This document shows positions 1 to 64,000 of a DNA stretch of 64,000 bases, in pieces. The stretch covers positions 124,001 through 188,000 of the forward strand of contig NZ_SJOH01000004.1 of NCBI RefSeq assembly GCF_004331285.1, in the 5' to 3' direction. The position numbers and the translations under genes were made by a program. The notes below the pieces were generated by a model. It was not told the DNA's origin. It did no database searches and saw nothing but the letters and a program-made list of their open reading frames with translations. Within the stretch, counting starts at the first letter, position 1. The number at the start of each line of letters is the position of its first letter. The DNA is from Acinetobacter sp. ANC 3781 (GTDB taxonomy: Bacteria; Pseudomonadota; Gammaproteobacteria; Pseudomonadales; Moraxellaceae).

Positions 1-642
1 GGCTCTATGCCTTGGCTCGGACGTGACCCAATCTATGCGTCTTCACAAATGATCAGCAACATGCAAAGTTTAATCAGTCGTAATGCTGATTTGACCCAAG
101 GCATGGGCGTAGTCAGTATTGGCAGTATTCACGGCGGTACAACCGGTAATGTCATCCCCGATCAGGTGAATATGGTCGGCACTATTCGTTCCAACAGTGA
201 AAATGTTCGCCAAGGTATTTTAAAAGACTTACCAAAAATGGTTGAACATAATGCCGCAGCCAATAATGTGACTGCAAAAGTAGAAATTGCCCCATACGCG
301 CCTGTGACGACCAATGACAAAACCTTAACCAAGCTGATGCAACCTACACTTGCGCAAGTGAATGGCGAAGATAAACTGCATGTGCTGGACAACAATGCCA
401 GTGCCAGTGAAGATTTTGCTTATTATGGTCAGCTGATGCCATCTTTGTTCGTCTTTGTCGGCGCAACCCCTGCCGATCAAGACATGGCGAAAGCTGCACC
501 TAACCATAACCCGTTATTTATCGTCGATAATGCAACTTTAAAAACCGGAGTAGAAAGCCATGTGCGCTTCGTCCTGGATTATCCAAAAGTTGCCGAACAG
601 GTACAGGCAGACTGGAAAAAGATGCACGCTGCAAAAAAATAA
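1..642 (+). CDS. M20-family amidohydrolase/peptidase, C-terminal part (5' end outside window)
   Basis: The reading frame is open from the first base and ends in TAA at 640-642, so about 213 residues of the C-terminal part are visible. The S-I-H-G-G segment, the T-G-N-V-I-P stretch and the S-A-S-E-D-F-A-Y-Y motif near residue 140 are typical of M20D amidohydrolases, which cleave N-acyl or peptide amide bonds with a dinuclear metal centre. The Glu/Asp of the SEDF motif belongs to the metal/catalytic site. The substrate cannot be told from this part, and whether it carries a signal peptide lies outside the window. The gene ends just before a strong terminator, so it is transcriptionally separate from the tol cluster. 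Confidence 0.8.
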   Translation, partial: GSMPWLGRDPIYASSQMISNMQSLISRNADLTQGMGVVSIGSIHGGTTGNVIPDQVNMVGTIRSNSENVRQGILKDLPKMVEHNAAANNVTAKVEIAPYAPVTTNDKTLTKLMQPTLAQVNGEDKLHVLDNNASASEDFAYYGQLMPSLFVFVGATPADQDMAKAAPNHNPLFIVDNATLKTGVESHVRFVLDYPKVAEQVQADWKKMHAAKK

Positions 643-655
643 AATACATTTTTTC

Positions 656-687
656 AAAAAAGTGAGCATCCTTTGCTCACTTTTTTA
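656..687 (+). terminator. Rho-independent terminator of the amidohydrolase gene
   Basis: An AAAAAAGTGAGCA stem pairs with TGCTCACTTTTTT, with a short loop and a T-run on the plus strand. It begins 13 nt after the stop codon. Confidence 0.85.
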
Positions 688-887
688 GCTCTAAAGGTTT
701 TGCTAATTCAATACAGAATAGATCTCATTTGAAACCTTGTGCCATTGGACTCAACTCTCATGATGATAAACTGCAATGCGTTACATAGCTTGACTCTTAG
801 CGCAAAAACCGTCATTTCCACAGTTTTTTCAATCCGCTAAAAGTGCAGCTAAATCCATAAAACTGAATTGAAAAATGGGACCCAATC

Positions 888-1298
888 ATGACGAATAAAT
901 TCGAATTTAACATTCGTGTATATATTGAAGACACTGACGCAGGTGGCATTGTCTATCATGCAAACCATATTCGTTTTATGGAACGCACCCGCACCGAATG
1001 GTTACGTGCGGCAGGCGTTGAGCATTACTGGCATCAAAAAGATTATCACTTTGTGGTACATAAAATAAATGTGAAATATTCACGTCCAATCCTCATGGAT
1101 GATCTGATTACGGTGACTGCGAGTGTTGTTTCATGTAAAGCAACATCTTTTGTATTGCAACAAAATATTTATCGTGGTGAAATCATGCTTGCATCTGGAG
1201 AAGTCGAATTGGCATGTATTAGTGTAGACGGCATGCGTCCAACACGGCTTCCTGAGGAAATCCGTAATCTAATTCTAAAAGAGTTAGGACAAGACTAA
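888..1298 (+). CDS. ybgC: YbgC acyl-CoA thioesterase, first gene of tol-pal cluster
   Basis: A 136-residue hotdog-fold protein of normal YbgC length. The N-terminal D-T-D-A-G-G-I-V-Y-H motif (about residues 14-23) is the 4HBT/YbgC signature and contains the catalytic Asp. The family hydrolyses short-chain or ACP-linked acyl thioesters in the cytoplasm. Its position directly upstream of tolQ (24-nt gap) is the classic tol-pal order in gammaproteobacteria. About 200 bp of non-coding DNA precede it and presumably hold the promoter of ybgC-tolQRA. A start at the first ATG gives the expected N-terminus. Confidence 0.93.
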   Translation: MTNKFEFNIRVYIEDTDAGGIVYHANHIRFMERTRTEWLRAAGVEHYWHQKDYHFVVHKINVKYSRPILMDDLITVTASVVSCKATSFVLQQNIYRGEIMLASGEVELACISVDGMRPTRLPEEIRNLILKELGQD

Positions 1299-1322
1299 AA
1301 AATTTATTGGCACATTGTAACT

Positions 1323-2021
1323 ATGGCAACACAACTAGAATCATCTTTACACATATCAGATCTTATTTTACAAGCAAGTCCCATCGTTCAACTGGTCATG
1401 TTGGTGCTCCTGCTAGCATCTTTATACAGTTGGTATCTGATTGCCAAGTTACATATGAGTTATAAAAAGGCCCAGGCTGAAGATGAGCATTTTCAAAAAA
1501 TCTTCTGGTCTGGCGCTGAACTTAATACCCTATACAACAACGCCCAACTCAATTCCAAACGTACCGGTCTGGAAGATATCTTCTATCAAGGCATTGGCGA
1601 GTTTTTTAAACTTAAAAAATTCCGAGCTCCTGCTACACAAACGATTGAAGGTACAGAACGTATTTTACGTGTCGGTTTAAGCCGTGACCAAGGTTTGCTT
1701 GAACAAGGCTTGGGCGCACTTGCCAGTATTGGTTCTGTTGCACCTTATATCGGTCTGTTCGGTACGGTTTGGGGCATCATGAATGCCTTTATTGGTCTGG
1801 CAGATGTTGATCAAGTTACTTTGGCAACGGTAGCTCCCGGTATTGCCGAAGCCCTCATTGCAACAGCGATTGGTCTTTTTGCTGCAATTCCTGCTGTATT
1901 GGCCTTTAACCATTACACTGCTAAAGGTGAAACTGTCTATTCTGACCGCGCATTATTTGCTGAAGAAATGGTGGCGCTATTACAACGTCAAACTGTGAGT
2001 TCTACACAGGAAAATGACTAA
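1323..2021 (+). CDS. tolQ: TolQ, proton-channel subunit of the Tol-Pal system
   Basis: A 232-residue inner-membrane protein of the MotA/TolQ/ExbB family. It has a first membrane helix near residues 18-42, a cytoplasmic helical stretch, and two helices near 135-160 and 168-195. The conserved glycine- and threonine-rich segments of the last two helices are visible. TolQ oligomers with TolR form a proton-driven motor that energises TolA during outer-membrane constriction at division. The stop codon overlaps the tolR start by one base, which indicates translational coupling. Confidence 0.95.
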
Positions 2022-2470
2022 TGGCAATTCAGCGTTCTGGACGCTTTGAGCGTGTCAAAAAGCCTTTAAAAAGTGAGATGAATGTCGTCCCTTATATCGA
2101 CGTCATGCTAGTACTTTTGGTGATTTTTATGGTCACTGCACCCATGATCACCAGTGGGATTAAAGTCGATTTACCTCAAGCCAATGGCAATCCCATCGAA
2201 TCTAAAGATGCACCAACAATCGTGACCCTGGATAAAGACGGTCTGTATTATCTGGAATATAAAAACCAGAAAAACGGTCCTGTTGATTTGGCTCAGTTAA
2301 CAAGTGTTTTAATTGAGGCACAAACCCAAGCCAAAAATGATAACAAGGAAATGAATGTTGTTATTAATGGTGCTACCACACGTCCTTATGGAGAGGTCAT
2401 GGCTTTAATGTCAGGTCTTCAAGATGCTGGTTTAACACAAGTTAGTTTACTAACCAAGCCTCTAGAATAA
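2021..2470 (+). CDS. tolR: TolR, stator/plug subunit of the Tol-Pal system
   Basis: A 149-residue ExbD/TolR-type protein. A short cytoplasmic head leads into one membrane helix with the family motif N-V-V-P-Y-I-D-V-M-L-V (about residues 21-31), whose Asp is the proton-carrying residue. A periplasmic domain follows. It works with TolQ to drive TolA. The start ATG overlaps the last base of the tolQ stop (TAATG), and tolA starts 4 nt after its stop, so all three are one operon. Confidence 0.95.
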   Translation: MAIQRSGRFERVKKPLKSEMNVVPYIDVMLVLLVIFMVTAPMITSGIKVDLPQANGNPIESKDAPTIVTLDKDGLYYLEYKNQKNGPVDLAQLTSVLIEAQTQAKNDNKEMNVVINGATTRPYGEVMALMSGLQDAGLTQVSLLTKPLE

Positions 2471-2473
2471 AGT

Positions 2474-3856
2474 ATGAAAGATTTCAAAAAGCCACAATCT
2501 AAAGAAAAAACAATTGCGCTTGGATTTACCCTTGGAGTCCATGTAGTGGCAATGACTGGCTTACTTTTTTTGGGCATGAGTAAACCGGTCGAGCCACCTA
2601 AACAGATTAAAATGGTTTTGGTCACACCCGAAGATTTATTACCACCCGAACCTATGCCTTTAGAACAGACCGACTCTGCTGAAACAGCACATGAAAAGGT
2701 GGCAGAACAGATACAACAAACTGCAAAACCAAGTGTTGAAGATGCCCCTGTTATTCCCGTTACGCAACCTACTCCTCCTACACCACCAGCAAAGCCTGAT
2801 GTAAATAAAGCTGCACAGGAAACCAAGGCTGCAGCTGAGGCTCTGAAAAAAGCGCAACAGAAAGCTGCTGAACAGGCAAAAGCAGCTGAAGCCAATAAAT
2901 TAAAAGCTCAAGCGGATGCGGGTAACAAAGCTAAGGCAGATGCAGCCAATAAAGCCCAAGCGGACGCTGCTGAAAAAGCTAAAGCGGACGCAGCTGCAAA
3001 AGCCAAGGCAGATGCCGCTGCAAAAGCCAAGGCAGATGCCGCTGCAAAAGCCAAGGCAGATGCCGCTGCAAAAGCCAAGGCAGATGCCGCTGAAAAAGCC
3101 AAAGCTGATGCGACTAACAAAGCTAAAGCTGATGCTGCAAATAAAGCTAAAGCCGATGCTTCAAATAAGGACAAAGCGGACGCAGCTGCAAAAGCCAAAG
3201 CGGATGCTGCAAATAAAGCCAAAGCCGATGCTTCAAATAAGGCCAAAGCGGACGCAGCTGCAAAAGCCAAAGCGGATGCAGCCAATAAAGCTAAAGCTGA
3301 TGCTGCAAATAAAGCCAAAGCCGATGCTTCAAATAAGGCCAAAGCGGACGCAGCTGCAAAAGCCAAAGCGGATGCAGCCAATAAAGCTAAAGCAGATGCT
3401 GCGAATAAAGCCAAAGCTGAAGCTGCTGAAAAAGCTAAAGCGGATGCGGCTAACAAAGCCAAAGCGGATGCAGCCAATAAAGCTAAAGCGGATGCAGAAG
3501 CGCGTGAACATGCAGCTGAAGAAGCGAAAGCATCCGCTGCCAAACAAGCCGCTGAAGAAGCCGCGACCAAAAAAGCTGAAGCAAAGAAAATTGCCTCAAC
3601 TGCAAAACGTGACTTTGAAAATAAAGTTAGACGTGCTTGGGATATTCCAAGCGGCTCATCTGGTCAAAAAGCCACTGCTCGTGTGACTTTAAGTGATAGT
3701 GGTGCTGTTCAATCGGTGATTGTGAACTCAAGTGATCCGGACATGAAAGCCAGTGTAGAAGCCGCTGTACGTGCAGCCGCTCCTTACCCGATGCCTTCCG
3801 ATCCAGATGCACGACGTGAAGCAAGAACCTTTACTTCAAGCTTTACTGCGAAATAA
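2474..3856 (+). CDS. tolA: TolA, periplasm-spanning protein with long KADA-repeat helix
   Basis: A 460-residue protein with three parts. An N-terminal membrane anchor lies at about residues 14-35. A very long Ala/Lys/Asp-rich helical domain II runs from about 110 to 375 and is built from K-A-K-A-D-A-A type octapeptides. A C-terminal TonB/TolA-like globular domain follows (about 375-460, including the V-R-R-A-W-D-I-P segment). TolA links the TolQR motor to TolB and Pal at the outer membrane. Domain II is encoded by 24-bp units and contains a perfect four-copy tandem and a 96-bp duplication (separate entries). These keep the frame, so length variation between strains is likely. A terminator follows, separating tolA from tolB. 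Confidence 0.95.
   Translation: MKDFKKPQSKEKTIALGFTLGVHVVAMTGLLFLGMSKPVEPPKQIKMVLVTPEDLLPPEPMPLEQTDSAETAHEKVAEQIQQTAKPSVEDAPVIPVTQPTPPTPPAKPDVNKAAQETKAAAEALKKAQQKAAEQAKAAEANKLKAQADAGNKAKADAANKAQADAAEKAKADAAAKAKADAAAKAKADAAAKAKADAAAKAKADAAEKAKADATNKAKADAANKAKADASNKDKADAAAKAKADAANKAKADASNKAKADAAAKAKADAANKAKADAANKAKADASNKAKADAAAKAKADAANKAKADAANKAKAEAAEKAKADAANKAKADAANKAKADAEAREHAAEEAKASAAKQAAEEAATKKAEAKKIASTAKRDFENKVRRAWDIPSGSSGQKATARVTLSDSGAVQSVIVNSSDPDMKASVEAAVRAAAPYPMPSDPDARREARTFTSSFTAK
2993..3088 (+). repeat. 24-bp perfect tandem repeat, four copies, inside tolA
   Basis: Four consecutive copies of a 24-bp unit beginning GCTGCAAAAGCC are identical base for base and encode the eight-residue unit A-A-K-A-K-A-D-A. 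Neighbouring units are diverged, so this block looks recently expanded. Confidence 0.9.
3203..3394 (+). repeat. 96-bp tandem duplication inside tolA
   Basis: Positions 3203-3298 and 3299-3394 are near-identical 96-bp blocks, each made of four 24-bp KADA units with the same order of unit variants (N-K, S-N-K, A-A-K, A-N-K). The first part of the pattern also occurs at 3131-3202. This higher-order structure points to segmental duplication by slippage or recombination. It is in frame. Confidence 0.85.
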
Positions 3857-3857
3857 A

Positions 3858-3895
3858 ATAAAAAGCCACATCAAACTTGATTGATGTGGCTTTTT
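3858..3895 (+). terminator. Rho-independent terminator after tolA
   Basis: An AAAAAGCCACATCA arm pairs with TGATGTGGCTTTTT with a short loop, right after the tolA stop. It implies that tolB-pal has its own promoter in 3896-4058. Confidence 0.9.
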
Positions 3896-4058
3896 GACAG
3901 TTGAACTTAACTGTTGCTAAAAATGGTAAAATTTTATTCATTTTTCACAGTCTTATAACAGTTTAGTCATTATGATGGGCTTTCAATCATTCGAAATCAT
4001 GCCATTATGTGACACAGCCGAATTCACAATAATTTACATTTTTTAGAGTACGTAGCGG

Positions 4059-5345
4059 ATGATGGAAATGACACGTAAACATCTACTTTGCCTAACCATT
4101 TTGACAGCTTTAAGTCCTGTTTTAGCAACCCACTCTTATGCACAACTGCATTTAGAAATTACTAAGACACCAGAAGAAGCACCGAAAATTGCCATTATTC
4201 CATTTAATAATGATCAAAGCATTTATCCTATTGTGGAAAATGACTTAAACCGTTCAGGCAAATTTTCAAGTGCTTCAAAAAACCTGCCTGCAACAGCGAG
4301 TATGAACACCCCAAATACAGAGGCGTGGAAATCTGCAGGTGTTCCTTATGTGGTCACCGGTACAGTAAAAACAACAGAAAATGGTAGTTTTGAGGTTCAT
4401 TATCAACTCTACGATATCGAAAAACAGCAGTATTTATTAAATGAATTGCTGACTGTTCCTGCTTCACGTATTCGCCAAGCCGGCCACATGATTAGTGACG
4501 CAATTTATCAGGCATTGACCGGTATTGCAGGTGACTTTAGTGGACGTATTGCTTATGTGCTACGTAACCCGGCTACTCCTGAACAGCGCTACACTCTACA
4601 AATTGCAGATACAGATGGCGAACAGCCAAAAACTATTCTGAACTCTCGTGATCCAATTTTGTCACCGGCCTGGACACCCGATGCGAAAAAAATTGCCTAC
4701 GTTTCATTTGAAACTAAACGTCCTGCGATTTATGTACAAGACTTAGCCACAGGTCAGCGTGAAAAACTGGCGAGTTTCCGTGGTTTAAATGGTGCACCAA
4801 GTTTCTCGCCAGATGGTAAAAGCATGCTGTTTACTGCATCGTTACATGGCAACCCTGAAGTTTATCAAATGAACTTGGAAACACGTCAGTTACAACGTAT
4901 GACCAATGACAGTGCCATTGATACAGAAGCACGTTATGCCCCAGATGGTAAATCATTTATTTTTACCTCTGACAGAGGCGGTTCACCACAAATTTATACC
5001 TATAACTTTGCCGATGCTTCAACTAAGCGCCTGACTTTCCGTGGTGCATTTAATGCACGCGGCACATTAAGTGCGGATGGTAAAAAAGTTGCTTTAGTCC
5101 ATCGTCCAAGTGGCAGCAATTACAAAGTTGCTATTCAGGATATTAATACCGGCATTACCAACATTCTAACCCCAACCAGTTTGGATGAATCACCAAGCTT
5201 TTCACCGAATGGACAAATGGTGGTCTATGCAACGCGTGAAGGGAATCGCGGTTTATTGTCCATTATGTCGCTTGATGGCCGTTTCCGCATGAATTTACCA
5301 AGTGAACAAGGTGAGGTTCGTGAACCTGCTTGGGCCCCTAAATAA
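4059..5345 (+). CDS. tolB: TolB, periplasmic beta-propeller of the Tol-Pal system
   Basis: A 428-residue secreted protein. A signal peptide runs to about residue 28 (cleavage after S-Y-A). An N-terminal alpha/beta domain follows, then a C-terminal six-blade beta-propeller with repeated S-P-D-G-K and A-P-D-G-K type turns (about residues 200-425). TolB binds Pal and TolA in the periplasm. Three in-frame Met codons lie close together at the start (residues 1, 2 and 4); I keep the first, and the choice does not affect the signal peptide. It is followed by pal 38 nt downstream of its stop. Confidence 0.94.
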   Translation: MMEMTRKHLLCLTILTALSPVLATHSYAQLHLEITKTPEEAPKIAIIPFNNDQSIYPIVENDLNRSGKFSSASKNLPATASMNTPNTEAWKSAGVPYVVTGTVKTTENGSFEVHYQLYDIEKQQYLLNELLTVPASRIRQAGHMISDAIYQALTGIAGDFSGRIAYVLRNPATPEQRYTLQIADTDGEQPKTILNSRDPILSPAWTPDAKKIAYVSFETKRPAIYVQDLATGQREKLASFRGLNGAPSFSPDGKSMLFTASLHGNPEVYQMNLETRQLQRMTNDSAIDTEARYAPDGKSFIFTSDRGGSPQIYTYNFADASTKRLTFRGAFNARGTLSADGKKVALVHRPSGSNYKVAIQDINTGITNILTPTSLDESPSFSPNGQMVVYATREGNRGLLSIMSLDGRFRMNLPSEQGEVREPAWAPK

Positions 5346-5383
5346 CAATTTAATTTAAAGCAATGATGATCATGGAGATAAAG

Positions 5384-5953
5384 ATGAAAGCAGTTAAATT
5401 ATTAGTCCTTCCTGTTCTTGCAACAGCGTTAGTGATGACCGGTTGTGCCAGCCGTAAACCTGCAGCTGAAATTCAAGCAGGACAAAATCCATCTGGAGCA
5501 GGCACAGTAAGCACTGAAGGCTTAAGTGAAGATGCTGCCCTAAGTGCGCAAAACCTGGCAGGTGCTTCTTCTAAAGGTGTGACTGCAGCAAATAAAGCAT
5601 TCTTGGCAAAACGTGTAGTTCACTTTAACTATGACAGTAGTGATCTTTCTAACGAAGACTATCAAACCCTTCAGGCCCATGCACAATTTCTTGTTGCCAA
5701 TGCAAATTCAAAAGTGGCTTTAACTGGTCATACCGATGAACGTGGTACACGTGAATACAACATGGCTTTGGGTGAGCGTCGTGCGAAAGCAGTAGAAAGC
5801 TTCCTCATTACCAATGGCGTTGCTGCTACACAATTAGAAGCCGTAAGCTATGGTAAAGAAATGCCAATTAATGCTGGCCATGATGAAAATGCATGGAAAG
5901 AAAACCGCCGTGTAGAACTGAACTACGAAGCTGTTCCACCTTTATTAAAATAA
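5384..5953 (+). CDS. pal: Pal, peptidoglycan-associated lipoprotein
   Basis: A 189-residue lipoprotein. The start at 5384 is preferred over upstream in-frame ATGs at 5363, 5366 and 5372 because a GGAG sits at 5374-5377 with 6-nt spacing and the resulting N-terminus is a clean lipoprotein signal peptide ending M-T-G-C (lipidated Cys about residue 20). The C-terminal OmpA-like domain has the peptidoglycan-binding segments H-T-D-E-R-G-T and L-G-E-R-R-A. It anchors the outer membrane to peptidoglycan and binds TolB. Last gene of the tolB-pal unit, followed by a strong terminator. Confidence 0.95.
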   Translation: MKAVKLLVLPVLATALVMTGCASRKPAAEIQAGQNPSGAGTVSTEGLSEDAALSAQNLAGASSKGVTAANKAFLAKRVVHFNYDSSDLSNEDYQTLQAHAQFLVANANSKVALTGHTDERGTREYNMALGERRAKAVESFLITNGVAATQLEAVSYGKEMPINAGHDENAWKENRRVELNYEAVPPLLK

Positions 5954-5963
5954 TGGCATGAAT

Positions 5964-6000
5964 AAAAAAGCGCTTAATCTTTTGATTAAGCGCTTTTTTT
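5964..6000 (+). terminator. Bidirectional terminator between pal and a convergent small gene
   Basis: An AAAAAAGCGCTTAATC arm pairs with GATTAAGCGCTTTTTT. It is A-rich on the left and T-rich on the right, so it can work on both strands and serves pal (+) and the 6006-6200 gene (-). Confidence 0.9.
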
Positions 6001-6005
6001 GTATT

Positions 6006-6200
6006 TTAAGCTTGTTCAGAATTTTCAACTTCATCATTTGAGCTTTGCATGGATTCGATTAGATCATGCTTATTGAATTTTTTATATTCTGGTTTTGCTT
6101 CATAAGCCTTCCAGGCTTCTTTCACTTTTTCGTCAGAAATATCATCTAAATTCATAGCTTCATTTGGCGTTGGAGTCGCATCAAACTTTTGCGTTGTCAT
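6006..6200 (-). CDS. Small acidic conserved hypothetical protein
   Basis: A 64-residue, strongly acidic, hydrophilic protein with no signal peptide, membrane segment or cysteine. The middle (about residues 20-50) is predicted helical with the segment E-A-W-K-A-Y-E-A-K-P-E-Y-K-K-F. An AGGAG sequence lies 9-10 nt before the ATG on the minus strand, which supports real translation. It ends at a shared terminator with pal. I do not recognise a named family. Function unknown. Confidence 0.7.
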   Translation of the reverse strand: MTTQKFDATPTPNEAMNLDDISDEKVKEAWKAYEAKPEYKKFNKHDLIESMQSSNDEVENSEQA

Positions 6201-6387
6201 AACTGGGCTCCTATCACGATTTTTAATACCCGTTGTTCCTCAACATAGCATTTTCCACAGAACTTACAAGAGTAAAATCACGACAAATAGTCGAGTTTAA
6301 TTGTTCTTTTGCCGCGTTCTCATCTAAAATGACTGCCTATATTCTTTTGATAATTTTTTATCATTTTCTAATTGGAGTTTTCCTGAC

Positions 6388-7362
6388 ATGTCATACCTCA
6401 CCCTTTCCCAATTTCTAGAACAAAAATCAGGGAACTTAACACCTGAACTTGCTCAAGTAATTGAAACAATTGGTAATACATGTAAAGCCATCGATCAGTT
6501 ATTACAAAAAGGAGCTTTGGCAGGTGTCTTGGGTAGCGCACAACACGAAAACGTACAAGGTGAAGAACAAAAGAAACTTGACGTTATTTCGAATGATTAC
6601 TTGATCGACGCTTTAAAAGTTCATCCACATGTAGGCGGGTTGGCTTCAGAAGAGCTCGATGATTTCACTCCGGCTCAAGAAAATGGTGAGTTCCTGGTAT
6701 TGTTCGATCCACTTGATGGTTCAAGCAACATCGACATCAATATGTGTGTCGGCACAATTTTCTCTATTTTGCCGGCTAAAAATGCCGTGACGAAAGCTGA
6801 GGATTTCATGCAACCCGGTACAAATCAGGCTGCTGCGGGTTATGTATTATATGGCCCTTCTACTATGATGGCGCTTACCGTAGGTGCAGGTGTTGCATTC
6901 TTCACTTTCGATCCTGAAACTCAAGAATTTTTATTAACTTCTGAAAATATTCAGGTCGCTGCCGATACCAAAGAATATGCTATCAATGCATCCAATCAAC
7001 GTCATTGGGAAGAACCGGTAAAACGCTATATTGGTGAACTTCAAGACGGTCAAACGTCAGTGCGTGGTAAAGACTTCAACATGCGCTGGGTGGCTTGTAT
7101 GGTGGGTGATATTCACCGTATTCTTTGCCGTAGCGGTATTTTCTTATATCCATACGACACGAAAGATCCTCAAAAAGCCGGTCGTCTTCGCTTAATGTAT
7201 GAAGCAAACCCAATGAGTATGTTGATGGAACAAGCGGGTGGCGCATCTACCACTGGCCGTGTTCGTATTTTAGAAATTCAACCGACCGAATTGCATCAGC
7301 GTGTTCCTGTTGTGATTGGCTCTAAAAATGAAGTTGACTTAGTTACTCACTACCACCATTAA
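6388..7362 (+). CDS. fbp: Class I fructose-1,6-bisphosphatase
   Basis: A 324-residue enzyme that hydrolyses fructose 1,6-bisphosphate to fructose 6-phosphate in gluconeogenesis, essential when cells grow on organic acids. The metal-binding motif [11 protein letters not shown] (about residues 106-116) is intact, and the L-M-Y-E-A-N-P-M segment near residue 272 is the sugar-phosphate region. A TTGGAG lies a good distance before the ATG. Gluconeogenesis is central in Acinetobacter, which generally lacks a complete glycolytic route. Confidence 0.95.
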
Positions 7363-7372
7363 TTTAAAAAAT

Positions 7373-7401
7373 GGAAGTAAGCGTATTTGTCGCTTACTTC
7401 C
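7373..7401. other. 11-bp perfect hairpin between fbp and the RNA methyltransferase gene
   Basis: GGAAGTAAGCG at 7373-7383 pairs perfectly with CGCTTACTTCC at 7391-7401 across a 7-nt loop. On the plus strand no T-run follows, but on the minus strand the stem is followed by a T-rich stretch (complement of 7364-7372). As a terminator it would therefore act on antisense transcripts. On the sense strand it may be an mRNA 3' stabiliser for fbp or a leader structure for the next gene. Confidence 0.6.
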
Positions 7402-7416
7402 ACGGATAACTCTCCC

Positions 7417-8193
7417 ATGCCAGCTTTTTTTCTTGAATCAAAAGACAATCCAAAAATCAAACACCTACGTGGATTGATTGAGCAAAGTTCATTCCGTAAA
7501 AAGAATCGTCAAACGGTACTTGAAGGTACCCATTTAAGCCTTGCCTGGTTAGAACAGAATCGAAGCATTAATTCTATATTCACCACTGAAGCTGCCTATA
7601 GTCATCCTGATTTAGAAAAAATTGTATCCTTGTACGACGGTAATGTTTTTATACTCAGTGAAGCTTTATACAACGACCTAAGTACCTTAGGCACTTCTTT
7701 GGCATGTTTGGCAATTGTTGATTTACCGAGTTCAAATCAAGCCTTAAATTTTAAAGAAGACACTCTAATCCTAGATAATATCCAGGATCCGGGTAATGTG
7801 GGAACTTTGCTACGTTCAGCTGCCGCTGCCGGCATTGAGCAAGTTGTATGCACCAAAGGTTCAGCCTCGATCTGGTCACCGCGCGTTTTACGTGCAGGTA
7901 TGGGTGCACATTTTTCTCTACAAACCTATGAAAATATTGCTTTAGAAGATCTTTTAGAGAAATTTACCATACCAGTCTATGTTACCAGCTCGCACCAATC
8001 TGAAAGCCTTTACTCAAAGAACTTAAGAAAACAGTGCGTTTGGATTCTGGGTAATGAAGGTCAAGGTGTCTCTGATTATGCACTTAAGCATGCTGAAGCT
8101 GTTTCTATTCCACAGCCGGGTGGACAAGAATCATTGAATGTTGCTGTTGCAGGTTCGATTTGTTTCTTTGAGATGGTTCGCCAACGTTTATAA
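7417..8193 (+). CDS. TrmH/SpoU-family (SPOUT) RNA methyltransferase
   Basis: A 258-residue protein from the ATG at 7417. The longer frame using TTG at 7387 would start inside the hairpin and adds nothing conserved. It has an N-terminal substrate-binding domain (K-I-K-H-L-R-G-L type) and a C-terminal knotted SAM-binding domain with motifs D-N-I-Q-D-P-G-N-V-G-T (motif 1), L-G-N-E-G-Q-G-V (motif 2) and S-L-N-V-A-V-A (motif 3). The family 2'-O-methylates ribose in rRNA or tRNA. The exact target cannot be assigned from the sequence. Confidence 0.88.
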   Translation: MPAFFLESKDNPKIKHLRGLIEQSSFRKKNRQTVLEGTHLSLAWLEQNRSINSIFTTEAAYSHPDLEKIVSLYDGNVFILSEALYNDLSTLGTSLACLAIVDLPSSNQALNFKEDTLILDNIQDPGNVGTLLRSAAAAGIEQVVCTKGSASIWSPRVLRAGMGAHFSLQTYENIALEDLLEKFTIPVYVTSSHQSESLYSKNLRKQCVWILGNEGQGVSDYALKHAEAVSIPQPGGQESLNVAVAGSICFFEMVRQRL

Positions 8194-8284
8194 GCCTGTC
8201 GTTTCGTTACTTTATTTTAAACATCACCTGTTAATGTTTAAAAATAGACTACACTAGAAAAATAATAAATTTGTTGTCAACCAA

Positions 8285-8330
8285 ACCATTATTCCTAACG
8301 TTATATATGTATGAAAATAGGAATAATGGT
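8285..8330 (+). promoter_or_regulatory. 13-bp perfect inverted repeat just upstream of the sigma-factor start
   Basis: ACCATTATTCCTA at 8285-8297 is the exact reverse complement of TAGGAATAATGGT at 8318-8330, separated by 20 AT-rich bases. The right arm ends 9 nt before the ATG at 8340 and overlaps the GGTGGGTG that would be the ribosome site. It could be a DNA operator for a dimeric regulator or an RNA hairpin masking the ribosome site. Sequence alone does not decide. Confidence 0.6.
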
Positions 8331-8339
8331 GGGTGTCCA

Positions 8340-8975
8340 ATGACAGGATTTTCCATCTCTATGGATTCAGCACCAAAACAGTCTCAAGCGGAAAATTTGA
8401 GTATTCTGAAGAGTACGGCTGAACAGCGCCTAAAAATTTTTATGCAGGATGTGACAGGGCGTGCCTTGGTGATGATGGAAAGTGCGACTCAAGGTCAACA
8501 AGGTATTGCGATGGATTTGGTGCAAGAAGCTTTTATTTCCTTGCACAAAGCATATGCCGAAAAGCCGACTGATGAATGGTATCCCCTGTTTTACACCATT
8601 TTGAACCATAAATTACAAGACTGGCGTAGAAAAGAAGTTCGGCGAGCACAACCTTTTTCATTTTTTAAAAAGGTGAGTCTCGATGACGATGATATTGAAC
8701 TGAATGATATTGTTGATGAAAATACTCCCAGCCCATTCGATTTTCTTGATCAAGCCGTAACGGCCGAAGAAATACAGCAAGCTATTTCTCAGCTTCCCGT
8801 TCGACAGCAACAGGCTTTTATGCTGCGTGCTTGGGAGGGCTTTGATACACACACTACTGCGCAAATCATGGAATGCAGTGAAGGCAGTGTAAAAACGCAT
8901 TATCACCGTGCTATTCAAGGTCTTCGGAACTCGTTGGCACATTTGAATCCATACTCTGGAGGGTCATCCGAATGA
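8340..8975 (+). CDS. ECF-like RNA polymerase sigma-70 family factor
   Basis: A 211-residue protein with a sigma region 2 (about residues 35-95, with D-L-V-Q-E-A-F and the W-R-R-K-E basic end) and a sigma region 4 helix-turn-helix (about residues 148-200, L-P-V-R-Q-Q-Q-A-F ... G-S-V-K-T-H-Y-H-R-A). Regions 1 and 3 are absent, as in group 4 (ECF) factors. The ATG at 8340 is chosen because upstream in-frame starts (TTG 8271, ATG 8307) lie before or within the inverted repeat loop. It overlaps the next gene by 4 nt (ATGA). That gene encodes a small membrane protein, the usual place of an anti-sigma factor. Confidence 0.85.
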   Translation: MTGFSISMDSAPKQSQAENLSILKSTAEQRLKIFMQDVTGRALVMMESATQGQQGIAMDLVQEAFISLHKAYAEKPTDEWYPLFYTILNHKLQDWRRKEVRRAQPFSFFKKVSLDDDDIELNDIVDENTPSPFDFLDQAVTAEEIQQAISQLPVRQQQAFMLRAWEGFDTHTTAQIMECSEGSVKTHYHRAIQGLRNSLAHLNPYSGGSSE

Positions 8976-9292
8976 AACAAGATGATTACTTAAAAAAAGT
9001 TACTTCCAAACTCGATGGACTCGCACAACACCATAAAGATAAAGCTGTTGTGATGAACCATGTTATTGAAGAAATTCAAGAACGGGAAACCTCCCGTTAC
9101 GGACTTTGGAAAATGTCAGGATTTGCACTTGCTGCTGCAATTGCAGGTTTTGTAGTATTTCCAAATTCTATTGATATAGCTGAAAAGCCTCAGAATCAAG
9201 TTGTAGTTACTCCAAAATTATCACCACAAATGGTTGAAGATTTAGAGATGTTAATGGTTTTAGGCGAGGATAAAGTTCCCCATGGCAGCTAA
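8972..9292 (+). CDS. Small membrane protein, candidate anti-sigma factor
   Basis: A 106-residue protein with a charged N-terminal half (about residues 1-45), one membrane helix (about 47-66, W-K-M-S-G-F-A-L-A-A-A-I-A-G) and a periplasmic tail of about 40 residues. This is the layout of anti-sigma factors, and the gene overlaps the sigma gene by 4 nt, so the role is inferred from topology and position. The zinc-type H-x3-C-x2-C anti-sigma motif is absent. It overlaps the following DUF3106 gene by 11 nt. Confidence 0.65.
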   Translation: MKQDDYLKKVTSKLDGLAQHHKDKAVVMNHVIEEIQERETSRYGLWKMSGFALAAAIAGFVVFPNSIDIAEKPQNQVVVTPKLSPQMVEDLEMLMVLGEDKVPHGS

Positions 9293-9686
9293 AAGATTAG
9301 CATTTGCTTTTTGTGCACTCGGATTTCTACAAACCAGTTTCGCTGGTTTTGAACGTTTTTGGATTTTTTCTAAAGATGCAGACACTCAATTGGCAGAAAC
9401 CTGGGAAACCCTGTCAGATGCTGAACAGCGTGCACTTATCCAGCGCTATCAATCGCTGAAAGAACTACCTGACTCACAAGGCACCGCTTTACACCAACGT
9501 ATGGATTGGTTTACCCAGCTGCCAGAGCAAGAAAAGCAAAAAATGCGAGAAACCTGGCAAAAAATGAGTAGCCAAGAGCGTAGAGATTTAGGCACACGCA
9601 TGCAAAAGGCAACCCCTGAAGAAAGACCTGCTATTCGAGATGAATACATCAGTAAATATTTACAACCTCAATCTGCAAGTCACTAA
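9282..9686 (+). CDS. Exported DUF3106-type protein
   Basis: A 134-residue protein with a signal peptide (about residues 1-21, ending S-F-A-G) and a mature part of repeated E/Q-W/M-x-x-L/M-x-x-x-E-Q type helices (A-E-T-W-E-T-L-S-D-A-E-Q-R ... R-E-T-W-Q-K-M-S-S-Q-E-R). This is the DUF3106 pattern, related in look to Spy/CpxP-like periplasmic helix proteins. It overlaps the membrane-protein gene upstream. In this operon it may be a periplasmic sensor or effector of the sigma system (inference). A terminator follows. Confidence 0.78.
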   Translation: MAAKRLAFAFCALGFLQTSFAGFERFWIFSKDADTQLAETWETLSDAEQRALIQRYQSLKELPDSQGTALHQRMDWFTQLPEQEKQKMRETWQKMSSQERRDLGTRMQKATPEERPAIRDEYISKYLQPQSASH

Positions 9687-9691
9687 ATTAA

Positions 9692-9728
9692 TAATAGTGG
9701 CTATCCAAAAAGATAGTCATTATTTTGA
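9692..9728 (+). terminator. Terminator after the DUF3106 gene
   Basis: A 13-bp stem with two G-U pairs (AATAGTGGCTATC with GATAGTCATTATT) is followed by TTTTGAGTTTTG on the plus strand, 6 nt after the stop. Confidence 0.7.
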
Positions 9729-10059
9729 GTTTTGCTTAATAGCGACATCCCCCACTTTGATCATTACGATAAACTTTGTACGAATAACAATATTAGAATT
9801 CTTTCATAAATCAAAAAATGATCTTTTTTGATTGATATTTACATCCTACATTTCAGCACTATCCTGCATAATCTCTGGACAAAATACATTAATTCAAAAA
9901 AACTTTTTGAAACCCAGTTCAAGCAATACACTCACATCTCATGGATAACTTCTATTTAATACTTGAGCAACTGAAAATGCATACCCCTGCCAAAGACAGA
10001 TCACCTAACTTAAGTTTATAAGATCAAGTTCTGCTTTGTCCGCGCTAGTGGGGGGGGAA

Positions 10060-10711
10060 AGAATTTTTTCATGAGGTTATGAGTTAGGGGATTTCAGAGC
10101 CAACCGCCTTAAGACTTTTACGTCATGTAGAAGATAATTTGATTCATTTGAATCTCTTTTAATTTACCGAAGAGTTTGTCTGTTATACACTTTCAACTAG
10201 AAAATGAGTGCTAAGGTGTTGCTTGGAATATTGTGATCGTGGATGCCATAGAAATTCATATCTAACAGCCTAAAAAATAGAAAAAAAGCTATAGCGGTAA
10301 AAAAGACAGGTATCTTTTAAGGGCAGACAATAATTCAGTATAAAACTCAGCAAATACTGAGTTTATGTAGCAGTTGTGGTGTGGTGCATGATTTCGAGCT
10401 ATTCAAACGTAATTTACAGCAGATTCTTTTCGGAGATTTTATTCTTGCAGATAAAGGCTATCAGGAAATTTATAATTTTTATTCCAATAACCAGTTGCCG
10501 TTCAAAGCCAAGAAACGTTGTATATTGAATCCTGTACTAAAACACTATAATCAGAACATCAATAAAACAAGAATACAGATTGAGCAATTATTTGGTAGTT
10601 TAAAAACCTTCAAAATCCTTTGCACAACATTATTGAAATAGAGGCAAAAGACTTGGTTTGAGATTCAATTTAATTGCTGGAATCCATAACTTGGAACTGA
10701 GCAAAAGATGA
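10060..10711 (+). pseudogene. Decayed IS5-type (DDE) transposase remnant
   Basis: Three-frame reading recovers a once-continuous transposase. It runs from an N-terminal E-L-G-I-S-E-P-T-A-L-R-L-L-R-H-V-E helix near 10083-10130, through V-I-V-D-A-x-E-I-H-I and Y-S-G-K-K near 10235-10300, to an intact piece V-H-D-F-E-L-F-K ... D-K-G-Y-Q ... E-Q-L-F-G-S-L-K-T-F (10384-10640) and an end R-G-K-R-L-G-L-R-F-N-L-I-A-G-I stopping at TGA 10709-10711. Several stops (for example after E-I-H-I) and frameshifts break it, so it is inactive. No clear terminal inverted repeats or target duplication were found. The stretch 9729-10059 upstream holds no other gene and includes an eight-G run at 10050-10057. Confidence 0.8.
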
Positions 10712-10783
10712 TTTATGAGGGTTCATGCTTAATCAAATTAAATAAATAATATTTTTATGTTCATAAGATTTTGAATGCCTTAT

Positions 10784-10816
10784 AAAAAATGCCTTACTAA
10801 ATAAGGCATTTTTTAA
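10784..10816 (-). terminator. Terminator of the CSLREA operon
   Basis: AAAAAATGCCTTA pairs with TAAGGCATTTTTT. Read on the minus strand it lies 12 nt beyond the stop of the downstream CSLREA gene. It is symmetric and may also stop plus-strand transcription. Confidence 0.85.
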
Positions 10817-10828
10817 ATTTCAAGTTCA

Positions 10829-13237
10829 CTATTTCTTTCTACGACCTCTATACAAGCCAAGTCCTAGTAAGCCTATAACACTATATATTCCAAGACTTCC
10901 ACCACCGCCTGATGCTTGATTATTTGTATTTTTCTCAGTATTGAGTAAGTTAATTTCCGCATTATTTGATGGTATACCCTCTGCATCATAAATCTTATAT
11001 TTAAGCTCATAGTCAAACTGACTAAAATTATTTTTCACTTCAAAATAAAGCTGCCCGCCATAACAGGTATCTTTGATATCGTTACCTGGACATGGGCCTT
11101 TCCGATCCGCATTTATAATTAAACCAGCAGGAATGGTTTCTATCCTTATCGGCAGCTCCACCCCCTGTGCATCCTTGTAAAATACACTTTTATTAGTTGT
11201 TAAATGTGTTGTCGGTCCATCCCCATCATCACTATCATTAACTAACGGATTAACACTTAGCGCCGAATTTGAGCTTGGAGTAATGGAATAGGTATCATCT
11301 TTTGCAATAGGAGCAATATTGATAAAATTTGCGGTTATAAGTCCAGTAGATGTGATTGAACTGCCTAGTTTAGAAGCAATACTATATGAACAGTAAGATT
11401 GACCATCTACCACTTTACCATCTGTACGATAAATGATGATTTGTTTTAGATCTTCCTTCCATTCACACTTAAAGTTAGGATCAGCAGCTCCTACAAACTC
11501 GTACCCCCCATTTTTTTCAACAAAATTACCTATACCATAGTTATAGGTCGTTATCGTATAGTTATCGGTATTTAGCGCTTTAAGTTGAATTGCACCACTC
11601 ACATCCGAAGCAGGCTCTTCGCTTGGTAAAGTATTTAAGAAAGGATCAAAATATATGGCACGATACTGCACATATTGTTCAGTAAATTGTTTTAAGGCTT
11701 CATATTTTTTTAAATCTTCTTGATCTTTTGTTTTAAGCTCTTTATCTGCTTCAGGATCTGCAAGATATCCTTTAAATTTGTCAATTTGCGCTTGATACTC
11801 GGCAATAAGAGTAGTGTAAGAACGATTTGTTAATGTCGTTGTATCCGCTGCAGTTAAACGCATACGTTCAATCGAGCCAATATCACAGGTGTTGTTCAGA
11901 TCTGGATCTAATATATGGGTGGTATCTGTAATGCGCGCCAGATTACGTTGATCGGTGCGACTACATTCCGACTCACCCGCATTTACCAAGTCAGTAGCAT
12001 TCTGATTATCGATTGGATAATACATTGGTAAAAATAAATTATATTTAGATGGAGGTTGATAGGGTGACAAAACGGTCAACATATCGGTTGAACTTAAATT
12101 GATATTGGTATTTAAAGTAGTATTCCCAGCCGTAGACGTTGCTGGTAAATCACACTGCCCTATTCCAGAATTAAGCTGTAAAGCATTTTGATAGGCACCA
12201 ATAACACGTTTAGTGTCTGTCAAATCGCCATTTTTTAAAGCATAACGGCAAGACTTACCGCTGTTATAAGCCAATACATTGAAATTTAAAGAAATACTTC
12301 CAGTATCATCATAATACAAAGTACTATGCGCATTATTTTCAACAATAGTATTACTGAGCAGAGACAATTCGGAACCTGGACTTAAACGATGATCGCCAGT
12401 ATTTATCATCCGGAAAATGCTGCCATTACTGCTATTCGCTGTATTTTTTGCAATTGTGCTTGCAGTGATCTGTACCTTTGAGCTACCACATAAATCTATT
12501 GCACTCTGGCTAGTTGCTGAACCATTTTCCACAATACTGCTGTTATTAATACTAATAAGCGCATTTGTTTTACCCAGATTTACCATACAGTCCATCGCAA
12601 TAACACTACCTTCATTTGCGTTATTGCCTTGTATTAGGGTATTGCTTAAAGTAATTTGATTTTCTGACTTGTGTGCTACGAAATAAATTGCCCCACCATC
12701 TTTAGCTGAGACTGAGTTTAAAATAGCACTGTTGACCATATTTAAAGAACCGCCAATCAACAATGCTCCACCCACTTCGCTTGAAGCCCCGCCATCTAAG
12801 GTAACATTGTATAAAGACAGTGTCGGCGATTGGTCAACGGTATTAAAAATTCGTGATGCACCTTTTGTGGTAATTTTAGTCTTTAAGTTTTGGCGTGCCG
12901 GATATTCATTGGTTAAGACATCCTTGGTTGAATAATCAACTGGCAATTTCCCATAAATATAAATTTCCGATTCAGGCGTTAATTCACTATTAAGGATATA
13001 TTCCCCTTCCTCAAGCTGAATATAATCTTTCTGCCCCCTCTCAGGATTACCTGCAGCACAACCACCATAAGCCTTATTTAAACTGGCTGCTTTAATTGCT
13101 TCACGCAATGAACATTTATTATTGGAATTATCTTCATCATCGAAGGTATTAACATAAATTGTTTTGTGTTCTGCTGCCATGAGTGACATGGCAGACAATA
13201 CCATGGCCGTGAGCAATCCCTTTTTATAATTTTTCAT
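10829..13237 (-). CDS. Exported CSLREA-domain protein with GlyGly-CTERM-like tail (rhombotarget type), second of a pair
   Basis: An 802-residue protein with a signal peptide (about 1-22) followed at once by a CSLREA domain (V-N-T-F-D-D-E ... C-S-L-R-E-A-I near residue 42). A long region then resembles parallel beta-helix folds (about 90-330, repeated N-x-x-I/V patterns). A Lys/Glu-rich helical segment lies near 470-520 and a cadherin/Ig-like part near 660-760 (N-P-L-V-N-D-S-D-D). The C-terminus has the sorting layout G-G-G-G-S-L-G, a hydrophobic helix and a basic end R-G-R-R-K-K. That is the GlyGly-CTERM pattern cut by rhombosortases. AAGGA precedes the ATG, and only 13 nt separate it from the upstream paralogue. 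Known Acinetobacter relatives are called rhombotarget proteins. The function of the mature protein is unknown, and no rhombosortase gene is in the window. Confidence 0.8.
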   Translation of the reverse strand: MKNYKKGLLTAMVLSAMSLMAAEHKTIYVNTFDDEDNSNNKCSLREAIKAASLNKAYGGCAAGNPERGQKDYIQLEEGEYILNSELTPESEIYIYGKLPVDYSTKDVLTNEYPARQNLKTKITTKGASRIFNTVDQSPTLSLYNVTLDGGASSEVGGALLIGGSLNMVNSAILNSVSAKDGGAIYFVAHKSENQITLSNTLIQGNNANEGSVIAMDCMVNLGKTNALISINNSSIVENGSATSQSAIDLCGSSKVQITASTIAKNTANSSNGSIFRMINTGDHRLSPGSELSLLSNTIVENNAHSTLYYDDTGSISLNFNVLAYNSGKSCRYALKNGDLTDTKRVIGAYQNALQLNSGIGQCDLPATSTAGNTTLNTNINLSSTDMLTVLSPYQPPSKYNLFLPMYYPIDNQNATDLVNAGESECSRTDQRNLARITDTTHILDPDLNNTCDIGSIERMRLTAADTTTLTNRSYTTLIAEYQAQIDKFKGYLADPEADKELKTKDQEDLKKYEALKQFTEQYVQYRAIYFDPFLNTLPSEEPASDVSGAIQLKALNTDNYTITTYNYGIGNFVEKNGGYEFVGAADPNFKCEWKEDLKQIIIYRTDGKVVDGQSYCSYSIASKLGSSITSTGLITANFINIAPIAKDDTYSITPSSNSALSVNPLVNDSDDGDGPTTHLTTNKSVFYKDAQGVELPIRIETIPAGLIINADRKGPCPGNDIKDTCYGGQLYFEVKNNFSQFDYELKYKIYDAEGIPSNNAEINLLNTEKNTNNQASGGGGSLGIYSVIGLLGLGLYRGRRKK

Positions 13238-13250
13238 AGATCGTCCTTAA

Positions 13251-15065
13251 TTATTTTTTATATCGGCGTAATCCAACAAGACCCAATATGCCAAATAGAC
13301 TGAAGAATCCAACAGAGCCACCGGAAGTGTTCACGCTCTTACTTTCCATAGTATTTTGAGGTGCCTGTACAACGTTTACATTCACTTCCATATAGGGCTG
13401 GGTTTTGTTAAAACGCGTAGATGACGTGACTAAACGAATTTTAAAAATATCTGCACCATGCCAGTCTCCTTGAGGTGTATAAATCAAGGTTCCATCTTCA
13501 TTAATAGTCAGCTTACCTTTGGAAGGTGTTTGGGTCTGAACCACTTGCAAACAACCTGCCTGCCATGCTTCACTTGCAGGCTTTTTACCCAGTATGGCCT
13601 CGCATTCCTCTTTTGGCACTAAATCACTATCACTTAGATGCTCAACTACAGAAATTTGAGCAGTTTGACCTATAAGCAAATCTTCCCCAACAAGTCCAGT
13701 TGTGCTTGGCACAACAATCTCAACTGCACCACGATCACATAAATCATTATCATCATCACGTACATTGTCACGTTGATCTATACGTTCACATCCCATTACT
13801 TTTGATGCTGAATCTACCTGAAACTTGCCTTTGTTTACAATTAATGATTCAGCCAGTTTTTTATAGCTCATCAAAATACGCGGCCGAAAATATCCTAAAA
13901 AATCCTTCTCTGACTGGAAATATGGGCACAAGAGCGAATTCGAATCTTCACTCAAGGTTTTACATTTTCCATCTAATGTATCACCTGCAATAAGCTGCTG
14001 GCCTGGCCAGATATCATTCGGATATAAACTGTCACCTGTCGTACAACTACTTGCTACAATATTGTTTTGGTTATAAGTCTTATCAGTATTTACAAAGGAA
14101 CAGTTATCATCCTGAGTGATAGGATAGGGATTGCTCATAATAATACTATTGGCAAGATAAGCTTTTTGGGCAGGCGCATTAAATTTAATTCCAGAAGTAT
14201 TACCTATAACTGTCAGATTATTTAAGCCTATACCGTCTCGGACATTAATTACCCAGCCTTTATTTTTGTAAAAGGTACTATTGGCAATTTTATAGGACAT
14301 ATAGGGAAAGGCGGCTAATAATGTACTGTCTAAATCGGCAGACGAATAAATATTTGCAGCGTTTGCTAAATTTGTCTCATTTTCTCGAAAAACTGAGTTT
14401 GATACTCTAAATTGTGGAACCTGACTGTAAATAATGGCGCCTTCATCAGCTTTATTGTTTTCAATTAGGCTATATTTAATTTCCACCAGACTACGTAATA
14501 TTGATTCTGGTTCAGTCGGTACACCTACATTGTAAATGGCACCCCCTTGCGTCGCGATACCATCTGTCAATTTCACATGATCTAAAACTAAATATTCATT
14601 GTTGAAAATTAAACCGCCTTGAGTAGCACAAACACTTTGACCACATCCCTGCAAATTCACTTCACTGATATTAACTTGAACTAGGGCTTTTTTTGCATCA
14701 TCAATATAAAAGATATTATCCTTACCCATCATTTTAATAATGGCATTATTTAAACCAGGCTTAAGGTCATTTGAAAAGCTGTTATCGTAGACCGTTTTTA
14801 AAGTAAGCGCTGCCGTGATTTTAATTTGGCTATCTAACTTATAGGTGGTTTTTTTTTCAAGCGTAATGATTGAACTTGAACCTTTACCTCCACAGCCCAA
14901 ATGCCCTTCTTCAGGCAATCCTAAATTAACGTATTCTATTGCTTCACGTAATGAGCATTCCTTGTCATCTTTTTTAGCATCTTCAGTCGTATTTACGATA
15001 ATATCCGCACTATAAGCATGTCCTGCAAAGCATAACACCCCTATACCTATGCTCCGTTTGAGCAT
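13251..15065 (-). CDS. Exported CSLREA-domain protein with GlyGly-CTERM-like tail, first of a pair
   Basis: A 604-residue protein from the ATG at 15065, chosen because AAGGAGAAAGG lies just before it and the N-terminus is then a proper signal peptide (about 1-20, ending H-A-Y-S-A). The longer frame to 15125 has no such support. A CSLREA motif (C-S-L-R-E-A-I) lies near residue 37, then a beta-helix-like region (about 70-340) and an Ig/cadherin-like domain (about 450-570, with G-K-L-T-I-N-E-D-G-T). The tail is G-G-S-V-G, a hydrophobic helix and R-R-Y-K-K, again GlyGly-CTERM-like. It shares architecture with the next gene but diverges in sequence, which suggests an old duplication. A GTTGCA/TGCAAC inverted repeat at 15105-15123 in its leader may be regulatory. 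Confidence 0.8.
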   Translation of the reverse strand: MLKRSIGIGVLCFAGHAYSADIIVNTTEDAKKDDKECSLREAIEYVNLGLPEEGHLGCGGKGSSSIITLEKKTTYKLDSQIKITAALTLKTVYDNSFSNDLKPGLNNAIIKMMGKDNIFYIDDAKKALVQVNISEVNLQGCGQSVCATQGGLIFNNEYLVLDHVKLTDGIATQGGAIYNVGVPTEPESILRSLVEIKYSLIENNKADEGAIIYSQVPQFRVSNSVFRENETNLANAANIYSSADLDSTLLAAFPYMSYKIANSTFYKNKGWVINVRDGIGLNNLTVIGNTSGIKFNAPAQKAYLANSIIMSNPYPITQDDNCSFVNTDKTYNQNNIVASSCTTGDSLYPNDIWPGQQLIAGDTLDGKCKTLSEDSNSLLCPYFQSEKDFLGYFRPRILMSYKKLAESLIVNKGKFQVDSASKVMGCERIDQRDNVRDDDNDLCDRGAVEIVVPSTTGLVGEDLLIGQTAQISVVEHLSDSDLVPKEECEAILGKKPASEAWQAGCLQVVQTQTPSKGKLTINEDGTLIYTPQGDWHGADIFKIRLVTSSTRFNKTQPYMEVNVNVVQAPQNTMESKSVNTSGGSVGFFSLFGILGLVGLRRYKK

Positions 15066-15183
15066 ACCTTTCTCCTTGTATTCTTCTAATATTTTTATTC
15101 TATCGTTGCACATTCCCTGCAACATTGAACTATTTTGCTGTACTTTGTCACAGCTTTAATAATTTCTCAAGATTTTTTATTAT

Positions 15184-15888
15184 TTACCGATATTCATCAA
15201 TTAATGCATAAATTTGTCTTAAATTGGCATGACTGATTTTTGTTTTTTCACCTTTTAACAGCTGAATCAACTGTTCTAAAGTTTGTAATAAAATAGAGGT
15301 TTGATGCGGTCCATGCAGCAACAAATAATCTATGATTTGCTGATCCATATGAATTCCCCGACGTGTTAATACCGATGTTACTAGCGCATAACGATCCGCA
15401 TATAAACTTCCTGTCGGCACTTTAACGCTCACCGCCTGAGTCAAACGTGACTGTAAATCGGGAAGTTCAAGTTTCAATTCAATGGGGGCAACACGAGAAG
15501 AGAAAACTAACTGTCCTCCACCTTCATTATTATAATTAATTAAATGAAATACTGCTTTTTGCCAATGTGGAACACCGCTAATGGCTTCGATATCATCTAA
15601 TGCCACAAGGTCATATTGATCTAATGATGTAATCGCTTCAGTTGGTGCATCGAGCAACTCCAGTAATGAAACTTGAATTGCAGATTTACCGACTTCTAAA
15701 TAAGAATCGCAAATAGCAGAAAGTAAATGGCTTTTACCTGAACCAGCTCCACCATATATATAAAAGCGATTTATTAAACCAGCATGAAGCTGCCGCACTG
15801 CATCAATGACATGCCCCCAACTTGGACCCGAAAAATCACTAATTCGGGCATCCAGTTGAGGTTCTATATCTAATTGCAGTTGACGCAT
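15184..15888 (-). CDS. hda: Hda, DnaA-related regulatory inactivator of replication initiation
   Basis: A 234-residue AAA+ protein similar to DnaA domain III but without the DNA-binding domain. An N-terminal Q-L-Q-L-D-I segment (residues 3-8) fits the beta-clamp-binding motif of Hda. Walker A is G-G-A-G-S-G-K-S-H (about 46-54), Walker B is L-V-A-L-D-D-I-E (about 94-101), and an S-R-V-A-P sensor segment lies near 131. Bound to the sliding clamp, Hda stimulates ATP hydrolysis by DnaA and prevents re-initiation. It sits 15 nt after perM on the same strand, the perM-hda order also seen in Pseudomonas. Confidence 0.9.
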   Translation of the reverse strand: MRQLQLDIEPQLDARISDFSGPSWGHVIDAVRQLHAGLINRFYIYGGAGSGKSHLLSAICDSYLEVGKSAIQVSLLELLDAPTEAITSLDQYDLVALDDIEAISGVPHWQKAVFHLINYNNEGGGQLVFSSRVAPIELKLELPDLQSRLTQAVSVKVPTGSLYADRYALVTSVLTRRGIHMDQQIIDYLLLHGPHQTSILLQTLEQLIQLLKGEKTKISHANLRQIYALIDEYR

Positions 15889-15903
15889 ATATGTGTTTTG
15901 CCC

Positions 15904-17124
15904 TTAGGGTTCTTTATTGTCTATCAATTCAATCTTACTCGATTTTTCAGCATCTTGCAGAATTTTTGATTCTGTATTTCTCAATTCGATATCTACATCT
16001 ACTTGATCCGATTCAATTGAAATTGATCCTGCTCCCGGCTCTTGTATGATTACAGAGGAGTGCCTATATATACGGCTCTTCTCGTAACAATCTCGCGCAT
16101 GCCGTAGCAGCACTACAATAACTGCCGCAACCGGTAAAGCAATCAGCATTCCCAGAAAACCGGCAAGTTGAGCGCCGGCCAATACAGCAAATACCACGGC
16201 TACAGGAGATAAGCCAATTTTATCTCCGAGCAAGAAAGGTTGAAGAATATAACCCTCAACGGCTTGGCCAATCATAAATACAACCAGCACCAATGCTAAA
16301 TGCATCCAATCAATACCAAACTGGAATAGTGTTGCAATCACAGCTGCAATAATTCCCACTGCAAAGCCCAAATAGGGAATAATACTGGCCAGACCCGCAA
16401 CCATTCCAATAATCAGACCGACCTCAAGACCAATGACTTGTAAGCCGACTGCATAGACCGTACCCAGCAAGAACATCACCAAAAACTGACCTTTAACAAA
16501 GGCACCTAAGACTTGGTGACATTCACCGACAATGTGTAAAGTACTTTTCTCATAAGGACGAGGGATTAAACGGCGGAAACTGTCGAGCATACGATCCCAA
16601 TCCAACAGGAAATAGAATGCAATAATTGGAATCAGAACCACCGTTCCGCCAATTTGTATGAAATTCAAACCCGATTGCGCGACTTTCAATACCATTGCCT
16701 GAATACTATCGGCACTATAATTGGTCTGAATATACTCCATGACCACAGTCGACATTTGCTGCGTATCGATTTCCATCTGCTCGACGCTAAAAGTTTGCGA
16801 CACCCAAGGTAAAAAGGTGTAATTTAGCCAATGAATTCCTGCTGGAATACTGTCTCGCGCATACATCAGCTGTTGCCAAACCAGGGGAACCAAATACCAC
16901 ATCGCCAAGGTGAGAACCACACCAATACCAATAAACACAAGACTAATAGCCAACCAACGCGGCAAGCCGATCTTATGAAGCTTCTCTACCAACGGGCTAA
17001 ATAAATAAGCCACCAAAAATGCTGCTATAAAAGGCAATACCACAGGTTTAAGCAAATACAAAACCCAAAGGATTAATGCAATTCCTGAGAGTATAAAAAT
17101 GCGACGTAAGGTACGATCCACCAT
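15904..17124 (-). CDS. perM: PerM/AI-2E-family transporter
   Basis: A 406-residue inner-membrane protein of the AI-2E transporter (UPF0118) family. It has a pair of N-terminal helices (about 8-55), a helix at about 62-85, a soluble stretch, and about five helices between 150 and 345. It ends in a hydrophilic acidic tail of about 50 residues. Family members move small solutes or ions; only some carry AI-2, so the substrate here is unknown. The gene diverges from purM and runs into hda, an order shared with Pseudomonas. Confidence 0.85.
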   Translation of the reverse strand: MVDRTLRRIFILSGIALILWVLYLLKPVVLPFIAAFLVAYLFSPLVEKLHKIGLPRWLAISLVFIGIGVVLTLAMWYLVPLVWQQLMYARDSIPAGIHWLNYTFLPWVSQTFSVEQMEIDTQQMSTVVMEYIQTNYSADSIQAMVLKVAQSGLNFIQIGGTVVLIPIIAFYFLLDWDRMLDSFRRLIPRPYEKSTLHIVGECHQVLGAFVKGQFLVMFLLGTVYAVGLQVIGLEVGLIIGMVAGLASIIPYLGFAVGIIAAVIATLFQFGIDWMHLALVLVVFMIGQAVEGYILQPFLLGDKIGLSPVAVVFAVLAGAQLAGFLGMLIALPVAAVIVVLLRHARDCYEKSRIYRHSSVIIQEPGAGSISIESDQVDVDIELRNTESKILQDAEKSSKIELIDNKEP

Positions 17125-17226
17125 GCAAATTCGCCTTTTCTTGGTTTATTCGTTATAGAAAGTAAAATATTTTAATAAAGATAGCATTTTAGTGCATAAA
17201 TAACATAAGAGTTTCGTATATTCGGG

Positions 17227-17232
17227 TATAAT
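17227..17232 (+). promoter_or_regulatory. Probable -10 box of the purM promoter
   Basis: A perfect TATAAT lies 27 nt before the purM ATG in the perM/purM divergent region. No good -35 is seen at 17 nt, so it is supported mainly by the -10 match and position. Confidence 0.5.
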
Positions 17233-17258
17233 CGCGGCGCGAATGCGGAGACTTCATT

Positions 17259-18326
17259 ATGAGCAACTCAACTTCCCCAAACACTGGTTTAAGCTATAAA
17301 GATGCGGGTGTCGACATTGAAGCGGGCGACGCACTTGTCGATCGAATCAAATCTGTGGCTAAGCGTACCTCACGTCCTGAAGTTATGGGCGGATTAGGCG
17401 GCTTCGGCGCTCTTTGTAAAATCCCTAAAGGTTATGAAGAACCTGTTCTCGTATCTGGCACAGATGGTGTTGGTACAAAATTACGTTTAGCACTCAATTT
17501 GAACCGTCATGACACGATTGGTCAAGACTTGGTTGCAATGTGTGTAAACGATCTTCTTGTATGTGGTGCTGAACCATTATTCTTCCTCGATTATTATGCA
17601 ACTGGACACTTAAATGTGGACGTCGCTGCAAATGTCGTAACCGGTATTGGTGCAGGGTGTGAGCTTGCAGGCTGTGCATTGGTAGGCGGTGAAACTGCTG
17701 AGATGCCTGGCATGTATGAAGGTGAAGATTACGACCTTGCAGGTTTCTGTGTAGGTGTAGTTGAGCAAAGCAAAATTATTGATGGAACCAAAGTTAAAGC
17801 TGGTGACGTATTGATTGGTGTGGCGTCTTCAGGTGCACACTCAAACGGTTACTCTTTGCTTCGTAAAATTTTAGACGTGAAAAATGTCGATCTTACCCAA
17901 ATCGTAGACGGTCGCCCACTTGCAGATGTTGCAATGGAACCTACACGCATTTACGTAAAACCATTGCTTGAACTTTGCAAACAAGTTGATGTTCATGCAA
18001 TGGCACATATCACTGGTGGTGGCTTACCTGGTAACTTACCTCGCGTATTGCCAAATGGTGCTCAAGCAGTGGTGAATGAGTCTTCTTGGGAATGGCCAGA
18101 ATTGTTCAAACTTCTTCAACGTGAAGGTGGTGTGGAACAGTTCGAGATGTACCGCACATTCAACTGTGGCGTAGGTATGGTCATTGTTGTTGATGCAGCA
18201 GATGCTGATAAAACTTTAGAATTGCTTACAAGCCTGGGCGAAAAAGCTTGGAACATGGGTCACATTGTTGAAAATGCTGAATCTGTTGCCGGCGCTGATG
18301 AAAAAGTTCGCGTAATTTTTGCATAA
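17259..18326 (+). CDS. purM: Phosphoribosylformylglycinamidine cyclo-ligase
   Basis: A 355-residue AIR synthetase that closes the imidazole ring in purine synthesis with ATP. The family segments S-Y-K-D-A-G-V-D near the N-terminus, G-T-D-G-V-G-T-K (about 68-75), the C-V-N-D-L-L loop (about 95) and the [10 protein letters not shown] segment near 250 are all intact. GCGGAGA lies close before the ATG. purN starts 11 nt after its stop, so the two form an operon as in E. coli. Confidence 0.95.
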
Positions 18327-18336
18327 AGAACAGCAC

Positions 18337-18966
18337 ATGATCAAAATTGCTGTCCTCGTTTCAGGCAGTGGAAGTAACTTACAAGCCCTGATAGATGCCA
18401 ATCTGTCAGGTCAAATTGTTGGGGTCATTTCCAATAAACCTGAAGCATATGCTTTACAGCGTGCTGAAAAAGCAGGAATTCAAACTGCTGTGATTGAACA
18501 CAAGCAATATCCGAATCGTGAAGCTTTCGATGATGTCATGCATCAGCAATTACTCGATTGGAATGTTGATTTGGTTGTTCTTGCAGGCTTTATGCGCATC
18601 TTGAGTACCAAGTTTGTCAAAGCATGGGAAGGGAAAATGCTCAACATTCACCCTTCTCTCTTGCCGAATTACAAAGGCATGCATACCCATCAACGTGTTT
18701 TAAACACAGGTGATGTTTTGCATGGTTGTACCGTACATTATGTTACTGCTGAATTGGATGCTGGTCAGGCTTTGGCTCAAGCTGTGCTTAAAGTCAATTT
18801 GCATGATGATGTAAATTCTTTAGCGCATCGCATTCATGTGCTTGAACATTTAATCTACCCCCAAGTGGTGGAATGGATTTGCACAGATACAATTCAACAT
18901 ACTGAACAAGGTGTGTTGTACCGTGGTCAAGTAATGCAGGAACCTGTTCAGTTTTGTAAATTTTAA
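18337..18966 (+). CDS. purN: Phosphoribosylglycinamide formyltransferase
   Basis: A 209-residue enzyme that transfers a formyl group from 10-formyl-tetrahydrofolate to GAR in purine synthesis. The ATG at 18337 (M-I-K-I-A-V-L-V-S-G-S-G-S-N) is the standard PurN N-terminus with its phosphate-binding glycine loop; the frame opening at TTG 18319 is not needed. The catalytic segment A-G-F-M-R-I, the N-I-H-P-S-L-L-P motif (about residues 106-113) and the H-x-V-T-x-x-L-D-A-G end motif are present. It lies directly downstream of purM. Confidence 0.95.
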   Translation: MIKIAVLVSGSGSNLQALIDANLSGQIVGVISNKPEAYALQRAEKAGIQTAVIEHKQYPNREAFDDVMHQQLLDWNVDLVVLAGFMRILSTKFVKAWEGKMLNIHPSLLPNYKGMHTHQRVLNTGDVLHGCTVHYVTAELDAGQALAQAVLKVNLHDDVNSLAHRIHVLEHLIYPQVVEWICTDTIQHTEQGVLYRGQVMQEPVQFCKF

Positions 18967-18983
18967 ACTGAATTTTATGCAAT

Positions 18984-19012
18984 AAAAAACGCATCCTCGG
19001 ATGCGTTTTTTA
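18984..19012 (+). terminator. Terminator after purMN
   Basis: AAAAAACGCATCC pairs with GGATGCGTTTTTT. It is symmetric and may also end minus-strand transcripts. Confidence 0.9.
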
Positions 19013-19094
19013 TTTCCTGCAAAACTGTGATTGCTACTTACTCATTCCTTCCTAGGAAGAAATTTAAGGCACTGGTAACTCAACTAAAAGTCTT

Positions 19095-19901
19095 TTAATT
19101 AGCCTGTTGTGACTTAATGAGCTCTTTAACCGATTTAACCACTTCAACCGGATGCTCCAACGGGAACATATGTCCACCTTTAAATACTTCAAAAGGAATA
19201 TCGAATTTCTTCTGAACTTGTTGTGGGAACTTACGTGCTAAAAAAGGCCCTTCCTCAGCTACCACTAAATGCACAGGCACCTGTGGCTTAACTTGTGGCA
19301 ACCACCAAAGAGAGGGATTGGTTCTAAAAATCTCTACCTCATCCATTTTCGGAATAGTCAGCTCTACACCACCACGCAATGGATCATCCTGCAAGGCATG
19401 ATCAATATAAGCCTGAAAACAGGCTGCTTCAAAGTCCTGATAAAACCCTTTTGGCCTTAATAGTTCTGCGGCCTGTTCACGAGATGGCCAATGATCGCGA
19501 CGGCGCTTGGACAAACCTGCAGGAGACATTTTGTCCAATGCTTTGAGCTTAAACAGCTTCGCAATATGTAATGCAAAAGCCTCTTTGCCCATGATCATTG
19601 GTGGATCAAGCATAATCACCTGACTAAACAGCTCAGGGCGTTTTAATGCTGCCTGAAAGGTCAGTACAGAACCCAAAGAATGTCCCAAACCGATTACGGG
19701 ACGGCCTTTAGCTTGACGGACAATACTGTCAATCACTTGCTGAGTCAGACTTTTCCAATGGTTATCAATTGGATAACGCTTGTCTGGCCCCAGCAAAGGT
19801 ACATAAATAACCTCGTATTCATCTTTCAGCAAATCAAACAGCTTTTGATAAACTTTTGATGGCACGCCATTGGCGTGCGCAAAATGGATCAATGGTTTCA
19901 T
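19095..19901 (-). CDS. Alpha/beta-fold hydrolase
   Basis: A 268-residue alpha/beta hydrolase. The nucleophile elbow G-H-S-L-G-S lies at about residues 73-78, an acid candidate in the V-A-E-E-G segment near 218, and the catalytic His in G-G-H-M-F-P near 243. There is no signal peptide, so it is cytoplasmic. The start ATG overlaps the sppA stop by 4 nt, so the two are translated together. The substrate is unknown; an esterase or lipase-like role is likely. Confidence 0.8.
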   Translation of the reverse strand: MKPLIHFAHANGVPSKVYQKLFDLLKDEYEVIYVPLLGPDKRYPIDNHWKSLTQQVIDSIVRQAKGRPVIGLGHSLGSVLTFQAALKRPELFSQVIMLDPPMIMGKEAFALHIAKLFKLKALDKMSPAGLSKRRRDHWPSREQAAELLRPKGFYQDFEAACFQAYIDHALQDDPLRGGVELTIPKMDEVEIFRTNPSLWWLPQVKPQVPVHLVVAEEGPFLARKFPQQVQKKFDIPFEVFKGGHMFPLEHPVEVVKSVKELIKSQQAN

Positions 19902-20923
19902 TGTAACTTCGTCGCTTGTTCAGATTGCACTTGTTGTGAAAGTGAGCTTGCGAATCCCTGCCCAATAGAACTTCCCATCCGTCCAAGTACAGAATCAAAA
20001 GGACTATATTCAATGGTGTAATTCACGGCTTTTTCCAGTTTCAATTCGCGCTTCAGCGTATTAAGACTGCCGATACGGTCTGCAATCCCCAATTTTACCG
20101 CTTGTTCACCAGTCCAGAATAAACCAGAGAATATTGCCGGATCTTGAGATTTCAGTTTCTTACCGCGCCCCTGTTTCACTGCATTGATAAAATGATCATG
20201 GACATTATCAAGTACACCTTGCACATGTGCTTTTTGTGCAGCATCAACCGGCTGAGTCATAGAAAGCAAAGCTTTGTTTTCACCTGAAGTCATGGTGCGG
20301 TCTTCTACACCCAGCTTCTGCATTAAGCCATTTACACCATAGTTTGGCATAATCACGCCAATAGACCCGACCAGACTAGAGGGATTGACAATAATTTCAT
20401 CAGCAGCTGAGGCGATGTAATATGCACCTGAAGCACCCGTATCACCAATTACGGCATAGAGCTTTTTATCAGCATGCGATTTTTTCAAATACTGGATTTC
20501 TTGCCAGATTTCATCGGACTGAACCGGGGATCCGCCAGGCGAGTTAATATTTAAAACCACAGCTTTACTTTGTTTGTTTTCAAAGGCTTTCTTTAGTGCT
20601 TTAACCGTATCTGTGCTATTGACACTCTGCTTGTCTGCAGCAATGGTGCCGATAATATCCACTACCGCAATATGCGAACTTGTCGTTGCAGTTGGATCGC
20701 TAGATGAGGTACTACAACTTTTTGCCATGACCACTAAAACAAAAAGGATATAAGCGAAAGTTAACAATTTAAAAAAGATGCTCCAGCGACGTGCACGGCG
20801 CTGCTCTTCTACAGAAGCTAAAACGGCTTTTTCTAAAATATGCCATTCTTTGCCAGTTATGTTTTGAAAATTATGTGGCGTATTCTGAATTTCATTTTCT
20901 GGTTTTGGTGGCCAATCGGACAT
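19898..20923 (-). CDS. sppA: SppA-type signal peptide peptidase (S49)
   Basis: A 341-residue protein with a cytoplasmic N-terminus, one membrane helix (about 48-70) and a periplasmic S49 protease domain. The Ser nucleophile is in G-A-S-G-A-Y-Y (about residue 165). A Lys in G-E-N-K-A-L-L (about 215) fits the Ser/Lys dyad of the short, single-domain SppA form. The family degrades cleaved signal peptides in the membrane. It forms an operon with the downstream hydrolase and diverges from lpxM. Confidence 0.88.
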   Translation of the reverse strand: MSDWPPKPENEIQNTPHNFQNITGKEWHILEKAVLASVEEQRRARRWSIFFKLLTFAYILFVLVVMAKSCSTSSSDPTATTSSHIAVVDIIGTIAADKQSVNSTDTVKALKKAFENKQSKAVVLNINSPGGSPVQSDEIWQEIQYLKKSHADKKLYAVIGDTGASGAYYIASAADEIIVNPSSLVGSIGVIMPNYGVNGLMQKLGVEDRTMTSGENKALLSMTQPVDAAQKAHVQGVLDNVHDHFINAVKQGRGKKLKSQDPAIFSGLFWTGEQAVKLGIADRIGSLNTLKRELKLEKAVNYTIEYSPFDSVLGRMGSSIGQGFASSLSQQVQSEQATKLQ

Positions 20924-21053
20924 ACAAAATAATCCAAGGATCAGTTAAATTAAACTCATTATATACACTGCATCAGAGAAATCTGCCTAAACCATCCATT
21001 TTCGCCTATAATATTTGCTCTTTTTGACTCTTTATATACATTGACGATAGGCA

Positions 21054-22010
21054 ATGACTGATCATACTCCAACGGATACAACATACCGCCTACTGAAATT
21101 CCTCAGTCGACAACCGATTCAAATTTCTAGATTTATCGCTCGAATGTTAGCTGGGCTCGTCAATTTTTTAAAAATGTCAAAAACCTCAGATACGATTCGT
21201 CTTAATCTTCAAATTGCTTTACCGGAATTGACCGCCGCGCAACATGAAGAAATCATTCCAAAAGCAATTCATAATGAACTGACTTCATATTTCGAATTTT
21301 TTAGTATTTGGGGTGCAGACAACCATAAAAATATTGCACGTATTCATTCAATTAACGGTGAGCAGATACTTCAAGAGGCGCTTAAAGCACCTGAAGGCCT
21401 GGTACTGATTGTTCCGCATTTTGGCACATGGGAAATCATGAATGCCTACTTGGCTCAATTCACACAAATGACCATTCTGTATAAACCGGTCAAAAATGAA
21501 TCTGCCGACCAGTTTGTCCGTGAAGCCCGCAGTCGTGAACAAGCCAATTTGGTGCCTACCGATGAATCGGGGGTAAGACAAATTTTTAAAGCGTTAAAAC
21601 AAGGCGGTACTACGGTGATTCTGCCAGATCACACTCCGAATGTGGGTGGAGATATGATTCCTTATTTTGGGATTCCTCTGACGACCAGTAATTTAAGTGC
21701 CAAACTGATTCAAAAAACCAAAGCTAAAACTTTATTTCTCTATGCCCTTCGTAATAACGATCTCGGTTTTGATATGCATATTGAGCCTATCGATGAACGT
21801 ATTTATCAAGGCAATGCCAATGAGGGTACCGGTGTTATTTTCGAAGCCATCGAAAATTTAATTCGTCGTTACCCAGAACATTATCATTGGAGTTATAAGC
21901 GCTTTAAAGCCAACCCAGAACTAGACAAGGTTTATCATTTGAAAACAGATGAAGCATTAGAAGTGGTTGCTGAAGTTCGAGCGAAAGCAATTCAAGCTGA
22001 AATAGTTTAA
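21054..22010 (+). CDS. lpxM: Lipid A acyltransferase of the LpxL/LpxM family (probably LpxM)
   Basis: A 318-residue membrane-associated acyltransferase that adds secondary acyl chains to lipid A from acyl-ACP. The H-x4-E catalytic motif is seen as P-H-F-G-T-W-E (about residues 121-127), and the L-P-D-H-T-P segment near 190 is the second conserved block. I choose lpxM over lpxL mainly from its place next to comEC, which from memory is the A. baumannii lpxM context. LpxM matters for polymyxin tolerance in that species. It runs convergently into comEC, and the stop codons overlap. Confidence 0.78.
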   Translation: MTDHTPTDTTYRLLKFLSRQPIQISRFIARMLAGLVNFLKMSKTSDTIRLNLQIALPELTAAQHEEIIPKAIHNELTSYFEFFSIWGADNHKNIARIHSINGEQILQEALKAPEGLVLIVPHFGTWEIMNAYLAQFTQMTILYKPVKNESADQFVREARSREQANLVPTDESGVRQIFKALKQGGTTVILPDHTPNVGGDMIPYFGIPLTTSNLSAKLIQKTKAKTLFLYALRNNDLGFDMHIEPIDERIYQGNANEGTGVIFEAIENLIRRYPEHYHWSYKRFKANPELDKVYHLKTDEALEVVAEVRAKAIQAEIV

Positions 22011-24433
22011 CGCTTTAACCATCGCCGTGAATCACGTTCAACCTCAGTAGCCATAATATTTTTATGTGTTGAAAATCGAATACTGCCTTGGTCTACAGTA
22101 GTTAATAACGGAATTTTTAATTCTTTTAAACGCGACTCAACCACTGAACTGGGATGTCCATACCGGTTATTAAAACCTGCCGATGCAATCACCAATTTTG
22201 GATTTAATTGCTTTAAAAAGTGATAGGCTGAACTATGCCGGCTACCATGGTGTCCCAAAACCAAGACATCGACTTTTAAATCAGGATACTGCTGTAAAAT
22301 CTGATATTCCGTTGGCCAACCGGCATCTCCCATTAGTAGAAAATTTTGATAAGGTTGTGCATTTGCTACCTGTAAATAAACGACACAGGACATCTCATTT
22401 CTTTCATCTTTGGCATTGTTCAACTGCTCTGTTTTGGGTGACAAAATGGTTATTTTCACTCGATCACTCCATTGCCACTTTTGACCTTGATGACAATAAT
22501 CAAACTGACTGGAATCTGCGACTTCAACCTGTTCATTTGAATAGACCTGGTTGATAGGCAAATCATATTTGACCGATTCATAACCACCTTTATGATCCTG
22601 ATCTAAATGGGTCAAAATCAGTTGATTCAACTCACTAACTCCATTGACCGATAAAAATGGCAAAATGATTTGCTTACCCACACTGAATTTCTCCTCATCA
22701 AAACTTCCCCCCATATCTACCATCATTGTCTGATCCTGATCGCGGACAAAAATCGCTTGACCTTGACCAACATCCAATACCGTTAATTCAAATTCATTCT
22801 TATTGGAATCGATCATTATTAAAGGCACAAAGCATAATACTAACCAAGTTTTTGGCACCGTCCCGCGGGGTAAAAACAGAATCAACAAACCCAGACATAA
22901 GCTCAGCAACATCCAAAAACTCATGGCAATCGGTTGTAATACAGGTGAAAAAATTTGATCTAGTCCTTGCATAAAGATAAGCAAAACTGAGAGACACCCA
23001 TTATTGATTTGAAAAATCAGACTTCCCAAAGGCTCAAAAATGAAATAACACAACGCCGCGATCACATCTAAGGGAACAATCACAATACCAATCCAGGGAA
23101 TGGCCAATAAATTACTGAGTGGAGTAATCCATGCCACCTGTTTAAAGAAAATCAGCATTAATGGAAATAATGCCAAAAATATTTTCCATTGTGATTCAAT
23201 TAGAATTTTAAGTTGGATTTTGATTATTTCAGTCTTGGTTTTGACTTCCTCTACATGACTTTTCTGCTGCACGGTTTGATAAATACGTAAAAGCACAAAA
23301 CATGCGCCATAGGACAACCAGAAAGCAGCAGATAAAATACTAAAGGGATCAAAGATTAATAAAATAGAGGCACTAAACAGCAAAATACTTAAGGGTTGAA
23401 TTTTTTGTTTTAAAAGGATAAATCCACTCATCAATAAACAGGTGAGCAAGGTTCTTAATGCAGGAATTTCAAAACCGACAAAAGCGCAATACAGCAGGAC
23501 GCAAATACAAAACGGCATAATCAAGAAGTATTGTTTCGGCCACTTTAAATAAACTTGCGGACCATAGCGACAAATGAGTTGATGTAAAGTCCAGCAGAAG
23601 AGTAAAGCAAAAATCAACACATGCGGCCCTGATATGGCCAGTAAATGACTCATGCCAAAACGCTGAAATAAGTGTTCAGTTTCCGGCAGGAGCAAACTTT
23701 TATCCCCTGTTAACAATGCTAGAAGTAGCCCTTTATGTTGCAGCGGTTGTTTCTGAATAAAATTACGTAGCGCTAAACGTTGCTGTTCCATCGACAGCTG
23801 GATTTGATTTGAAAAAGAATGTTGTTGCCTTACATATCGGCCATAACCCAAAGCAGAAATGTCTTGTTCTGTCAGTTTGTGTATCGATGTGACTTTAAAA
23901 CCAGACATAATATTTTGCTGGAGATACCATTGTTCTTGATCAAAGACACCGTGAGCTGCATAACTATGCGCGGGCAGAATTTTTCCTTGCAAGCGATAAT
24001 ATTGACCCAGTTCAAGTCCAGATCGCGGATCAGAATTTATTTCATTTTTTAAAAACCCCTGCCACTGCACCACTTCAGCATGTCGATTCAGTACCTGTAT
24101 TTTTTGCTGAATGGATTGTGCCCCCCATTCATTCAGTTTTTTAACATGAACAACCACTTCAATTTGTTCAGGCCGCTTTTCTCGAAACTGTAACCTGTCA
24201 GTCAATTGATAATCAGCATAGTTATAGCCCATTGTAATACCTAGGCTGAAGCCTATACAGAGCTGTAAAAATTTGAACCACAAAGAATAAACCTGCTTTA
24301 AAACATTCAGTTTTAAAAACCAAGATAGAATAAAAAGTGCAATACATGGACTCAGCAACGACTGTAAAATCGGGAAAGTTTTTCCCATTATCGCAATACC
24401 GATTACCCATCCCAAACAGATTAGTTGAATCAT
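22007..24433 (-). CDS. comEC: ComEC, DNA-uptake channel for natural transformation
   Basis: A protein of about 808 residues that moves single-stranded DNA across the inner membrane. It has N-terminal helices with a DUF4131-like region (about 1-180), a Competence domain of many helices (about 215-520, with H-L-L-A-I-S-G-P-H near 270) and a C-terminal metallo-beta-lactamase-like domain (H-L-D-Q-D-H-K-G-G near 610, G-H-H-G-S-R-H-S-S near 725). I place the start at ATG 24433; a TTG at 24463 would add ten residues, but it lies in the tail of the lolD terminator. Neither has a clear ribosome site. Its 3' end overlaps the convergent lpxM stop by 4 nt. Confidence 0.9.
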   Translation of the reverse strand: MIQLICLGWVIGIAIMGKTFPILQSLLSPCIALFILSWFLKLNVLKQVYSLWFKFLQLCIGFSLGITMGYNYADYQLTDRLQFREKRPEQIEVVVHVKKLNEWGAQSIQQKIQVLNRHAEVVQWQGFLKNEINSDPRSGLELGQYYRLQGKILPAHSYAAHGVFDQEQWYLQQNIMSGFKVTSIHKLTEQDISALGYGRYVRQQHSFSNQIQLSMEQQRLALRNFIQKQPLQHKGLLLALLTGDKSLLLPETEHLFQRFGMSHLLAISGPHVLIFALLFCWTLHQLICRYGPQVYLKWPKQYFLIMPFCICVLLYCAFVGFEIPALRTLLTCLLMSGFILLKQKIQPLSILLFSASILLIFDPFSILSAAFWLSYGACFVLLRIYQTVQQKSHVEEVKTKTEIIKIQLKILIESQWKIFLALFPLMLIFFKQVAWITPLSNLLAIPWIGIVIVPLDVIAALCYFIFEPLGSLIFQINNGCLSVLLIFMQGLDQIFSPVLQPIAMSFWMLLSLCLGLLILFLPRGTVPKTWLVLCFVPLIMIDSNKNEFELTVLDVGQGQAIFVRDQDQTMMVDMGGSFDEEKFSVGKQIILPFLSVNGVSELNQLILTHLDQDHKGGYESVKYDLPINQVYSNEQVEVADSSQFDYCHQGQKWQWSDRVKITILSPKTEQLNNAKDERNEMSCVVYLQVANAQPYQNFLLMGDAGWPTEYQILQQYPDLKVDVLVLGHHGSRHSSAYHFLKQLNPKLVIASAGFNNRYGHPSSVVESRLKELKIPLLTTVDQGSIRFSTHKNIMATEVERDSRRWLKR

Positions 24434-24465
24434 TATTTTTATAATATTTTTTATTTTGCGCAATA

Positions 24466-24488
24466 ATAAAGCCCACCGCAGTGAGCTT
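24466..24488 (-). terminator. Terminator after lolD
   Basis: On the minus strand GCTCAC-TGCG-GTGGGC forms a six-pair stem with one U-G pair, followed by TTTATTATT. It separates lolFD from comEC. Confidence 0.65.
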
Positions 24489-24518
24489 CAATCATTTTTT
24501 AAACTTCTCGATCAGCGT

Positions 24519-25202
24519 CTAGCCATCAATCCACACTCCATCTTGCATATGCAAAATGGAATCACCGGCTTGAGCCAGTTGTTCATCATGGGTCACAATC
24601 AGCATTGCCATATTAAACTCGCTACGTAATTCACTGAGCAGTTCAAAAATTTTCACTGCGGTTTTACGGTCCAAGTTACCGGTTGGTTCATCGGCCAACA
24701 TCAGTTCAGGCTTCGCCACCAAAGCACGCGCCAAAGCCACACGTTGACGTTCACCACCAGACAACTCGCCCGGTTTATGCGTCATCCGATGCGACAATCC
24801 TACACGATTCAGCAAGTATTCTGCCTGCTCTTTAGATTGTTTGTAGGTCGTTCCTGCGCGCAGCATCAGCGGCATTGCAACATTTTCCAATGCGGTAAAT
24901 TCAGGCAATAGGTGATGGAATTGATAAACAAAGCCCAAATGCTGATTACGTAAATAACCACGTTCAGCTTCGCCTAAAGTATCAAAGCGCTTGTCATTTA
25001 AAAACACCTGTCCTTGTGTTGGGCAGTCTAGGCCACCTAACACATGTAACAATGTACTTTTACCTGACCCGCTCGAACCCACAATCGAAACAAATTCACC
25101 CGCTTTAACTTGTAAAGACAAGTCTTTAATCACTTCAACCGTAGTTTTTCCATCAGTAAAACTTTTCGATATATTTTTCGCTTCGAGGACAATATTACTC
25201 AT
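24519..25202 (-). CDS. lolD: LolD, ATPase of the lipoprotein-releasing ABC transporter
   Basis: A 227-residue ABC ATPase starting at M-S-N-I-V-L-E. The longer frame to 25262 lies within the permease gene and is not conserved. Walker A is G-S-S-G-S-G-K-S-T (about 41-49), the signature is L-S-G-G-E-R-Q-R (about 144-151) and Walker B is L-M-L-A-D-E-P-T (about 163-170), with the MacB/LolD-type G-E-F-V-S-I-V-G lead. It powers extraction of lipoproteins from the inner membrane to LolA. Its start overlaps the permease gene end by 8 nt. Confidence 0.93.
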   Translation of the reverse strand: MSNIVLEAKNISKSFTDGKTTVEVIKDLSLQVKAGEFVSIVGSSGSGKSTLLHVLGGLDCPTQGQVFLNDKRFDTLGEAERGYLRNQHLGFVYQFHHLLPEFTALENVAMPLMLRAGTTYKQSKEQAEYLLNRVGLSHRMTHKPGELSGGERQRVALARALVAKPELMLADEPTGNLDRKTAVKIFELLSELRSEFNMAMLIVTHDEQLAQAGDSILHMQDGVWIDG

Positions 25203-26430
25203 AACGTAAGGCCTCTGCAGGTTGTGTTTTCGCAGCACGGAAAGCTGGATAAATCGTTGCAAGGAAGCTTAAAAGCAAGGATAGACACACAATCACCACC
25301 ACATCTTGCCAACGTAAATAAGACGGCAAGTAATTAATGAAATAGGCATCAAACAAGTTCAAACCAAATGTGGTATTCAGCCAGCCAATCACATTACTAA
25401 TACTTGAGGCAAAGATAATTCCGAGAATGGCACCAGATACGGTACCAATTACCCCAATGATGGTTCCTTGCACCATAAAAATTCGAGTGATGGTAGCAGG
25501 TGAAGCACCTAAGGTACGCAGAATCGCGATATCAGATTTCTTATCTGTGACTACCATGACCAGTGACGACACGATGTTAAATGCAGCAACCAAAACAATC
25601 AGGAATAAAAGCAAGCTCACCATGGCTTTTTCCATCTGAATGGCACTAAACAGATTACCGTGGGTAAATGTCCAGTTCGATGCATAGAAATTGCTTGGCA
25701 AGTCTTTGACAATATCATCCGCAACTTCTGGCGCAAGGAAGATATCATCCAGTTTTAGACGAACACCTTGCGCACCATCGGGTAAGCGTAACAAGGTTGA
25801 AGCATCATTGAGGGCAATATAGCCCATCATTGAATCAACTTCTGCCCCAATACTAAAAATCCCGACAATTTTAAAACGCTTGAAACGTGGCACTACGCCG
25901 GCAGGGGAAGGCGTTGCTTCAGGCAATACCAAGGTGATATTGTCATTTAAGCCTAGACCGAGCGAATCCGTCATTTGTTTACCTAACACAATGCCAAATT
26001 CACCTTTTTTCAGGCTATCAATACTGCCTGCAATCATGTGATCCTGAATGATCGAAACTTTCTTTTCATACTCAGGTTCGATCCCTGTGACCATGATGCC
26101 AGCTACTTGCCCTTGTGCTGTCAGCATCCCTTGTAATTGGGTGAAGGGGGCTACGCCTTTGACATGCTCGTGTTGTTCAACTTTTTTTGCAAGTTCAGGC
26201 CAATTTGTTAAAATTTGCGTTGAAGAAACAGTAGCTTGAGGTATCATTCCTAAGACGCGGTTTTTTAGTTCTCGGTCAAAACCATTCATCACGGATAACA
26301 CCGTAATGAGTACAGCTACACCTAATGTGAGGCCGATCATAGAAACCAGAGCAATAAAAGAAATAAAGTGGTTACTACGCCGTGCGCGAGTATATCTCAA
26401 CCCTATGTACAGCGAGATTGGTTTAAACAT
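25195..26430 (-). CDS. lolF: LolC/LolE-type permease (single LolF-like subunit)
   Basis: A 411-residue permease with one N-terminal helix (about 22-48), a large periplasmic MacB-like domain (about 50-265) and three C-terminal helices (about 270-400). The conserved N-terminal R-Y-T-R-A-R-R-S-N and G-V-A-V-L-I-T-V-L-S-V-M-N-G-F segments are typical of LolC/E. Only one permease gene accompanies lolD here, fitting the LolDF form reported for Acinetobacter, Francisella and others, where one LolF replaces LolC plus LolE. It diverges from the PilZ gene with a 23-nt gap. Confidence 0.9.
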   Translation of the reverse strand: MFKPISLYIGLRYTRARRSNHFISFIALVSMIGLTLGVAVLITVLSVMNGFDRELKNRVLGMIPQATVSSTQILTNWPELAKKVEQHEHVKGVAPFTQLQGMLTAQGQVAGIMVTGIEPEYEKKVSIIQDHMIAGSIDSLKKGEFGIVLGKQMTDSLGLGLNDNITLVLPEATPSPAGVVPRFKRFKIVGIFSIGAEVDSMMGYIALNDASTLLRLPDGAQGVRLKLDDIFLAPEVADDIVKDLPSNFYASNWTFTHGNLFSAIQMEKAMVSLLLFLIVLVAAFNIVSSLVMVVTDKKSDIAILRTLGASPATITRIFMVQGTIIGVIGTVSGAILGIIFASSISNVIGWLNTTFGLNLFDAYFINYLPSYLRWQDVVVIVCLSLLLSFLATIYPAFRAAKTQPAEALRYE

Positions 26431-26453
26431 ACCATTTAGTCCGAGGAATAATT

Positions 26454-27020
26454 ATGGAAAATTCACAGCATCAAAGCGGCAACATTGAACGTCGCGTTAT
26501 GTCGCGTATAGATGCTGCCTTGCGAATTAATTATCAGATTATTTCTGATGATGTCGCACTTAATGACCCTTACGATCCTAACTTTGTTTTGCCACGCTAT
26601 TTTCTACTACTCGCAGAATTAGATCAATTTGATCACGCAATAAACTACGAATTAGAACAATTAAATGAAAGAGATCAACAAATTGCTCGAATCTTATCCT
26701 TATTCAATCAAAAATTAAACCTTATTACCGGTTCTTTGTACGATGCAATTGTACAATCCATGTTACCCATTCCGGAAAATGTCAATTTTTCAGAAACCGG
26801 TTTCAGTTTCTTTAATGAGCAACCTATTCAGGAAGGAACCTATGTTCATGTGACATTAAGCCACCCTGAAAATTTCTTTCATATTGCGGCAACAGCACAA
26901 GTTGCCTACAGCCGAGCTGAAGACAATGGTAAATTCCGTACCGGTGCCTATTTTATTACCTTGCATCCACAAGATCGGGTGAAGCTGTCTGAATGCGTAT
27001 CGTTGAAAAATAAAGATTAA
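26454..27020 (+). CDS. PilZ-domain protein with helical insertion (c-di-GMP receptor candidate)
   Basis: A 188-residue soluble protein. It has the two PilZ ligand motifs: R-V-M-S-R (RxxxR, residues 14-18) and N-F-S-E-T-G ((D/N)xSxxG, about 110-115). In ordinary PilZ domains these are about 30 residues apart; here about 90 residues, including a long helical stretch (about 50-100), lie between them, as in the atypical oligomeric PilZ proteins of xanthomonads. That makes c-di-GMP binding plausible but unproven. The gene ends 4 nt from the convergent EamA gene. Confidence 0.78.
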   Translation: MENSQHQSGNIERRVMSRIDAALRINYQIISDDVALNDPYDPNFVLPRYFLLLAELDQFDHAINYELEQLNERDQQIARILSLFNQKLNLITGSLYDAIVQSMLPIPENVNFSETGFSFFNEQPIQEGTYVHVTLSHPENFFHIAATAQVAYSRAEDNGKFRTGAYFITLHPQDRVKLSECVSLKNKD

Positions 27021-27024
27021 TAAC

Positions 27025-27936
27025 TTAAGAATCAGATTTAATTTTATGGGCGAGGTTTCGACTCGCCTTAATGTCACGGTAAAAGTAGATAAATAAACCA
27101 AAGATTAAGACAAATGCCCCAACAAAAATCATCACTGATAATTTTTCATCATTTAATAAAGCACCAAATAACAGTGCCAACATTGGAGTCAATACAGTCG
27201 TCAGCGATAATGTCGTCGCCTTAATATTCTGTATGAGTTTAAAATAACAGATCATGGCGACTACCGAGGCCATGATTACTGCATAAAACAGGCCCACCAA
27301 GGCTTTGGTATCTGGAATATGTGTAGGCGCATGCTGCCAGATAAAAGGCAACATTCCCAGAGCAAACAGTGCAGAAACCAAAATTGAACCGGTAGCTTGA
27401 GCCATAGGTTCTAGCGGTGCATTAACTTTTTTGACCCAATAAATTGAAGAGCAATAGACAAATACACTGATCAACATTAGCCCGATTCCTATCGGCTGGA
27501 TATGATGATCACTCCCACCCAAGCAAATAATCGCTAATCCCGCTACTGCAATGAACATGCCTCCCCATTGCAAACGGTTCAAATGAATTTGAAAGCCAAA
27601 ATGTCCAATTAAGCCCGCCATGATGGGAGCCAAACCGAACATTAAAGCAATAATGCCTGAACTTAAATATGCGGCTGCCAAATAGGTAAAAAATTGCGAT
27701 CCAATAAAACTACAGGCACCGGCGATATAACTGTGGACTGAAATTTTGTCTGTTGGTAATTTCACCTTGAGTAATAGCAACAAGCTGAATGCTAAGGGTA
27801 ACGCAATCAGGAACCTCAATGCTAATGCCCACAGATTATTTAAATCTGAAACACTCCAGACAATCGCTAATGGCGTCGTGGCCCAAATAAGCACCAATAA
27901 AATATAGGTTGAAACAATATTGGCTTTAGAATGCAT
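27025..27936 (-). CDS. EamA/DMT-family transporter
   Basis: A 303-residue inner-membrane protein with about ten membrane helices in two EamA repeats (about 8-140 and 150-285), as in drug/metabolite transporters such as RhaT or YdcZ relatives. It has an N-terminal W-A-T-T-P-L-A motif and a basic C-terminal tail (K-A-S-R-N-L-A-H-K-I-K). The substrate is unknown. It starts 12 nt after the stop of the YaiI gene and is likely cotranscribed with it. Confidence 0.85.
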   Translation of the reverse strand: MHSKANIVSTYILLVLIWATTPLAIVWSVSDLNNLWALALRFLIALPLAFSLLLLLKVKLPTDKISVHSYIAGACSFIGSQFFTYLAAAYLSSGIIALMFGLAPIMAGLIGHFGFQIHLNRLQWGGMFIAVAGLAIICLGGSDHHIQPIGIGLMLISVFVYCSSIYWVKKVNAPLEPMAQATGSILVSALFALGMLPFIWQHAPTHIPDTKALVGLFYAVIMASVVAMICYFKLIQNIKATTLSLTTVLTPMLALLFGALLNDEKLSVMIFVGAFVLIFGLFIYFYRDIKASRNLAHKIKSDS

Positions 27937-27948
27937 ATCAAGCTCGGC

Positions 27949-28419
27949 TTATTGGGCAGTTTTACGTTTTTGTTTTTGGATGGTTTGATCGAGTGAGCTA
28001 GAAAATTCACGTTTATCACGTTCAGAAATTGGCGGTGGCCCACCTGTGTTGACTCCTGCTCCGCGTAATGAATCCATAAAATCGCGCAAATGCAGACGCG
28101 CTTTGACATTCGCCGTGGTATATACCTCACCGCGTGGATGAATCGCAATACCACCCTTTTCAATCACTAGCGCTGCAAGTGGAATGTCTTGAGTCATCAC
28201 AATATCATGCTCTTTCATGCGATCTATGATTTCTTTATCAGCGGCATCTGCCCCACTCATTACCTGAATAGAATTGATTCGAACTGAAGGCGTGATGCCT
28301 ACATTTTGATTGGCGACAAAAGTGACTTCTAACTGATAACGGTCTGAAGCACGAATAATGACTTCACGTAGAATTTTAGGTAATGCATCGGCATCGACCC
28401 AAAGTTTAAATGGCAGCAC
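27949..28419 (-). CDS. YaiI/YqxD family (DUF188) protein
   Basis: A 156-residue cytoplasmic protein with the family segments L-W-V-D-A-D-A-L-P (residues 6-14), V-T-F-V-A-N-Q-N (about 33-40), [11 protein letters not shown] near 75, and the H-P-R-G-E-V-Y-T block near 95. These acidic residues resemble PIN-like/NYN nuclease centres, but the biochemical role of the family is not settled. It is followed closely by the EamA gene. Confidence 0.88.
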
Positions 28420-28452
28420 AAAGCATCCATAGCAAAAAAATATTAAAATCTA

Positions 28453-28476
28453 GTTTAACAAATTGTTTAACAAATT
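28453..28476. repeat. 12-bp perfect tandem direct repeat upstream of the YaiI gene
   Basis: GTTTAACAAATT occurs twice in a row, 34-57 nt before the minus-strand ATG at 28419, where promoter or operator elements would lie. The rest of 28420-28697 is AT-rich and holds no gene. Confidence 0.5.
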
Positions 28477-28697
28477 CGTGTGACAAAATGATGGATAAAT
28501 CCATTTAGTGAATTGCTCACTGTGAAGCTGAATAAGATAAACTCATTTTTAAGCTTCTTTTCTATTTCCAGAGCTTTCTTTCACTGGATATTTAACCCAT
28601 TTCTCATCATTTGATGGTTAAATTTAGTCAAATGACTTGAAATTTCAAAATAACCCTCGATTTAATATACAAATATAACCCAACATCAATTGTGAAT

Positions 28698-29627
28698 ATG
28701 AAAAATCAAAATAGACCAGAAATTATCACCATTGAAGATCAAAACTTTGGCAGCCATGTCGAACACTGGAATTTACTGACAGACCATCCAACTACAGATG
28801 TGCCGAAGTGGCTTGGTTTGGCGTTAAATGCACCAATTATGCCTATGGGTTTATGTGCCGAAGAATGTGACATGGACGAAACAGTATGGCTAATTCAAGG
28901 ACCCAAAAAAGCAGCAGTGCAATTAAATCAAGTTATTGCAGTTGAAAATAACAAGCCACAAGCTGTGAAAACTGCATTTCCAAGTTTCGAAGGCCCCTAT
29001 AAAGTTGATGCCATAATTGAACGAATCATTAGCTGTAAATCAAATACACAGGCTGTTTTACGCTTAAACTTGGGTGACAATACCATTGTTTATGCTTTTG
29101 ATACGCTCTATAGCGTTAACCATGCACACTATGAAAAAGGTCAAACTTATCTTGCCCAGTTAAATGCTTGGGCTTATGAACTGGAAGCGGTTTCGGACCA
29201 TGAACAATTGGTAGTCGATGATCCTGCTTCAATCAAGCATCACCGTGCTTTAAACGATATTTTAGCAGCCAATGACGGCATTGCACCACCAAATTTACAA
29301 GAACAGATTGATGCTTGGGAACCTAAATCGGAAGATGACAAAGAACCTGTGACGGTCGATTTTTCCAAAATGGTCGCCTATCTTTATGGCGAAAATATGG
29401 GACAGGAAGATGAAGCATGGTTCCAAGGTAATATTGTCGGTAAAACCTCAATGTCCTTTATGGATCAGGACTACACTCTTTATGATGTGGCCTTAATTCA
29501 TGATGAAAATCAGGAAGCCACTTTAATCCGTATTGCAACCAAGAACGCGGCCGATAAAGATTTTCAGATTGGTCAATTTATTCGAGGCAATCTGTGGATT
29601 CAAGTGAATATTTATTCTAAAAAATAA
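28698..29627 (+). CDS. Hypothetical cytoplasmic protein
   Basis: A 309-residue acidic protein with no signal peptide or membrane helix. The ATG at 28698 is preferred over GTG at 28692. It reads as two beta-rich halves joined by a linker: about residues 45-170 and 210-309 share the motif pattern Y-A-F-D-T-L-Y-S-V / Y-T-L-Y-D-V-A-L-I, which suggests an internal duplication. Two Cys in L-C-A-E-E-C lie near residue 52. I do not recognise the family. It stands alone, with its own terminator. Confidence 0.75.
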   Translation: MKNQNRPEIITIEDQNFGSHVEHWNLLTDHPTTDVPKWLGLALNAPIMPMGLCAEECDMDETVWLIQGPKKAAVQLNQVIAVENNKPQAVKTAFPSFEGPYKVDAIIERIISCKSNTQAVLRLNLGDNTIVYAFDTLYSVNHAHYEKGQTYLAQLNAWAYELEAVSDHEQLVVDDPASIKHHRALNDILAANDGIAPPNLQEQIDAWEPKSEDDKEPVTVDFSKMVAYLYGENMGQEDEAWFQGNIVGKTSMSFMDQDYTLYDVALIHDENQEATLIRIATKNAADKDFQIGQFIRGNLWIQVNIYSKK

Positions 29628-29635
29628 TTAGTTCT

Positions 29636-29690
29636 AAACAGCAGCTTAATATTGTGATGATTACCCTTACGATTTAGCTGCTGTTTTTAT
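29636..29690 (+). terminator. Terminator after the 28698 gene
   Basis: AAACAGCAGCT pairs with AGCTGCTGTTT across a loop of about 25 nt, followed by TTTTTAT. About 350 nt of AT-rich DNA without a recognisable gene follow (29691-30040). Confidence 0.65.
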
Positions 29691-30040
29691 ATGAGTTTCT
29701 TATTATTTCATTGCAAATTAATTTTAGGTTTACCCACAGTCCAATATTATATTTAACCTTTTTGAATTCAATTTAAAGCATACTTATCTACAATTTAAAT
29801 TCAAATTTTTATATTTGAAAAAATACGCTCCCGATTATATTTTAGTGATTAATTCCTAGACTTTTATCCCCCTCTTGTCTTGGTTGATAAGAAGTGAGAA
29901 ATAAATGAGATATTTATGTCGATAAAATAAATATTTTAATTACATATTTTTATTTAGTACTTTATTTAATCAAATTTTTATGCTAAAAATGCAAATTACA
30001 AATAGGAATTAACGATAAATAAATCGGAATAGAGCTTTCC

Positions 30041-30181
30041 ATGAAAATCGTGCAAGAAGAAAATATACAACAAGTTGAACATCAACTTGAAAAACGTTTC
30101 CAGTTAGACTCTACTTCATGTCTATTTTTTATGTTAGGCATGTTTATGTCTGCCTATATTTTGCATCACTTTATTCTTTAA
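30041..30181 (+). CDS. 46-residue small membrane protein
   Basis: A short ORF from ATG 30041 to TAA 30179-30181. The first half is charged and helical (M-K-I-V-Q-E-E-N-I-Q-Q-V-E-H), and the last 20 residues form one hydrophobic helix rich in Phe and Met, ending H-H-F-I-L. A GGAATAGAG stretch lies upstream of the ATG. The topology (soluble head, C-terminal anchor) is like many regulatory membrane peptides. There is no homology I can name. Support is limited to topology, the ribosome-site-like sequence and the following terminator. Confidence 0.5.
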   Translation: MKIVQEENIQQVEHQLEKRFQLDSTSCLFFMLGMFMSAYILHHFIL

Positions 30182-30240
30182 GCTTATTTTAATATCTGAC
30201 TTTCAACAGACGTGTTTCAACAACAAAAAATTAATCAATA

Positions 30241-30268
30241 AAAAGCCCATCATGTGACGGGCTTTTTT
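30241..30268 (-). terminator. Terminator after serC (bidirectional)
   Basis: AAAAGCCC pairs with GGGCTTTT, with partial extension CA/TG in the loop and a T-run. It lies between serC (-) and the small ORF (+). Confidence 0.8.
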
Positions 30269-30279
30269 AACTTTAGGGC

Positions 30280-31359
30280 TTAAGCATTGCGTTTTGCAAA
30301 GTCATCCATAAAGTTCACTAAAGCTTGTACACCTTCTAAAGGTACGGCGTTATAAATACTTGCCCGCATCCCCCCAACTGAACGGTGACCTGCCAAATTA
30401 AGAAGATGATTTTGTTCAGCCTCTTTCAAAAACAATTTATCTAGATCAGCATTTGCCAAAGTGAATGGCACATTCATGATGGAACGGTTTTGTTCTGCAA
30501 TAGGGTTTGCATAAAAATCGCTTGAATCAATATAGCCATAAAGCAATTTAGCTTTCTCCAGATTTACTTTATGCATGGCATCTACTCCGCCATTTTCAAG
30601 TAACCATTCAAATACCAAACCAGACAAATACCAAGCATAGGTTGATGGCGTGTTGACCATAGAATCATTCTTCGCTTGCGCTGAATACTTCAAGATACTT
30701 GGGGTTTCAGCTTTCGCTTGATCAAGCAAGTCTTCACGAATAATCACTAGAGTTAAGCCAGCAGGACCAATATTCTTTTGCGCGCCTGCATAGATTAAAC
30801 CAAATTTAGACACATCAATCGGAGCAGAAAGAATGCTTGAAGATAAATCAGATACCAATGGTGCCTTTACTTCAGGAATACCTGAAAACTGAAGACCGCC
30901 GATGGTTTCGTTATCTGCATAATGCACATAAGCCGCATCGTCAGATAAGTTCCACTGGCTTTGATCCGTAATCGCTAATTTACCATTAATAGTTGTGCCC
31001 GCTTCAACGACATTGATCTCGCCATAGCGTTGTGCTTCTTTAAGTGCTTTTTCAGACCAGATTCCGGTATGGATATAATCTGCTTTATTATTTTTGCCTA
31101 AAAGGTTTAAAGGAATTGCAGAAAATTGAAGTGAAGCACCGCCCTGCAAGAACAATACTTTATAGTTCTCCGGAATGTTCATCAATTTGCGTAAATCAGC
31201 TTCTGCTTTTTCTGCCACAGCCACATAGTCGCTACTACGGTGACTCATTTCCATGATCGAAAGACCTTTGCCATGCCAATCGAGCATTTCAGCTTGGGCT
31301 TTTTCTAAAACGGCAGTCGGTAATGCAGCAGGACCAGCACAGAAATTGTACGCGCGCAT
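30280..31359 (-). CDS. serC: Phosphoserine aminotransferase
   Basis: A 359-residue PLP enzyme making phosphoserine from 3-phosphohydroxypyruvate, and also used in PLP biosynthesis. The start M-R-A-Y-N-F-C-A-G-P-A-A-L-P is the standard SerC N-terminus, with AAGGAAAAATC directly before the ATG, so the longer frame to 31386 is rejected. The PLP lysine is in Y-A-G-A-Q-K-N-I-G-P-A-G (about residue 196). The C-terminal G-G-M-R-A-S-I-Y-N-A segment is typical. Confidence 0.95.
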   Translation of the reverse strand: MRAYNFCAGPAALPTAVLEKAQAEMLDWHGKGLSIMEMSHRSSDYVAVAEKAEADLRKLMNIPENYKVLFLQGGASLQFSAIPLNLLGKNNKADYIHTGIWSEKALKEAQRYGEINVVEAGTTINGKLAITDQSQWNLSDDAAYVHYADNETIGGLQFSGIPEVKAPLVSDLSSSILSAPIDVSKFGLIYAGAQKNIGPAGLTLVIIREDLLDQAKAETPSILKYSAQAKNDSMVNTPSTYAWYLSGLVFEWLLENGGVDAMHKVNLEKAKLLYGYIDSSDFYANPIAEQNRSIMNVPFTLANADLDKLFLKEAEQNHLLNLAGHRSVGGMRASIYNAVPLEGVQALVNFMDDFAKRNA

Positions 31360-31659
31360 GATTTTTCCTTTCAAAGTGAAACACAATAAAATAACGGCAT
31401 TTAACCACAGATAGCCTGTGCTTGCAGTAAATTATCCTGAAAATATTTCAATGCTATCGGACATTTAAAGTCAAAAGTTCAATAAAGAGCTGTTGTTCTT
31501 TTCGTTTTAATGATCTTAATAAATACTTCACCCACGATTAAATGCCTGACTCTAGGAACAATTAAAGCTGGACTCAGAATCACGACATAAATAAATGTAG
31601 CTAAAAATTAAATTAATCTTCTTGGCAATTTAAAGATTTCTAAAGGATAACTTTACGCG

Positions 31660-31850
31660 TCACCACTTAACCAGTCGAGCATGTAACCCAATTGCATCAT
31701 CTTCAAATTGGCTCATCCAACCTGCTGCCCATGACCAGTTTACAAATGCTTGATTAATCCAAGTCGATTTGCATGTTTTATTAAGATTTCAAGATACTGA
31801 TAATGTATAGAGGACTTGAAGGACTTTACTAAAAGCACTAAGACGAGAAA
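31660..31850 (-). pseudogene. Possible remnant of a short unknown gene
   Basis: On the minus strand one frame reads K-I-E-R-F-E-L-I-S-R-L, one in-frame TGA, then T-W-I-N-Q-A-F-V-N-W-S-W-A-A-G-W-M-S-Q-F before a TGA. The Trp-rich, gene-like composition in an AT-rich gap hints at a decayed coding sequence, but I recognise no family and see no start codon. The rest of 31387-32063 shows no gene. A TGCGATAA/TTATCGCA inverted repeat lies at 31896-31920. Confidence 0.3.
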
Positions 31851-32063
31851 TCAATTCAAAGCGCTCTATTTTGTCTATATTTAGATTTCTTTTTATGCGA
31901 TAACTATATTTTTTATCGCAGTATTGTGAAAAACCATTCTGATCTGAAAAATAAATAGTGCTTAATATACAAATGCATATTAAACAATACAGTTACTAAC
32001 GATAAAGACATCTTATTTTCAAGCGATGTATAATTTGTTACAACAATGTTGAGAGCTGAATCG

Positions 32064-33554
32064 ATGTTACTGAATTTGACATGGGCACAAAAAAATATAG
32101 ACCAGACCATCAAAATACTGATTAAAATTACTTTATTGTCTAGTTCGACTTTTTATACAACAACAGTATTGGCTCAAAATATTAGTTATGCACAAGCTGA
32201 ACAATCGGTTTTAACGGATTCATATAGCACTCAAGCCAATCTAGCCTTACAACAGGCTTCAAAACTTGAAGCAGAAGCAGTAAAAGGTTTAGGGCTGCCA
32301 CGGGTCGATTTAAATGTACGGGCTTATGCATTTCATAATGAAGTGGATATTCCGCTCGATTCATTTAAAAACAATCTGGAACAAACGCTCTCTCAAGGCA
32401 TCAATGATCGTATTAATCAAGAAAACCTTCCTTCAGGAATAGCTGATCCTTTAAAACAAGGTCTTAATCAAACCATTCATAGCGGCGTGGGTCTATTTCC
32501 CGATTCAGCCAATGTGATTTTGGAAGATCAGGTGATCCGCCCTACAGTTTCAGTATTGATGCCGCTTTATACCGGTGGAATGACTTCCAGCGCTAAGGAA
32601 GTGGCCAGTATTAAAGCACAGCGCAGCCAGCTTAATACTCAGCAACAACAAGACATACAACGCTTTGAACTGATTCAGGCTTACTTCAATGCACAACTGC
32701 AAAAACAATTACTCGATTCAAGCCGTTTCAATTTTGATGCCATGCAAACCCACTATAACAATGCGCTAAAACTGGAAAATCAAGGTTTTATTAGCAAAGG
32801 TCAGCGCATGCAGTTTGAAGTGGCAAAAAACAATGCTGAACGCAGCTATCAAAATGCAGAAGCCAGTCTCAGATCGAGTCTTTTTCAACTGAATAATTTG
32901 TTGCAAAGCAGCCAGATTACGGAGCTCAGCACCCCTCTCTTTGTAAATTCTATAAAAAGCCAATCATTAAGTACCTTGCTGAAAACTTATCAGGATCAAT
33001 CTTCATTAATTCGTAAAATGCAAATGGATACCCAACTGGCCAATGCCAATGTCAAAGCCCAAAATGCAGCGAAAAAGCCCAATCTTTTTGCCTTTGGGGA
33101 ATACAGCCTGGATGAAAAGCAAAACTGGATTGTCGGTGTAGTCGCACGCTACAACCTGTTTTCAGGGGTCGATAAAAATAAAAATATTCAGGCTGCCGAA
33201 TTACAGCGCTATGCTTCTGAATTGATGACGGAACGCAGCAAGCAGGAAATTGAAAATATTATTTATAAATCGTATAGCGAAGTGACTACCGCACAGCAAA
33301 GTCATCAGTTGCTACAGCAAAACATGAAAGCTGCTCAAGAAAGCCTGCGTATTCAAACCCTGTCTTTTAAAGAAGATATGGGCACGGCTACCCAAGTCAT
33401 TGATGCACAAAATACTTTGAGCGGTTTAAAAAGTGAAATGGCGCTAAATGCTTATAAGTATGTGATGTCACTTGCAACTTTATTACAAAGTCATGGCTCA
33501 ATTAATCAATTCCAAAGCTATGTCAATCAAGCTCAAACTTACTATATCCGTTAA
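32064..33554 (+). CDS. TolC-family outer-membrane channel of an exporter operon
   Basis: A 496-residue outer-membrane efflux protein. I place the start at ATG 32064 because GAGAG lies 8 nt upstream; the frame opens at 32046. A signal-like hydrophobic stretch lies at about residues 18-38 (ending V-L-A). Two long helical repeats follow (about 50-270 and 280-490) with the TolC-type N-A-x-L-K-L-E-N/Q-G-F and G-x-x-T-x-x-x-D/V-x-x-A-Q-x-x-L patterns. It should form the trimeric exit duct for the HlyD and ABC-2 genes directly downstream (18-nt gap). Confidence 0.87.
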   Translation: MLLNLTWAQKNIDQTIKILIKITLLSSSTFYTTTVLAQNISYAQAEQSVLTDSYSTQANLALQQASKLEAEAVKGLGLPRVDLNVRAYAFHNEVDIPLDSFKNNLEQTLSQGINDRINQENLPSGIADPLKQGLNQTIHSGVGLFPDSANVILEDQVIRPTVSVLMPLYTGGMTSSAKEVASIKAQRSQLNTQQQQDIQRFELIQAYFNAQLQKQLLDSSRFNFDAMQTHYNNALKLENQGFISKGQRMQFEVAKNNAERSYQNAEASLRSSLFQLNNLLQSSQITELSTPLFVNSIKSQSLSTLLKTYQDQSSLIRKMQMDTQLANANVKAQNAAKKPNLFAFGEYSLDEKQNWIVGVVARYNLFSGVDKNKNIQAAELQRYASELMTERSKQEIENIIYKSYSEVTTAQQSHQLLQQNMKAAQESLRIQTLSFKEDMGTATQVIDAQNTLSGLKSEMALNAYKYVMSLATLLQSHGSINQFQSYVNQAQTYYIR

Positions 33555-33572
33555 TTTTTGCCGGGGAAAAAT

Positions 33573-34754
33573 ATGAATCAAGATCAAAAAAAGTCTGATC
33601 AAGATGTAGAAAACACCTCATCGGACGGAAGCTCTACAGATACCTCAGCTCAAAGCAGTAACGCAGATACGCAAAAAACTGTCGAACAGCAAAGCCATGT
33701 AGATCATGAATTTTTCAGTTATTCAGAACAAGCTCCGACCAGTGAAGATCCTACCTTAAATACAAAAAAGTCAGCGGTGATTAAAGTTGTCGGCATCACC
33801 ATTCTGATTCTACTATTCGGCTTAATTGCTTTCGGTTTATGGAAAAGCTATCAACCGCAACAAGTTGAACTGCAAGGTCGGGTTGAAGCGGAAACCATTC
33901 ATGTCAGTACCAAAGTGCCGAGCCGTATTGAAGAGGTTTATGTGCATGATGGCGATAAAGTTAAAAAGGGCCAGCAACTGGTACGTTTATTCAGCCCTGA
34001 AATTGAAGCAAAAAAACAGCAAGCTCTGGCTTCTTTGCAATCTGCTTTAGCGCTGCAATCAACAGCCGACCGTGGTTCACAACAGGAAAATATTGACACA
34101 TTGCATGCCAACTGGCAAAGCCTGAAAGCGCAACAGGCGTTGGCTCAAACCACATATCAACGTGGAGCAACTTTGTTTAAAGAAGGTGTGATTTCCCGGC
34201 AGCGTCGTGATGAAATGCAGGCCGCAGCGGTTTCAGCCAGTCAAATGACTGAAGCAGCCTATCAACAATACATACGTGCAAAACGTGGCAGCACACCTGA
34301 ACAAAAATCTTCAGCCAATGCCCAGGTCGATATTGCCAAAGCGGCAGTTAACGAGGCCAATGCCTTGGAAGCTGAAACCCAATTGCTTTCCCCAATTAAT
34401 GGCACCGTATCTAAAACCTACGGCAAAGCCTCTGAATTGGTGGCGATGGGTGTGCCTGTCGTCAGCATTATTCAGGATGATGATTTATGGATCAGTGTGA
34501 ATGTCCGTGAAGACCTATATGCCCAAATTTATAAAAGCAAAACCATAGACGGTTTTATTCCGGCCTTAAATCAAACTGCCACTTTTAAAATTAAAAACAT
34601 AGATGCGGAAGGTGAATTTGCCACCATTAAAACCACGCGCCAAACCGGTGGATATGACATTCGCAGCTTTAAAGTTCATTTAACTCCGGTACAACCAATT
34701 GCAGATTTAAAAGTGGGCATGAGTGTGCTGTTTAAAATTAAAGAGTCAAAATAA
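33573..34754 (+). CDS. HlyD-family membrane fusion protein
   Basis: A 393-residue protein starting at ATG 33573, with GGGGAAAAAT just before. It has an unusually long polar, Ser/Asp-rich cytoplasmic head (about 1-72), one membrane helix (about 73-95), a barrel-sandwich/lipoyl half near 105-140 (V-H-D-G-D-K-V-K-K-G-Q), a coiled-coil hairpin (about 145-260) and the second lipoyl half at L-L-S-P-I-N-G-T-V. It resembles the YhiI/EmrA type and bridges inner-membrane permeases with the TolC-like duct. Its stop overlaps the next ATG (TAATG). Confidence 0.9.
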   Translation: MNQDQKKSDQDVENTSSDGSSTDTSAQSSNADTQKTVEQQSHVDHEFFSYSEQAPTSEDPTLNTKKSAVIKVVGITILILLFGLIAFGLWKSYQPQQVELQGRVEAETIHVSTKVPSRIEEVYVHDGDKVKKGQQLVRLFSPEIEAKKQQALASLQSALALQSTADRGSQQENIDTLHANWQSLKAQQALAQTTYQRGATLFKEGVISRQRRDEMQAAAVSASQMTEAAYQQYIRAKRGSTPEQKSSANAQVDIAKAAVNEANALEAETQLLSPINGTVSKTYGKASELVAMGVPVVSIIQDDDLWISVNVREDLYAQIYKSKTIDGFIPALNQTATFKIKNIDAEGEFATIKTTRQTGGYDIRSFKVHLTPVQPIADLKVGMSVLFKIKESK

Positions 34755-35884
34755 TGTGGTCTGGCATGCTGCGTGAACTGCGCTATTTACTGAACAATAG
34801 ATGGGACTTGTGCTTAGCCACACTGGCCCCTTTATGTATGATCGTGTTGTTTAGCAGTATGTTTTCTCAAGGAAAGCCAGAACATTTACCGATTGCAATC
34901 ATTGACCAAGATCAAAGTGAACTCAGCCGAAATATTGAAAAATATGTCAGTCATAATACCGCTTTAGAAGTTGCAGTCGTTTCGCAAAGCCCCGATGACA
35001 TCGAAAAGCTACTCAATCAAACTAAAATTTGGGGCTATATTTCTATTCCGGCTGGGGCTGAACAACGACTGGTTCAAGCCAAAGATGCCGAAATCAGTAT
35101 TGCCTTCAATCAAAGCTATTTTAGTGTTGGGAATTCAATTTCCTCTGCGATGCTGGTTAGTACCGTACAGGCAATGACCGATTTTACCGGACACAATTAT
35201 CTGGAAAATAAAATTCCTTATCTGGCTGCCCCAACACCCCATGTCAAGATATCCCCTTTATATAATCCGGGGTTAAGTTACGAGTTTTACCTTGAACCAT
35301 TTATGATTCCTGCAATTTTGCATTTATTGCTGTGTTGCTGTGTGGCTTTTGCAGTTGGACAAGAGCTGAAATTAAACACCACCGGACAATGGCTCAACCA
35401 GTCCAGTATTTTCAAGGCATTGTTATCCAAAAATTTAACCTATGTGCTGATTTTTACCGCATGGACATGGGTATGGATGTTCTGGCTGATTGAAATCCGT
35501 GGCTGGTTTGTTGCAGGTCAGTTATGGCTCATTCTACTCGGACAGTTTCTCTTTTATAGTGCTTATGCATTTATGAGTAGTACAGTGGTTTTAGCCACGC
35601 GTGACTTAGCCAAATCTTTCGGTTTCATTGCAGTATATGGTGGCTCTTCCCTAAGTTTTGCCGGAGTTACTTTACCTTTAAACAATGCACCACTGTTTAC
35701 TCAATTCTGGGCCAATATTATTCCTTACACTCCTTATGCAAAATTACAAACGCAACAATGGGTGATTAGCAGTCCTGTATCTATTTCTTTATTACCGCTT
35801 GCGGTATTAGCTATTTATTGTCTGTTCTATTTTGGTACTGCCTATTTCTTCCTCAGTAAATATTTAAAGGGAGTTAAAGCATGA
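34754..35884 (+). CDS. ABC-2 type permease, first of two
   Basis: A 376-residue inner-membrane permease of the YhhJ/YbhR (ABC2_membrane_3) type. It has one N-terminal helix (about 20-40), a large extracytoplasmic domain (about 45-175) and five C-terminal helices (about 180-370). The start overlaps the HlyD gene by one nt, and the stop overlaps the next permease by four. Such permeases normally pair with a separate or fused ATPase, but none is encoded in this operon. Substrate unknown (drug or envelope component possible). Confidence 0.85.
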   Translation: MWSGMLRELRYLLNNRWDLCLATLAPLCMIVLFSSMFSQGKPEHLPIAIIDQDQSELSRNIEKYVSHNTALEVAVVSQSPDDIEKLLNQTKIWGYISIPAGAEQRLVQAKDAEISIAFNQSYFSVGNSISSAMLVSTVQAMTDFTGHNYLENKIPYLAAPTPHVKISPLYNPGLSYEFYLEPFMIPAILHLLLCCCVAFAVGQELKLNTTGQWLNQSSIFKALLSKNLTYVLIFTAWTWVWMFWLIEIRGWFVAGQLWLILLGQFLFYSAYAFMSSTVVLATRDLAKSFGFIAVYGGSSLSFAGVTLPLNNAPLFTQFWANIIPYTPYAKLQTQQWVISSPVSISLLPLAVLAIYCLFYFGTAYFFLSKYLKGVKA

Positions 35885-36993
35885 AAAATAGCACCAAAGA
35901 CTTTCTATACTTTTATTTCAAAACCTTTAAAGATATTGTGCGTAATAGCTCGATCTTTACCACCTTGGTTTTATCGGTCATTTTGTATAGCTTCTTCTAT
36001 CCCACCGCCTATAAAGCCGAACATGCCGAGTCCTTACCAATTGTGATTGTGGATGAGGAACAAAGTCTGATCACATCAAAAATCATTGGCGAAGTTTCGA
36101 AAAACCCGAATGTGAAAATCAAGGCCGTCACAGGTAATTTTGCTGAAGCGGAAATGATGGTGAAGACCCAGCAAGCAGATGGTATTTTGCTTTTGCCAGA
36201 AAATTTATCCAACAGTGTTCGTCGTGGAGAAGTCGGAGGCGTTGGTTTATATTTAAGCGCAGCCTATTTTTTAAGAACCAAACAGATTGGTTTAGGGCTT
36301 GCGACCTCCATTGAAAATGCGATTGCGGAACAGATGCAAAAATTTGGTAATATTTCGCATTTCACCCCTGCGCTTTCCGTACATCAAATTCCTTTATTCA
36401 ACACTATATCCGGTTATGGCAGTTATATTTTCCCCGCCATTGCCCCCTTAATTATTCATCAGACCATTGTTTTAGGTTTAAGTATGCTGATTGCAGGCTA
36501 TCGACTGCAAAACTGGCGACCCAGCAAGACTGAATTTTTTGCGATCTTTAGTGCCATTTTAACCATTGGCTGCTTAGGTTGCTTCTATTTATTTGGTTTT
36601 ACTTTTTGGTTTTATGATTATCCACATGGTGGAAATTTCTTCGGTATGCTGATTGGCGTACCCATTTTTATCAGTTGCGTGATTGGTCTAACCATGCTGA
36701 TTGCATCATATTTTGATATGCCTGAACGCGCAGGCCATGTGATTGTATTTACATCTATTCCGCTGTTTTTACTCTCAGGGACAGCATGGCCACATTCAGC
36801 CATGCCCGAGTGGATGCAATGGCTCGGAAACATTTTACCCTCGACCCAAGGTATTCAAATGTTTATTCAGTTGAACCAAATGGGTGTGCCTTTAAATATC
36901 GTGATCCCTAAACTGATTTATCTGGCGACCGTTGCAGCCATATTATTGGCTTGGGGATATTTCCGACTGACTTATGCCCATAAAAAATCATGA
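35881..36993 (+). CDS. ABC-2 type permease, second of two
   Basis: A 370-residue permease with the same layout as its neighbour: a helix at about 22-42, an extracytoplasmic domain to about 175 and five or six C-terminal helices, with the A-G-H-V-I-V-F-T-S-I-P-L-F-L-L-S-G-T-A-W-P segment near 282-302 matching the family motif with S-G-x-x-x-P. The pair could form a heterodimeric channel. It overlaps the previous gene by four nt (ATGA). No ATP-binding motif is present. No clear terminator follows. Confidence 0.85.
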   Translation: MKNSTKDFLYFYFKTFKDIVRNSSIFTTLVLSVILYSFFYPTAYKAEHAESLPIVIVDEEQSLITSKIIGEVSKNPNVKIKAVTGNFAEAEMMVKTQQADGILLLPENLSNSVRRGEVGGVGLYLSAAYFLRTKQIGLGLATSIENAIAEQMQKFGNISHFTPALSVHQIPLFNTISGYGSYIFPAIAPLIIHQTIVLGLSMLIAGYRLQNWRPSKTEFFAIFSAILTIGCLGCFYLFGFTFWFYDYPHGGNFFGMLIGVPIFISCVIGLTMLIASYFDMPERAGHVIVFTSIPLFLLSGTAWPHSAMPEWMQWLGNILPSTQGIQMFIQLNQMGVPLNIVIPKLIYLATVAAILLAWGYFRLTYAHKKS

Positions 36994-37264
36994 TCTAGCG
37001 CTATATTGCATAAGATTAGTAAATAAAACTTAACAAATAGATCGAATTTCCAACTAAAACTGAAAGTTTTTTAGCCTATTGAGCGAATTGTGAAGAAAAA
37101 ATGTTAGATTGCATACGGTAATCAATGCAAAATAGCCCTTTATTCATATTCCATGAATATTTTTTATATGATTCATTCCCATGCTTCTACTAACATGTCT
37201 TTAGGATGTTGACAGCGTTATTACAGCATTTTTTTCTTTAAATATTTAATTTTAAGGGCTTAGC

Positions 37265-38560
37265 ATGAAGAAGATTAAGATTAGTCTTGCTTGGCAAATC
37301 GTTATTGCGCTCATTTTAGGTGCGCTTGTAGGCTCTTTTCTACACTATTCTCCCGAATATCGTGAAACTCTGGTTAATAATCTGCTGAGTCCTTTGGGTT
37401 CAATCTTTATTAATTTGATTAAAATGATTGTCATTCCACTTGTAGTTTCAATGCTGATTTTAGGTATTGCCAATGCAAGTCATGGTCAAAATGTAGGTAA
37501 GCTCGGTTTCAAAACCATTGTTTATTTTGAAATTATTACCACAGTTGCAATTATTGTTGGTCTCGTTGCAGCAAATGTGTTCCAGCCGGGTGCCGGGATT
37601 GATATGTCGAGTTTGACACAAACTGACATTTCTCAATATCAGCAAACCACACAAGAAGTGAGTAGCCATTCTCATGGTCTGGTTAATACCATTTTGTCTC
37701 TAATTCCTTCTAATATTTTTGGATCACTGACTGATGGGCATATGCTGCCAATCATTTTCTTCTCTGTGATCTTCGGTATTGGCTTGGGGTCGTTGGCTAA
37801 AGAGACCAGAAAACCACTGATTGATGTGTTGCATGCAGTTTCCGAAACCATGTTCAAAGTGACGCATATGATTATGCTGTTTGCACCTTTTGGTGTATTT
37901 GGCTTGATTGCGGTAACCGTTGCGAACTTTGGTTTTAGCTCCCTTCTTCCATTAGTGAAGTTGGCTGTTTTAGTTTATGGTGCTATTTTCTTCTTCATCT
38001 TTGTCATTTTAGGACTTGTTGCTAAATTCTGTGGTTTCAGCATTTGGGAAATTATTAAAATTCTGAAAGATGAACTGATTCTGTCCTATTCCACTGCCAG
38101 TTCTGAAACGGTCTTACCACGTATCATGGAAAAAATGGAAGCGTACGGTGCACCTAAGTCGATTACCAGTTTCGTGATTCCAATCGGTTATTCATTTAAC
38201 CTGGATGGTTCGACCTTATATCAAAGTATTGCGGCTATTTTCATTGCGCAACTTTACGGTATTGACTTGAGTATGACTCAGCAAATTATTTTGGTGCTGA
38301 CCTTAATGATTACCTCTAAAGGAATTGCAGGTGTTCCAGGTGTATCTTTTGTGGTGCTGTTGGCAACCTTGGGCAGTGTAGGTATTCCGCTTGAAGGTTT
38401 GGCATTTATTGCCGGTATTGACCGTATTTTAGATATGGCACGTACAGTATTAAATGTAATTGGTAACTCGTTGGCTGTTCTTGTAATCAGTAAATGGGAA
38501 GGTCAATTTGATGCTGAAAAACAAAAAGATTATCAAATTGAAATGAAACAGGCTGCCTAA
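37265..38560 (+). CDS. gltP: Dicarboxylate/amino acid:cation symporter (GltP/DctA type)
   Basis: A 431-residue inner-membrane symporter of the SDF family with eight helices and two re-entrant loops. The serine-rich loop S-T-A-S-S-E-T-V-L-P (about residues 277-286) and the Y-S-F-N-L-D-G-S-T motif (about 311-319) belong to the substrate and cation sites, and S-K-G-I-A-G-V-P-G is the second re-entrant loop. It takes up glutamate, aspartate or C4-dicarboxylates with protons or sodium; GltP versus DctA cannot be settled here. A terminator follows. Confidence 0.88.
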   Translation: MKKIKISLAWQIVIALILGALVGSFLHYSPEYRETLVNNLLSPLGSIFINLIKMIVIPLVVSMLILGIANASHGQNVGKLGFKTIVYFEIITTVAIIVGLVAANVFQPGAGIDMSSLTQTDISQYQQTTQEVSSHSHGLVNTILSLIPSNIFGSLTDGHMLPIIFFSVIFGIGLGSLAKETRKPLIDVLHAVSETMFKVTHMIMLFAPFGVFGLIAVTVANFGFSSLLPLVKLAVLVYGAIFFFIFVILGLVAKFCGFSIWEIIKILKDELILSYSTASSETVLPRIMEKMEAYGAPKSITSFVIPIGYSFNLDGSTLYQSIAAIFIAQLYGIDLSMTQQIILVLTLMITSKGIAGVPGVSFVVLLATLGSVGIPLEGLAFIAGIDRILDMARTVLNVIGNSLAVLVISKWEGQFDAEKQKDYQIEMKQAA

Positions 38561-38572
38561 TTCATAAAAATC

Positions 38573-38602
38573 AAAAAAGGAAGTTTAGGCTTCCTTTTTT
38601 TA
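38573..38602 (+). terminator. Terminator after the symporter gene
   Basis: AAAAAAGGAAG pairs with CTTCCTTTTTT around a short loop, on the plus strand. Confidence 0.88.
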
Positions 38603-38749
38603 TGCGCTGAAATTAGTAAGAGGTTGCTTAAACTTAAAATCAGCCTATTTTTTACACAATCTTTTCTTTGATTTTAATAATTGAAAATTAAAGTAAAAAA
38701 GTGAATACTGGTTAAATCATAATCAATAACAATTCATAGAAGGATATAT

Positions 38750-39916
38750 ATGGAAAATTTTATAAATAAGCTTCAAAACCATATAGACCATGTTAAACGT
38801 GTTGGGGAACACTGCTCTACTGAGGAAACAACAAAACAAGCGTTAATTTTACCGCTCTTAGATATTCTGGGCTTTAGCCCTTATGACCCAACCAAAGTAT
38901 TGGCAGAATTTGCTGCTGACTTTCCAGGCGTCAAATCCACAGAAAGAGTTGATTATGCTTTATATTGTAATGGACAACCTGTTATGTTCATTGAAGCAAA
39001 ATCCTATGTGGCAAATCTAACTAACCATGCCCCACAATTATCTCGTTATTTCAACAGTAGTTTGGGCGTTACAATCGGCGCAATTACCAATGGTAAAGAA
39101 TGGCGTTTCTTTACTGATTTAATCAATACCAATGTCATGGATGAAAAACCATTTCTTACTGTTGATTTTACCAAACATAAAGCTGAAGAATTGGTACAGC
39201 TAGCAGAATTTAAACATGATAATTTTCATGTTGAAAAATTGCGTTTTTTTGCTGAAGAAAATCAATATATCCAACAATTTAAAACAGTGATAAAGAAAAG
39301 TATTAATGAGGTTGATCTAGATTTTGTTCGTTATGTCGCCCAGCAAGCAAATATTCAGCGTCAATTAAATACTAAATTTCTTGAAATGATTCAACCCTTT
39401 GTAAAGCAAGCAGTTGAACAAGCCATCAGTGATACGGTGGTTAAAGGGTTATCCTCGCCTACCATTATTACTGCAAAATCTATAGAACCCGCACCTATAA
39501 AGATTGAAGAACCAATAACTAGTAATGAATCTGCTGATATTATTCATCCTGATAATGAAAAAATTGTGACGACTAAAGATGAGCAAGATCTTTACCGTAT
39601 TGTTAATGAGCTATTCCCCGAAACAGAATTAGCAGCTAAAGATACCGAAAGTTATTATTCCATTCTCTTTCAAAATAAAAATAATCGCTGGTTATTTAGA
39701 TACGATGTAAATCGTAAACGACCAACGATTCAATTTGTTGTTCCTATTGATGATCAACGAAAACTTGAATTATCTCGTGCAGGGCTAGAGGTACAAGCGA
39801 ATGGACAAGTTTATTTAGATAAACCTGAACACATCTATCGTGCTGTAGGTATCCTCAAAGATTGTTTAGATTATTGTAGTAACGATGATAATTTTAAAAG
39901 AAATACTGTTTCTTGA
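38750..39916 (+). CDS. Stand-alone HsdR-N-type nuclease-like protein
   Basis: A 388-residue protein. The N-terminal part (about 10-150) matches the HsdR N-terminal endonuclease domain of type I restriction enzymes: E25/E26 in an early helix, then R-V-D-Y-A (Asp68) and I-E-A-K (Glu82, Lys84), the PD-(D/E)xK layout. A helical middle (about 150-270) and a C-terminal domain (about 285-380, with R-Y-D-V-N-R-K-R-P) follow. No helicase, methylase or specificity gene is near, so it is not a classical type I system. It sits alone between the symporter and gyrA with its own leader, which suggests an accessory insertion. Function unknown; nuclease or decoy possible. Confidence 0.75.
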   Translation: MENFINKLQNHIDHVKRVGEHCSTEETTKQALILPLLDILGFSPYDPTKVLAEFAADFPGVKSTERVDYALYCNGQPVMFIEAKSYVANLTNHAPQLSRYFNSSLGVTIGAITNGKEWRFFTDLINTNVMDEKPFLTVDFTKHKAEELVQLAEFKHDNFHVEKLRFFAEENQYIQQFKTVIKKSINEVDLDFVRYVAQQANIQRQLNTKFLEMIQPFVKQAVEQAISDTVVKGLSSPTIITAKSIEPAPIKIEEPITSNESADIIHPDNEKIVTTKDEQDLYRIVNELFPETELAAKDTESYYSILFQNKNNRWLFRYDVNRKRPTIQFVVPIDDQRKLELSRAGLEVQANGQVYLDKPEHIYRAVGILKDCLDYCSNDDNFKRNTVS

Positions 39917-39930
39917 TTTTAATAACCATT

Positions 39931-39958
39931 AAAAAAGGACGCCGAAGCGTCCTTTTTT
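39931..39958. terminator. Shared terminator between the HsdR-N gene and gyrA
   Basis: AAAAAAGGACGC-CGAA-GCGTCCTTTTTT is a perfect 12-bp stem between convergent genes, usable on both strands. Confidence 0.92.
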
Positions 39959-39972
39959 ATTACTGCAAAAAC

Positions 39973-42900
39973 TTATTCTTCGTCAGAATCTCTTAAATCC
40001 GATTCAGTTTCAGCTTCATCAGCAATCGTTTCATCATCAACCAAAGTTTCAGAATCAATCAAAGCTTCAGTGGCAATCACTTCTTCGCCTTCAACTTCTT
40101 CAATAAACTCTTCTTCTTCAACAGCTTCAACTGAAACAACACCAACCAAGACTTCTTCATTGCCTAAACGGATTAGACGAACGCCTTGTGCATTACGACC
40201 TGTGGTAGCAACTTCTGAAGCACGTGTACGAACCATCGTACCACCATCAGAAATCAACATCAGTTCTTTGCTTTCATCAATGGATACTGCACCGACCAAT
40301 TCACCGTTACGTTCAGATGTTTTAATTGCAATCACACCTTTACCACCACGTTTTTTGGTTGGGAATTCGCCCACCGGGGTACGTTTACCGTAACCGTTGG
40401 CACATGCACACAACACTTCGCCAGTTTCCGGTACAACCACCAGTGATACGATACGGCTGATTAATGCCGAATCTGAACTATCTTCATCATCTGAATCCAC
40501 CTCAGCTTCTGCATCTTCAAGCAGCGCTGCTGCACCGATGGTCACGCGCATACCGCGTACACCTTTGGCAGAACGACCCATTGAACGAACATCAGTTTCT
40601 GCGAAACGAATTGCTTTACCTTCATTCGAGAACAACATGATTTGCTGTTCGCCATCGGTAATCGCAACACCAATTAAGGTATCGTCGCCATTCAGCTCAA
40701 TCGCACGTAAACCATTTGAACGAACATTCGAGAACTGTTCAAGCTCTACCCGTTTAATCGTACCGTACTCGGTCGCCATAAACACATAGAAGTTTTTACG
40801 AACTGCTTCAGCTTGCTGTGCAAAATCAATAATGATTTCATCGTCCAGATCAGTCGTAGAAAGCTCAAGACCCAATTGTTTCAATTGAATACGTAATGCA
40901 TCAGACAAGTCATCTGCACCATCTTCAAGCTCGGCTAAGGCCGCTTCAAGTTCAGCAAAATGCGAATTGATGACTTCATTTTCTTGAAGTTTCGCAGCAT
41001 TGGCTTTTACAAATGCCTGGAAATCGACCAGACGGTCTTTAAATTTCTTCGGTGCATCAATTACAGGCAGAATTGCTGTAATGGTTTCATTGGCATCTAG
41101 CGGCAACAAGTTCACCATTGGGCGACCTTTTGCACCACGAGACGCTTGTGGCACTTCGTATACTTTCAGACGATAAACTTTACCGACATTGGTAAAGCAT
41201 AGAACTGTCGCATGGTTCGATGTCACAATCAGGTGCTGAATGTAATCATCAGTTTTCATTGAAGTTGCAGACTTACCACGACCACCACGACGCTGAGCAG
41301 TATAATCAGACAATGGTTGAGTTTTCGCATAACCTGTTTTAGAAACAGTCAGTACCATTTGCTCTTCAGGAATTAAATCTTCACGAGAGAAATCGATACG
41401 TGATTCAACAATAGATGTTTTACGTCCATCACCATATTGCTGAATAATAAGTGCCAACTCTTCACGAATCACATTCATCAACAAATTAAAGTCATTCAAA
41501 ATGGCAGTATATTCAGCAAGTTGCGCTAAAATTTCAGAATATTCAGCATGCAACTTGTCTTGTTCAAGACCGGTTAAGCGATGTAGACGTAATTCCATAA
41601 TCGCATTGACTTGCGTTGGTGAAAGACGGTAAATACCACCATCAAACCCATACGGCTTAGACAGGTCTTCGCCTTCAATAATTTCAGGACGTACAGAAAC
41701 TGAACCGGCTTTTTCAAGCAATGCAACCACACCACCAGCAGACCACTCACCCGCTTGTAAACGCTCACGCGCCTCAGCCGGATTGGCAGAAGTTTTGATG
41801 GTTTCGATAATGGTATCAATATTTGCCAGAGCAACCGTCAAACCTTCCAAGATATGACCACGTTCACGCGCTTTGCGTAACTCGTACATGGTACGACGTG
41901 TGACCACTTCTTGACGGTGACGGATAAACGCTGCAATGATATCTTTTAAGTTCATCAATTTCGGCTGACCGTTGTCCAGGCAGACCATGTTGATGCTAAA
42001 AGAGTTTTCAAGTTGAGTGTTCTGGAACAGGTTATTTACAATCACTTCAGCGTTTTCGCCACGCTTCAGGTCAATTGCAATACGCATGCCGTCTTTATCA
42101 GACTCGTCACGAAGTTCCGAGATTCCCTCAAGTTTTTTCTCTTTAACCAGTTCAGCAATACGTTCGATGGTTTTTGCTTTATTGACCTGGTAAGGAATTT
42201 CAGTAAATACGATGGTGGTACGACCATTCTTCGGATCTTCTTCGAAGTGATATTTACCACGAATATGCAAACGGCCTTTACCGGTACGGTAAGCATCCAC
42301 AATACCCGATTTGCCGTAAATAATACCGCCTGTAGGGAAATCCGGACCAGAAATATGCTGCATCAAACCTTCGATGCTGATATTAGGATCATTGGCATAA
42401 GCTAGGCAGGCATTCACAACTTCAGTCATGTTGTGCGGCGCCATATTGGTCGCCATACCCACCGCAATACCGGTAACACCGTTAATCAATAAGTTGGGTA
42501 CACGGGTCGGCATAACTTGAGGAATACGCTCAGAACCGTCGTAGTTGTCTTCCCATTCGACTGTATCTTTTTCCAAGTCAGCCAAAAGTTCATGGGTCAA
42601 CTTACGCATACGTACTTCGGTATAACGCATTGCCGCAGCGCTATCGCCATCCACAGAACCAAAGTTACCCTGACCATCGACCAATTGATAACGCAAGCTA
42701 AATTCTTGTGCCATACGAACAATGGTTTCGTAAACAGCGGAGTCACCATGCGGGTGATATTTACCGATTACGTCACCCACCACACGGGCAGACTTTTTAT
42801 ACGCTTTGTTGTAGTCATTGCCTAACTCGTGCATAGCGAAAAGCACACGACGATGCACCGGTTTTAAGCCATCTCGCACGTCTGGTAATGCACGAGAAAC

Positions 42901-42981
42901 AATAACACTCATGGCATAGTCGAGATATGAGCTTTTGAGTTCATCCTCAATGGCAATCGGTCGGATTTCCGATAGGCTCAT
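39973..42981 (-). CDS. gyrA: DNA gyrase subunit A with large C-terminal-domain insertions
   Basis: A 1002-residue type II topoisomerase subunit (E. coli 875). The N-terminal winged-helix and tower domains are typical: catalytic Tyr in A-A-M-R-Y-T-E-V-R (about residue 120), and the quinolone region H-G-D-S-A-V-Y-E-T with wild-type Ser and Glu. The GyrA box Q-R-R-G-G-R-G-K lies near 564. Two insertions enlarge the C-terminal beta-pinwheel: about 80 residues at roughly 641-730, helical and acidic, and an acidic loop at about 815-840. The C-terminal tail (from about 955) is very acidic. A good AAGGAG precedes the ATG. Confidence 0.95.
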
Positions 42982-43548
42982 GCATACTCCTTATTACAAA
43001 CAGTATTTGGGACTGCTCGTTTTATATAATCAATCTAGCAAAAAATTAACTCAAAACAAGCTGAGTTAAAGTCTAAATACAGCCGTAAATTATAGCATAA
43101 ATTCTGTTGTTTTTGTCTCTTATCAAGCCTCTTAATCTTGTTAATTTTCTTGAATTTATCGTTTATTTTTTAATCTTTTTTATTTGTCTGATTTTTATGT
43201 GAATTAGTTCATTTTTTCGTACTGTTTAATTTAAATCAAGACAGTCCATTAGTCCCTTATTTTGTGCTCTTTTAGGGTTCTTTCTACTCATCTATCCTCA
43301 TGGAAAATTAATGATGAGTCACCTATCAATACATCCCTTTCATTACATTGGAATAGCATAAGTTTAAAGGTAGACTTATTTCGTAAATATTTTACTTTCT
43401 TTATTTTTATCTTAATGAGAGAAATTAAATGGGTTGAAGAAAGAGCTCGGTAGTTTTGAAAATAATAATTTTTGCTTAATCATTCATGATTTAGTTTAAG
43501 CCCCCAGTCGACTTAATCACTCATGATTTTGTTGAAAATTTTAATAAT
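42982..43548. other. gyrA leader and AT-rich intergenic region without a supported gene
   Basis: The gyrA promoter must lie in the first 150 bases. A TTG-started frame at 43262-43453 has no ribosome site, family or neighbour support. Two similar 18-19 bp segments (AATCATTCATGATTTAGTT near 43480 and AATCACTCATGATTTTGTT near 43515) form an imperfect direct repeat of unknown meaning. I see nothing else. Confidence 0.5.
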
Positions 43549-43583
43549 AAAAAACGCCCTTGGAAGCCAAGAGCGTTTTTTTG
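43549..43583 (-). terminator. Terminator after etfBA
   Basis: AAAAACGCxCTTGG pairs with CCAAGxGCGTTTTT (one mismatch), 16 nt beyond the etfA stop on the minus strand. Confidence 0.85.
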
Positions 43584-43598
43584 AACGTAACTCAGGAA

Positions 43599-44531
43599 TT
43601 AGATTTTAGAAACCAATTCAGGAATTACCGCGTTCAAGTCACCGACTAACCAGTAATCCGCAACAGCATTAATTGGCGCTTCTTCATCCTTGTTGATCGC
43701 AACGATCACTTTAGAGTCTTTCATCCCGGCCAAATGCTGGATCGCACCAGAAATACCAACCGCGATGTACAGGTCAGGTGCAACGATTTTACCAGTTTGA
43801 CCGACTTGCATGTCGTTAGGTACAAAACCTGCATCCACTGCGGCACGTGATGCCCCTTGAGCAGCACCGAGCTTGTCCGCCAGTGGATCAAGGATCTTGT
43901 GATAGTTCTCACCCGAACCCACACCACGACCACCCGACACCACAATACGCGCAGCGGTTAATTCTGGGCGTTCAGATTTCACAATCTCTTCAGAAATAAA
44001 CGTAGAGATGCCCGCATCCTGAACGTCAGCAACCGCTTCGACTGCTGCAGAACCGCCTGTGGTCGCAACAGGATCAAATGCAGTCCCACGAACCGTGGCA
44101 ACCACAACAGATTCCGAAGATTCAACCGTTGCAATGGCGTTACCGGCATAGATCGGACGTTTGAAAGTCGTTGGGCTTTCAACAGCAATGATATCCGTGA
44201 TCATGCTGACATCAAGAAGTGCAGCCGCACGTGGCAATACGTTTTTACCATTTGAGGTAGATGCAGCCAGGATATGTGAATAACCTTTGCCTAACTCGGC
44301 AACAAGTTTCGCTACGTTTTCAGCCAACTGGTGTGCATAAGCCGCGTTGTCAGCAAGCAATACCTTGCTTACGCCTGCCACTTGAGCTGCCTGATCTGCA
44401 ACGGCCTGAGCGCCAGAACCCGCAACCAATACAGTGATATCACCACCGATTTTTTGAGCTGCAGCAACAACGTTTAAAGTTGCACCGTTTAGTGCTTTAT
44501 TGTCGTGCTCAGCGATAACTAAAATACTCAT
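43599..44531 (-). CDS. etfA: Electron transfer flavoprotein alpha subunit
   Basis: A 310-residue FAD-binding subunit. The C-terminal FAD domain has V-S-G-G-R-G-V-G-S (about 197-205), the [12 protein letters not shown] segment near 246, and [10 protein letters not shown] (about 257-266). ETF carries electrons from acyl-CoA and other dehydrogenases to ETF-ubiquinone oxidoreductase in the membrane. It follows etfB by 17 nt, so the order etfB-etfA is an operon, ended by a terminator. Confidence 0.95.
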
Positions 44532-44548
44532 GATATTATCCTTCTGTA

Positions 44549-45298
44549 TTAGATCACTTTCGCTTCGTTTTTAAGTTTTTCAACAAGCTCGTCCACAGAT
44601 TTCACTTGTACGCCAGCTTTACGTTCTGCTGGTGGCTCAACTTTCACTGTTTTAAGTTTGGTGGTCGCTGAAACGCCATAATCCGCAGGAGACTTCACAT
44701 CAAGCGGTTTTTTACGCGCTTTCATAATGTTTGGAAGTGCCGCATAACGTGGCTCGTTCAAACGCAAGTCCGTGGTAATAATGGCAGGCAGGTTCAGTTC
44801 AACCGTTTGTAAACCACCGTCCACTTCACGGGTAACCTGAACTTTATCGCCAGCAACATTCACGACAGAAGCAAATGTACCTTGACCCGCGCCCAGTAAA
44901 GCACCCAGCATCTGACCGACCTGATTCGAGTCGTCATCAATGGCTTGCTTACCCAGAAGGATCAGTTCCGGTTTTTCTTGTTCTACAATGCCTTTCAGGA
45001 TTTTAGCCACTTCAAGTGCACCAATCTCATCAGCAGTTTCTACCAGGATACCGCGATCCGCACCCAGCGCCATGGCAGAACGGATTTGTTCTTGCGCTTC
45101 TTTAGGACCGATAGAAACCACAACGATTTCTGAAACTGTTCCTTTTTCTTTTAAACGAACCGCTTCTTCCACTGCGATTTCACAGAATGGGTTGATCGAC
45201 ATTTTAACGTTAGTCAGGTCTACCCCACTATTGTCCGGTTTAACGCGAACTTTAACGTTGGCATCAACCACACGTTTTACAGCAACAAGAGCCTTCAT
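44549..45298 (-). CDS. etfB: Electron transfer flavoprotein beta subunit
   Basis: A 249-residue AMP-binding subunit. It begins [10 protein letters not shown] and carries the [13 protein letters not shown] segment (about 38-50), the [16 protein letters not shown] block near 115-130 and the beta-subunit loop [13 protein letters not shown] near 183-195. It pairs with EtfA encoded just downstream. Both serve fatty acid and amino acid oxidation. Confidence 0.95.
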
Positions 45299-45601
45299 GT
45301 AATCCTCGGCTGTTTCAGCAAAAGTAAATATTGAGAAAAGTTATAATAACTCTTCACTTAAAATTTTTAGGTGCCCTATCTTGCAATGCGTATGGCATTT
45401 CGGTCAAGTCACAATTATCGAAAGAGCTGTAAAAATGCGTAAAATTACTTGAACTAAGCGTTCATATTTTTTTGAAGTATTTTTATTAAGATGAATTCTC
45501 TCAATATTTATTTATTTTTTAATTATTGATTCTTATTGTGTTTTTATTTGATTAACATCATCAAAAGTTCTGATTTAATTCTTGTTTTCAATTGTTTTAT
45601 A

Positions 45602-45692
45602 GCTACAGGAGCTTGGCCTTGATGCCTACCTGACCAGGTTTTAAACTGTCATTTAAGACAGATAGGAAGCTTTTTCCTGCTATATCTGTAGC
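45602..45692. ncRNA. Possible structured RNA or inverted-repeat element (unassigned)
   Basis: Within the 500-bp gap between etfB and the LysE gene, GCTACAG (45602-45608) pairs exactly with CTGTAGC (45686-45692). Inside lie local hairpins: ACCT/AGGT or the alternative CTTGG/CCAGG, CTGTC-ATTTAA-GACAG (45646-45661) and AGGAA-GCTTT-TTCCT (45664-45678). This gives a multi-branched fold with a seven-pair closing stem. No tRNA T-arm motif is present, so it is not a tRNA. The strand, a promoter and a terminator are not clear. The rest of 45299-45756 shows nothing I recognise. Confidence 0.3.
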
Positions 45693-45756
45693 AAAAACGA
45701 TCATTTTTTAGAATAAACTTGTAATAAATTACTTTTAATCTACAAATTTGCTGCTA

Positions 45757-45787
45757 CTTAAAAAGCATGCCACGGTGGCATGCTTTT
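45757..45787 (-). terminator. Terminator after the LysE-family gene
   Basis: AAAAGCATGCCAC pairs with GTGGCATGCTTTT, a strong symmetric stem 11 nt past the minus-strand stop at 45798. Confidence 0.88.
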
Positions 45788-45797
45788 CATCAGCGTG

Positions 45798-46403
45798 TTA
45801 TTGAATGATTAACCAGGTTGCAGCAAGCATGAGCAAACTACCCGAACCGCCATCAATCCATTTTTGTTTACGTTCATCAATCTGGGTCTTTTGGGTAATT
45901 TTGGCAAAAATTAAGCTTAAACTACAATACACCACAAAGATTAATCCGATAAAAATAAACGATAGAATCAAACCTTGAGTTACCGTATCACCGCTTTTAT
46001 TAATAAACTGCGGTAAAATCGCAAAATAAATCAATATACCCTTTGGATTCAGTAAAGCGGTAAAAAAACCTTTTTGAATCGGGTTCGATGTGCTTGTGTT
46101 TTCAATCGCCAATTTTTTATTGCTGAAAACCGACTTGAGTAAACCAAAGGCCAAAAATAATAGATAAGCAATCCCGATCCAGCGAATGGTTTCAAATAAC
46201 AGCGGGAAGGAAACAATGATGGCTGCAATACCGAGCGCCACCAAAACAGAATGCACCAAATACCCCAGACATATCCCTACAGTTGCCATCATGCCTGCTT
46301 TTGCATCTTTTCCCATCACTTGTGACAGGATAAATAGCATATCTGGTCCAGGTGTAAAAATAAGTGGGATAACCGTTAAGGCGAACAGTGCAAATAAAGA
46401 CAT
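45798..46403 (-). CDS. LysE/RhtB-family amino acid exporter
   Basis: A 201-residue inner-membrane protein starting at M-S-L-F-A-L-F; GGGAAAAGGAA lies before this ATG, so the frame to 46421 is shortened. It has about six helices and the family motif F-T-P-G-P-D-M-L-F-I-L-S near residues 17-28 and G-x-x-x-G near 47. The family exports amino acids such as lysine, threonine or homoserine. It diverges from an Lrp/AsnC regulator, the common arrangement of LysE-type exporters and their controllers. Confidence 0.87.
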   Translation of the reverse strand: MSLFALFALTVIPLIFTPGPDMLFILSQVMGKDAKAGMMATVGICLGYLVHSVLVALGIAAIIVSFPLLFETIRWIGIAYLLFLAFGLLKSVFSNKKLAIENTSTSNPIQKGFFTALLNPKGILIYFAILPQFINKSGDTVTQGLILSFIFIGLIFVVYCSLSLIFAKITQKTQIDERKQKWIDGGSGSLLMLAATWLIIQ

Positions 46404-46517
46404 TTCCTTTTCCCTTTCCATGTCTTGAAAGTGAAAATTAGTATCGAATAAATACTACAAAATAGGATTTCAAATTATTCTATAATTCTAATTATTTTTC
46501 GAATATTATTCTAATTT

Positions 46518-47012
46518 ATGAAAATATCCACTAAGTCTGTGCGGGTAAAACTTGATCGAATTGATAAAAATATCATTCGTTATCTGCAAGCCAATGGCCG
46601 TATTCAGAATAATGATCTTGCGCGTGAAATTGGGCTATCACCTTCATCCTGTTTGCGCCGGGTAAAATTACTGGAAGATGCAGGCGTGATTCAGAATTAC
46701 ACCACAATTGTCGATCAACAAAAAATTGGCTTTCAGCTGATCTTATTTTCGCGCATCTGGCTGGTCGGTCAGGACGCCGAAACCATTGACACTTTTATTG
46801 AGGCGATGAAAGAGTTGCCCCAGGTGATGGAGTGCTACATTATTTTGGGGGAAAGTGATGCCATGCTAAAAGTCGTAGTGCCTGATCTGGAAAGTTACCG
46901 TAAATTCCAGTCGACACATCTAACTAAAAAAAATGGCATTACCAGTGTTAAAACGGATTTACCCAGTCAGATTATTAAACAGAGTTTCCAGCTTCCCCTG
47001 GATGATCTTTAA
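46518..47012 (+). CDS. Lrp/AsnC-family transcriptional regulator
   Basis: A 164-residue regulator with an N-terminal helix-turn-helix (about 18-65, L-A-R-E-I-G-L-S-P-S-S-C-L-R-R-V) and a C-terminal RAM ligand-binding domain (about 78-155, with G-E-S-D-A-M-L-K). Lrp-type proteins bind amino acids and control uptake or export genes. The 114-bp region shared with the LysE gene is AT-rich with repeated ATTCT/AGAAT elements (46483-46515), possible binding sites. It probably controls the divergent exporter. Confidence 0.87.
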   Translation: MKISTKSVRVKLDRIDKNIIRYLQANGRIQNNDLAREIGLSPSSCLRRVKLLEDAGVIQNYTTIVDQQKIGFQLILFSRIWLVGQDAETIDTFIEAMKELPQVMECYIILGESDAMLKVVVPDLESYRKFQSTHLTKKNGITSVKTDLPSQIIKQSFQLPLDDL

Positions 47013-47166
47013 AACAGCTTGAGACATCGTATTTAATTTTAAAAATATGGCAAGATTCTGATCTCAAGTCGTTTTATGTACTGAACTCTAGCACTGAAAT
47101 GATGCGTTATTTTCCGATTGTTTAAATCGGGAACCAAGTAATGCGCTAGTGCATAAATTTTAAAGG

Positions 47167-47569
47167 ATTATCGAAACTCAAGGTGGGAAGTTCTGTGCGG
47201 TCGAATTAAAAAGGTAGGGGATTTTATTGACTTCACAGCATTACCTGCTCAGCCCAGTCAATTTACCTTTTCGCCCTGCATCGAAAGTATTTAGCGACTT
47301 GAGCAGAAATATTGGGAGAGTAATAGTTTTACGACCGAAGCTGCGACCGCTTGTTTAAAATTTGCTTTTGATTCACTCAAGCTCAACCCAGTGGTTGTGT
47401 ATTCACTGCAGTACAAAACATCAAAGTCCACGCTGTCATGCAAGGTTTAAGCATGCAACTTAAAAACCACTTCACTTACCCTGCTTTAGAGAACAGTAAC
47501 CTCTTGCAAAGACCTGTGCTTTATCAAATAAATACTATTTTATTCAGGCAGGCTAAAACATCAAATTAA
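47167..47569 (+). pseudogene. GNAT (RimL-like) N-acetyltransferase pseudogene
   Basis: Three-frame reading recovers a typical RimJ/RimL-type enzyme in pieces: G-G-K-F-C near 47185, F-S-P-C-I-E then a TAG before R-L-E-Q-K-Y-W near 47300, T-T-E-A-A-T-A-C-L-K-F-A-F near 47335-47373, V-V-V-Y, then after a frameshift A-V-Q-N-I-K and M-Q-L-K-N-H-F ... V-L-Y-Q-I-N to a TAA at 47567. At least one stop and several frameshifts make it inactive. It ends overlapping the stop of the convergent gene at 47566. The N-terminal part is not recognisable. Confidence 0.75.
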
Positions 47570-47937
47570 ACATGATAATGTTGTAAAAAATCACGGTGAA
47601 TATGGCTCAAATCAATTAAATCGTATTCCTGAAGATTAAATATTTCCCACACCTCTAAAAAGTCCTGTTTTAAATCCACACCCACTGTAGCCACCGGCCG
47701 CTCTTGCCACTGCAAGTCTGAAATCCAGATATAGCCTTGTTGCGTTTCTGCATTGAACGCCTGCACCTTACCTTCTACATTGATGCCTTGGACATGGGTG
47801 TTTTCAGGTAAAGATGGCTCAATAGTAGGCAAACTTATTTCCACAAAATGCTTCACCTGACGCAGACCATAGCCTGCAAAAATCTCTTTTTGCTCGGTAC
47901 TCAGTCGATCATACTTTTCTTGAATATTTGAAATCAT
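47566..47937 (-). CDS. Hypothetical protein
   Basis: A 123-residue soluble acidic protein. The ATG at 47937 has AGGGAAAAAA just upstream, so it is preferred over the ATG at 47952. The first 30 residues look helical (Q-E-K-Y-D-R-L-S-T-E-Q-K-E-I-F), and the rest is beta-rich with a W-I-S-D-L-Q-W segment near 73-79. The C-terminus is H-I-H-R-D-F-L-Q-H-Y-H-V. No family recognised. It stands alone beside a GNAT pseudogene, with about 290 bp of AT-rich, gene-free DNA before xerC (47938-48232). Confidence 0.65.
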   Translation of the reverse strand: MISNIQEKYDRLSTEQKEIFAGYGLRQVKHFVEISLPTIEPSLPENTHVQGINVEGKVQAFNAETQQGYIWISDLQWQERPVATVGVDLKQDFLEVWEIFNLQEYDLIDLSHIHRDFLQHYHV

Positions 47938-48232
47938 TTTTTTCCCTATCATTTTTAACTTCCAAACTTGGTGTAATACCCACTAAAACAATAAATAATT
48001 TCATGACTTGGCATTAGTCATAACTTTGCATTAGTCATGCCATCTAGTTCATATTTATACTTGATTTTTATACCTGATAAATTGGCTTTTTATTATTCTA
48101 CAATAGTTTAAAATGTCCATAATATTCCGCAATACTAGCTATAGATGTATTTAAGTTTCATTAATTTATATGCTAAGACTTAAAAAATTTAAAATCACGT
48201 TGAGACAAAATTTAGCTATCTTTAAATATCTA

Positions 48233-49186
48233 TTACATTTTCTTGAGTTGCGCCCGCGGATGTGCCTGATCATAGACTTGCGCCAAATGGTCAAAATCAA
48301 CATGCGTATAGATTTGCGTTGTGGTTAAATTGCTATGCCCTAACATTTCTTGAACCGCGCGCAAATCTCGACTATTTGACAACATATGACTGGCAAAACA
48401 ATGACGCAATAAATGTGGATGCAAATCGACATTTACTCCGGCACGTTGCGCTTGTAATTTAACCCGGTTTTCAATTTGTCTTGCGCCAAGCGGATTGCCC
48501 TTTTGAGTAATAAACACATTGGCGTCAGGGACAAAGTCACCATTCCATAAAGGATAAATTTGCAACCACAACATTACCGCATCTTTGGCTTTAGAACCAA
48601 AAGGCACCACCCGGGTTTTATTGCCTTTACCGGTGATGCGTAAAAGCTGCCGATTAAAATCGATATCTTTAATACGCAAGCCTTGTACTTCCGCCAGTCG
48701 CAAACCACTAGAATAAAGCAATTCCAAGATCGCTTTATCGCGTAACCACATTTGTTGTTCGACTAGTTTTTCAGGTTTGGATTGATCTAAAATTTGATTG
48801 ATGGTTTCAATATCCAGCATACCGGGTAGCGGCCTAGGCAAACGTTTCAACTGAAAATCATCGGCAGGATTAAAAGCCAGATATTGCCCTTGCTCCGCCC
48901 ATTTCATGAATTGACGAATAGAAGACAAAAGACGTTGCAAACTGCTGGAACTCAGTTGCTGCTGCTCAACTTTTTGTGCCAGATATTCACGCAGATCGGT
49001 TGATTCAACATCTGCCAGATTGAGTTTTTTGATTTCACAAAAATTTAAAAAATCCGAAACATCACGCTCATAGGCCTGCAAAGTATGTTTGGACTGATTT
49101 TGAATTTGTCTTTCTTTTAGCCACATCAGCAATAATTCAGCAGGAGCACGTATCTGCATCTCAGGATCAATCACGTTTTTTCTCAC
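48233..49186 (-). CDS. xerC: Tyrosine recombinase XerC
   Basis: A recombinase of up to 317 residues that resolves chromosome dimers at dif with XerD. It has an N-terminal SAM-like core-binding domain (about 15-105) and a catalytic domain with the Arg of S-S-G-L-R-L-A-E, Lys in the beta-hairpin (T-G-K-G-N-K), H-L-L-R-H (about 262-266), the H of L-G-H-S-N-L and the Tyr nucleophile in T-Q-I-Y-T-H-V. The start is uncertain: GTG 49186 has no clear ribosome site, and ATG 49159 would give 308 residues. It follows dapF on the same strand, separated by a terminator. Confidence 0.92.
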   Translation of the reverse strand: MRKNVIDPEMQIRAPAELLLMWLKERQIQNQSKHTLQAYERDVSDFLNFCEIKKLNLADVESTDLREYLAQKVEQQQLSSSSLQRLLSSIRQFMKWAEQGQYLAFNPADDFQLKRLPRPLPGMLDIETINQILDQSKPEKLVEQQMWLRDKAILELLYSSGLRLAEVQGLRIKDIDFNRQLLRITGKGNKTRVVPFGSKAKDAVMLWLQIYPLWNGDFVPDANVFITQKGNPLGARQIENRVKLQAQRAGVNVDLHPHLLRHCFASHMLSNSRDLRAVQEMLGHSNLTTTQIYTHVDFDHLAQVYDQAHPRAQLKKM

Positions 49187-49334
49187 TGTATTTAATCGGT
49201 GCTATCAACGGCGATTATATTATTCATGTTTAACGAGTCTTATATTCAATGCTCAAGCAGATCCCAGGATACGCTTTTTCATTTTGATTCTAGCGGTTTC
49301 ATAGCTTTTTGCATAATCAATCATTCCATAAATA

Positions 49335-49366
49335 AAAAAGCACCATCATGCTGACAGTGCTTTTTC
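49335..49366 (-). terminator. Terminator after dapF
   Basis: On the minus strand AAAAAGCAC pairs with GTGCTTTTT around a loop of about 13 nt. It lies between dapF and xerC, so xerC probably has its own promoter in 49187-49334. Confidence 0.75.
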
Positions 49367-49382
49367 AGTCAAACCATCGGCT

Positions 49383-50228
49383 TTATTGTTGGTAAAAACT
49401 TAAATCAATACGGCCTTCATAGACATTTGCAGTTGGACCGGTCATCCAGACCACATCGCCCTCTTTCCATTCAATTTGCAACTTGCCGCCGGCAAGTTCA
49501 ATTTCTACCGTATTAGCAAGCAAGCCACGGCGCATGCCTGAAATAGCAGCTGCACAAGCACCTGTGCCACATGCCAACGTTTCGCCTACACCACGTTCAA
49601 ACACACGTAAACGCGCATGATTTTGATCAACAATTTGCATAAAACCGGCATTGACGCGTTGTGGAAAACGCTCATGTGCTTCAATTTGAGGCCCCATGCC
49701 AGCAACATCAGCCCTAAGCACATCTGGAACAATGGTTACTGCATGCGGATTACCCATGTTCACCACATCAATGATAATACTCTCATCATTGGCCAACTCT
49801 AAGCTGTACAAATTTTCAGGCTCATCAGCAAGGAATGGAATCTGGTTCGGCAAGAATTTTGGATAGCCCATATTCACTCGAACCCAGCCATTCTGACCCA
49901 GCTCAGGCTCAACTATACCGGCTTTGGTTTGTACTTTAATTTTGGTTTTCGTGGTCAACTGACGTTCATGCACAAAACGTGCAAAACAGCGAACTCCATT
50001 ACCACATTGCTCGACTTCAGAACCATCCGCATTAAAGATACGATATTTGAAATCAACATTGGGTAAATCGGGTGGTTCAACAATAAGCAGCTGATCAAAA
50101 CCAATCCCAAAATGACGATCGGCCAAGCGCTGAATAGTCATGGTATCTAGGTAAGCGCGCTGGCTGATCAGATCAACCACCATGAAGTCATTGCCCAGAC
50201 CATGCATTTTAGTAAATTCTAAAAACAT
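49383..50228 (-). CDS. dapF: Diaminopimelate epimerase
   Basis: A 281-residue PLP-independent epimerase that turns LL-DAP into meso-DAP for lysine and peptidoglycan. The two catalytic Cys are seen in [10 protein letters not shown] (about residue 75) and [10 protein letters not shown] (about 222). The N-terminus K-M-H-G-L-G-N-D-F is the family hallmark. It lies 13 nt after lysA in the lptM-lysA-dapF unit. Confidence 0.95.
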
Positions 50229-50241
50229 CCTGCATTACTCC

Positions 50242-51486
50242 TTAAGGCAATAAACGCTCTTTATCCCATAATGATTCAATGCTTTCACGCTCACGAATTA
50301 AGTGGGCCTGATCACCATCAACCATTACTTCAGCAGCACGACCTCGACTATTGTAGTTCGAGCTCATTACAAAACCGTATGCACCTGCACCCAATACCGC
50401 AAGCACATCATTTTCTTGAAGGGCAAGCTTGCGCTCTTTACCTAAAAAGTCACCGGTTTCACAAATTGCCCCCACCACATCCCACTCTTTGGCTTCAACG
50501 TCAGAACGCGGAGTCACTTCCTGAATATCCATCCACGCTTCATACAAAGCAGGACGAATCAGGTCATTCATTGCCGCATCAATAATGGCGAAGTTACGGT
50601 GATTGGTCGGTTTCAACAAATCAACTTTAGTCAGCAAGATACCCGCATTGGCGGAAATGCTGCGCCCCGGCTCCATATACACTTTTAAACCGAGTTTTTC
50701 TAAAGCCGGTTTCAACGCATTGGCATATTCGACAACGGTTGGCGGAGTTTCATCTTTATAAGTCACCCCCAAACCACCGCCGATGTCGATGTGTTTTAGA
50801 TTAATACCGAGTTCTTTCAATTTTGCGATCATCATGATCACGCGATCAAGCGCATCTACGAAGGGTTGCGTTTCTGTTAGTTGTGAACCAATGTGACAGT
50901 CGATACCGACCACGTCCAGATTTGGTAAAGATGCTGCATATTGATAGGTTTCAAATACGCTGTCCGAGGGAATACCAAATTTATTTTCTTTTAAGCCCGT
51001 CGAAATATAAGGATGGGTTTTGGCATCGACATCTGGATTGACCCGTAGAGAAATCGGGGCTTTTTTACCCAGTTTAGCTGCCACTTTTTGAATGCGATCC
51101 AGTTCGGCATAGGATTCAACGTTAAAGCAGGCAATTCCGACTTCCAAGGCTTTTTTAATGTCCGCTTCTGATTTACCCAAGCCAGAGAACACAATTTTAG
51201 CTGCCTCACCGCCCGCTTTAAGCACGCGTGCAAGTTCACCGCCAGTGACAATATCAAAACCTGCACCCAGCTTTGCCAGTACATTCAATACCGCAATATT
51301 AGAGTTCGACTTTACCGCGAAACAAATTTGATGATCGATAAAGCTAAATGCACGATCCATATCGAGATAATGCTTTTCAAAAGTGGCTTTTGAATAAACA
51401 TAAAGTGGCGTGCCAAATTGCTGCGCAAGTTGTTGCAACGAACATTGCTCTGCGTGCAGAACCCCATTAATGCGGGTAAAACTCAT
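50242..51486 (-). CDS. lysA: Diaminopimelate decarboxylase
   Basis: A 414-residue fold III PLP enzyme making lysine from meso-DAP. The PLP lysine is in F-A-V-K-S-N (about residue 58), the glycine-rich phosphate loop is H-I-D-I-G-G-G-L-G (about 235), and the intersubunit Cys is in G-A-I-C-E-T-G-D-F-L (about 345). It lies between the small lipoprotein gene and dapF, the order also found in Pseudomonas. Confidence 0.95.
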   Translation of the reverse strand: MSFTRINGVLHAEQCSLQQLAQQFGTPLYVYSKATFEKHYLDMDRAFSFIDHQICFAVKSNSNIAVLNVLAKLGAGFDIVTGGELARVLKAGGEAAKIVFSGLGKSEADIKKALEVGIACFNVESYAELDRIQKVAAKLGKKAPISLRVNPDVDAKTHPYISTGLKENKFGIPSDSVFETYQYAASLPNLDVVGIDCHIGSQLTETQPFVDALDRVIMMIAKLKELGINLKHIDIGGGLGVTYKDETPPTVVEYANALKPALEKLGLKVYMEPGRSISANAGILLTKVDLLKPTNHRNFAIIDAAMNDLIRPALYEAWMDIQEVTPRSDVEAKEWDVVGAICETGDFLGKERKLALQENDVLAVLGAGAYGFVMSSNYNSRGRAAEVMVDGDQAHLIRERESIESLWDKERLLP

Positions 51487-51524
51487 GAATCTATCCTTTC
51501 GATGACGCGTTTAGATATTGAAAA

Positions 51525-51743
51525 TTAATTTGTTTCAGCAGATGAAGCAGGAAGCTCTTGTACCGGAGCTGCTTCCTCCTTAGCCGAAGATTGCTGTTTT
51601 GAATCGACATTGGGATATAACAAATATTTCGAACGCTTGTCGTAATTCTGATCATTCGGTAACTGTAAAGCTCCGGATTGACCACAACCGACCAAGGCAA
51701 AAGCTGTTGCCAATAAACTGATGTAGCAAATGACAAGACGCAT
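51525..51743 (-). CDS. lptM: Small LptM/YifL-type lipoprotein upstream of lysA
   Basis: A 72-residue lipoprotein with a signal peptide ending A-L-V-G-C (Cys20). The mature start C-G-Q-S-G-A-L-Q-L-P matches the LptM/YifL pattern C-G-Q-K-G-P-L-x-L-P, which interacts with the LPS translocon LptDE in E. coli. A linker and an Ala/Glu/Ser-rich tail follow. Its place just before lysA-dapF matches the lppL gene of Pseudomonas. The second frame at 51491-51751 is a shadow. Confidence 0.85.
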   Translation of the reverse strand: MRLVICYISLLATAFALVGCGQSGALQLPNDQNYDKRSKYLLYPNVDSKQQSSAKEEAAPVQELPASSAETN

Positions 51744-51834
51744 CTGACCACCTATCCTATATTTTCGAAGAAGTATAACTCGATCACCGCCGTGACCAAA
51801 GGGCTAAACGCTAGAGATTATCGCTAGTTAAAAA

Positions 51835-51861
51835 AAAACGCCAGTTTCAAACTGGCGTTTT
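51835..51861 (-). terminator. Terminator after cycA
   Basis: AAAACGCCAGTTT pairs with AAACTGGCGTTTT; a perfect 13-bp stem 15 nt beyond the minus-strand stop at 51876. Confidence 0.92.
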
Positions 51862-51875
51862 CACAAACAAAGGGC

Positions 51876-53279
51876 TTATTTATGTTTCGGTTTGTAGAAA
51901 CCAAAGTAACCAATAATCAAAATAATGAACCAGATTGGACTTACCATCAGCGCTTTCATGGTATCTGCTTCTAAGGACAAGACGTAAATCATGCCAATAA
52001 AGAAGATGATCACCAGCCAGCAGGTAAATAATCCACCCGGTAATTTAAAGGTTGACTTGGCATGCAGTTCTGGACGGGTTTTATAGTAAACAATATAACT
52101 CCAGATAATCATCAACCATACACAGATGAACAAAATGGTGGAAAGCGTGGTTGCCAGAGTAAAGGCTTCAACGGTGTTTGGTACAAAATACTGAAGTGCA
52201 GCACCCAGAAGTAAACACACCGCAGAGAAATACAAGGCATTCGCTGGAACCGCACGTTTGTTTAAATGCCCGAATGCCTTTGGACCTTGTTCTTCACGTG
52301 ACAAACCGAATAGCATCCGGCTAGTCGAGAATACCCCACTGTTCATGGATGACATGACTGAAGACAACACCACCAGATTCATGATAATCGCTGCTGCTGC
52401 AATGCCTGCTTGGCTAAACAGGTTTACAAAAGGACTGATGGTTGGATCAATTTTATTCCATGGCGTCACCGACATTACAATCACCAATGCCAATACATAG
52501 AAAATGATGATACGAATCGGAATTGAGTTAACCGCTTTAGGTAAGTTACGCTCTGGATCTTTGGTTTCAGCTGCAGTTGTACCGACCAGTTCTACCCCAA
52601 CAAAGGCAAATATCGCAATCTGGAAGCCTGCCAGAAACCCGGATACTCCGGTGGGGAAAATCCCGTCATGTGACCAGAGATGGGTAAATGACGCTACTTC
52701 ACCTGCAGTTGAAGTGAATCCGGTAAAGATCATCCATAAACCGACAGCAATCAGTACCACAATGGCAATAATCTTGATCAAGGCAAACCAGAACTCTAAT
52801 TCACCGAATAATTTAACGGTAACCAGATTCAAGCCCATAATAAAGATGATGGCTGCCACACTGATCATTACCCCTTCTCCAGGTGTAAACGGCAGCCCTC
52901 CATTAAAGAATTGAAGGTAATAAATAATTGCAGATAAGTCAGCAATACCGATGGTGATCCAGCACAGCCAATAGGTCCATCCAACAAAATAACCCGCCCA
53001 TGGACCAATTAAATCTGTGGCAAAATCAATAAAAGACTTATATTGCAGGTTAGACAGTAACAGTTCGCCAAGCGCACGCATGACCAAAAAAACCATAAAA
53101 CCAATAATCATATAAATGATCAGAATTGAAGGACCGGCCAAGCTGATGGTTTTACCCGAGCCCATGAATAAGCCTGTACCAATCGCCCCGCCAATCGCAA
53201 TAAGTTGCAAATGCCGATTCGACAGACTTCGTTGAAGCTCACCATCTGCAGCAGATGAACTATGGTTTTCATTTGACAT
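51876..53279 (-). CDS. cycA: D-serine/D-alanine/glycine transporter (CycA-like, APC family)
   Basis: A 467-residue APC permease with twelve helices. The N-terminus (S-N-R-H-L-Q-L-I-A-I-G-G-A-I-G-T-G-L-F-M-G-S-G) and the G-T-T-A-A-E-T-K-D-P-E segment near 232-242 match E. coli CycA closely as I remember it, including the S-G-V-F-S-T-S-R-M-L-F-G-L block near 315. CycA takes up D-alanine, D-serine and glycine with protons and is the entry route of D-cycloserine. It diverges from radA. Confidence 0.85.
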   Translation of the reverse strand: MSNENHSSSAADGELQRSLSNRHLQLIAIGGAIGTGLFMGSGKTISLAGPSILIIYMIIGFMVFLVMRALGELLLSNLQYKSFIDFATDLIGPWAGYFVGWTYWLCWITIGIADLSAIIYYLQFFNGGLPFTPGEGVMISVAAIIFIMGLNLVTVKLFGELEFWFALIKIIAIVVLIAVGLWMIFTGFTSTAGEVASFTHLWSHDGIFPTGVSGFLAGFQIAIFAFVGVELVGTTAAETKDPERNLPKAVNSIPIRIIIFYVLALVIVMSVTPWNKIDPTISPFVNLFSQAGIAAAAIIMNLVVLSSVMSSMNSGVFSTSRMLFGLSREEQGPKAFGHLNKRAVPANALYFSAVCLLLGAALQYFVPNTVEAFTLATTLSTILFICVWLMIIWSYIVYYKTRPELHAKSTFKLPGGLFTCWLVIIFFIGMIYVLSLEADTMKALMVSPIWFIILIIGYFGFYKPKHK

Positions 53280-53562
53280 TGTTATTTTCGTCTCTCAAAT
53301 TTCGTGTGATAAAAGTAGCTCAAATTAAAAAAAATAAATAAAGTTTTTGAGCGATTATTTAATATTTTTCAAGCCTAAGTGTGTTTCTGTCGCTTTTTCA
53401 TTCAAATTCAATCCCTTTTATGTTCCTCAGTTCATTTCCCTTAGATTTAGCAGTTTACGTGCCAAGATTAAGAATGGCCAAATTTTATGCAAAAAATTGT
53501 ATTTCTATACAGCTATTGCTACATTTCTCCTCAATCTTCTTATTTATATAGATAATACTTCA

Positions 53563-54951
53563 ATGAGCAAAGTCAAAACTGTGTACCGTTGCGAACAATG
53601 TGGAGCTGACCACCCTAAATGGGCGGGTCAATGTACAGATTGCGGTGAATGGAATAGTCTGACTGAAGTCCGTGTTGAGCCAACCGTGAGCCATCGCGCA
53701 CAACCGAAAATAGGTGGATATGCAGGTCAAGCGGCAACTATTACTACTTTAAATAAAGTTTCCGTTTCACATGAATCACGCTTAGCAACTGGCATTAGTG
53801 AATTTGACCGTGTTCTGGGCGGTGGCCTGGTGACCGGTTCTGTGGTGCTGATTGGCGGTGACCCGGGAATTGGTAAATCCACGATTCTTTTACAAACTGC
53901 CACTCATATGGCATCTGCAAAAAGTTCTGCGCTTTATGTCACCGGTGAGGAATCACTTTCGCAAGTGGCATTGCGTGCCCACCGTTTAGAGTTACCGACA
54001 GACCATCTTCAAGTCATGGCGGAAACCTGTGTGGAACGCATTTGTGAAGTCTTGGCGCAAGTACGTCCTGCCGTTGCCATCCTCGATTCGATTCAAACGC
54101 TTTACACTGAAACTCTGCAATCTGCACCGGGTGGTGTATCTCAAATTCGTGAATCTGCCGCATTACTGACCCGTTTTGCTAAAAATAGTGGCACCTCATT
54201 ATTTCTTGTGGGGCATGTGACCAAAGAAGGTGCTTTAGCGGGTCCACGTGTTTTAGAGCACATGGTCGATTGCGTATTGTATTTTGAAGGTCAGTCTGAC
54301 TCACGTTATCGCATGATTCGTGCGGTGAAAAACCGTTTTGGTGCAGTCAATGAGTTGGGCGTGTTCGGCATGACCGAGAAAGGCTTGCGTGAAGTTTCCA
54401 ATCCGTCCGCTATTTTCTTAAGTCGTTATGATGAAGCCATTCCCGGTTCGATTGTGATGATTAGCCGCGAAGGCACTCGCCCACTCCTGGTTGAAGTACA
54501 AGCTTTGGTAGATGATGCACATGGCCAACCGCGTCGTGTAGCCTTAGGTTTAGATCAAAACCGGCTGAATATGTTGCTTGCGGTGATGCACCGTCACGGT
54601 GGCGTCCAAACTGCCGGACAAGATGTCTACGTCAATGTGGTCGGTGGTTTAAAAATTACCGAAACTGGTTCTGACTTGGCTGTTTTACTGGCTTGTGCTT
54701 CAAGCTTGCGTGGTAAAGCATTACCTCAGCAGCTAGCGGTGTTTGGTGAAGTTGGACTATCGGGTGAAATTCGCCCTGTGCCGAATGGCCAGGAACGTTT
54801 AAAAGAAGCCGTTAAGCATGGTTTTAAATACATTATTTTGCCAAGAGGCAATGCGCCACAAAAACCGATTCCAAATGTGCAGATCATTTCTGTAGCACGC
54901 TTACATGAAGCATTAAGTGAAGCCATGAGCTTAAGTGAAGAATTGGCTTAA
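53563..54951 (+). CDS. radA: DNA repair protein RadA (Sms)
   Basis: A 462-residue protein starting at M-S-K-V-K-T-V-Y-R-C; the frame opening at 53347 adds 72 non-conserved residues and is rejected. It has an N-terminal zinc finger C-x2-C ... C-x2-C (residues 10-27), a RecA-like ATPase with Walker A G-G-D-P-G-I-G-K-S-T (about 102-111), the RadA motif K-N-R-F-G (about 260) and a C-terminal Lon-like domain (about 290-460). It drives branch migration during recombination, including transformation. No obvious ribosome site precedes the ATG. Confidence 0.93.
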   Translation: MSKVKTVYRCEQCGADHPKWAGQCTDCGEWNSLTEVRVEPTVSHRAQPKIGGYAGQAATITTLNKVSVSHESRLATGISEFDRVLGGGLVTGSVVLIGGDPGIGKSTILLQTATHMASAKSSALYVTGEESLSQVALRAHRLELPTDHLQVMAETCVERICEVLAQVRPAVAILDSIQTLYTETLQSAPGGVSQIRESAALLTRFAKNSGTSLFLVGHVTKEGALAGPRVLEHMVDCVLYFEGQSDSRYRMIRAVKNRFGAVNELGVFGMTEKGLREVSNPSAIFLSRYDEAIPGSIVMISREGTRPLLVEVQALVDDAHGQPRRVALGLDQNRLNMLLAVMHRHGGVQTAGQDVYVNVVGGLKITETGSDLAVLLACASSLRGKALPQQLAVFGEVGLSGEIRPVPNGQERLKEAVKHGFKYIILPRGNAPQKPIPNVQIISVARLHEALSEAMSLSEELA

Positions 54952-55065
54952 GCTTGAACATATGAAAGATTATGTAAAAAAAACATCATTTTGATATTGA
55001 AATTCGATGCAAATGACTGCATAACTATAGGGCTATAATTTATTTTTTTATTTAGGAAAAATTCG

Positions 55066-56037
55066 ATGGAAGTTCGACAGCGTGGTTTGATGGCAAGTCT
55101 TTTAATGGCCGCTTTGGTGGTTGCACCAATGGCTGAAGCGAAACGTGCAGGTGGTGGTAAAAGCCACGGCATGAGTCGTTCTGCTGCTCCAAGCCAATCT
55201 TACCAACAACCGCGTCAAGCTACTCCTGCCCCACAACCGACTACCGCACCTGCTCAAAAGTCAGGTTCTGGCGTAGGTAAAATGGTTGCTGCTGGTGTTG
55301 CTGGTGCTGCGATTGGTGCAGTTGCAGCAAATGCAATGGCGGATGATAAACCTGCTGCAAGCGGTGCTGAGGCTACGGCACAACAGCAGGAAGAAAAAGG
55401 CGGACTTCCAAGCTGGATCTGGATTCTTCTAGCAGCTGCAGTCGCATTCTTCTTGTTCCGTAAATTCGGAGCAAAAAAAAAACTAGCCGCTAACAATCCT
55501 TATGCCCCAAACAATGGTGGAAATACAGCACCGTTTGGTCAACAAAATGCAGCACCACGTACGTCGAATGACAACAGCAATATTTTTGGCCAGTCAGTAG
55601 GTGGTTCTGCAGGTGCAGCAACTCAAGCTCCATTTGGTAATGCTTTAACCAGCAATGGCAATCAATTGCCAGATGGTACTGAACCTGCTGCGTTCTTGCG
55701 TGTTGCTCGTCAGCGCTTCAACCATATTCAGTCAATGAATACAGCAAGTAACATTGCTGAAATTCAACGTTATTTAACACCTGATCTTTATCAGTCTATG
55801 TATAACGACATTATGGCGAACCAAGATCAGGATGTGGCTGAATTCTCTAATCTGAATGCCATGGTTACCGATTCTTCAACTGAAAATGGTCAGTATGTGG
55901 TCAGCGTTCGTTTTACGGGTACTGTAAGCGAAGATTTAAACAGCTTACCGCAACCTTTTGCAGAAGTTTGGCATTTCACCAAACCTGCAGGTTCTAACCA
56001 AGAGTGGTTGGTTGCCGGTATTCAACAAGAGGCTTAA
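55066..56037 (+). CDS. Membrane-anchored Tim44-like domain protein
   Basis: A 323-residue protein. A signal-like helix (about 8-25, ending A-E-A) is followed by a Ser/Pro/Gln-rich stretch, a Gly/Ala helix (about 65-85), another membrane helix (about 118-136, W-I-W-I-L-L-A-A-A-V-A-F-F) with a basic stop, a Gly/Asn-rich linker, and a C-terminal Tim44-like domain (about 205-320, with R-V-A-R-Q-R-F-N-H-I-Q). Bacterial Tim44-like proteins bind membranes; the role is not settled. It has its own terminator. Confidence 0.82.
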   Translation: MEVRQRGLMASLLMAALVVAPMAEAKRAGGGKSHGMSRSAAPSQSYQQPRQATPAPQPTTAPAQKSGSGVGKMVAAGVAGAAIGAVAANAMADDKPAASGAEATAQQQEEKGGLPSWIWILLAAAVAFFLFRKFGAKKKLAANNPYAPNNGGNTAPFGQQNAAPRTSNDNSNIFGQSVGGSAGAATQAPFGNALTSNGNQLPDGTEPAAFLRVARQRFNHIQSMNTASNIAEIQRYLTPDLYQSMYNDIMANQDQDVAEFSNLNAMVTDSSTENGQYVVSVRFTGTVSEDLNSLPQPFAEVWHFTKPAGSNQEWLVAGIQQEA

Positions 56038-56049
56038 GGTCTTTTGAGC

Positions 56050-56083
56050 TAAAAACAGCGACTTCGGTCGCTGTTTTTTATAA
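56050..56083 (+). terminator. Terminator after the Tim44-like gene
   Basis: AAAAACAGCGAC-TTCG-GTCGCTGTTTTTT, a perfect 12-bp stem with a TTCG tetraloop and T-run. Confidence 0.93.
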
Positions 56084-56233
56084 TCATATTAAATCAAAGG
56101 TCAGTTTTAATCCCCCCTCATTGTATTTCAATTAGGCTGTGTCCTAACTAGGTGCATATCTAGCACCAAATTAAATCTTTAATTGTAAACTTAAAGTATC
56201 TAAAATCGCCTTATCAGCATTTCCGGCCGGAGT

Positions 56234-56398
56234 TTGCTGTTCCTTGTTTTAGTGATTTGTATTTTCCAAGGTAGTTTAAGTAGCATGATCAGCTATTGGG
56301 TGGGTGTACTCACCTTCTCTGTTTTATTTGTCGGATTGTGTTTAAGTTACTTTGAATCCAGGATTAAGAAGATCGCAATTGCAACCGCAATGATTTAG
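56234..56398 (+). pseudogene. Small two-helix membrane protein or remnant (DUF3325-like look)
   Basis: A frame open from just before 56221 to TAG 56396-56398 reads two hydrophobic helices, with S-Y-W-V-G-V-L-T-F-S between them and a basic end R-I-K-K. From TTG 56234 it is 54 residues. The spacing of the W-x-G-x-L-T turn recalls the C-terminal half of DUF3325-type small membrane proteins (weak). No good start is seen: GGAG touches the TTG. I therefore suspect a truncated gene. A strong terminator follows at 56442, which suggests it belongs to a former transcription unit. Confidence 0.4.
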
Positions 56399-56441
56399 GT
56401 TATCAGCACGCTCACCTATTTAATCTAAAACTGAACAGTGT

Positions 56442-56470
56442 AAAAAACCAATCTTCGGATTGGCTTTTTT
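56442..56470 (+). terminator. Terminator downstream of the small membrane ORF
   Basis: AAAAAACCAATC-TTCG-GATTGGCTTTTTT with a TTCG tetraloop, 47 nt before the Sel1-repeat gene. Confidence 0.88.
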
Positions 56471-56516
56471 GTAGCAAACATTTAGGCTATAGCAATTATG
56501 TGCTTTGGATGTTTGA

Positions 56517-57029
56517 ATGTCTGATCTCCCTATTTCTACCGAACTTTTTAACCGTGCGATGGCAGGCAATCGTGATGCACAATTTGAGCTTGCTGAAATT
56601 TATATGCAAAGTGAAAATGATGAACATGTTGCACTTGCTGAAGAATGGGCACTTAAAGCTGCTCAACTGGGTCATGTCGAAGCTATGTACTGGCTGGGTG
56701 AAGGTTATGCATTTTATGCAAAAGACATGCGGGCAGAAGATCCAGAGGAAGCAAAAACCTATTTTGAACATGCTTACCGCTGGTTAGAACAAGCAGCGAA
56801 ACATAAACATCCTGCTGCTCTTTTAGAGTTATCGAATTTTTATCGCCGCGGCGATGTAGTGGAAAAAGATGTGACCAAGTCGGTTGAATTGGTCAAGCAA
56901 GCCGCTGAACTGGGTGAAGTTCAAGCCATGCGTGATTTAGCCTGTATTTATGAGCACGGTTTAGGTGTAGATGTAGATGAGGAAAAAGCCGATTATTGGC
57001 ATGATAAAGCTCAATCTGCTGAAGAATAA
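56517..57029 (+). CDS. Sel1-like repeat protein
   Basis: A 170-residue soluble helical-repeat protein. It has Sel1-type repeats near residues 16-53, 54-102, 103-135 and 136-168, with the pattern A-A-x-x-G-H/E-x-x-A-M-x-x-L-A/G-x-x-Y and the terminal Y-E-H-G-L-G-V-D-V-D-E-E-K-A-x-Y-W. No signal peptide, so it is cytoplasmic. Such repeats serve protein-protein contacts; no partner is visible. A terminator follows. Confidence 0.85.
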   Translation: MSDLPISTELFNRAMAGNRDAQFELAEIYMQSENDEHVALAEEWALKAAQLGHVEAMYWLGEGYAFYAKDMRAEDPEEAKTYFEHAYRWLEQAAKHKHPAALLELSNFYRRGDVVEKDVTKSVELVKQAAELGEVQAMRDLACIYEHGLGVDVDEEKADYWHDKAQSAEE

Positions 57030-57035
57030 TTGGAT

Positions 57036-57064
57036 GAAAAAGCCCATCAAATGATGGGCTTTTG
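57036..57064 (+). terminator. Terminator after the Sel1 gene (bidirectional)
   Basis: AAAAAGCCCATCA pairs with TGATGGGCTTTT; it lies between convergent genes. Confidence 0.88.
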
Positions 57065-57083
57065 TTTGATACAGTTTTAAGTA

Positions 57084-57608
57084 TTAATTCTCGATATAAT
57101 CATTTTTTTCAACAACAATCACTTGTCGGCAAATCCCTTCCGCTTTACGTTGCTGCTCAAAAACTGAAGCTGGCATGGGATCAAAACTGTCAAAGAAACA
57201 GATTTCATCCGCATTTACATCATAAACAAATGAATGATTACCCACGCCTTCTAATGTGTCGTAATAGACAATCACAAATTTATTTTGATCAAACGCTTGT
57301 TGTATTTGCTCATAATTTAACGCAGGTAGAATAGGTAGACCCAGTTGTTCAGCTTCTTGGTAACTGAGTTTTTCACTCTGCTGAAGATCAGGGTCATGCT
57401 CTGTATAAAATTGAACATTGAAGCCAAATTTTTTTAATCCCACAGCTAGACCGATGGTTGTCGTGCCATTTCCAGCATCATATCCACATACCTCTACCAG
57501 TTGCTGAATATCGGCATCAATGCCTAAGTGTTGCAACAACATCCATACCGCAAAAACTCCACCATTTGCTTCTAGATTGGCTAATTCTTCAGGCATTTCT
57601 AAGGCCAT
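57084..57608 (-). CDS. C39-peptidase-like protein lacking the catalytic cysteine
   Basis: A 174-residue protein from ATG 57608, chosen because GGGATG lies 6 nt upstream; longer starts at 57617 and 57647 are possible. It has the papain-like C39 layout: an N-terminal helix N-G-G-V-F-A-V-W-M-L-L-Q-H-L-G where active members carry Cys, a T-T-T-I-G-L segment, then N-H-S-F-V-Y-D-V with the His (about 130) and an F-D-S-F-D-P acid. The Cys position is occupied by Gly/Val, so protease activity is unlikely; a binding role is possible. It lies next to the SAH riboswitch on the opposite strand. Confidence 0.65.
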   Translation of the reverse strand: MALEMPEELANLEANGGVFAVWMLLQHLGIDADIQQLVEVCGYDAGNGTTTIGLAVGLKKFGFNVQFYTEHDPDLQQSEKLSYQEAEQLGLPILPALNYEQIQQAFDQNKFVIVYYDTLEGVGNHSFVYDVNADEICFFDSFDPMPASVFEQQRKAEGICRQVIVVEKNDYIEN

Positions 57609-57692
57609 AATTTTCATCCCAAATATGATTGTGCTGATAATAATCAATTTCAGATTGGAACAAAATCAATTTCCAAGTACAATAGCCCGCTA

Positions 57693-57810
57693 GTCGAGGG
57701 ATGCTGCGACTTTCTTACAGGCATATAAACGTAAGATCGCTAGGCTCGACGATTCGGTCACAAGTACTCTGAGTAAATCAGGTTCTGATCAAAAACGGCA
57801 TCCGCGAACA
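57693..57810 (+). promoter_or_regulatory. S-adenosylhomocysteine (SAH) riboswitch upstream of ahcY
   Basis: The leader carries the SAH riboswitch core: a 5' TCGAGGGATGCTGCGAC, the middle GCTAGGCTCGACG and the 3' AAAACGGCATCCGCGA. GGATGC at 57699-57704 can pair with GCATCC, and the first CGAG pairs with the CTCG of the middle block to form the expected pseudoknot-type contacts. In known cases SAH binding turns on ahcY expression when SAH accumulates. Its position 37 nt before ahcY fits exactly. Confidence 0.85.
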
Positions 57811-57846
57811 TAACGATCCAATCTATTTTTATCCTAGGAGATCCTG

Positions 57847-59229
57847 ATGAACGCGGTTAATGCTTCATTTACAGATTATAAAGTTGCCGATATTTCACTT
57901 GCTGAATACGGTCGTAAAGAAATCAAACTTGCTGAAGCAGAAATGCCAGCACTTATGGGTTTGCGTAAACGCTACTCAGCAGCTAAACCACTTGCAGGCG
58001 CGAAAATTCTCGGCTGTATCCACATGACCATTCAAACTGCCGTTTTAATTGAAACGCTTGTTGAACTGGGTGCAGAAGTTCGCTGGACTTCATGCAACAT
58101 CTTCTCTACTCAAGATCACGCTGCCGCTGCAATGGCTGCACGCGGTATTCCTGTTTTTGCTTGGAAAGGTGAAACTGAAGAAGAATACATGTGGTGTCTT
58201 GAACAGCAAATCAATGTCAATGGCAAACCTTGGGATGCCAACATGATTCTGGATGATGGCGGTGACTTGACTGCTGTTGTTCATGAAAAATATCCAGAAC
58301 TGATTGCTAAAATCCATGGTGTGACTGAAGAAACCACCACAGGTGTGCAACGTCTTTATGAAATGTTACGTGATGGTACTTTGAAAGTTCCTGCAATCAA
58401 CGTAAACGATTCAGTGACTAAATCTAAAAACGACAACAAATACGGTTGCCGCCACTCTCTAAACGATGCGATCAAACGCGGTACTGACATGTTGATGTCT
58501 GGTCGTCGTGCACTTGTGATTGGTTACGGTGACGTAGGTAAAGGTTCTGCTCAGTCTCTTCGTCAAGAAGGCATGATTGTTCGTGTAACTGAAGTTGATC
58601 CAATCTGTGCGATGCAAGCATGTATGGACGGTTACGAAGTTGTATCTCCATACAAAAATGGTGTGCAAACGGGCAAGAAAGAAGACATTAATGTTGACCT
58701 TCTTCAAAACACTGACCTGATCGTAACGACTACGGGTAATTACCACGTATGTGACGCTGCAATGTTAGATACATTAAAAGCAGGTTCTGTGGTGTGTAAC
58801 ATCGGTCACTTTGACACTGAGATCGATACCAACTACTTACGTGGTTACAAATGGGTTGAAGTTAAGCCTCAAGTACATCAGGTTTATCGTTCAGAAGATG
58901 AAAACAACTATTTGATTCTTCTTTCTGAAGGTCGTTTGGTTAACCTAGGTAATGCAACGGGTCACCCATCACGTGTGATGGATGGTTCTTTTGCTAACCA
59001 GGTATTGGCTCAAATGCATTTGTTCGCTGAAAAGTTTGCTGATCTTCCTGAAGAGCAAAAACAAGCTGCGCTTCGTGTAGAACTCCTTCCTAAGAAATTG
59101 GATGAAGAAGTTGCTGCTGCAATGGTTGCGGGCTTTGGTGGTGTATTGACTACATTAACTCAAGAACAAGCTGACTACCTTGGCGTACAAGTTGAAGGTC
59201 CATTCAAATCCGAGACTTATAAATACTAA
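57847..59229 (+). CDS. ahcY: Adenosylhomocysteinase
   Basis: A 460-residue NAD-dependent enzyme that splits S-adenosylhomocysteine to adenosine and homocysteine, clearing the product inhibitor of methyltransferases. Family blocks are seen at [10 protein letters not shown] (about 56-65), [14 protein letters not shown] (about 81-94), [11 protein letters not shown], and the NAD loop [10 protein letters not shown] (about 224-233). AGGAGAT lies before the ATG. It is preceded by an SAH riboswitch and followed by metF. Confidence 0.96.
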
Positions 59230-59242
59230 GTTTTAATCTTTT

Positions 59243-59342
59243 TCCCTCATCCTAGCCTTCTCCCCGAGGGAGAAGGAACTGACCATTTTTAACAGTAAAG
59301 TGAGAAGTTCCCTCTTCTTTTAGGAGAGGGCTAGGGAGAGGT
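59243..59342. repeat. Palindromic intergenic repeat pair between ahcY and metF
   Basis: Two related modules lie in inverted orientation: 59243-59280 (CCCTCATCCTAGCCTTCTCC with an inner CCTTCTCCC/GGGAGAAGG hairpin) and 59307-59342 (CCCTC/GAGGG hairpin and GGGCTAGGGAGAGG). The whole 100-bp block can fold on itself. This REP/BIME-like form suggests a dispersed repeat that may also stabilise or attenuate the ahcY-metF transcript. Confidence 0.75.
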
Positions 59343-59386
59343 TTAAATAAATTTAAAAAAAGTATTTATAAAAAAGGATTTGAAAA

Positions 59387-60223
59387 ATGACCAAACGTGT
59401 CCCAATTTCGTTTGAATTTTTTCCGACCAAAACTGATGTTGGTGCGGAAAAACTTCGTGTTGTTCATAAAGAATTACAACTGTTAAATCCTGAATTCTTT
59501 TCAGTGACTTATGGGGCTGGTGGTTCCACTCGTGAACGCACACTCGCTGCAATCAATGACTTCAATGGCAAAGGCACACCTGTAGCCCCTCACCTCTCTT
59601 GTATTGGTGATGATAAGGCCCGTATTGCAGAATTGCTGGATTTGTACAAATCGCAAGGTATCGACCGTATTGTTGCGCTTCGTGGTGACTTGCCTTCCGG
59701 TCAGGTCGGCTTGGGCGAATTGCCTTATGCACAGGATCTGGTTCGTTTTATTCGTGAGCATTCAGGCAATCATTTCACCATTGAAGTGGCTGCTTATCCT
59801 GAAATGCATCCACAAGCAGACAGCTTTGATAGAGATATTCAACACTTTGTCGAAAAAGCCAATGCCGGTGCCAATGCCGCTTTAACACAGTTTTTCTTTA
59901 ATCCAGATGCATACTTCTACTTTGTAGATCGTATTCAAAAAGAAGGCGTGAATATTCCAGTAGCTCCCGGCATTATGCCTATTACCAATGCAAGCAACCT
60001 GATTCGCTTCGCAGATGGTACAGGCGCTGAAATTCCGCGTTGGATTCGCAAGCAATTGGCCACTTATGGAGACGACGCTGCTTCAATCAAGGCTTTTGGT
60101 CATGAAGTTGTGGTGAAATTGTGTGAACGTCTGCTTGCAGGCGGCGCCCCGAGCTTGCACTTCTATACCATGAACACGACAGACCCAACACGTCAACTCG
60201 TGACTGATCTGGGTTTAGCTTAA
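59387..60223 (+). CDS. metF: Methylenetetrahydrofolate reductase
   Basis: A 278-residue FAD-dependent enzyme that makes 5-methyl-THF, the methyl donor for methionine synthesis. The N-terminal S-F-E-F-F-P-T-K (about 8-15), T-Y-G-A-G-G-S-T-R (about 43-51), the R-G-D-L-P segment (about 101-105), the A-A-Y-P-E-M-H-P block (about 132-139) and the F-F-F-N-P-D-A-Y segment near 167 are all typical. It follows ahcY after the palindromic repeat and completes a methyl-cycle pair. Confidence 0.95.
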   Translation: MTKRVPISFEFFPTKTDVGAEKLRVVHKELQLLNPEFFSVTYGAGGSTRERTLAAINDFNGKGTPVAPHLSCIGDDKARIAELLDLYKSQGIDRIVALRGDLPSGQVGLGELPYAQDLVRFIREHSGNHFTIEVAAYPEMHPQADSFDRDIQHFVEKANAGANAALTQFFFNPDAYFYFVDRIQKEGVNIPVAPGIMPITNASNLIRFADGTGAEIPRWIRKQLATYGDDAASIKAFGHEVVVKLCERLLAGGAPSLHFYTMNTTDPTRQLVTDLGLA

Positions 60224-60253
60224 TTTTTAATTTGATTTGTGAGTAATACTTAA

Positions 60254-60970
60254 ATGCCGCGTTTTTATACTGAAGCTGATTTGGCGGTTGATCTGAATGT
60301 TGAATTAACCGAAACGGTTTTTCATCATTGGGTAAAAGTATTACGTGCACAAGTCGGCGAAAAAGCCACCTTGTTCAATGGACAAGGTGGTGAATACGAC
60401 GTGACGCTTGTTGAGGTTTCAAAAAAATCAGCAAACGTTTCTGTCGATACCTTCAATCCTGATGATCGTACCCCTGCATTTACAGCCTTACTTGGTCAAG
60501 TGATGAGTAAAGGTGACCGTATGGATTATGCGATTCAAAAAGCCACAGAACTTGGGGTTTCTAAAATTCAGCTGCTGACCTCTGAACGTTGTGAGATGCG
60601 CCTTAAGTATGATCGAGACCAAAAGAAAATAGATCACTGGCAAGGTATTGCCATCGCTGCTTGTGAGCAATGTGGAATGAATAAAGTTCCTGAAGTGTTA
60701 GCGCCGCTCTCTTTGCAGGACTGGTTAGCCAGTGAACTCCCGACCACAAAATTAGTACTTGCACCTAATAAAGATCAAGTCGATGTTTTAGCTGATGCCA
60801 CACCTGATATTGCACTACTCATTGGCCCTGAAGGTGGACTCAGCGAGGCTGAAATACAATTATCCAACAATACTGGATTCATCAATTGGTGTATTGGCAA
60901 TCGCGTTCTACGCACAGAAACCGCTCCAATTGTAGCTTTATCTATTTTAAATTATAAATTAACTGTATAG
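60254..60970 (+). CDS. rsmE: 16S rRNA m3U1498 methyltransferase RsmE
   Basis: A 238-residue SPOUT methyltransferase. It has an N-terminal PUA-like domain (about 1-70, with H-H-W-V-K-V-L-R) and a C-terminal knotted domain with A-T-E-L-G-V-S-K-I (about 95-103), the L-I-G-P-E-G-G-L-S (about 191-199) SAM-loop motif and N-R-V-L-R-T-E-T-A (about 215-223). It N3-methylates U1498 in 16S rRNA. It lies 30 nt after metF and may be cotranscribed. Confidence 0.93.
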   Translation: MPRFYTEADLAVDLNVELTETVFHHWVKVLRAQVGEKATLFNGQGGEYDVTLVEVSKKSANVSVDTFNPDDRTPAFTALLGQVMSKGDRMDYAIQKATELGVSKIQLLTSERCEMRLKYDRDQKKIDHWQGIAIAACEQCGMNKVPEVLAPLSLQDWLASELPTTKLVLAPNKDQVDVLADATPDIALLIGPEGGLSEAEIQLSNNTGFINWCIGNRVLRTETAPIVALSILNYKLTV

Positions 60971-61119
60971 TTCATCCGATTTTAGATAAATACTACTGGA
61001 TTCGATTGATTTTTTTAAATAACATTATTAATCTTGATTTAAAATAAAACTGGGTTTTTGAACATGGTTAATATTTAGAAAATAATTTATCGTAAAACAA
61101 GAATAAGGTTTCTGCTTAT

Positions 61120-63981
61120 ATGCCAGATATTCAAGATGAGTATGTTAAACAGCATGTAAGTGCTGCTCAAATTACAAATACGATTCGACTCAGTCAATTC
61201 TTTCTCGTCAGTATTTTAATCGTTTCCTTATATGTCTATTGCATTTACCAATTTTATTTTACAAAACCATCTTTCTATTTCAATTTATGGTTTATTACTA
61301 CCGAACTCTTGAGTTGTCTAAGTTTACTCATTACCAGTATTTATTTTAAACCACATAATTTCGCTCTAAATCACGCTCATCGCTGGCTGCAATTTCAGTG
61401 TTGGGCAATAGGGTGTTGTATTGCTGTTGGCACGAGTCTGATTTACTACTATCTACCGCAATATAACCCTAATTTCAGCTACGTGAATGCTTTAATTCTT
61501 TCAGCTCTATTACTGATTGTAAGCCAGTCATTTGCCCTGACTTTTTTAACTCAACGTTTAAATTATTTTTGCTTAGCCTTTATTCCAGCACTTTTCCCTT
61601 ATGTTGCCTCGCAGTTTATTAGCACAGAAACTTCTAATCATTTATTTCATTTGTCGCTCAACTTCATCCTTATTGTTATTTTACTTTGTGCAAATATAAG
61701 CTCGCGTATTCATAACCGCATTTCAGTGCTTTACTCCAAAAATAATCGCTTGGTTAAAAATGCCGAACAACAGGTCGTCTGGACAGATGAGTTATGCCAA
61801 CAGTTGCAAACTGAAATTAATAAATCCAAAAATATTGAATTACAACTGCAACTGAATAATCAACTGCTTGAACAGAAAGTCAAAGAACGAACTTTTGATA
61901 TTGCTAAAATGAATACTGATTTAGAGAACCAGCAACATAATCTTATGTTGGCCCATGGAGTTGCGGGACTTCGACCTTGGGACTGGAATATCAAGGATCG
62001 TGAAATCCTAGTGACCGACTATAAGCACCAAAAGACATTAAAACCTTCAAAACAACATCATCATCAGCTAAAAAATATCATTCATCCCAATGATATCGAA
62101 CACTTCAAAACCTCGATGAAGCAAAACTTACGTGGTCAAACTGACCTATATGAAGCCACTTATCGCCTTCAAAATAGCCAGGGCAAATGGAAATGGGTAC
62201 ATGATATTGGTAAAGTCATTACGCGTGACCCGACCACTCAAAGGCCGTTGCGGATGGTCGGCATTCGTCGTGATATTCACCAGGAACGTACTGATCAGGA
62301 ACGTTTAAAATTTGCAGCAAATGTACTGCAACAAGCTGCTGAAGGAATCTTCATTCTTAATGAACAACTTTGCTATATTGATGTCAATCCATTTTATGAA
62401 CAGTTAACTGGTTTCACTCACGATCAAATTATTGGCAAACATTTATTTGATATTGTTGCAAACGTTAAGTCTCAACAAAAAAGCAGTCATTCGTCCCTGA
62501 TTCAGCAACTAGATAAAATGGGTGAGTTTGATGGCGAACTCAATGAAAAATTTCTTTCTGGTAAAGAACTTACAATATGGATGCGCATTAATGCCATTAG
62601 CGATGAAAAAAATCGTGTCACGCACTATATTGGTATTGTCTCTGATTTAACTGAACGCAAACTGCAAGAACAGCGTTTGTCCTATTTAGAAAATTACGAT
62701 CCACTGACTGATTTACCGAATCGCTTTTATTACAACTATCAATTACATCAATATTTAGTCAGTCAAAAGGATTCGATTGAACAACTCGCCGTGATTCGTC
62801 TAAATATTGATCGCTTCAGGCCATTAAATGAATTTCTGAGCAATAGCGGCGGGGATGAACTATTACGCCAGGTGGCGCAACGACTCCGGCTTACCAATGC
62901 TGAAGCCTTATTTGTCGCGCATCTAAATGGTGATGACTTTGCCATTGTTTATGAAATCTCGCATATTCGCCCATCGGTTCAGCATCACTGTGAACAGATG
63001 AATAAAGCATTTTCATTGCCATTTAACATTTTTGGTCAGGATCATATTATTAACCTGTCGATGGGAATAGCTTTCTATCCTGAAAATGGCCGTCAGCTGG
63101 ATTATCTAAATAATTGTGCCGAACAGGCACTGACCGAAGCAAAAAGCTTAGGCGGTAATACCATCCGCTTTTATTCCAATAAAAATACCACCCTCCTTGA
63201 GCAAGGAATTTATCTGGAGCGTGATTTACGACTCGCCATTAACAATAATGAACTAATTGTTTACTATCAGCCCAAAATTAATTTTAGCGACCAGAACATT
63301 TATGGTTTTGAAGCATTGGTTCGCTGGAACCATCCAAGCAAAGGTATTATTCCACCGGACTTGTTCATTCCCCTTGCAGAGCAAACCAGTTTGATCTCGG
63401 ATATTAGCAGAATTGTTATACGACAAACCGCTAAACAAATTAGGAACTGGAATGATTTAGGCTTTAATAATATATGTGTCTCAGTCAATGTAGTTGCACA
63501 GCAATTGCAACGTGGACAGTTACTCGAAGACCTCGATTATGCCATTAAGACCTATAAAATTTCCGGCAGTAGCCTGGAACTTGAAATTACTGAATCATCG
63601 TTACTTGAAAATTCAGTCACCGTTAAAAATCTGCTCGATGAGATCAAAAAACGGCAGATCAATATTTCTTTAGATGATTTTGGAACCGGCTACTCTTCTC
63701 TGTCTTATCTTGCTGATTTTCCAATTGATATATTGAAAATTGACCGTAGTTTTGTTTCTAGAATTGGACAAAATAAACAAGAAGCTATTGTCAGTGCCAT
63801 GATTGCCATGGGCAAAGCGATGGGGATGGTGGTGGTTGCAGAAGGCATTGAAACACAGCAACAAATGCAATACTTACAAGATCTGGAATGTGACATTGCC
63901 CAAGGCTTCTTATTTTCAAAACCCTTGCCTGAAAGTGAAGCAACTATCTTCCTGGAACAACATCGACTTATACCTTCTTAA
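61120..63981 (+). CDS. Membrane PAS-PAS-GGDEF-EAL protein (c-di-GMP phosphodiesterase candidate)
   Basis: A 953-residue protein. About six N-terminal helices (20-200) form a sensor, then a coiled coil (about 215-280), PAS 1 (about 283-395), PAS 2 (about 400-515), a GGDEF domain (about 525-690) and an EAL domain (about 700-950). The GGDEF signature reads N-G-D-D-F (about 603-607), which probably abolishes cyclase activity but might still bind GTP. The EAL domain keeps E-A-L-V-R-W (about 730), the N-V residues, E-I-T-E-S, D-D-F-G-T-G-Y-S-S (about 851) and V-V-A-E-G-I-E-T, so c-di-GMP hydrolysis is likely. The gene ends 19 nt before the window end. Confidence 0.9.
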   Translation: MPDIQDEYVKQHVSAAQITNTIRLSQFFLVSILIVSLYVYCIYQFYFTKPSFYFNLWFITTELLSCLSLLITSIYFKPHNFALNHAHRWLQFQCWAIGCCIAVGTSLIYYYLPQYNPNFSYVNALILSALLLIVSQSFALTFLTQRLNYFCLAFIPALFPYVASQFISTETSNHLFHLSLNFILIVILLCANISSRIHNRISVLYSKNNRLVKNAEQQVVWTDELCQQLQTEINKSKNIELQLQLNNQLLEQKVKERTFDIAKMNTDLENQQHNLMLAHGVAGLRPWDWNIKDREILVTDYKHQKTLKPSKQHHHQLKNIIHPNDIEHFKTSMKQNLRGQTDLYEATYRLQNSQGKWKWVHDIGKVITRDPTTQRPLRMVGIRRDIHQERTDQERLKFAANVLQQAAEGIFILNEQLCYIDVNPFYEQLTGFTHDQIIGKHLFDIVANVKSQQKSSHSSLIQQLDKMGEFDGELNEKFLSGKELTIWMRINAISDEKNRVTHYIGIVSDLTERKLQEQRLSYLENYDPLTDLPNRFYYNYQLHQYLVSQKDSIEQLAVIRLNIDRFRPLNEFLSNSGGDELLRQVAQRLRLTNAEALFVAHLNGDDFAIVYEISHIRPSVQHHCEQMNKAFSLPFNIFGQDHIINLSMGIAFYPENGRQLDYLNNCAEQALTEAKSLGGNTIRFYSNKNTTLLEQGIYLERDLRLAINNNELIVYYQPKINFSDQNIYGFEALVRWNHPSKGIIPPDLFIPLAEQTSLISDISRIVIRQTAKQIRNWNDLGFNNICVSVNVVAQQLQRGQLLEDLDYAIKTYKISGSSLELEITESSLLENSVTVKNLLDEIKKRQINISLDDFGTGYSSLSYLADFPIDILKIDRSFVSRIGQNKQEAIVSAMIAMGKAMGMVVVAEGIETQQQMQYLQDLECDIAQGFLFSKPLPESEATIFLEQHRLIPS

Positions 63982-64000
63982 TATAAGTCGACACGCCTAA

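Follow-up and report, generated by a model that had tools for sequence, protein, structure and literature searches.

RbtA (rhombotarget A) and the protein encoded next to it in Acinetobacter sp. ANC 3781 are read here as a two-part rhombosortase target, which would be made together, cut, exported by the type II system and act jointly at the cell surface, with a non-enzymatic adhesin or scaffold as their probable role. This reading is given a probability of roughly 0.6. Tandem pairs and their type II-dependent secretion in Acinetobacter have already been reported; what is new is that rbtA and the gene of its neighbour, called the partner here, behave as one unit, as seen in their co-occurrence, fixed order and fusions. 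The window is the 64,000-nucleotide stretch of this genome that was analysed, and all of its features located below lie on the minus strand.

Anatomy of the pair

A sequence-only reading of this DNA had described two large exported proteins that share a signal peptide, a CSLREA domain, a beta-helix, an Ig-like part and a Gly-rich, hydrophobic and basic tail, and the anatomy observed here bears this out. Both open reading frames are intact. The upstream gene (rbtA, 13251-15065, 604 aa) encodes the named family RbtA, for which the beta-helix domain has been solved by crystallography (9cdu/9cdv). Its product matches rhombotarget A (TIGR04212; A1S_2602 in A. baumannii ATCC 17978; 9cdu, 9cdv) by model score (801.5 bits in a profile search, cut-off 295, profile positions 1-605 of 605), by sequence (phmmer E 2.7e-86 to 9cdu) and by fold (Foldseek E 3.6e-32 to 9cdu, using an AF2 model of mean pLDDT 83.7 and pTM 0.83). 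The frame opens at 15125, and the start at 15065 implied by the earlier reading has AAGGAG just 5' of it; the likely RbtA ribosome-binding site, AAGGAGAAAGGT, occupies 15066-15077, directly 5' of that start. The RbtA identity, the solved structure, the reported link to type II secretion and the conserved two-gene unit were all absent from the earlier reading.

The downstream protein (10829-13237, 802 aa) belongs to no named family and, judged by its sequence, is a diverged paralogue of RbtA and not RbtA itself, reaching 60.4 bits against TIGR04212 in a profile search, under the cut-off of 295. Its AF2 model (mean pLDDT 85.8, pTM 0.80) matches 9cdu at Z 36.0 and 2.4 A over 363 residues. Structure prediction, which had been proposed earlier for both proteins, gave a beta-helix fold with a 9cdu match for each. 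A phmmer search of the partner against the sequences of solved structures returned only chance-like matches (arcelin, E 0.00085; Cag5, E 0.071). The two proteins are 24% identical over 365 columns in a profile-profile comparison, so it was correct to call them diverged, and both diverged copies are retained at every locus fetched that has the pair. Their layout is the same; the partner is about 200 aa longer, and its predicted model shows, in addition, a helical hairpin and one more beta-sandwich. The hairpin (residues 474-521, 11675-11818, with predicted helices at 474-493 and 499-521) had been described as a Lys/Glu-rich helical spacer. The helical part of that description stands, but Lys and Glu make up 22% of the segment in the window partner and 9-22% among the 13 rows listed, and therefore Lys/Glu richness is not a trait of the family.

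Signal peptides are placed at residues 1-19 of RbtA (15009-15065) and residues 1-21 of the partner (13175-13237, cleavage site placed by eye), with hydrophobic segments at residues 8-24 and 7-23, respectively; the crystallised construct of an RbtA homologue, A20-I459, begins at A20 (PMC12643943). CSLREA domains lie at residues 22-47 of RbtA (14925-15002, 38.2 bits) and 27-51 of the partner (13085-13159, 44.9 bits), both over the cut-off of 25 for TIGR04214/CSLREA_Nterm. The Ig-like part is represented by weak Pfam matches, among which Big_9 in the Ig/cadherin-like part of RbtA is barely over its cut-off (24.2 vs 23.6 bits), and by beta-sandwich regions in the predicted model.

The tails occupy residues 582-604 of RbtA (13254-13322) and 777-802 of the partner (10832-10909). 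TIGR03501 matched RbtA at 17.0 bits against a cut-off of 15.5 (residues 601-621 of the 624-aa ORF), where the shortness of the model keeps E at a modest 0.0075, and it did not match the partner at E up to 1, so that only the RbtA tail was called. Run over the whole genome it gave no matches, but the controls also gave none, so that this run carries no information. Both tails were recognised by our own pattern for a Gly-rich, hydrophobic and basic end, which was found in 2 of the 222 stop-to-stop ORFs of at least 60 aa in the window, namely RbtA and the partner. It was also found in all 58 partner sequences and in 33 of the 35 RbtA sequences fetched, sets in which a few genomes are counted twice, and in none of 4,650 random internal ends. 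GG is missing from two of the 35 RbtA tails (L046, L056). The tails of both window proteins fit the GlyGly-CTERM architecture, and the overall proposal that they suit rhombosortase processing is supported.

The two genes are probably in one operon, because the gap between them is only 13 bp (13238-13250) and holds its own AAGGA, the likely ribosome-binding site of the partner. Promoter and terminator scans gave counts no higher than those in shuffled sequence (23 vs 29.5 and 4 vs 5.0) and were not used. Upstream lies an hda-like gene of the DnaA family (15184-15888; Pfam Bac_DnaA, 43.9 bits), a conserved neighbour that marks the locus and adjoins the pair or the fused gene in relatives; it is itself adjoined by a gene for a PerM-like AI-2E family transporter (15904-17124; Pfam PF01594, 198 bits). 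The RbtA-like part precedes the partner-like part in every family locus fetched. All 16 two-gene family loci have this order, and in 8 of them the two genes overlap by 4 bp when the ORF starts are taken as listed.

Co-occurrence with the sorting machinery

Both machines are present in the genome. A rhombosortase was to be sought elsewhere in the genome according to the sequence-only reading, and one is encoded on contig C11 (19074-19523; TIGR03902, 148.7 bits, cut-off 84), the pair being on contig C34. A second rhomboid with 41.7 bits was not counted as a rhombosortase because it is under the cut-off and GlpG models score similarly (40.9 vs 35.2 and 32.9 bits). The type II secretin GspD (539.2 bits, cut-off 351.35) is also on another contig than the pair, and presence of the type II system was scored by the secretin search alone.

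Among 119 genomes of the genus, 98 have both the partner and a rhombosortase, 1 has the partner only, 2 have the rhombosortase only and 18 have neither. The corresponding counts for 199 genomes of the family are 81, 3, 2 and 113, with G198 (partner E 3.6e-4, no rhombosortase over cut-off) treated as partner-negative. For partner and secretin in the genus, the counts are 98 with both, 1 with the partner only, 8 with the secretin only and 12 with neither. The partner occurs without a rhombosortase over the cut-off in G125 (99% complete), G135, G147 and G110, and a rhombosortase occurs without the partner in G093, G117 and G121. No ORF with the tail pattern was found in the rhombosortase neighbourhoods of G093, ANC 3781 itself, G075 and G036 (L066, L070, L073, L074) or at the pair locus of G117 (L067), and therefore no replacement target was found at those five loci. 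At 14 of the 18 partner-lacking Acinetobacter loci examined, hda and a DUF3106 gene lie 34-95 bp apart with no remnant of the pair between them; rbtA and the partner gene were lost there as a unit.

With correction for kinship, co-loss with the rhombosortase is not significant. The starred branches hold only 4 independent pairs; the rhombosortase follows the gene pair in 2 of these and shows no difference in 2, and a sign test is unable to reach significance. The secretin test gave, of 4 pairs, 1.4 the same way, 0.1 opposite and 2.5 with no difference. The root of the marker tree is uncertain, since its outgroups have long branches and no single branch separates them from the rest. Distances among RbtA sequences and among partner sequences are correlated (r 0.93, or 0.87 once three linked marker genes are regressed out), with 0 of 2000 permutations as high, although such a correlation does not need contact because adjacent genes share recombination history.

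Fused forms

In 11 genomes from three groups (f43, f26 and g3, the last from Proteobacteria MAGs), RbtA and the partner form one uninterrupted frame of 1409-1745 aa. Other matches of the order scan (L156-L167) were single CSLREA/beta-helix proteins or other long repeats and not the hda-linked fused form, and are excluded from the 11. The joint runs from a Gly-rich through a hydrophobic to a basic stretch and then into a signal-peptide-like segment; judging from its residues it looks like a trimming signal plus a signal peptide set mid-protein. No in-frame stop was found near any of the 11 joints. Two hydrophobic segments are both over our threshold in 8 of them, only one being so in L106, L107 and L151, and GG is present, by eye, in 8 of 11. 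In a tree of the halves, the first ones fall with RbtA and the second ones with the partner (2 changes vs a shuffled mean of 23), although branches are weak for the first halves of f43 and for the rows of f26. Most simply, the fusion arose twice.

In at least two lineages these forms could be a polyprotein that serves as a sorting target, a proposal that we hold tentatively and at slightly less than even odds. One ribosome would make one chain, rhombosortase and signal peptidase, both of them proteases of the inner membrane, would excise the joint, and two lipid-anchored surface proteins would result at exactly 1:1; the tandem pair of Acinetobacter would then be, by descent, this same obligate surface complex encoded in two genes.

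Alternative readings and proposed role

It is rather unlikely that RbtA and the partner are independent surface proteins with separate functions, kept together only by a shared transcript and a common need for rhombosortase and type II secretion. Such independence would agree with their far divergence, with the extra domains predicted for the partner and with the small kinship-corrected support on the marker tree, and loss of the sorting enzyme would by itself lead to co-loss. However, an order fixed across genera, the overlaps between genes and the in-frame, same-locus fusions in three groups favour coupled production. That one or both proteins are polysaccharide-active enzymes, lyase or epimerase, built on the beta-helix is decidedly improbable. 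After RbtA, the partner model has among its best matches the PL6 alginate lyase 7dmk (Z 25.2), the pectate lyase Pel9A 1ru4 (Z 23.9) and AlgE4 2pyg (Z 20.9), a fold resemblance to PL6/PL9 lyases and epimerases at Z 20-25, but beta-helix folds match one another broadly. Catalysis by PL6 enzymes relies on a Lys/Arg pair. Neither alignment A1 (42 sequences) nor A2 (31) has a Lys or His in the beta-helix that is invariant or conserved at 90%, and the conserved charged residues are mainly those of the CSLREA and DQR..CD.G.E cap motifs.

Two further alternatives concern the tails and joints. In the fused genomes the second protein might also be made by internal initiation, and the fusion would then not be a strict polyprotein. 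This is improbable: ATG, GTG or TTG codons lie inside all 11 joints, but a ribosome-site match of at least 4 bases precedes such a codon in 2 (L106, L107) and is absent in 9, GGA-GGT Gly-Gly codons mimic a ribosome site, and a ribosome starting at the first start still encounters no stop. It is very doubtful that the tails are plain, uncut membrane anchors and the fused joint the hairpin anchor of a two-lobed inner-membrane protein. The co-occurrence of partner and rhombosortase speaks against it, as do the presence of a rhombosortase over the cut-off in 8 of 8 fused f43/f26 genomes, the secretin-dependent secretion reported for a GlyGly-CTERM pair and the OMV content reported for RbtA and its neighbour. 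What it would explain is that cleavage of Acinetobacter tails is unreported in the portions of the literature examined, that GG is missing from 3 of the 11 joints as well as from the two RbtA tails, and that 2 of the 3 fused g3 genomes, though 91-94% complete, have no rhombosortase over the cut-off.

In the preferred reading of a two-part target, the signal peptides would export both proteins and the C-terminal helix would hold each in the inner membrane. Rhombosortase would cut at the Gly-rich motif, leaving a lipid-linked C-terminus, and the type II system would bring both proteins, folded and disulphide-bonded, to the surface of the cell, where RbtA and the partner, made in similar amounts, would work together. 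The cut, the lipid link and the route are proposed by analogy with VesB of Vibrio cholerae, which has its tail cut, gains a lipid link at the new C-terminus and takes the type II route (PMC6219818). Joint action is suggested by the fusions and the co-inheritance. A non-enzymatic adhesin or scaffold of beta-helix plus Ig type would be the most likely role and is the weakest part of the explanation; the portions of the literature examined state no function for RbtA.

The window proteins share with the GlyGly-CTERM/rhombosortase system of V. cholerae (VesB, RssP) the tripartite tail and a genome that has both a type II system and a rhombosortase over the cut-off. They differ in that they form a tandem pair that looks obligate; moreover, the sorting signal of some relatives lies mid-protein and is followed by a signal-peptide-like segment, an arrangement not found in the literature as far as examined. 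Five Acinetobacter genomes were each listed with 2 GlyGly-CTERM proteins in 2011 (PMC3237569). In A. nosocomialis M2, M215_02250 and M215_02255 are, like the window pair, adjacent and carry a GlyGly-CTERM label, and they were strongly changed in the secretome of a gspD mutant (PMC4713064). That pair is labelled as GlyGly-CTERM plus rhombosortase; because the rhombosortase is not beside the pair in the genomes analysed (C11 vs C34 in ANC 3781), we infer that the second member was mislabelled and is the partner. A CSLREA protein was found in a UPAB1 gspD screen, and its secretion was reported as lost in a type II mutant (PMC9245377). Both this protein and the A. nosocomialis pair probably correspond to the pair described here. 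The adjacent A1S_2601 and A1S_2602 were named together as P.69 pertactin family members (PMC7667040), a label that reflects a beta-helix resemblance also seen in the window pair; the portions of that report examined do not discuss sorting tail, secretion or pairing.

The structure of RbtA, which has been called a surface protein, is solved, and binders to it have been designed (PMC12643943). Should RbtA function solely together with the partner, deleting one gene or assaying the binding of one protein could give misleading results. With the fused forms, the action of rhombosortase at an internal site and the topology of GlyGly-CTERM tails can be tested directly; as a polyprotein, these forms would be unusual among bacteria.

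The rhombotarget pair in the window

The pair consists of two minus-strand genes separated by 13 bp, lying downstream of an AI-2E transporter gene and an hda-like gene. By sequence, the product of the upstream gene (rbtA, 15065-13251, minus strand, 604 aa) is identified as rhombotarget A: it matches the full TIGR04212 model at 801.5 bits (cut-off 295), its beta-helix matches the chain of the solved A. baumannii RbtA (E 2.7e-86), and its predicted structure (mean pLDDT 83.7) matches the solved RbtA fold in Foldseek (E 3.6e-32). The second product, the partner (13237-10829, minus strand, 802 aa), has a CSLREA domain (44.9 bits) and scores 60.4 bits with TIGR04212 (cut-off 295), and family-model searches gave no full-length match to any other named family. 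Its predicted model (mean pLDDT 85.8) contains an RbtA-type beta-helix (9cdu, Z 36.0, 2.4 A, 363 residues), a helical hairpin at residues 474-521, and two beta-sandwich regions with weak likeness to cadherin and intimin-type domains (Z 7-8). Both proteins begin with a signal peptide. The sequence-only reading of two related exported beta-helix proteins was upheld for RbtA by TIGR04212 and 9cdu and for the partner by 9cdu, and the structure prediction it had proposed gave an RbtA-type beta-helix in both. The partner has 12 conserved cysteines and RbtA has 10, which suggests disulphides in each.

That reading had also described Gly-rich, hydrophobic, basic C-termini, which both proteins have. 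Under a simple rule made for this analysis to recognize such ends, these were the only two of 222 window ORFs to pass; the rule was passed by 58/58 partner and 33/35 RbtA sequences and by none of 4,650 random internal ends used as a control. The two RbtA failures (L046 from G079 and L056 from G026) retain a hydrophobic, basic end and differ in carrying GS where the others carry GG. Rhombosortase is present in both of these genomes. The pair is an ordinary, real example of a known target type, with one named member and one unnamed paralogue.

Just 3' of the partner, a short ORF (10381-10641) with DDE transposase family matches (37 and 31 bits) is likely an insertion-sequence remnant. The stretch 8271-9686 encodes, in a row, an ECF-like factor with Sigma-70 region 4, a small protein of membrane type and a DUF3106 protein; the row is conserved on this flank of the pair, opposite hda, in the wider fetched Acinetobacter loci and in most empty sites.

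Co-occurrence with rhombosortase and absence of the pair

Absence of rhombosortase would have refuted the sequence-only reading. The window's own genome (3.39 Mb, 40 contigs) has a single rhombosortase above cut-off (148.7 bits, contig C11) and a type II secretin above cut-off (539.2 bits, contig C36), with the pair on a third contig (C34). In raw counts that ignore kinship, 98 of 119 Acinetobacter genomes carry both partner and rhombosortase, 1 (G110, 64% complete) carries the partner without rhombosortase, 2 carry rhombosortase without the partner (G093 and G117, the latter retaining a 114-residue rbtA remnant) and 18 carry neither; the equally raw family counts (n=199), in the same order, are 81, 3 (G125, G135, G147), 2 (G093, G121) and 113. 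The secretin was found in 98/99 Acinetobacter genomes with the partner versus 8/20 without it. In the exception, G115, which lacks a secretin above cut-off yet retains partner and rhombosortase, rbtA is broken into three reading-frame pieces, two of which are separated by about 1.1 kb of other sequence (L065, 5224-8104). No tail-pattern ORF was found in or near the stretches fetched from G093 (L066) and G117 (L067), despite a rhombosortase above cut-off. By the cut-offs used, secretin, pair and rhombosortase are all missing in 12 Acinetobacter genomes, many of them small at 1.9-3.2 Mb (G015, G019, G025, G031, G049, G054, G076, G091, G097, G098, G102, G106).

Of 18 Acinetobacter loci that lack the partner, 14 have hda and DUF3106, the genes on either side of the pair where it is present, 34-95 bp from each other, so the pair is missing as a whole unit. 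Loss is likelier than gain because other genera carry the pair in this position too. A tree built from three neighbouring genes (50 rows) required 8 changes in pair presence, of which well-supported branches force 4. In four independent row pairs, rhombosortase changed with the pair in two and did not differ in two, a number from which significance is unreachable. The co-occurrence is therefore strong descriptively and modest as independent evidence.

A fixed two-gene unit and its fused forms

The order RbtA-like then partner, on one strand, was found in 16/16 two-gene family loci fetched outside Acinetobacter, with a 4-bp overlap in 8/16 judging from listed ORF starts. An hda match was present in 17/19 fetched family loci and absent in L111 and in L123, a short contig. 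Mean distances of 0.90 for RbtA and 1.00 for the partner, compared to 0.20 for markers, indicate that both evolve fast. Their distances correlate (r 0.93, 25 genomes; 0.87 after marker regression; 0/2000 permutations equally high), though shared recombination could contribute to this since the genes are adjacent. A different adjacent pair, two 443-aa proteins with weak partner/RbtA matches, lies in L165 (G552, 3422-6104); these have choice-of-anchor-Q-like C-termini and a lipobox-like N-terminus without the Gly tail, and may be such a pair in lipoprotein form.

In another genus of the family (g3), both halves form one open frame of 1484-1509 aa in all three matching genomes (L105-L107; 61-84% identity to the first). 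Scanning 293 genomes across the order yielded 20 matches; among these, seven genomes of family f43 and one of f26 have a single frame of 1409-1745 aa that encodes two halves of the CSLREA/beta-helix kind. These frames are positional counterparts of the pair, because an hda match adjoins in 8/8, purM is also present in 6/8 stretches, and a DUF2066 gene lies in between in both stretches checked. Rhombosortase is above cut-off in 8/8 of these genomes and in 1/3 of the g3 genomes.

The end of the first half, at the joint, consists of a Gly-rich stretch (containing GG in 8/11), then a hydrophobic segment, then several Arg or Lys residues; directly behind it come a second hydrophobic segment, which ends in an Ala-type site, and the CSLREA region of the second half. 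Both hydrophobic segments exceed the analysis threshold in 8/11 fusions. No stop codon was found around the joint in 11/11, and only 2/11 have an internal start there with at least 4 bases of ribosome-site match. The tree of 68 halves places first halves with RbtA and second halves with the partner, needing 2 changes where shuffling gave 23 on average. Within it, halves from g3 nest with those of g4 and g6, genera with two overlapping genes, apart from f43. Two separate fusions would be the simplest history, and a single old fusion followed by repeated splitting is a possible one.

Proposed function and significance

For VesB, cleavage at the Gly motif, a link of the glycerophosphoethanolamine type and a dependence on the type II system for secretion are described (PMC6219818, PMC13393428). 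By analogy, RbtA and the partner would most likely be anchored in the inner membrane by their tails until rhombosortase trims them, and would then reach the surface. In the fusions, the basic residues that separate the hydrophobic segments would be cytoplasmic, with rhombosortase cutting before them and signal peptidase after them. Coupling and co-inheritance suggest that the two proteins act jointly. The beta-helix resembles lyases and epimerases in fold, but family alignments showed no conserved Lys or His in the beta-helix of either protein, so a non-enzymatic role is favoured over an enzymatic one.

In earlier reports, RbtA is named, solved and taken as a surface target (PMC12643943), and five Acinetobacter genomes are tabulated with two GlyGly-CTERM proteins each (PMC3237569). 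In A. nosocomialis, the secretome of a gspD mutant is altered in a GlyGly-CTERM pair encoded at adjacent loci (PMC4713064). That report names the second member rhombosortase, taken here as the partner under a wrong label because rhombosortase and the pair lie on different contigs in the window's own genome. Levels of RbtA and of its neighbour both drop in vesicles from a strain deficient in LOS (PMC11395390), and a MacAB-TolC study lists RbtA as increased in its biofilm proteome table (PMC8792954). In the openly available published literature examined, neither the pair as one unit nor its fused form is described, and no paper on a GlyGly-CTERM polyprotein or fused rhombosortase target was found, judged by title. 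What deserves pursuit is the conserved unit of two parts, together with the polyprotein form that it takes in relatives.
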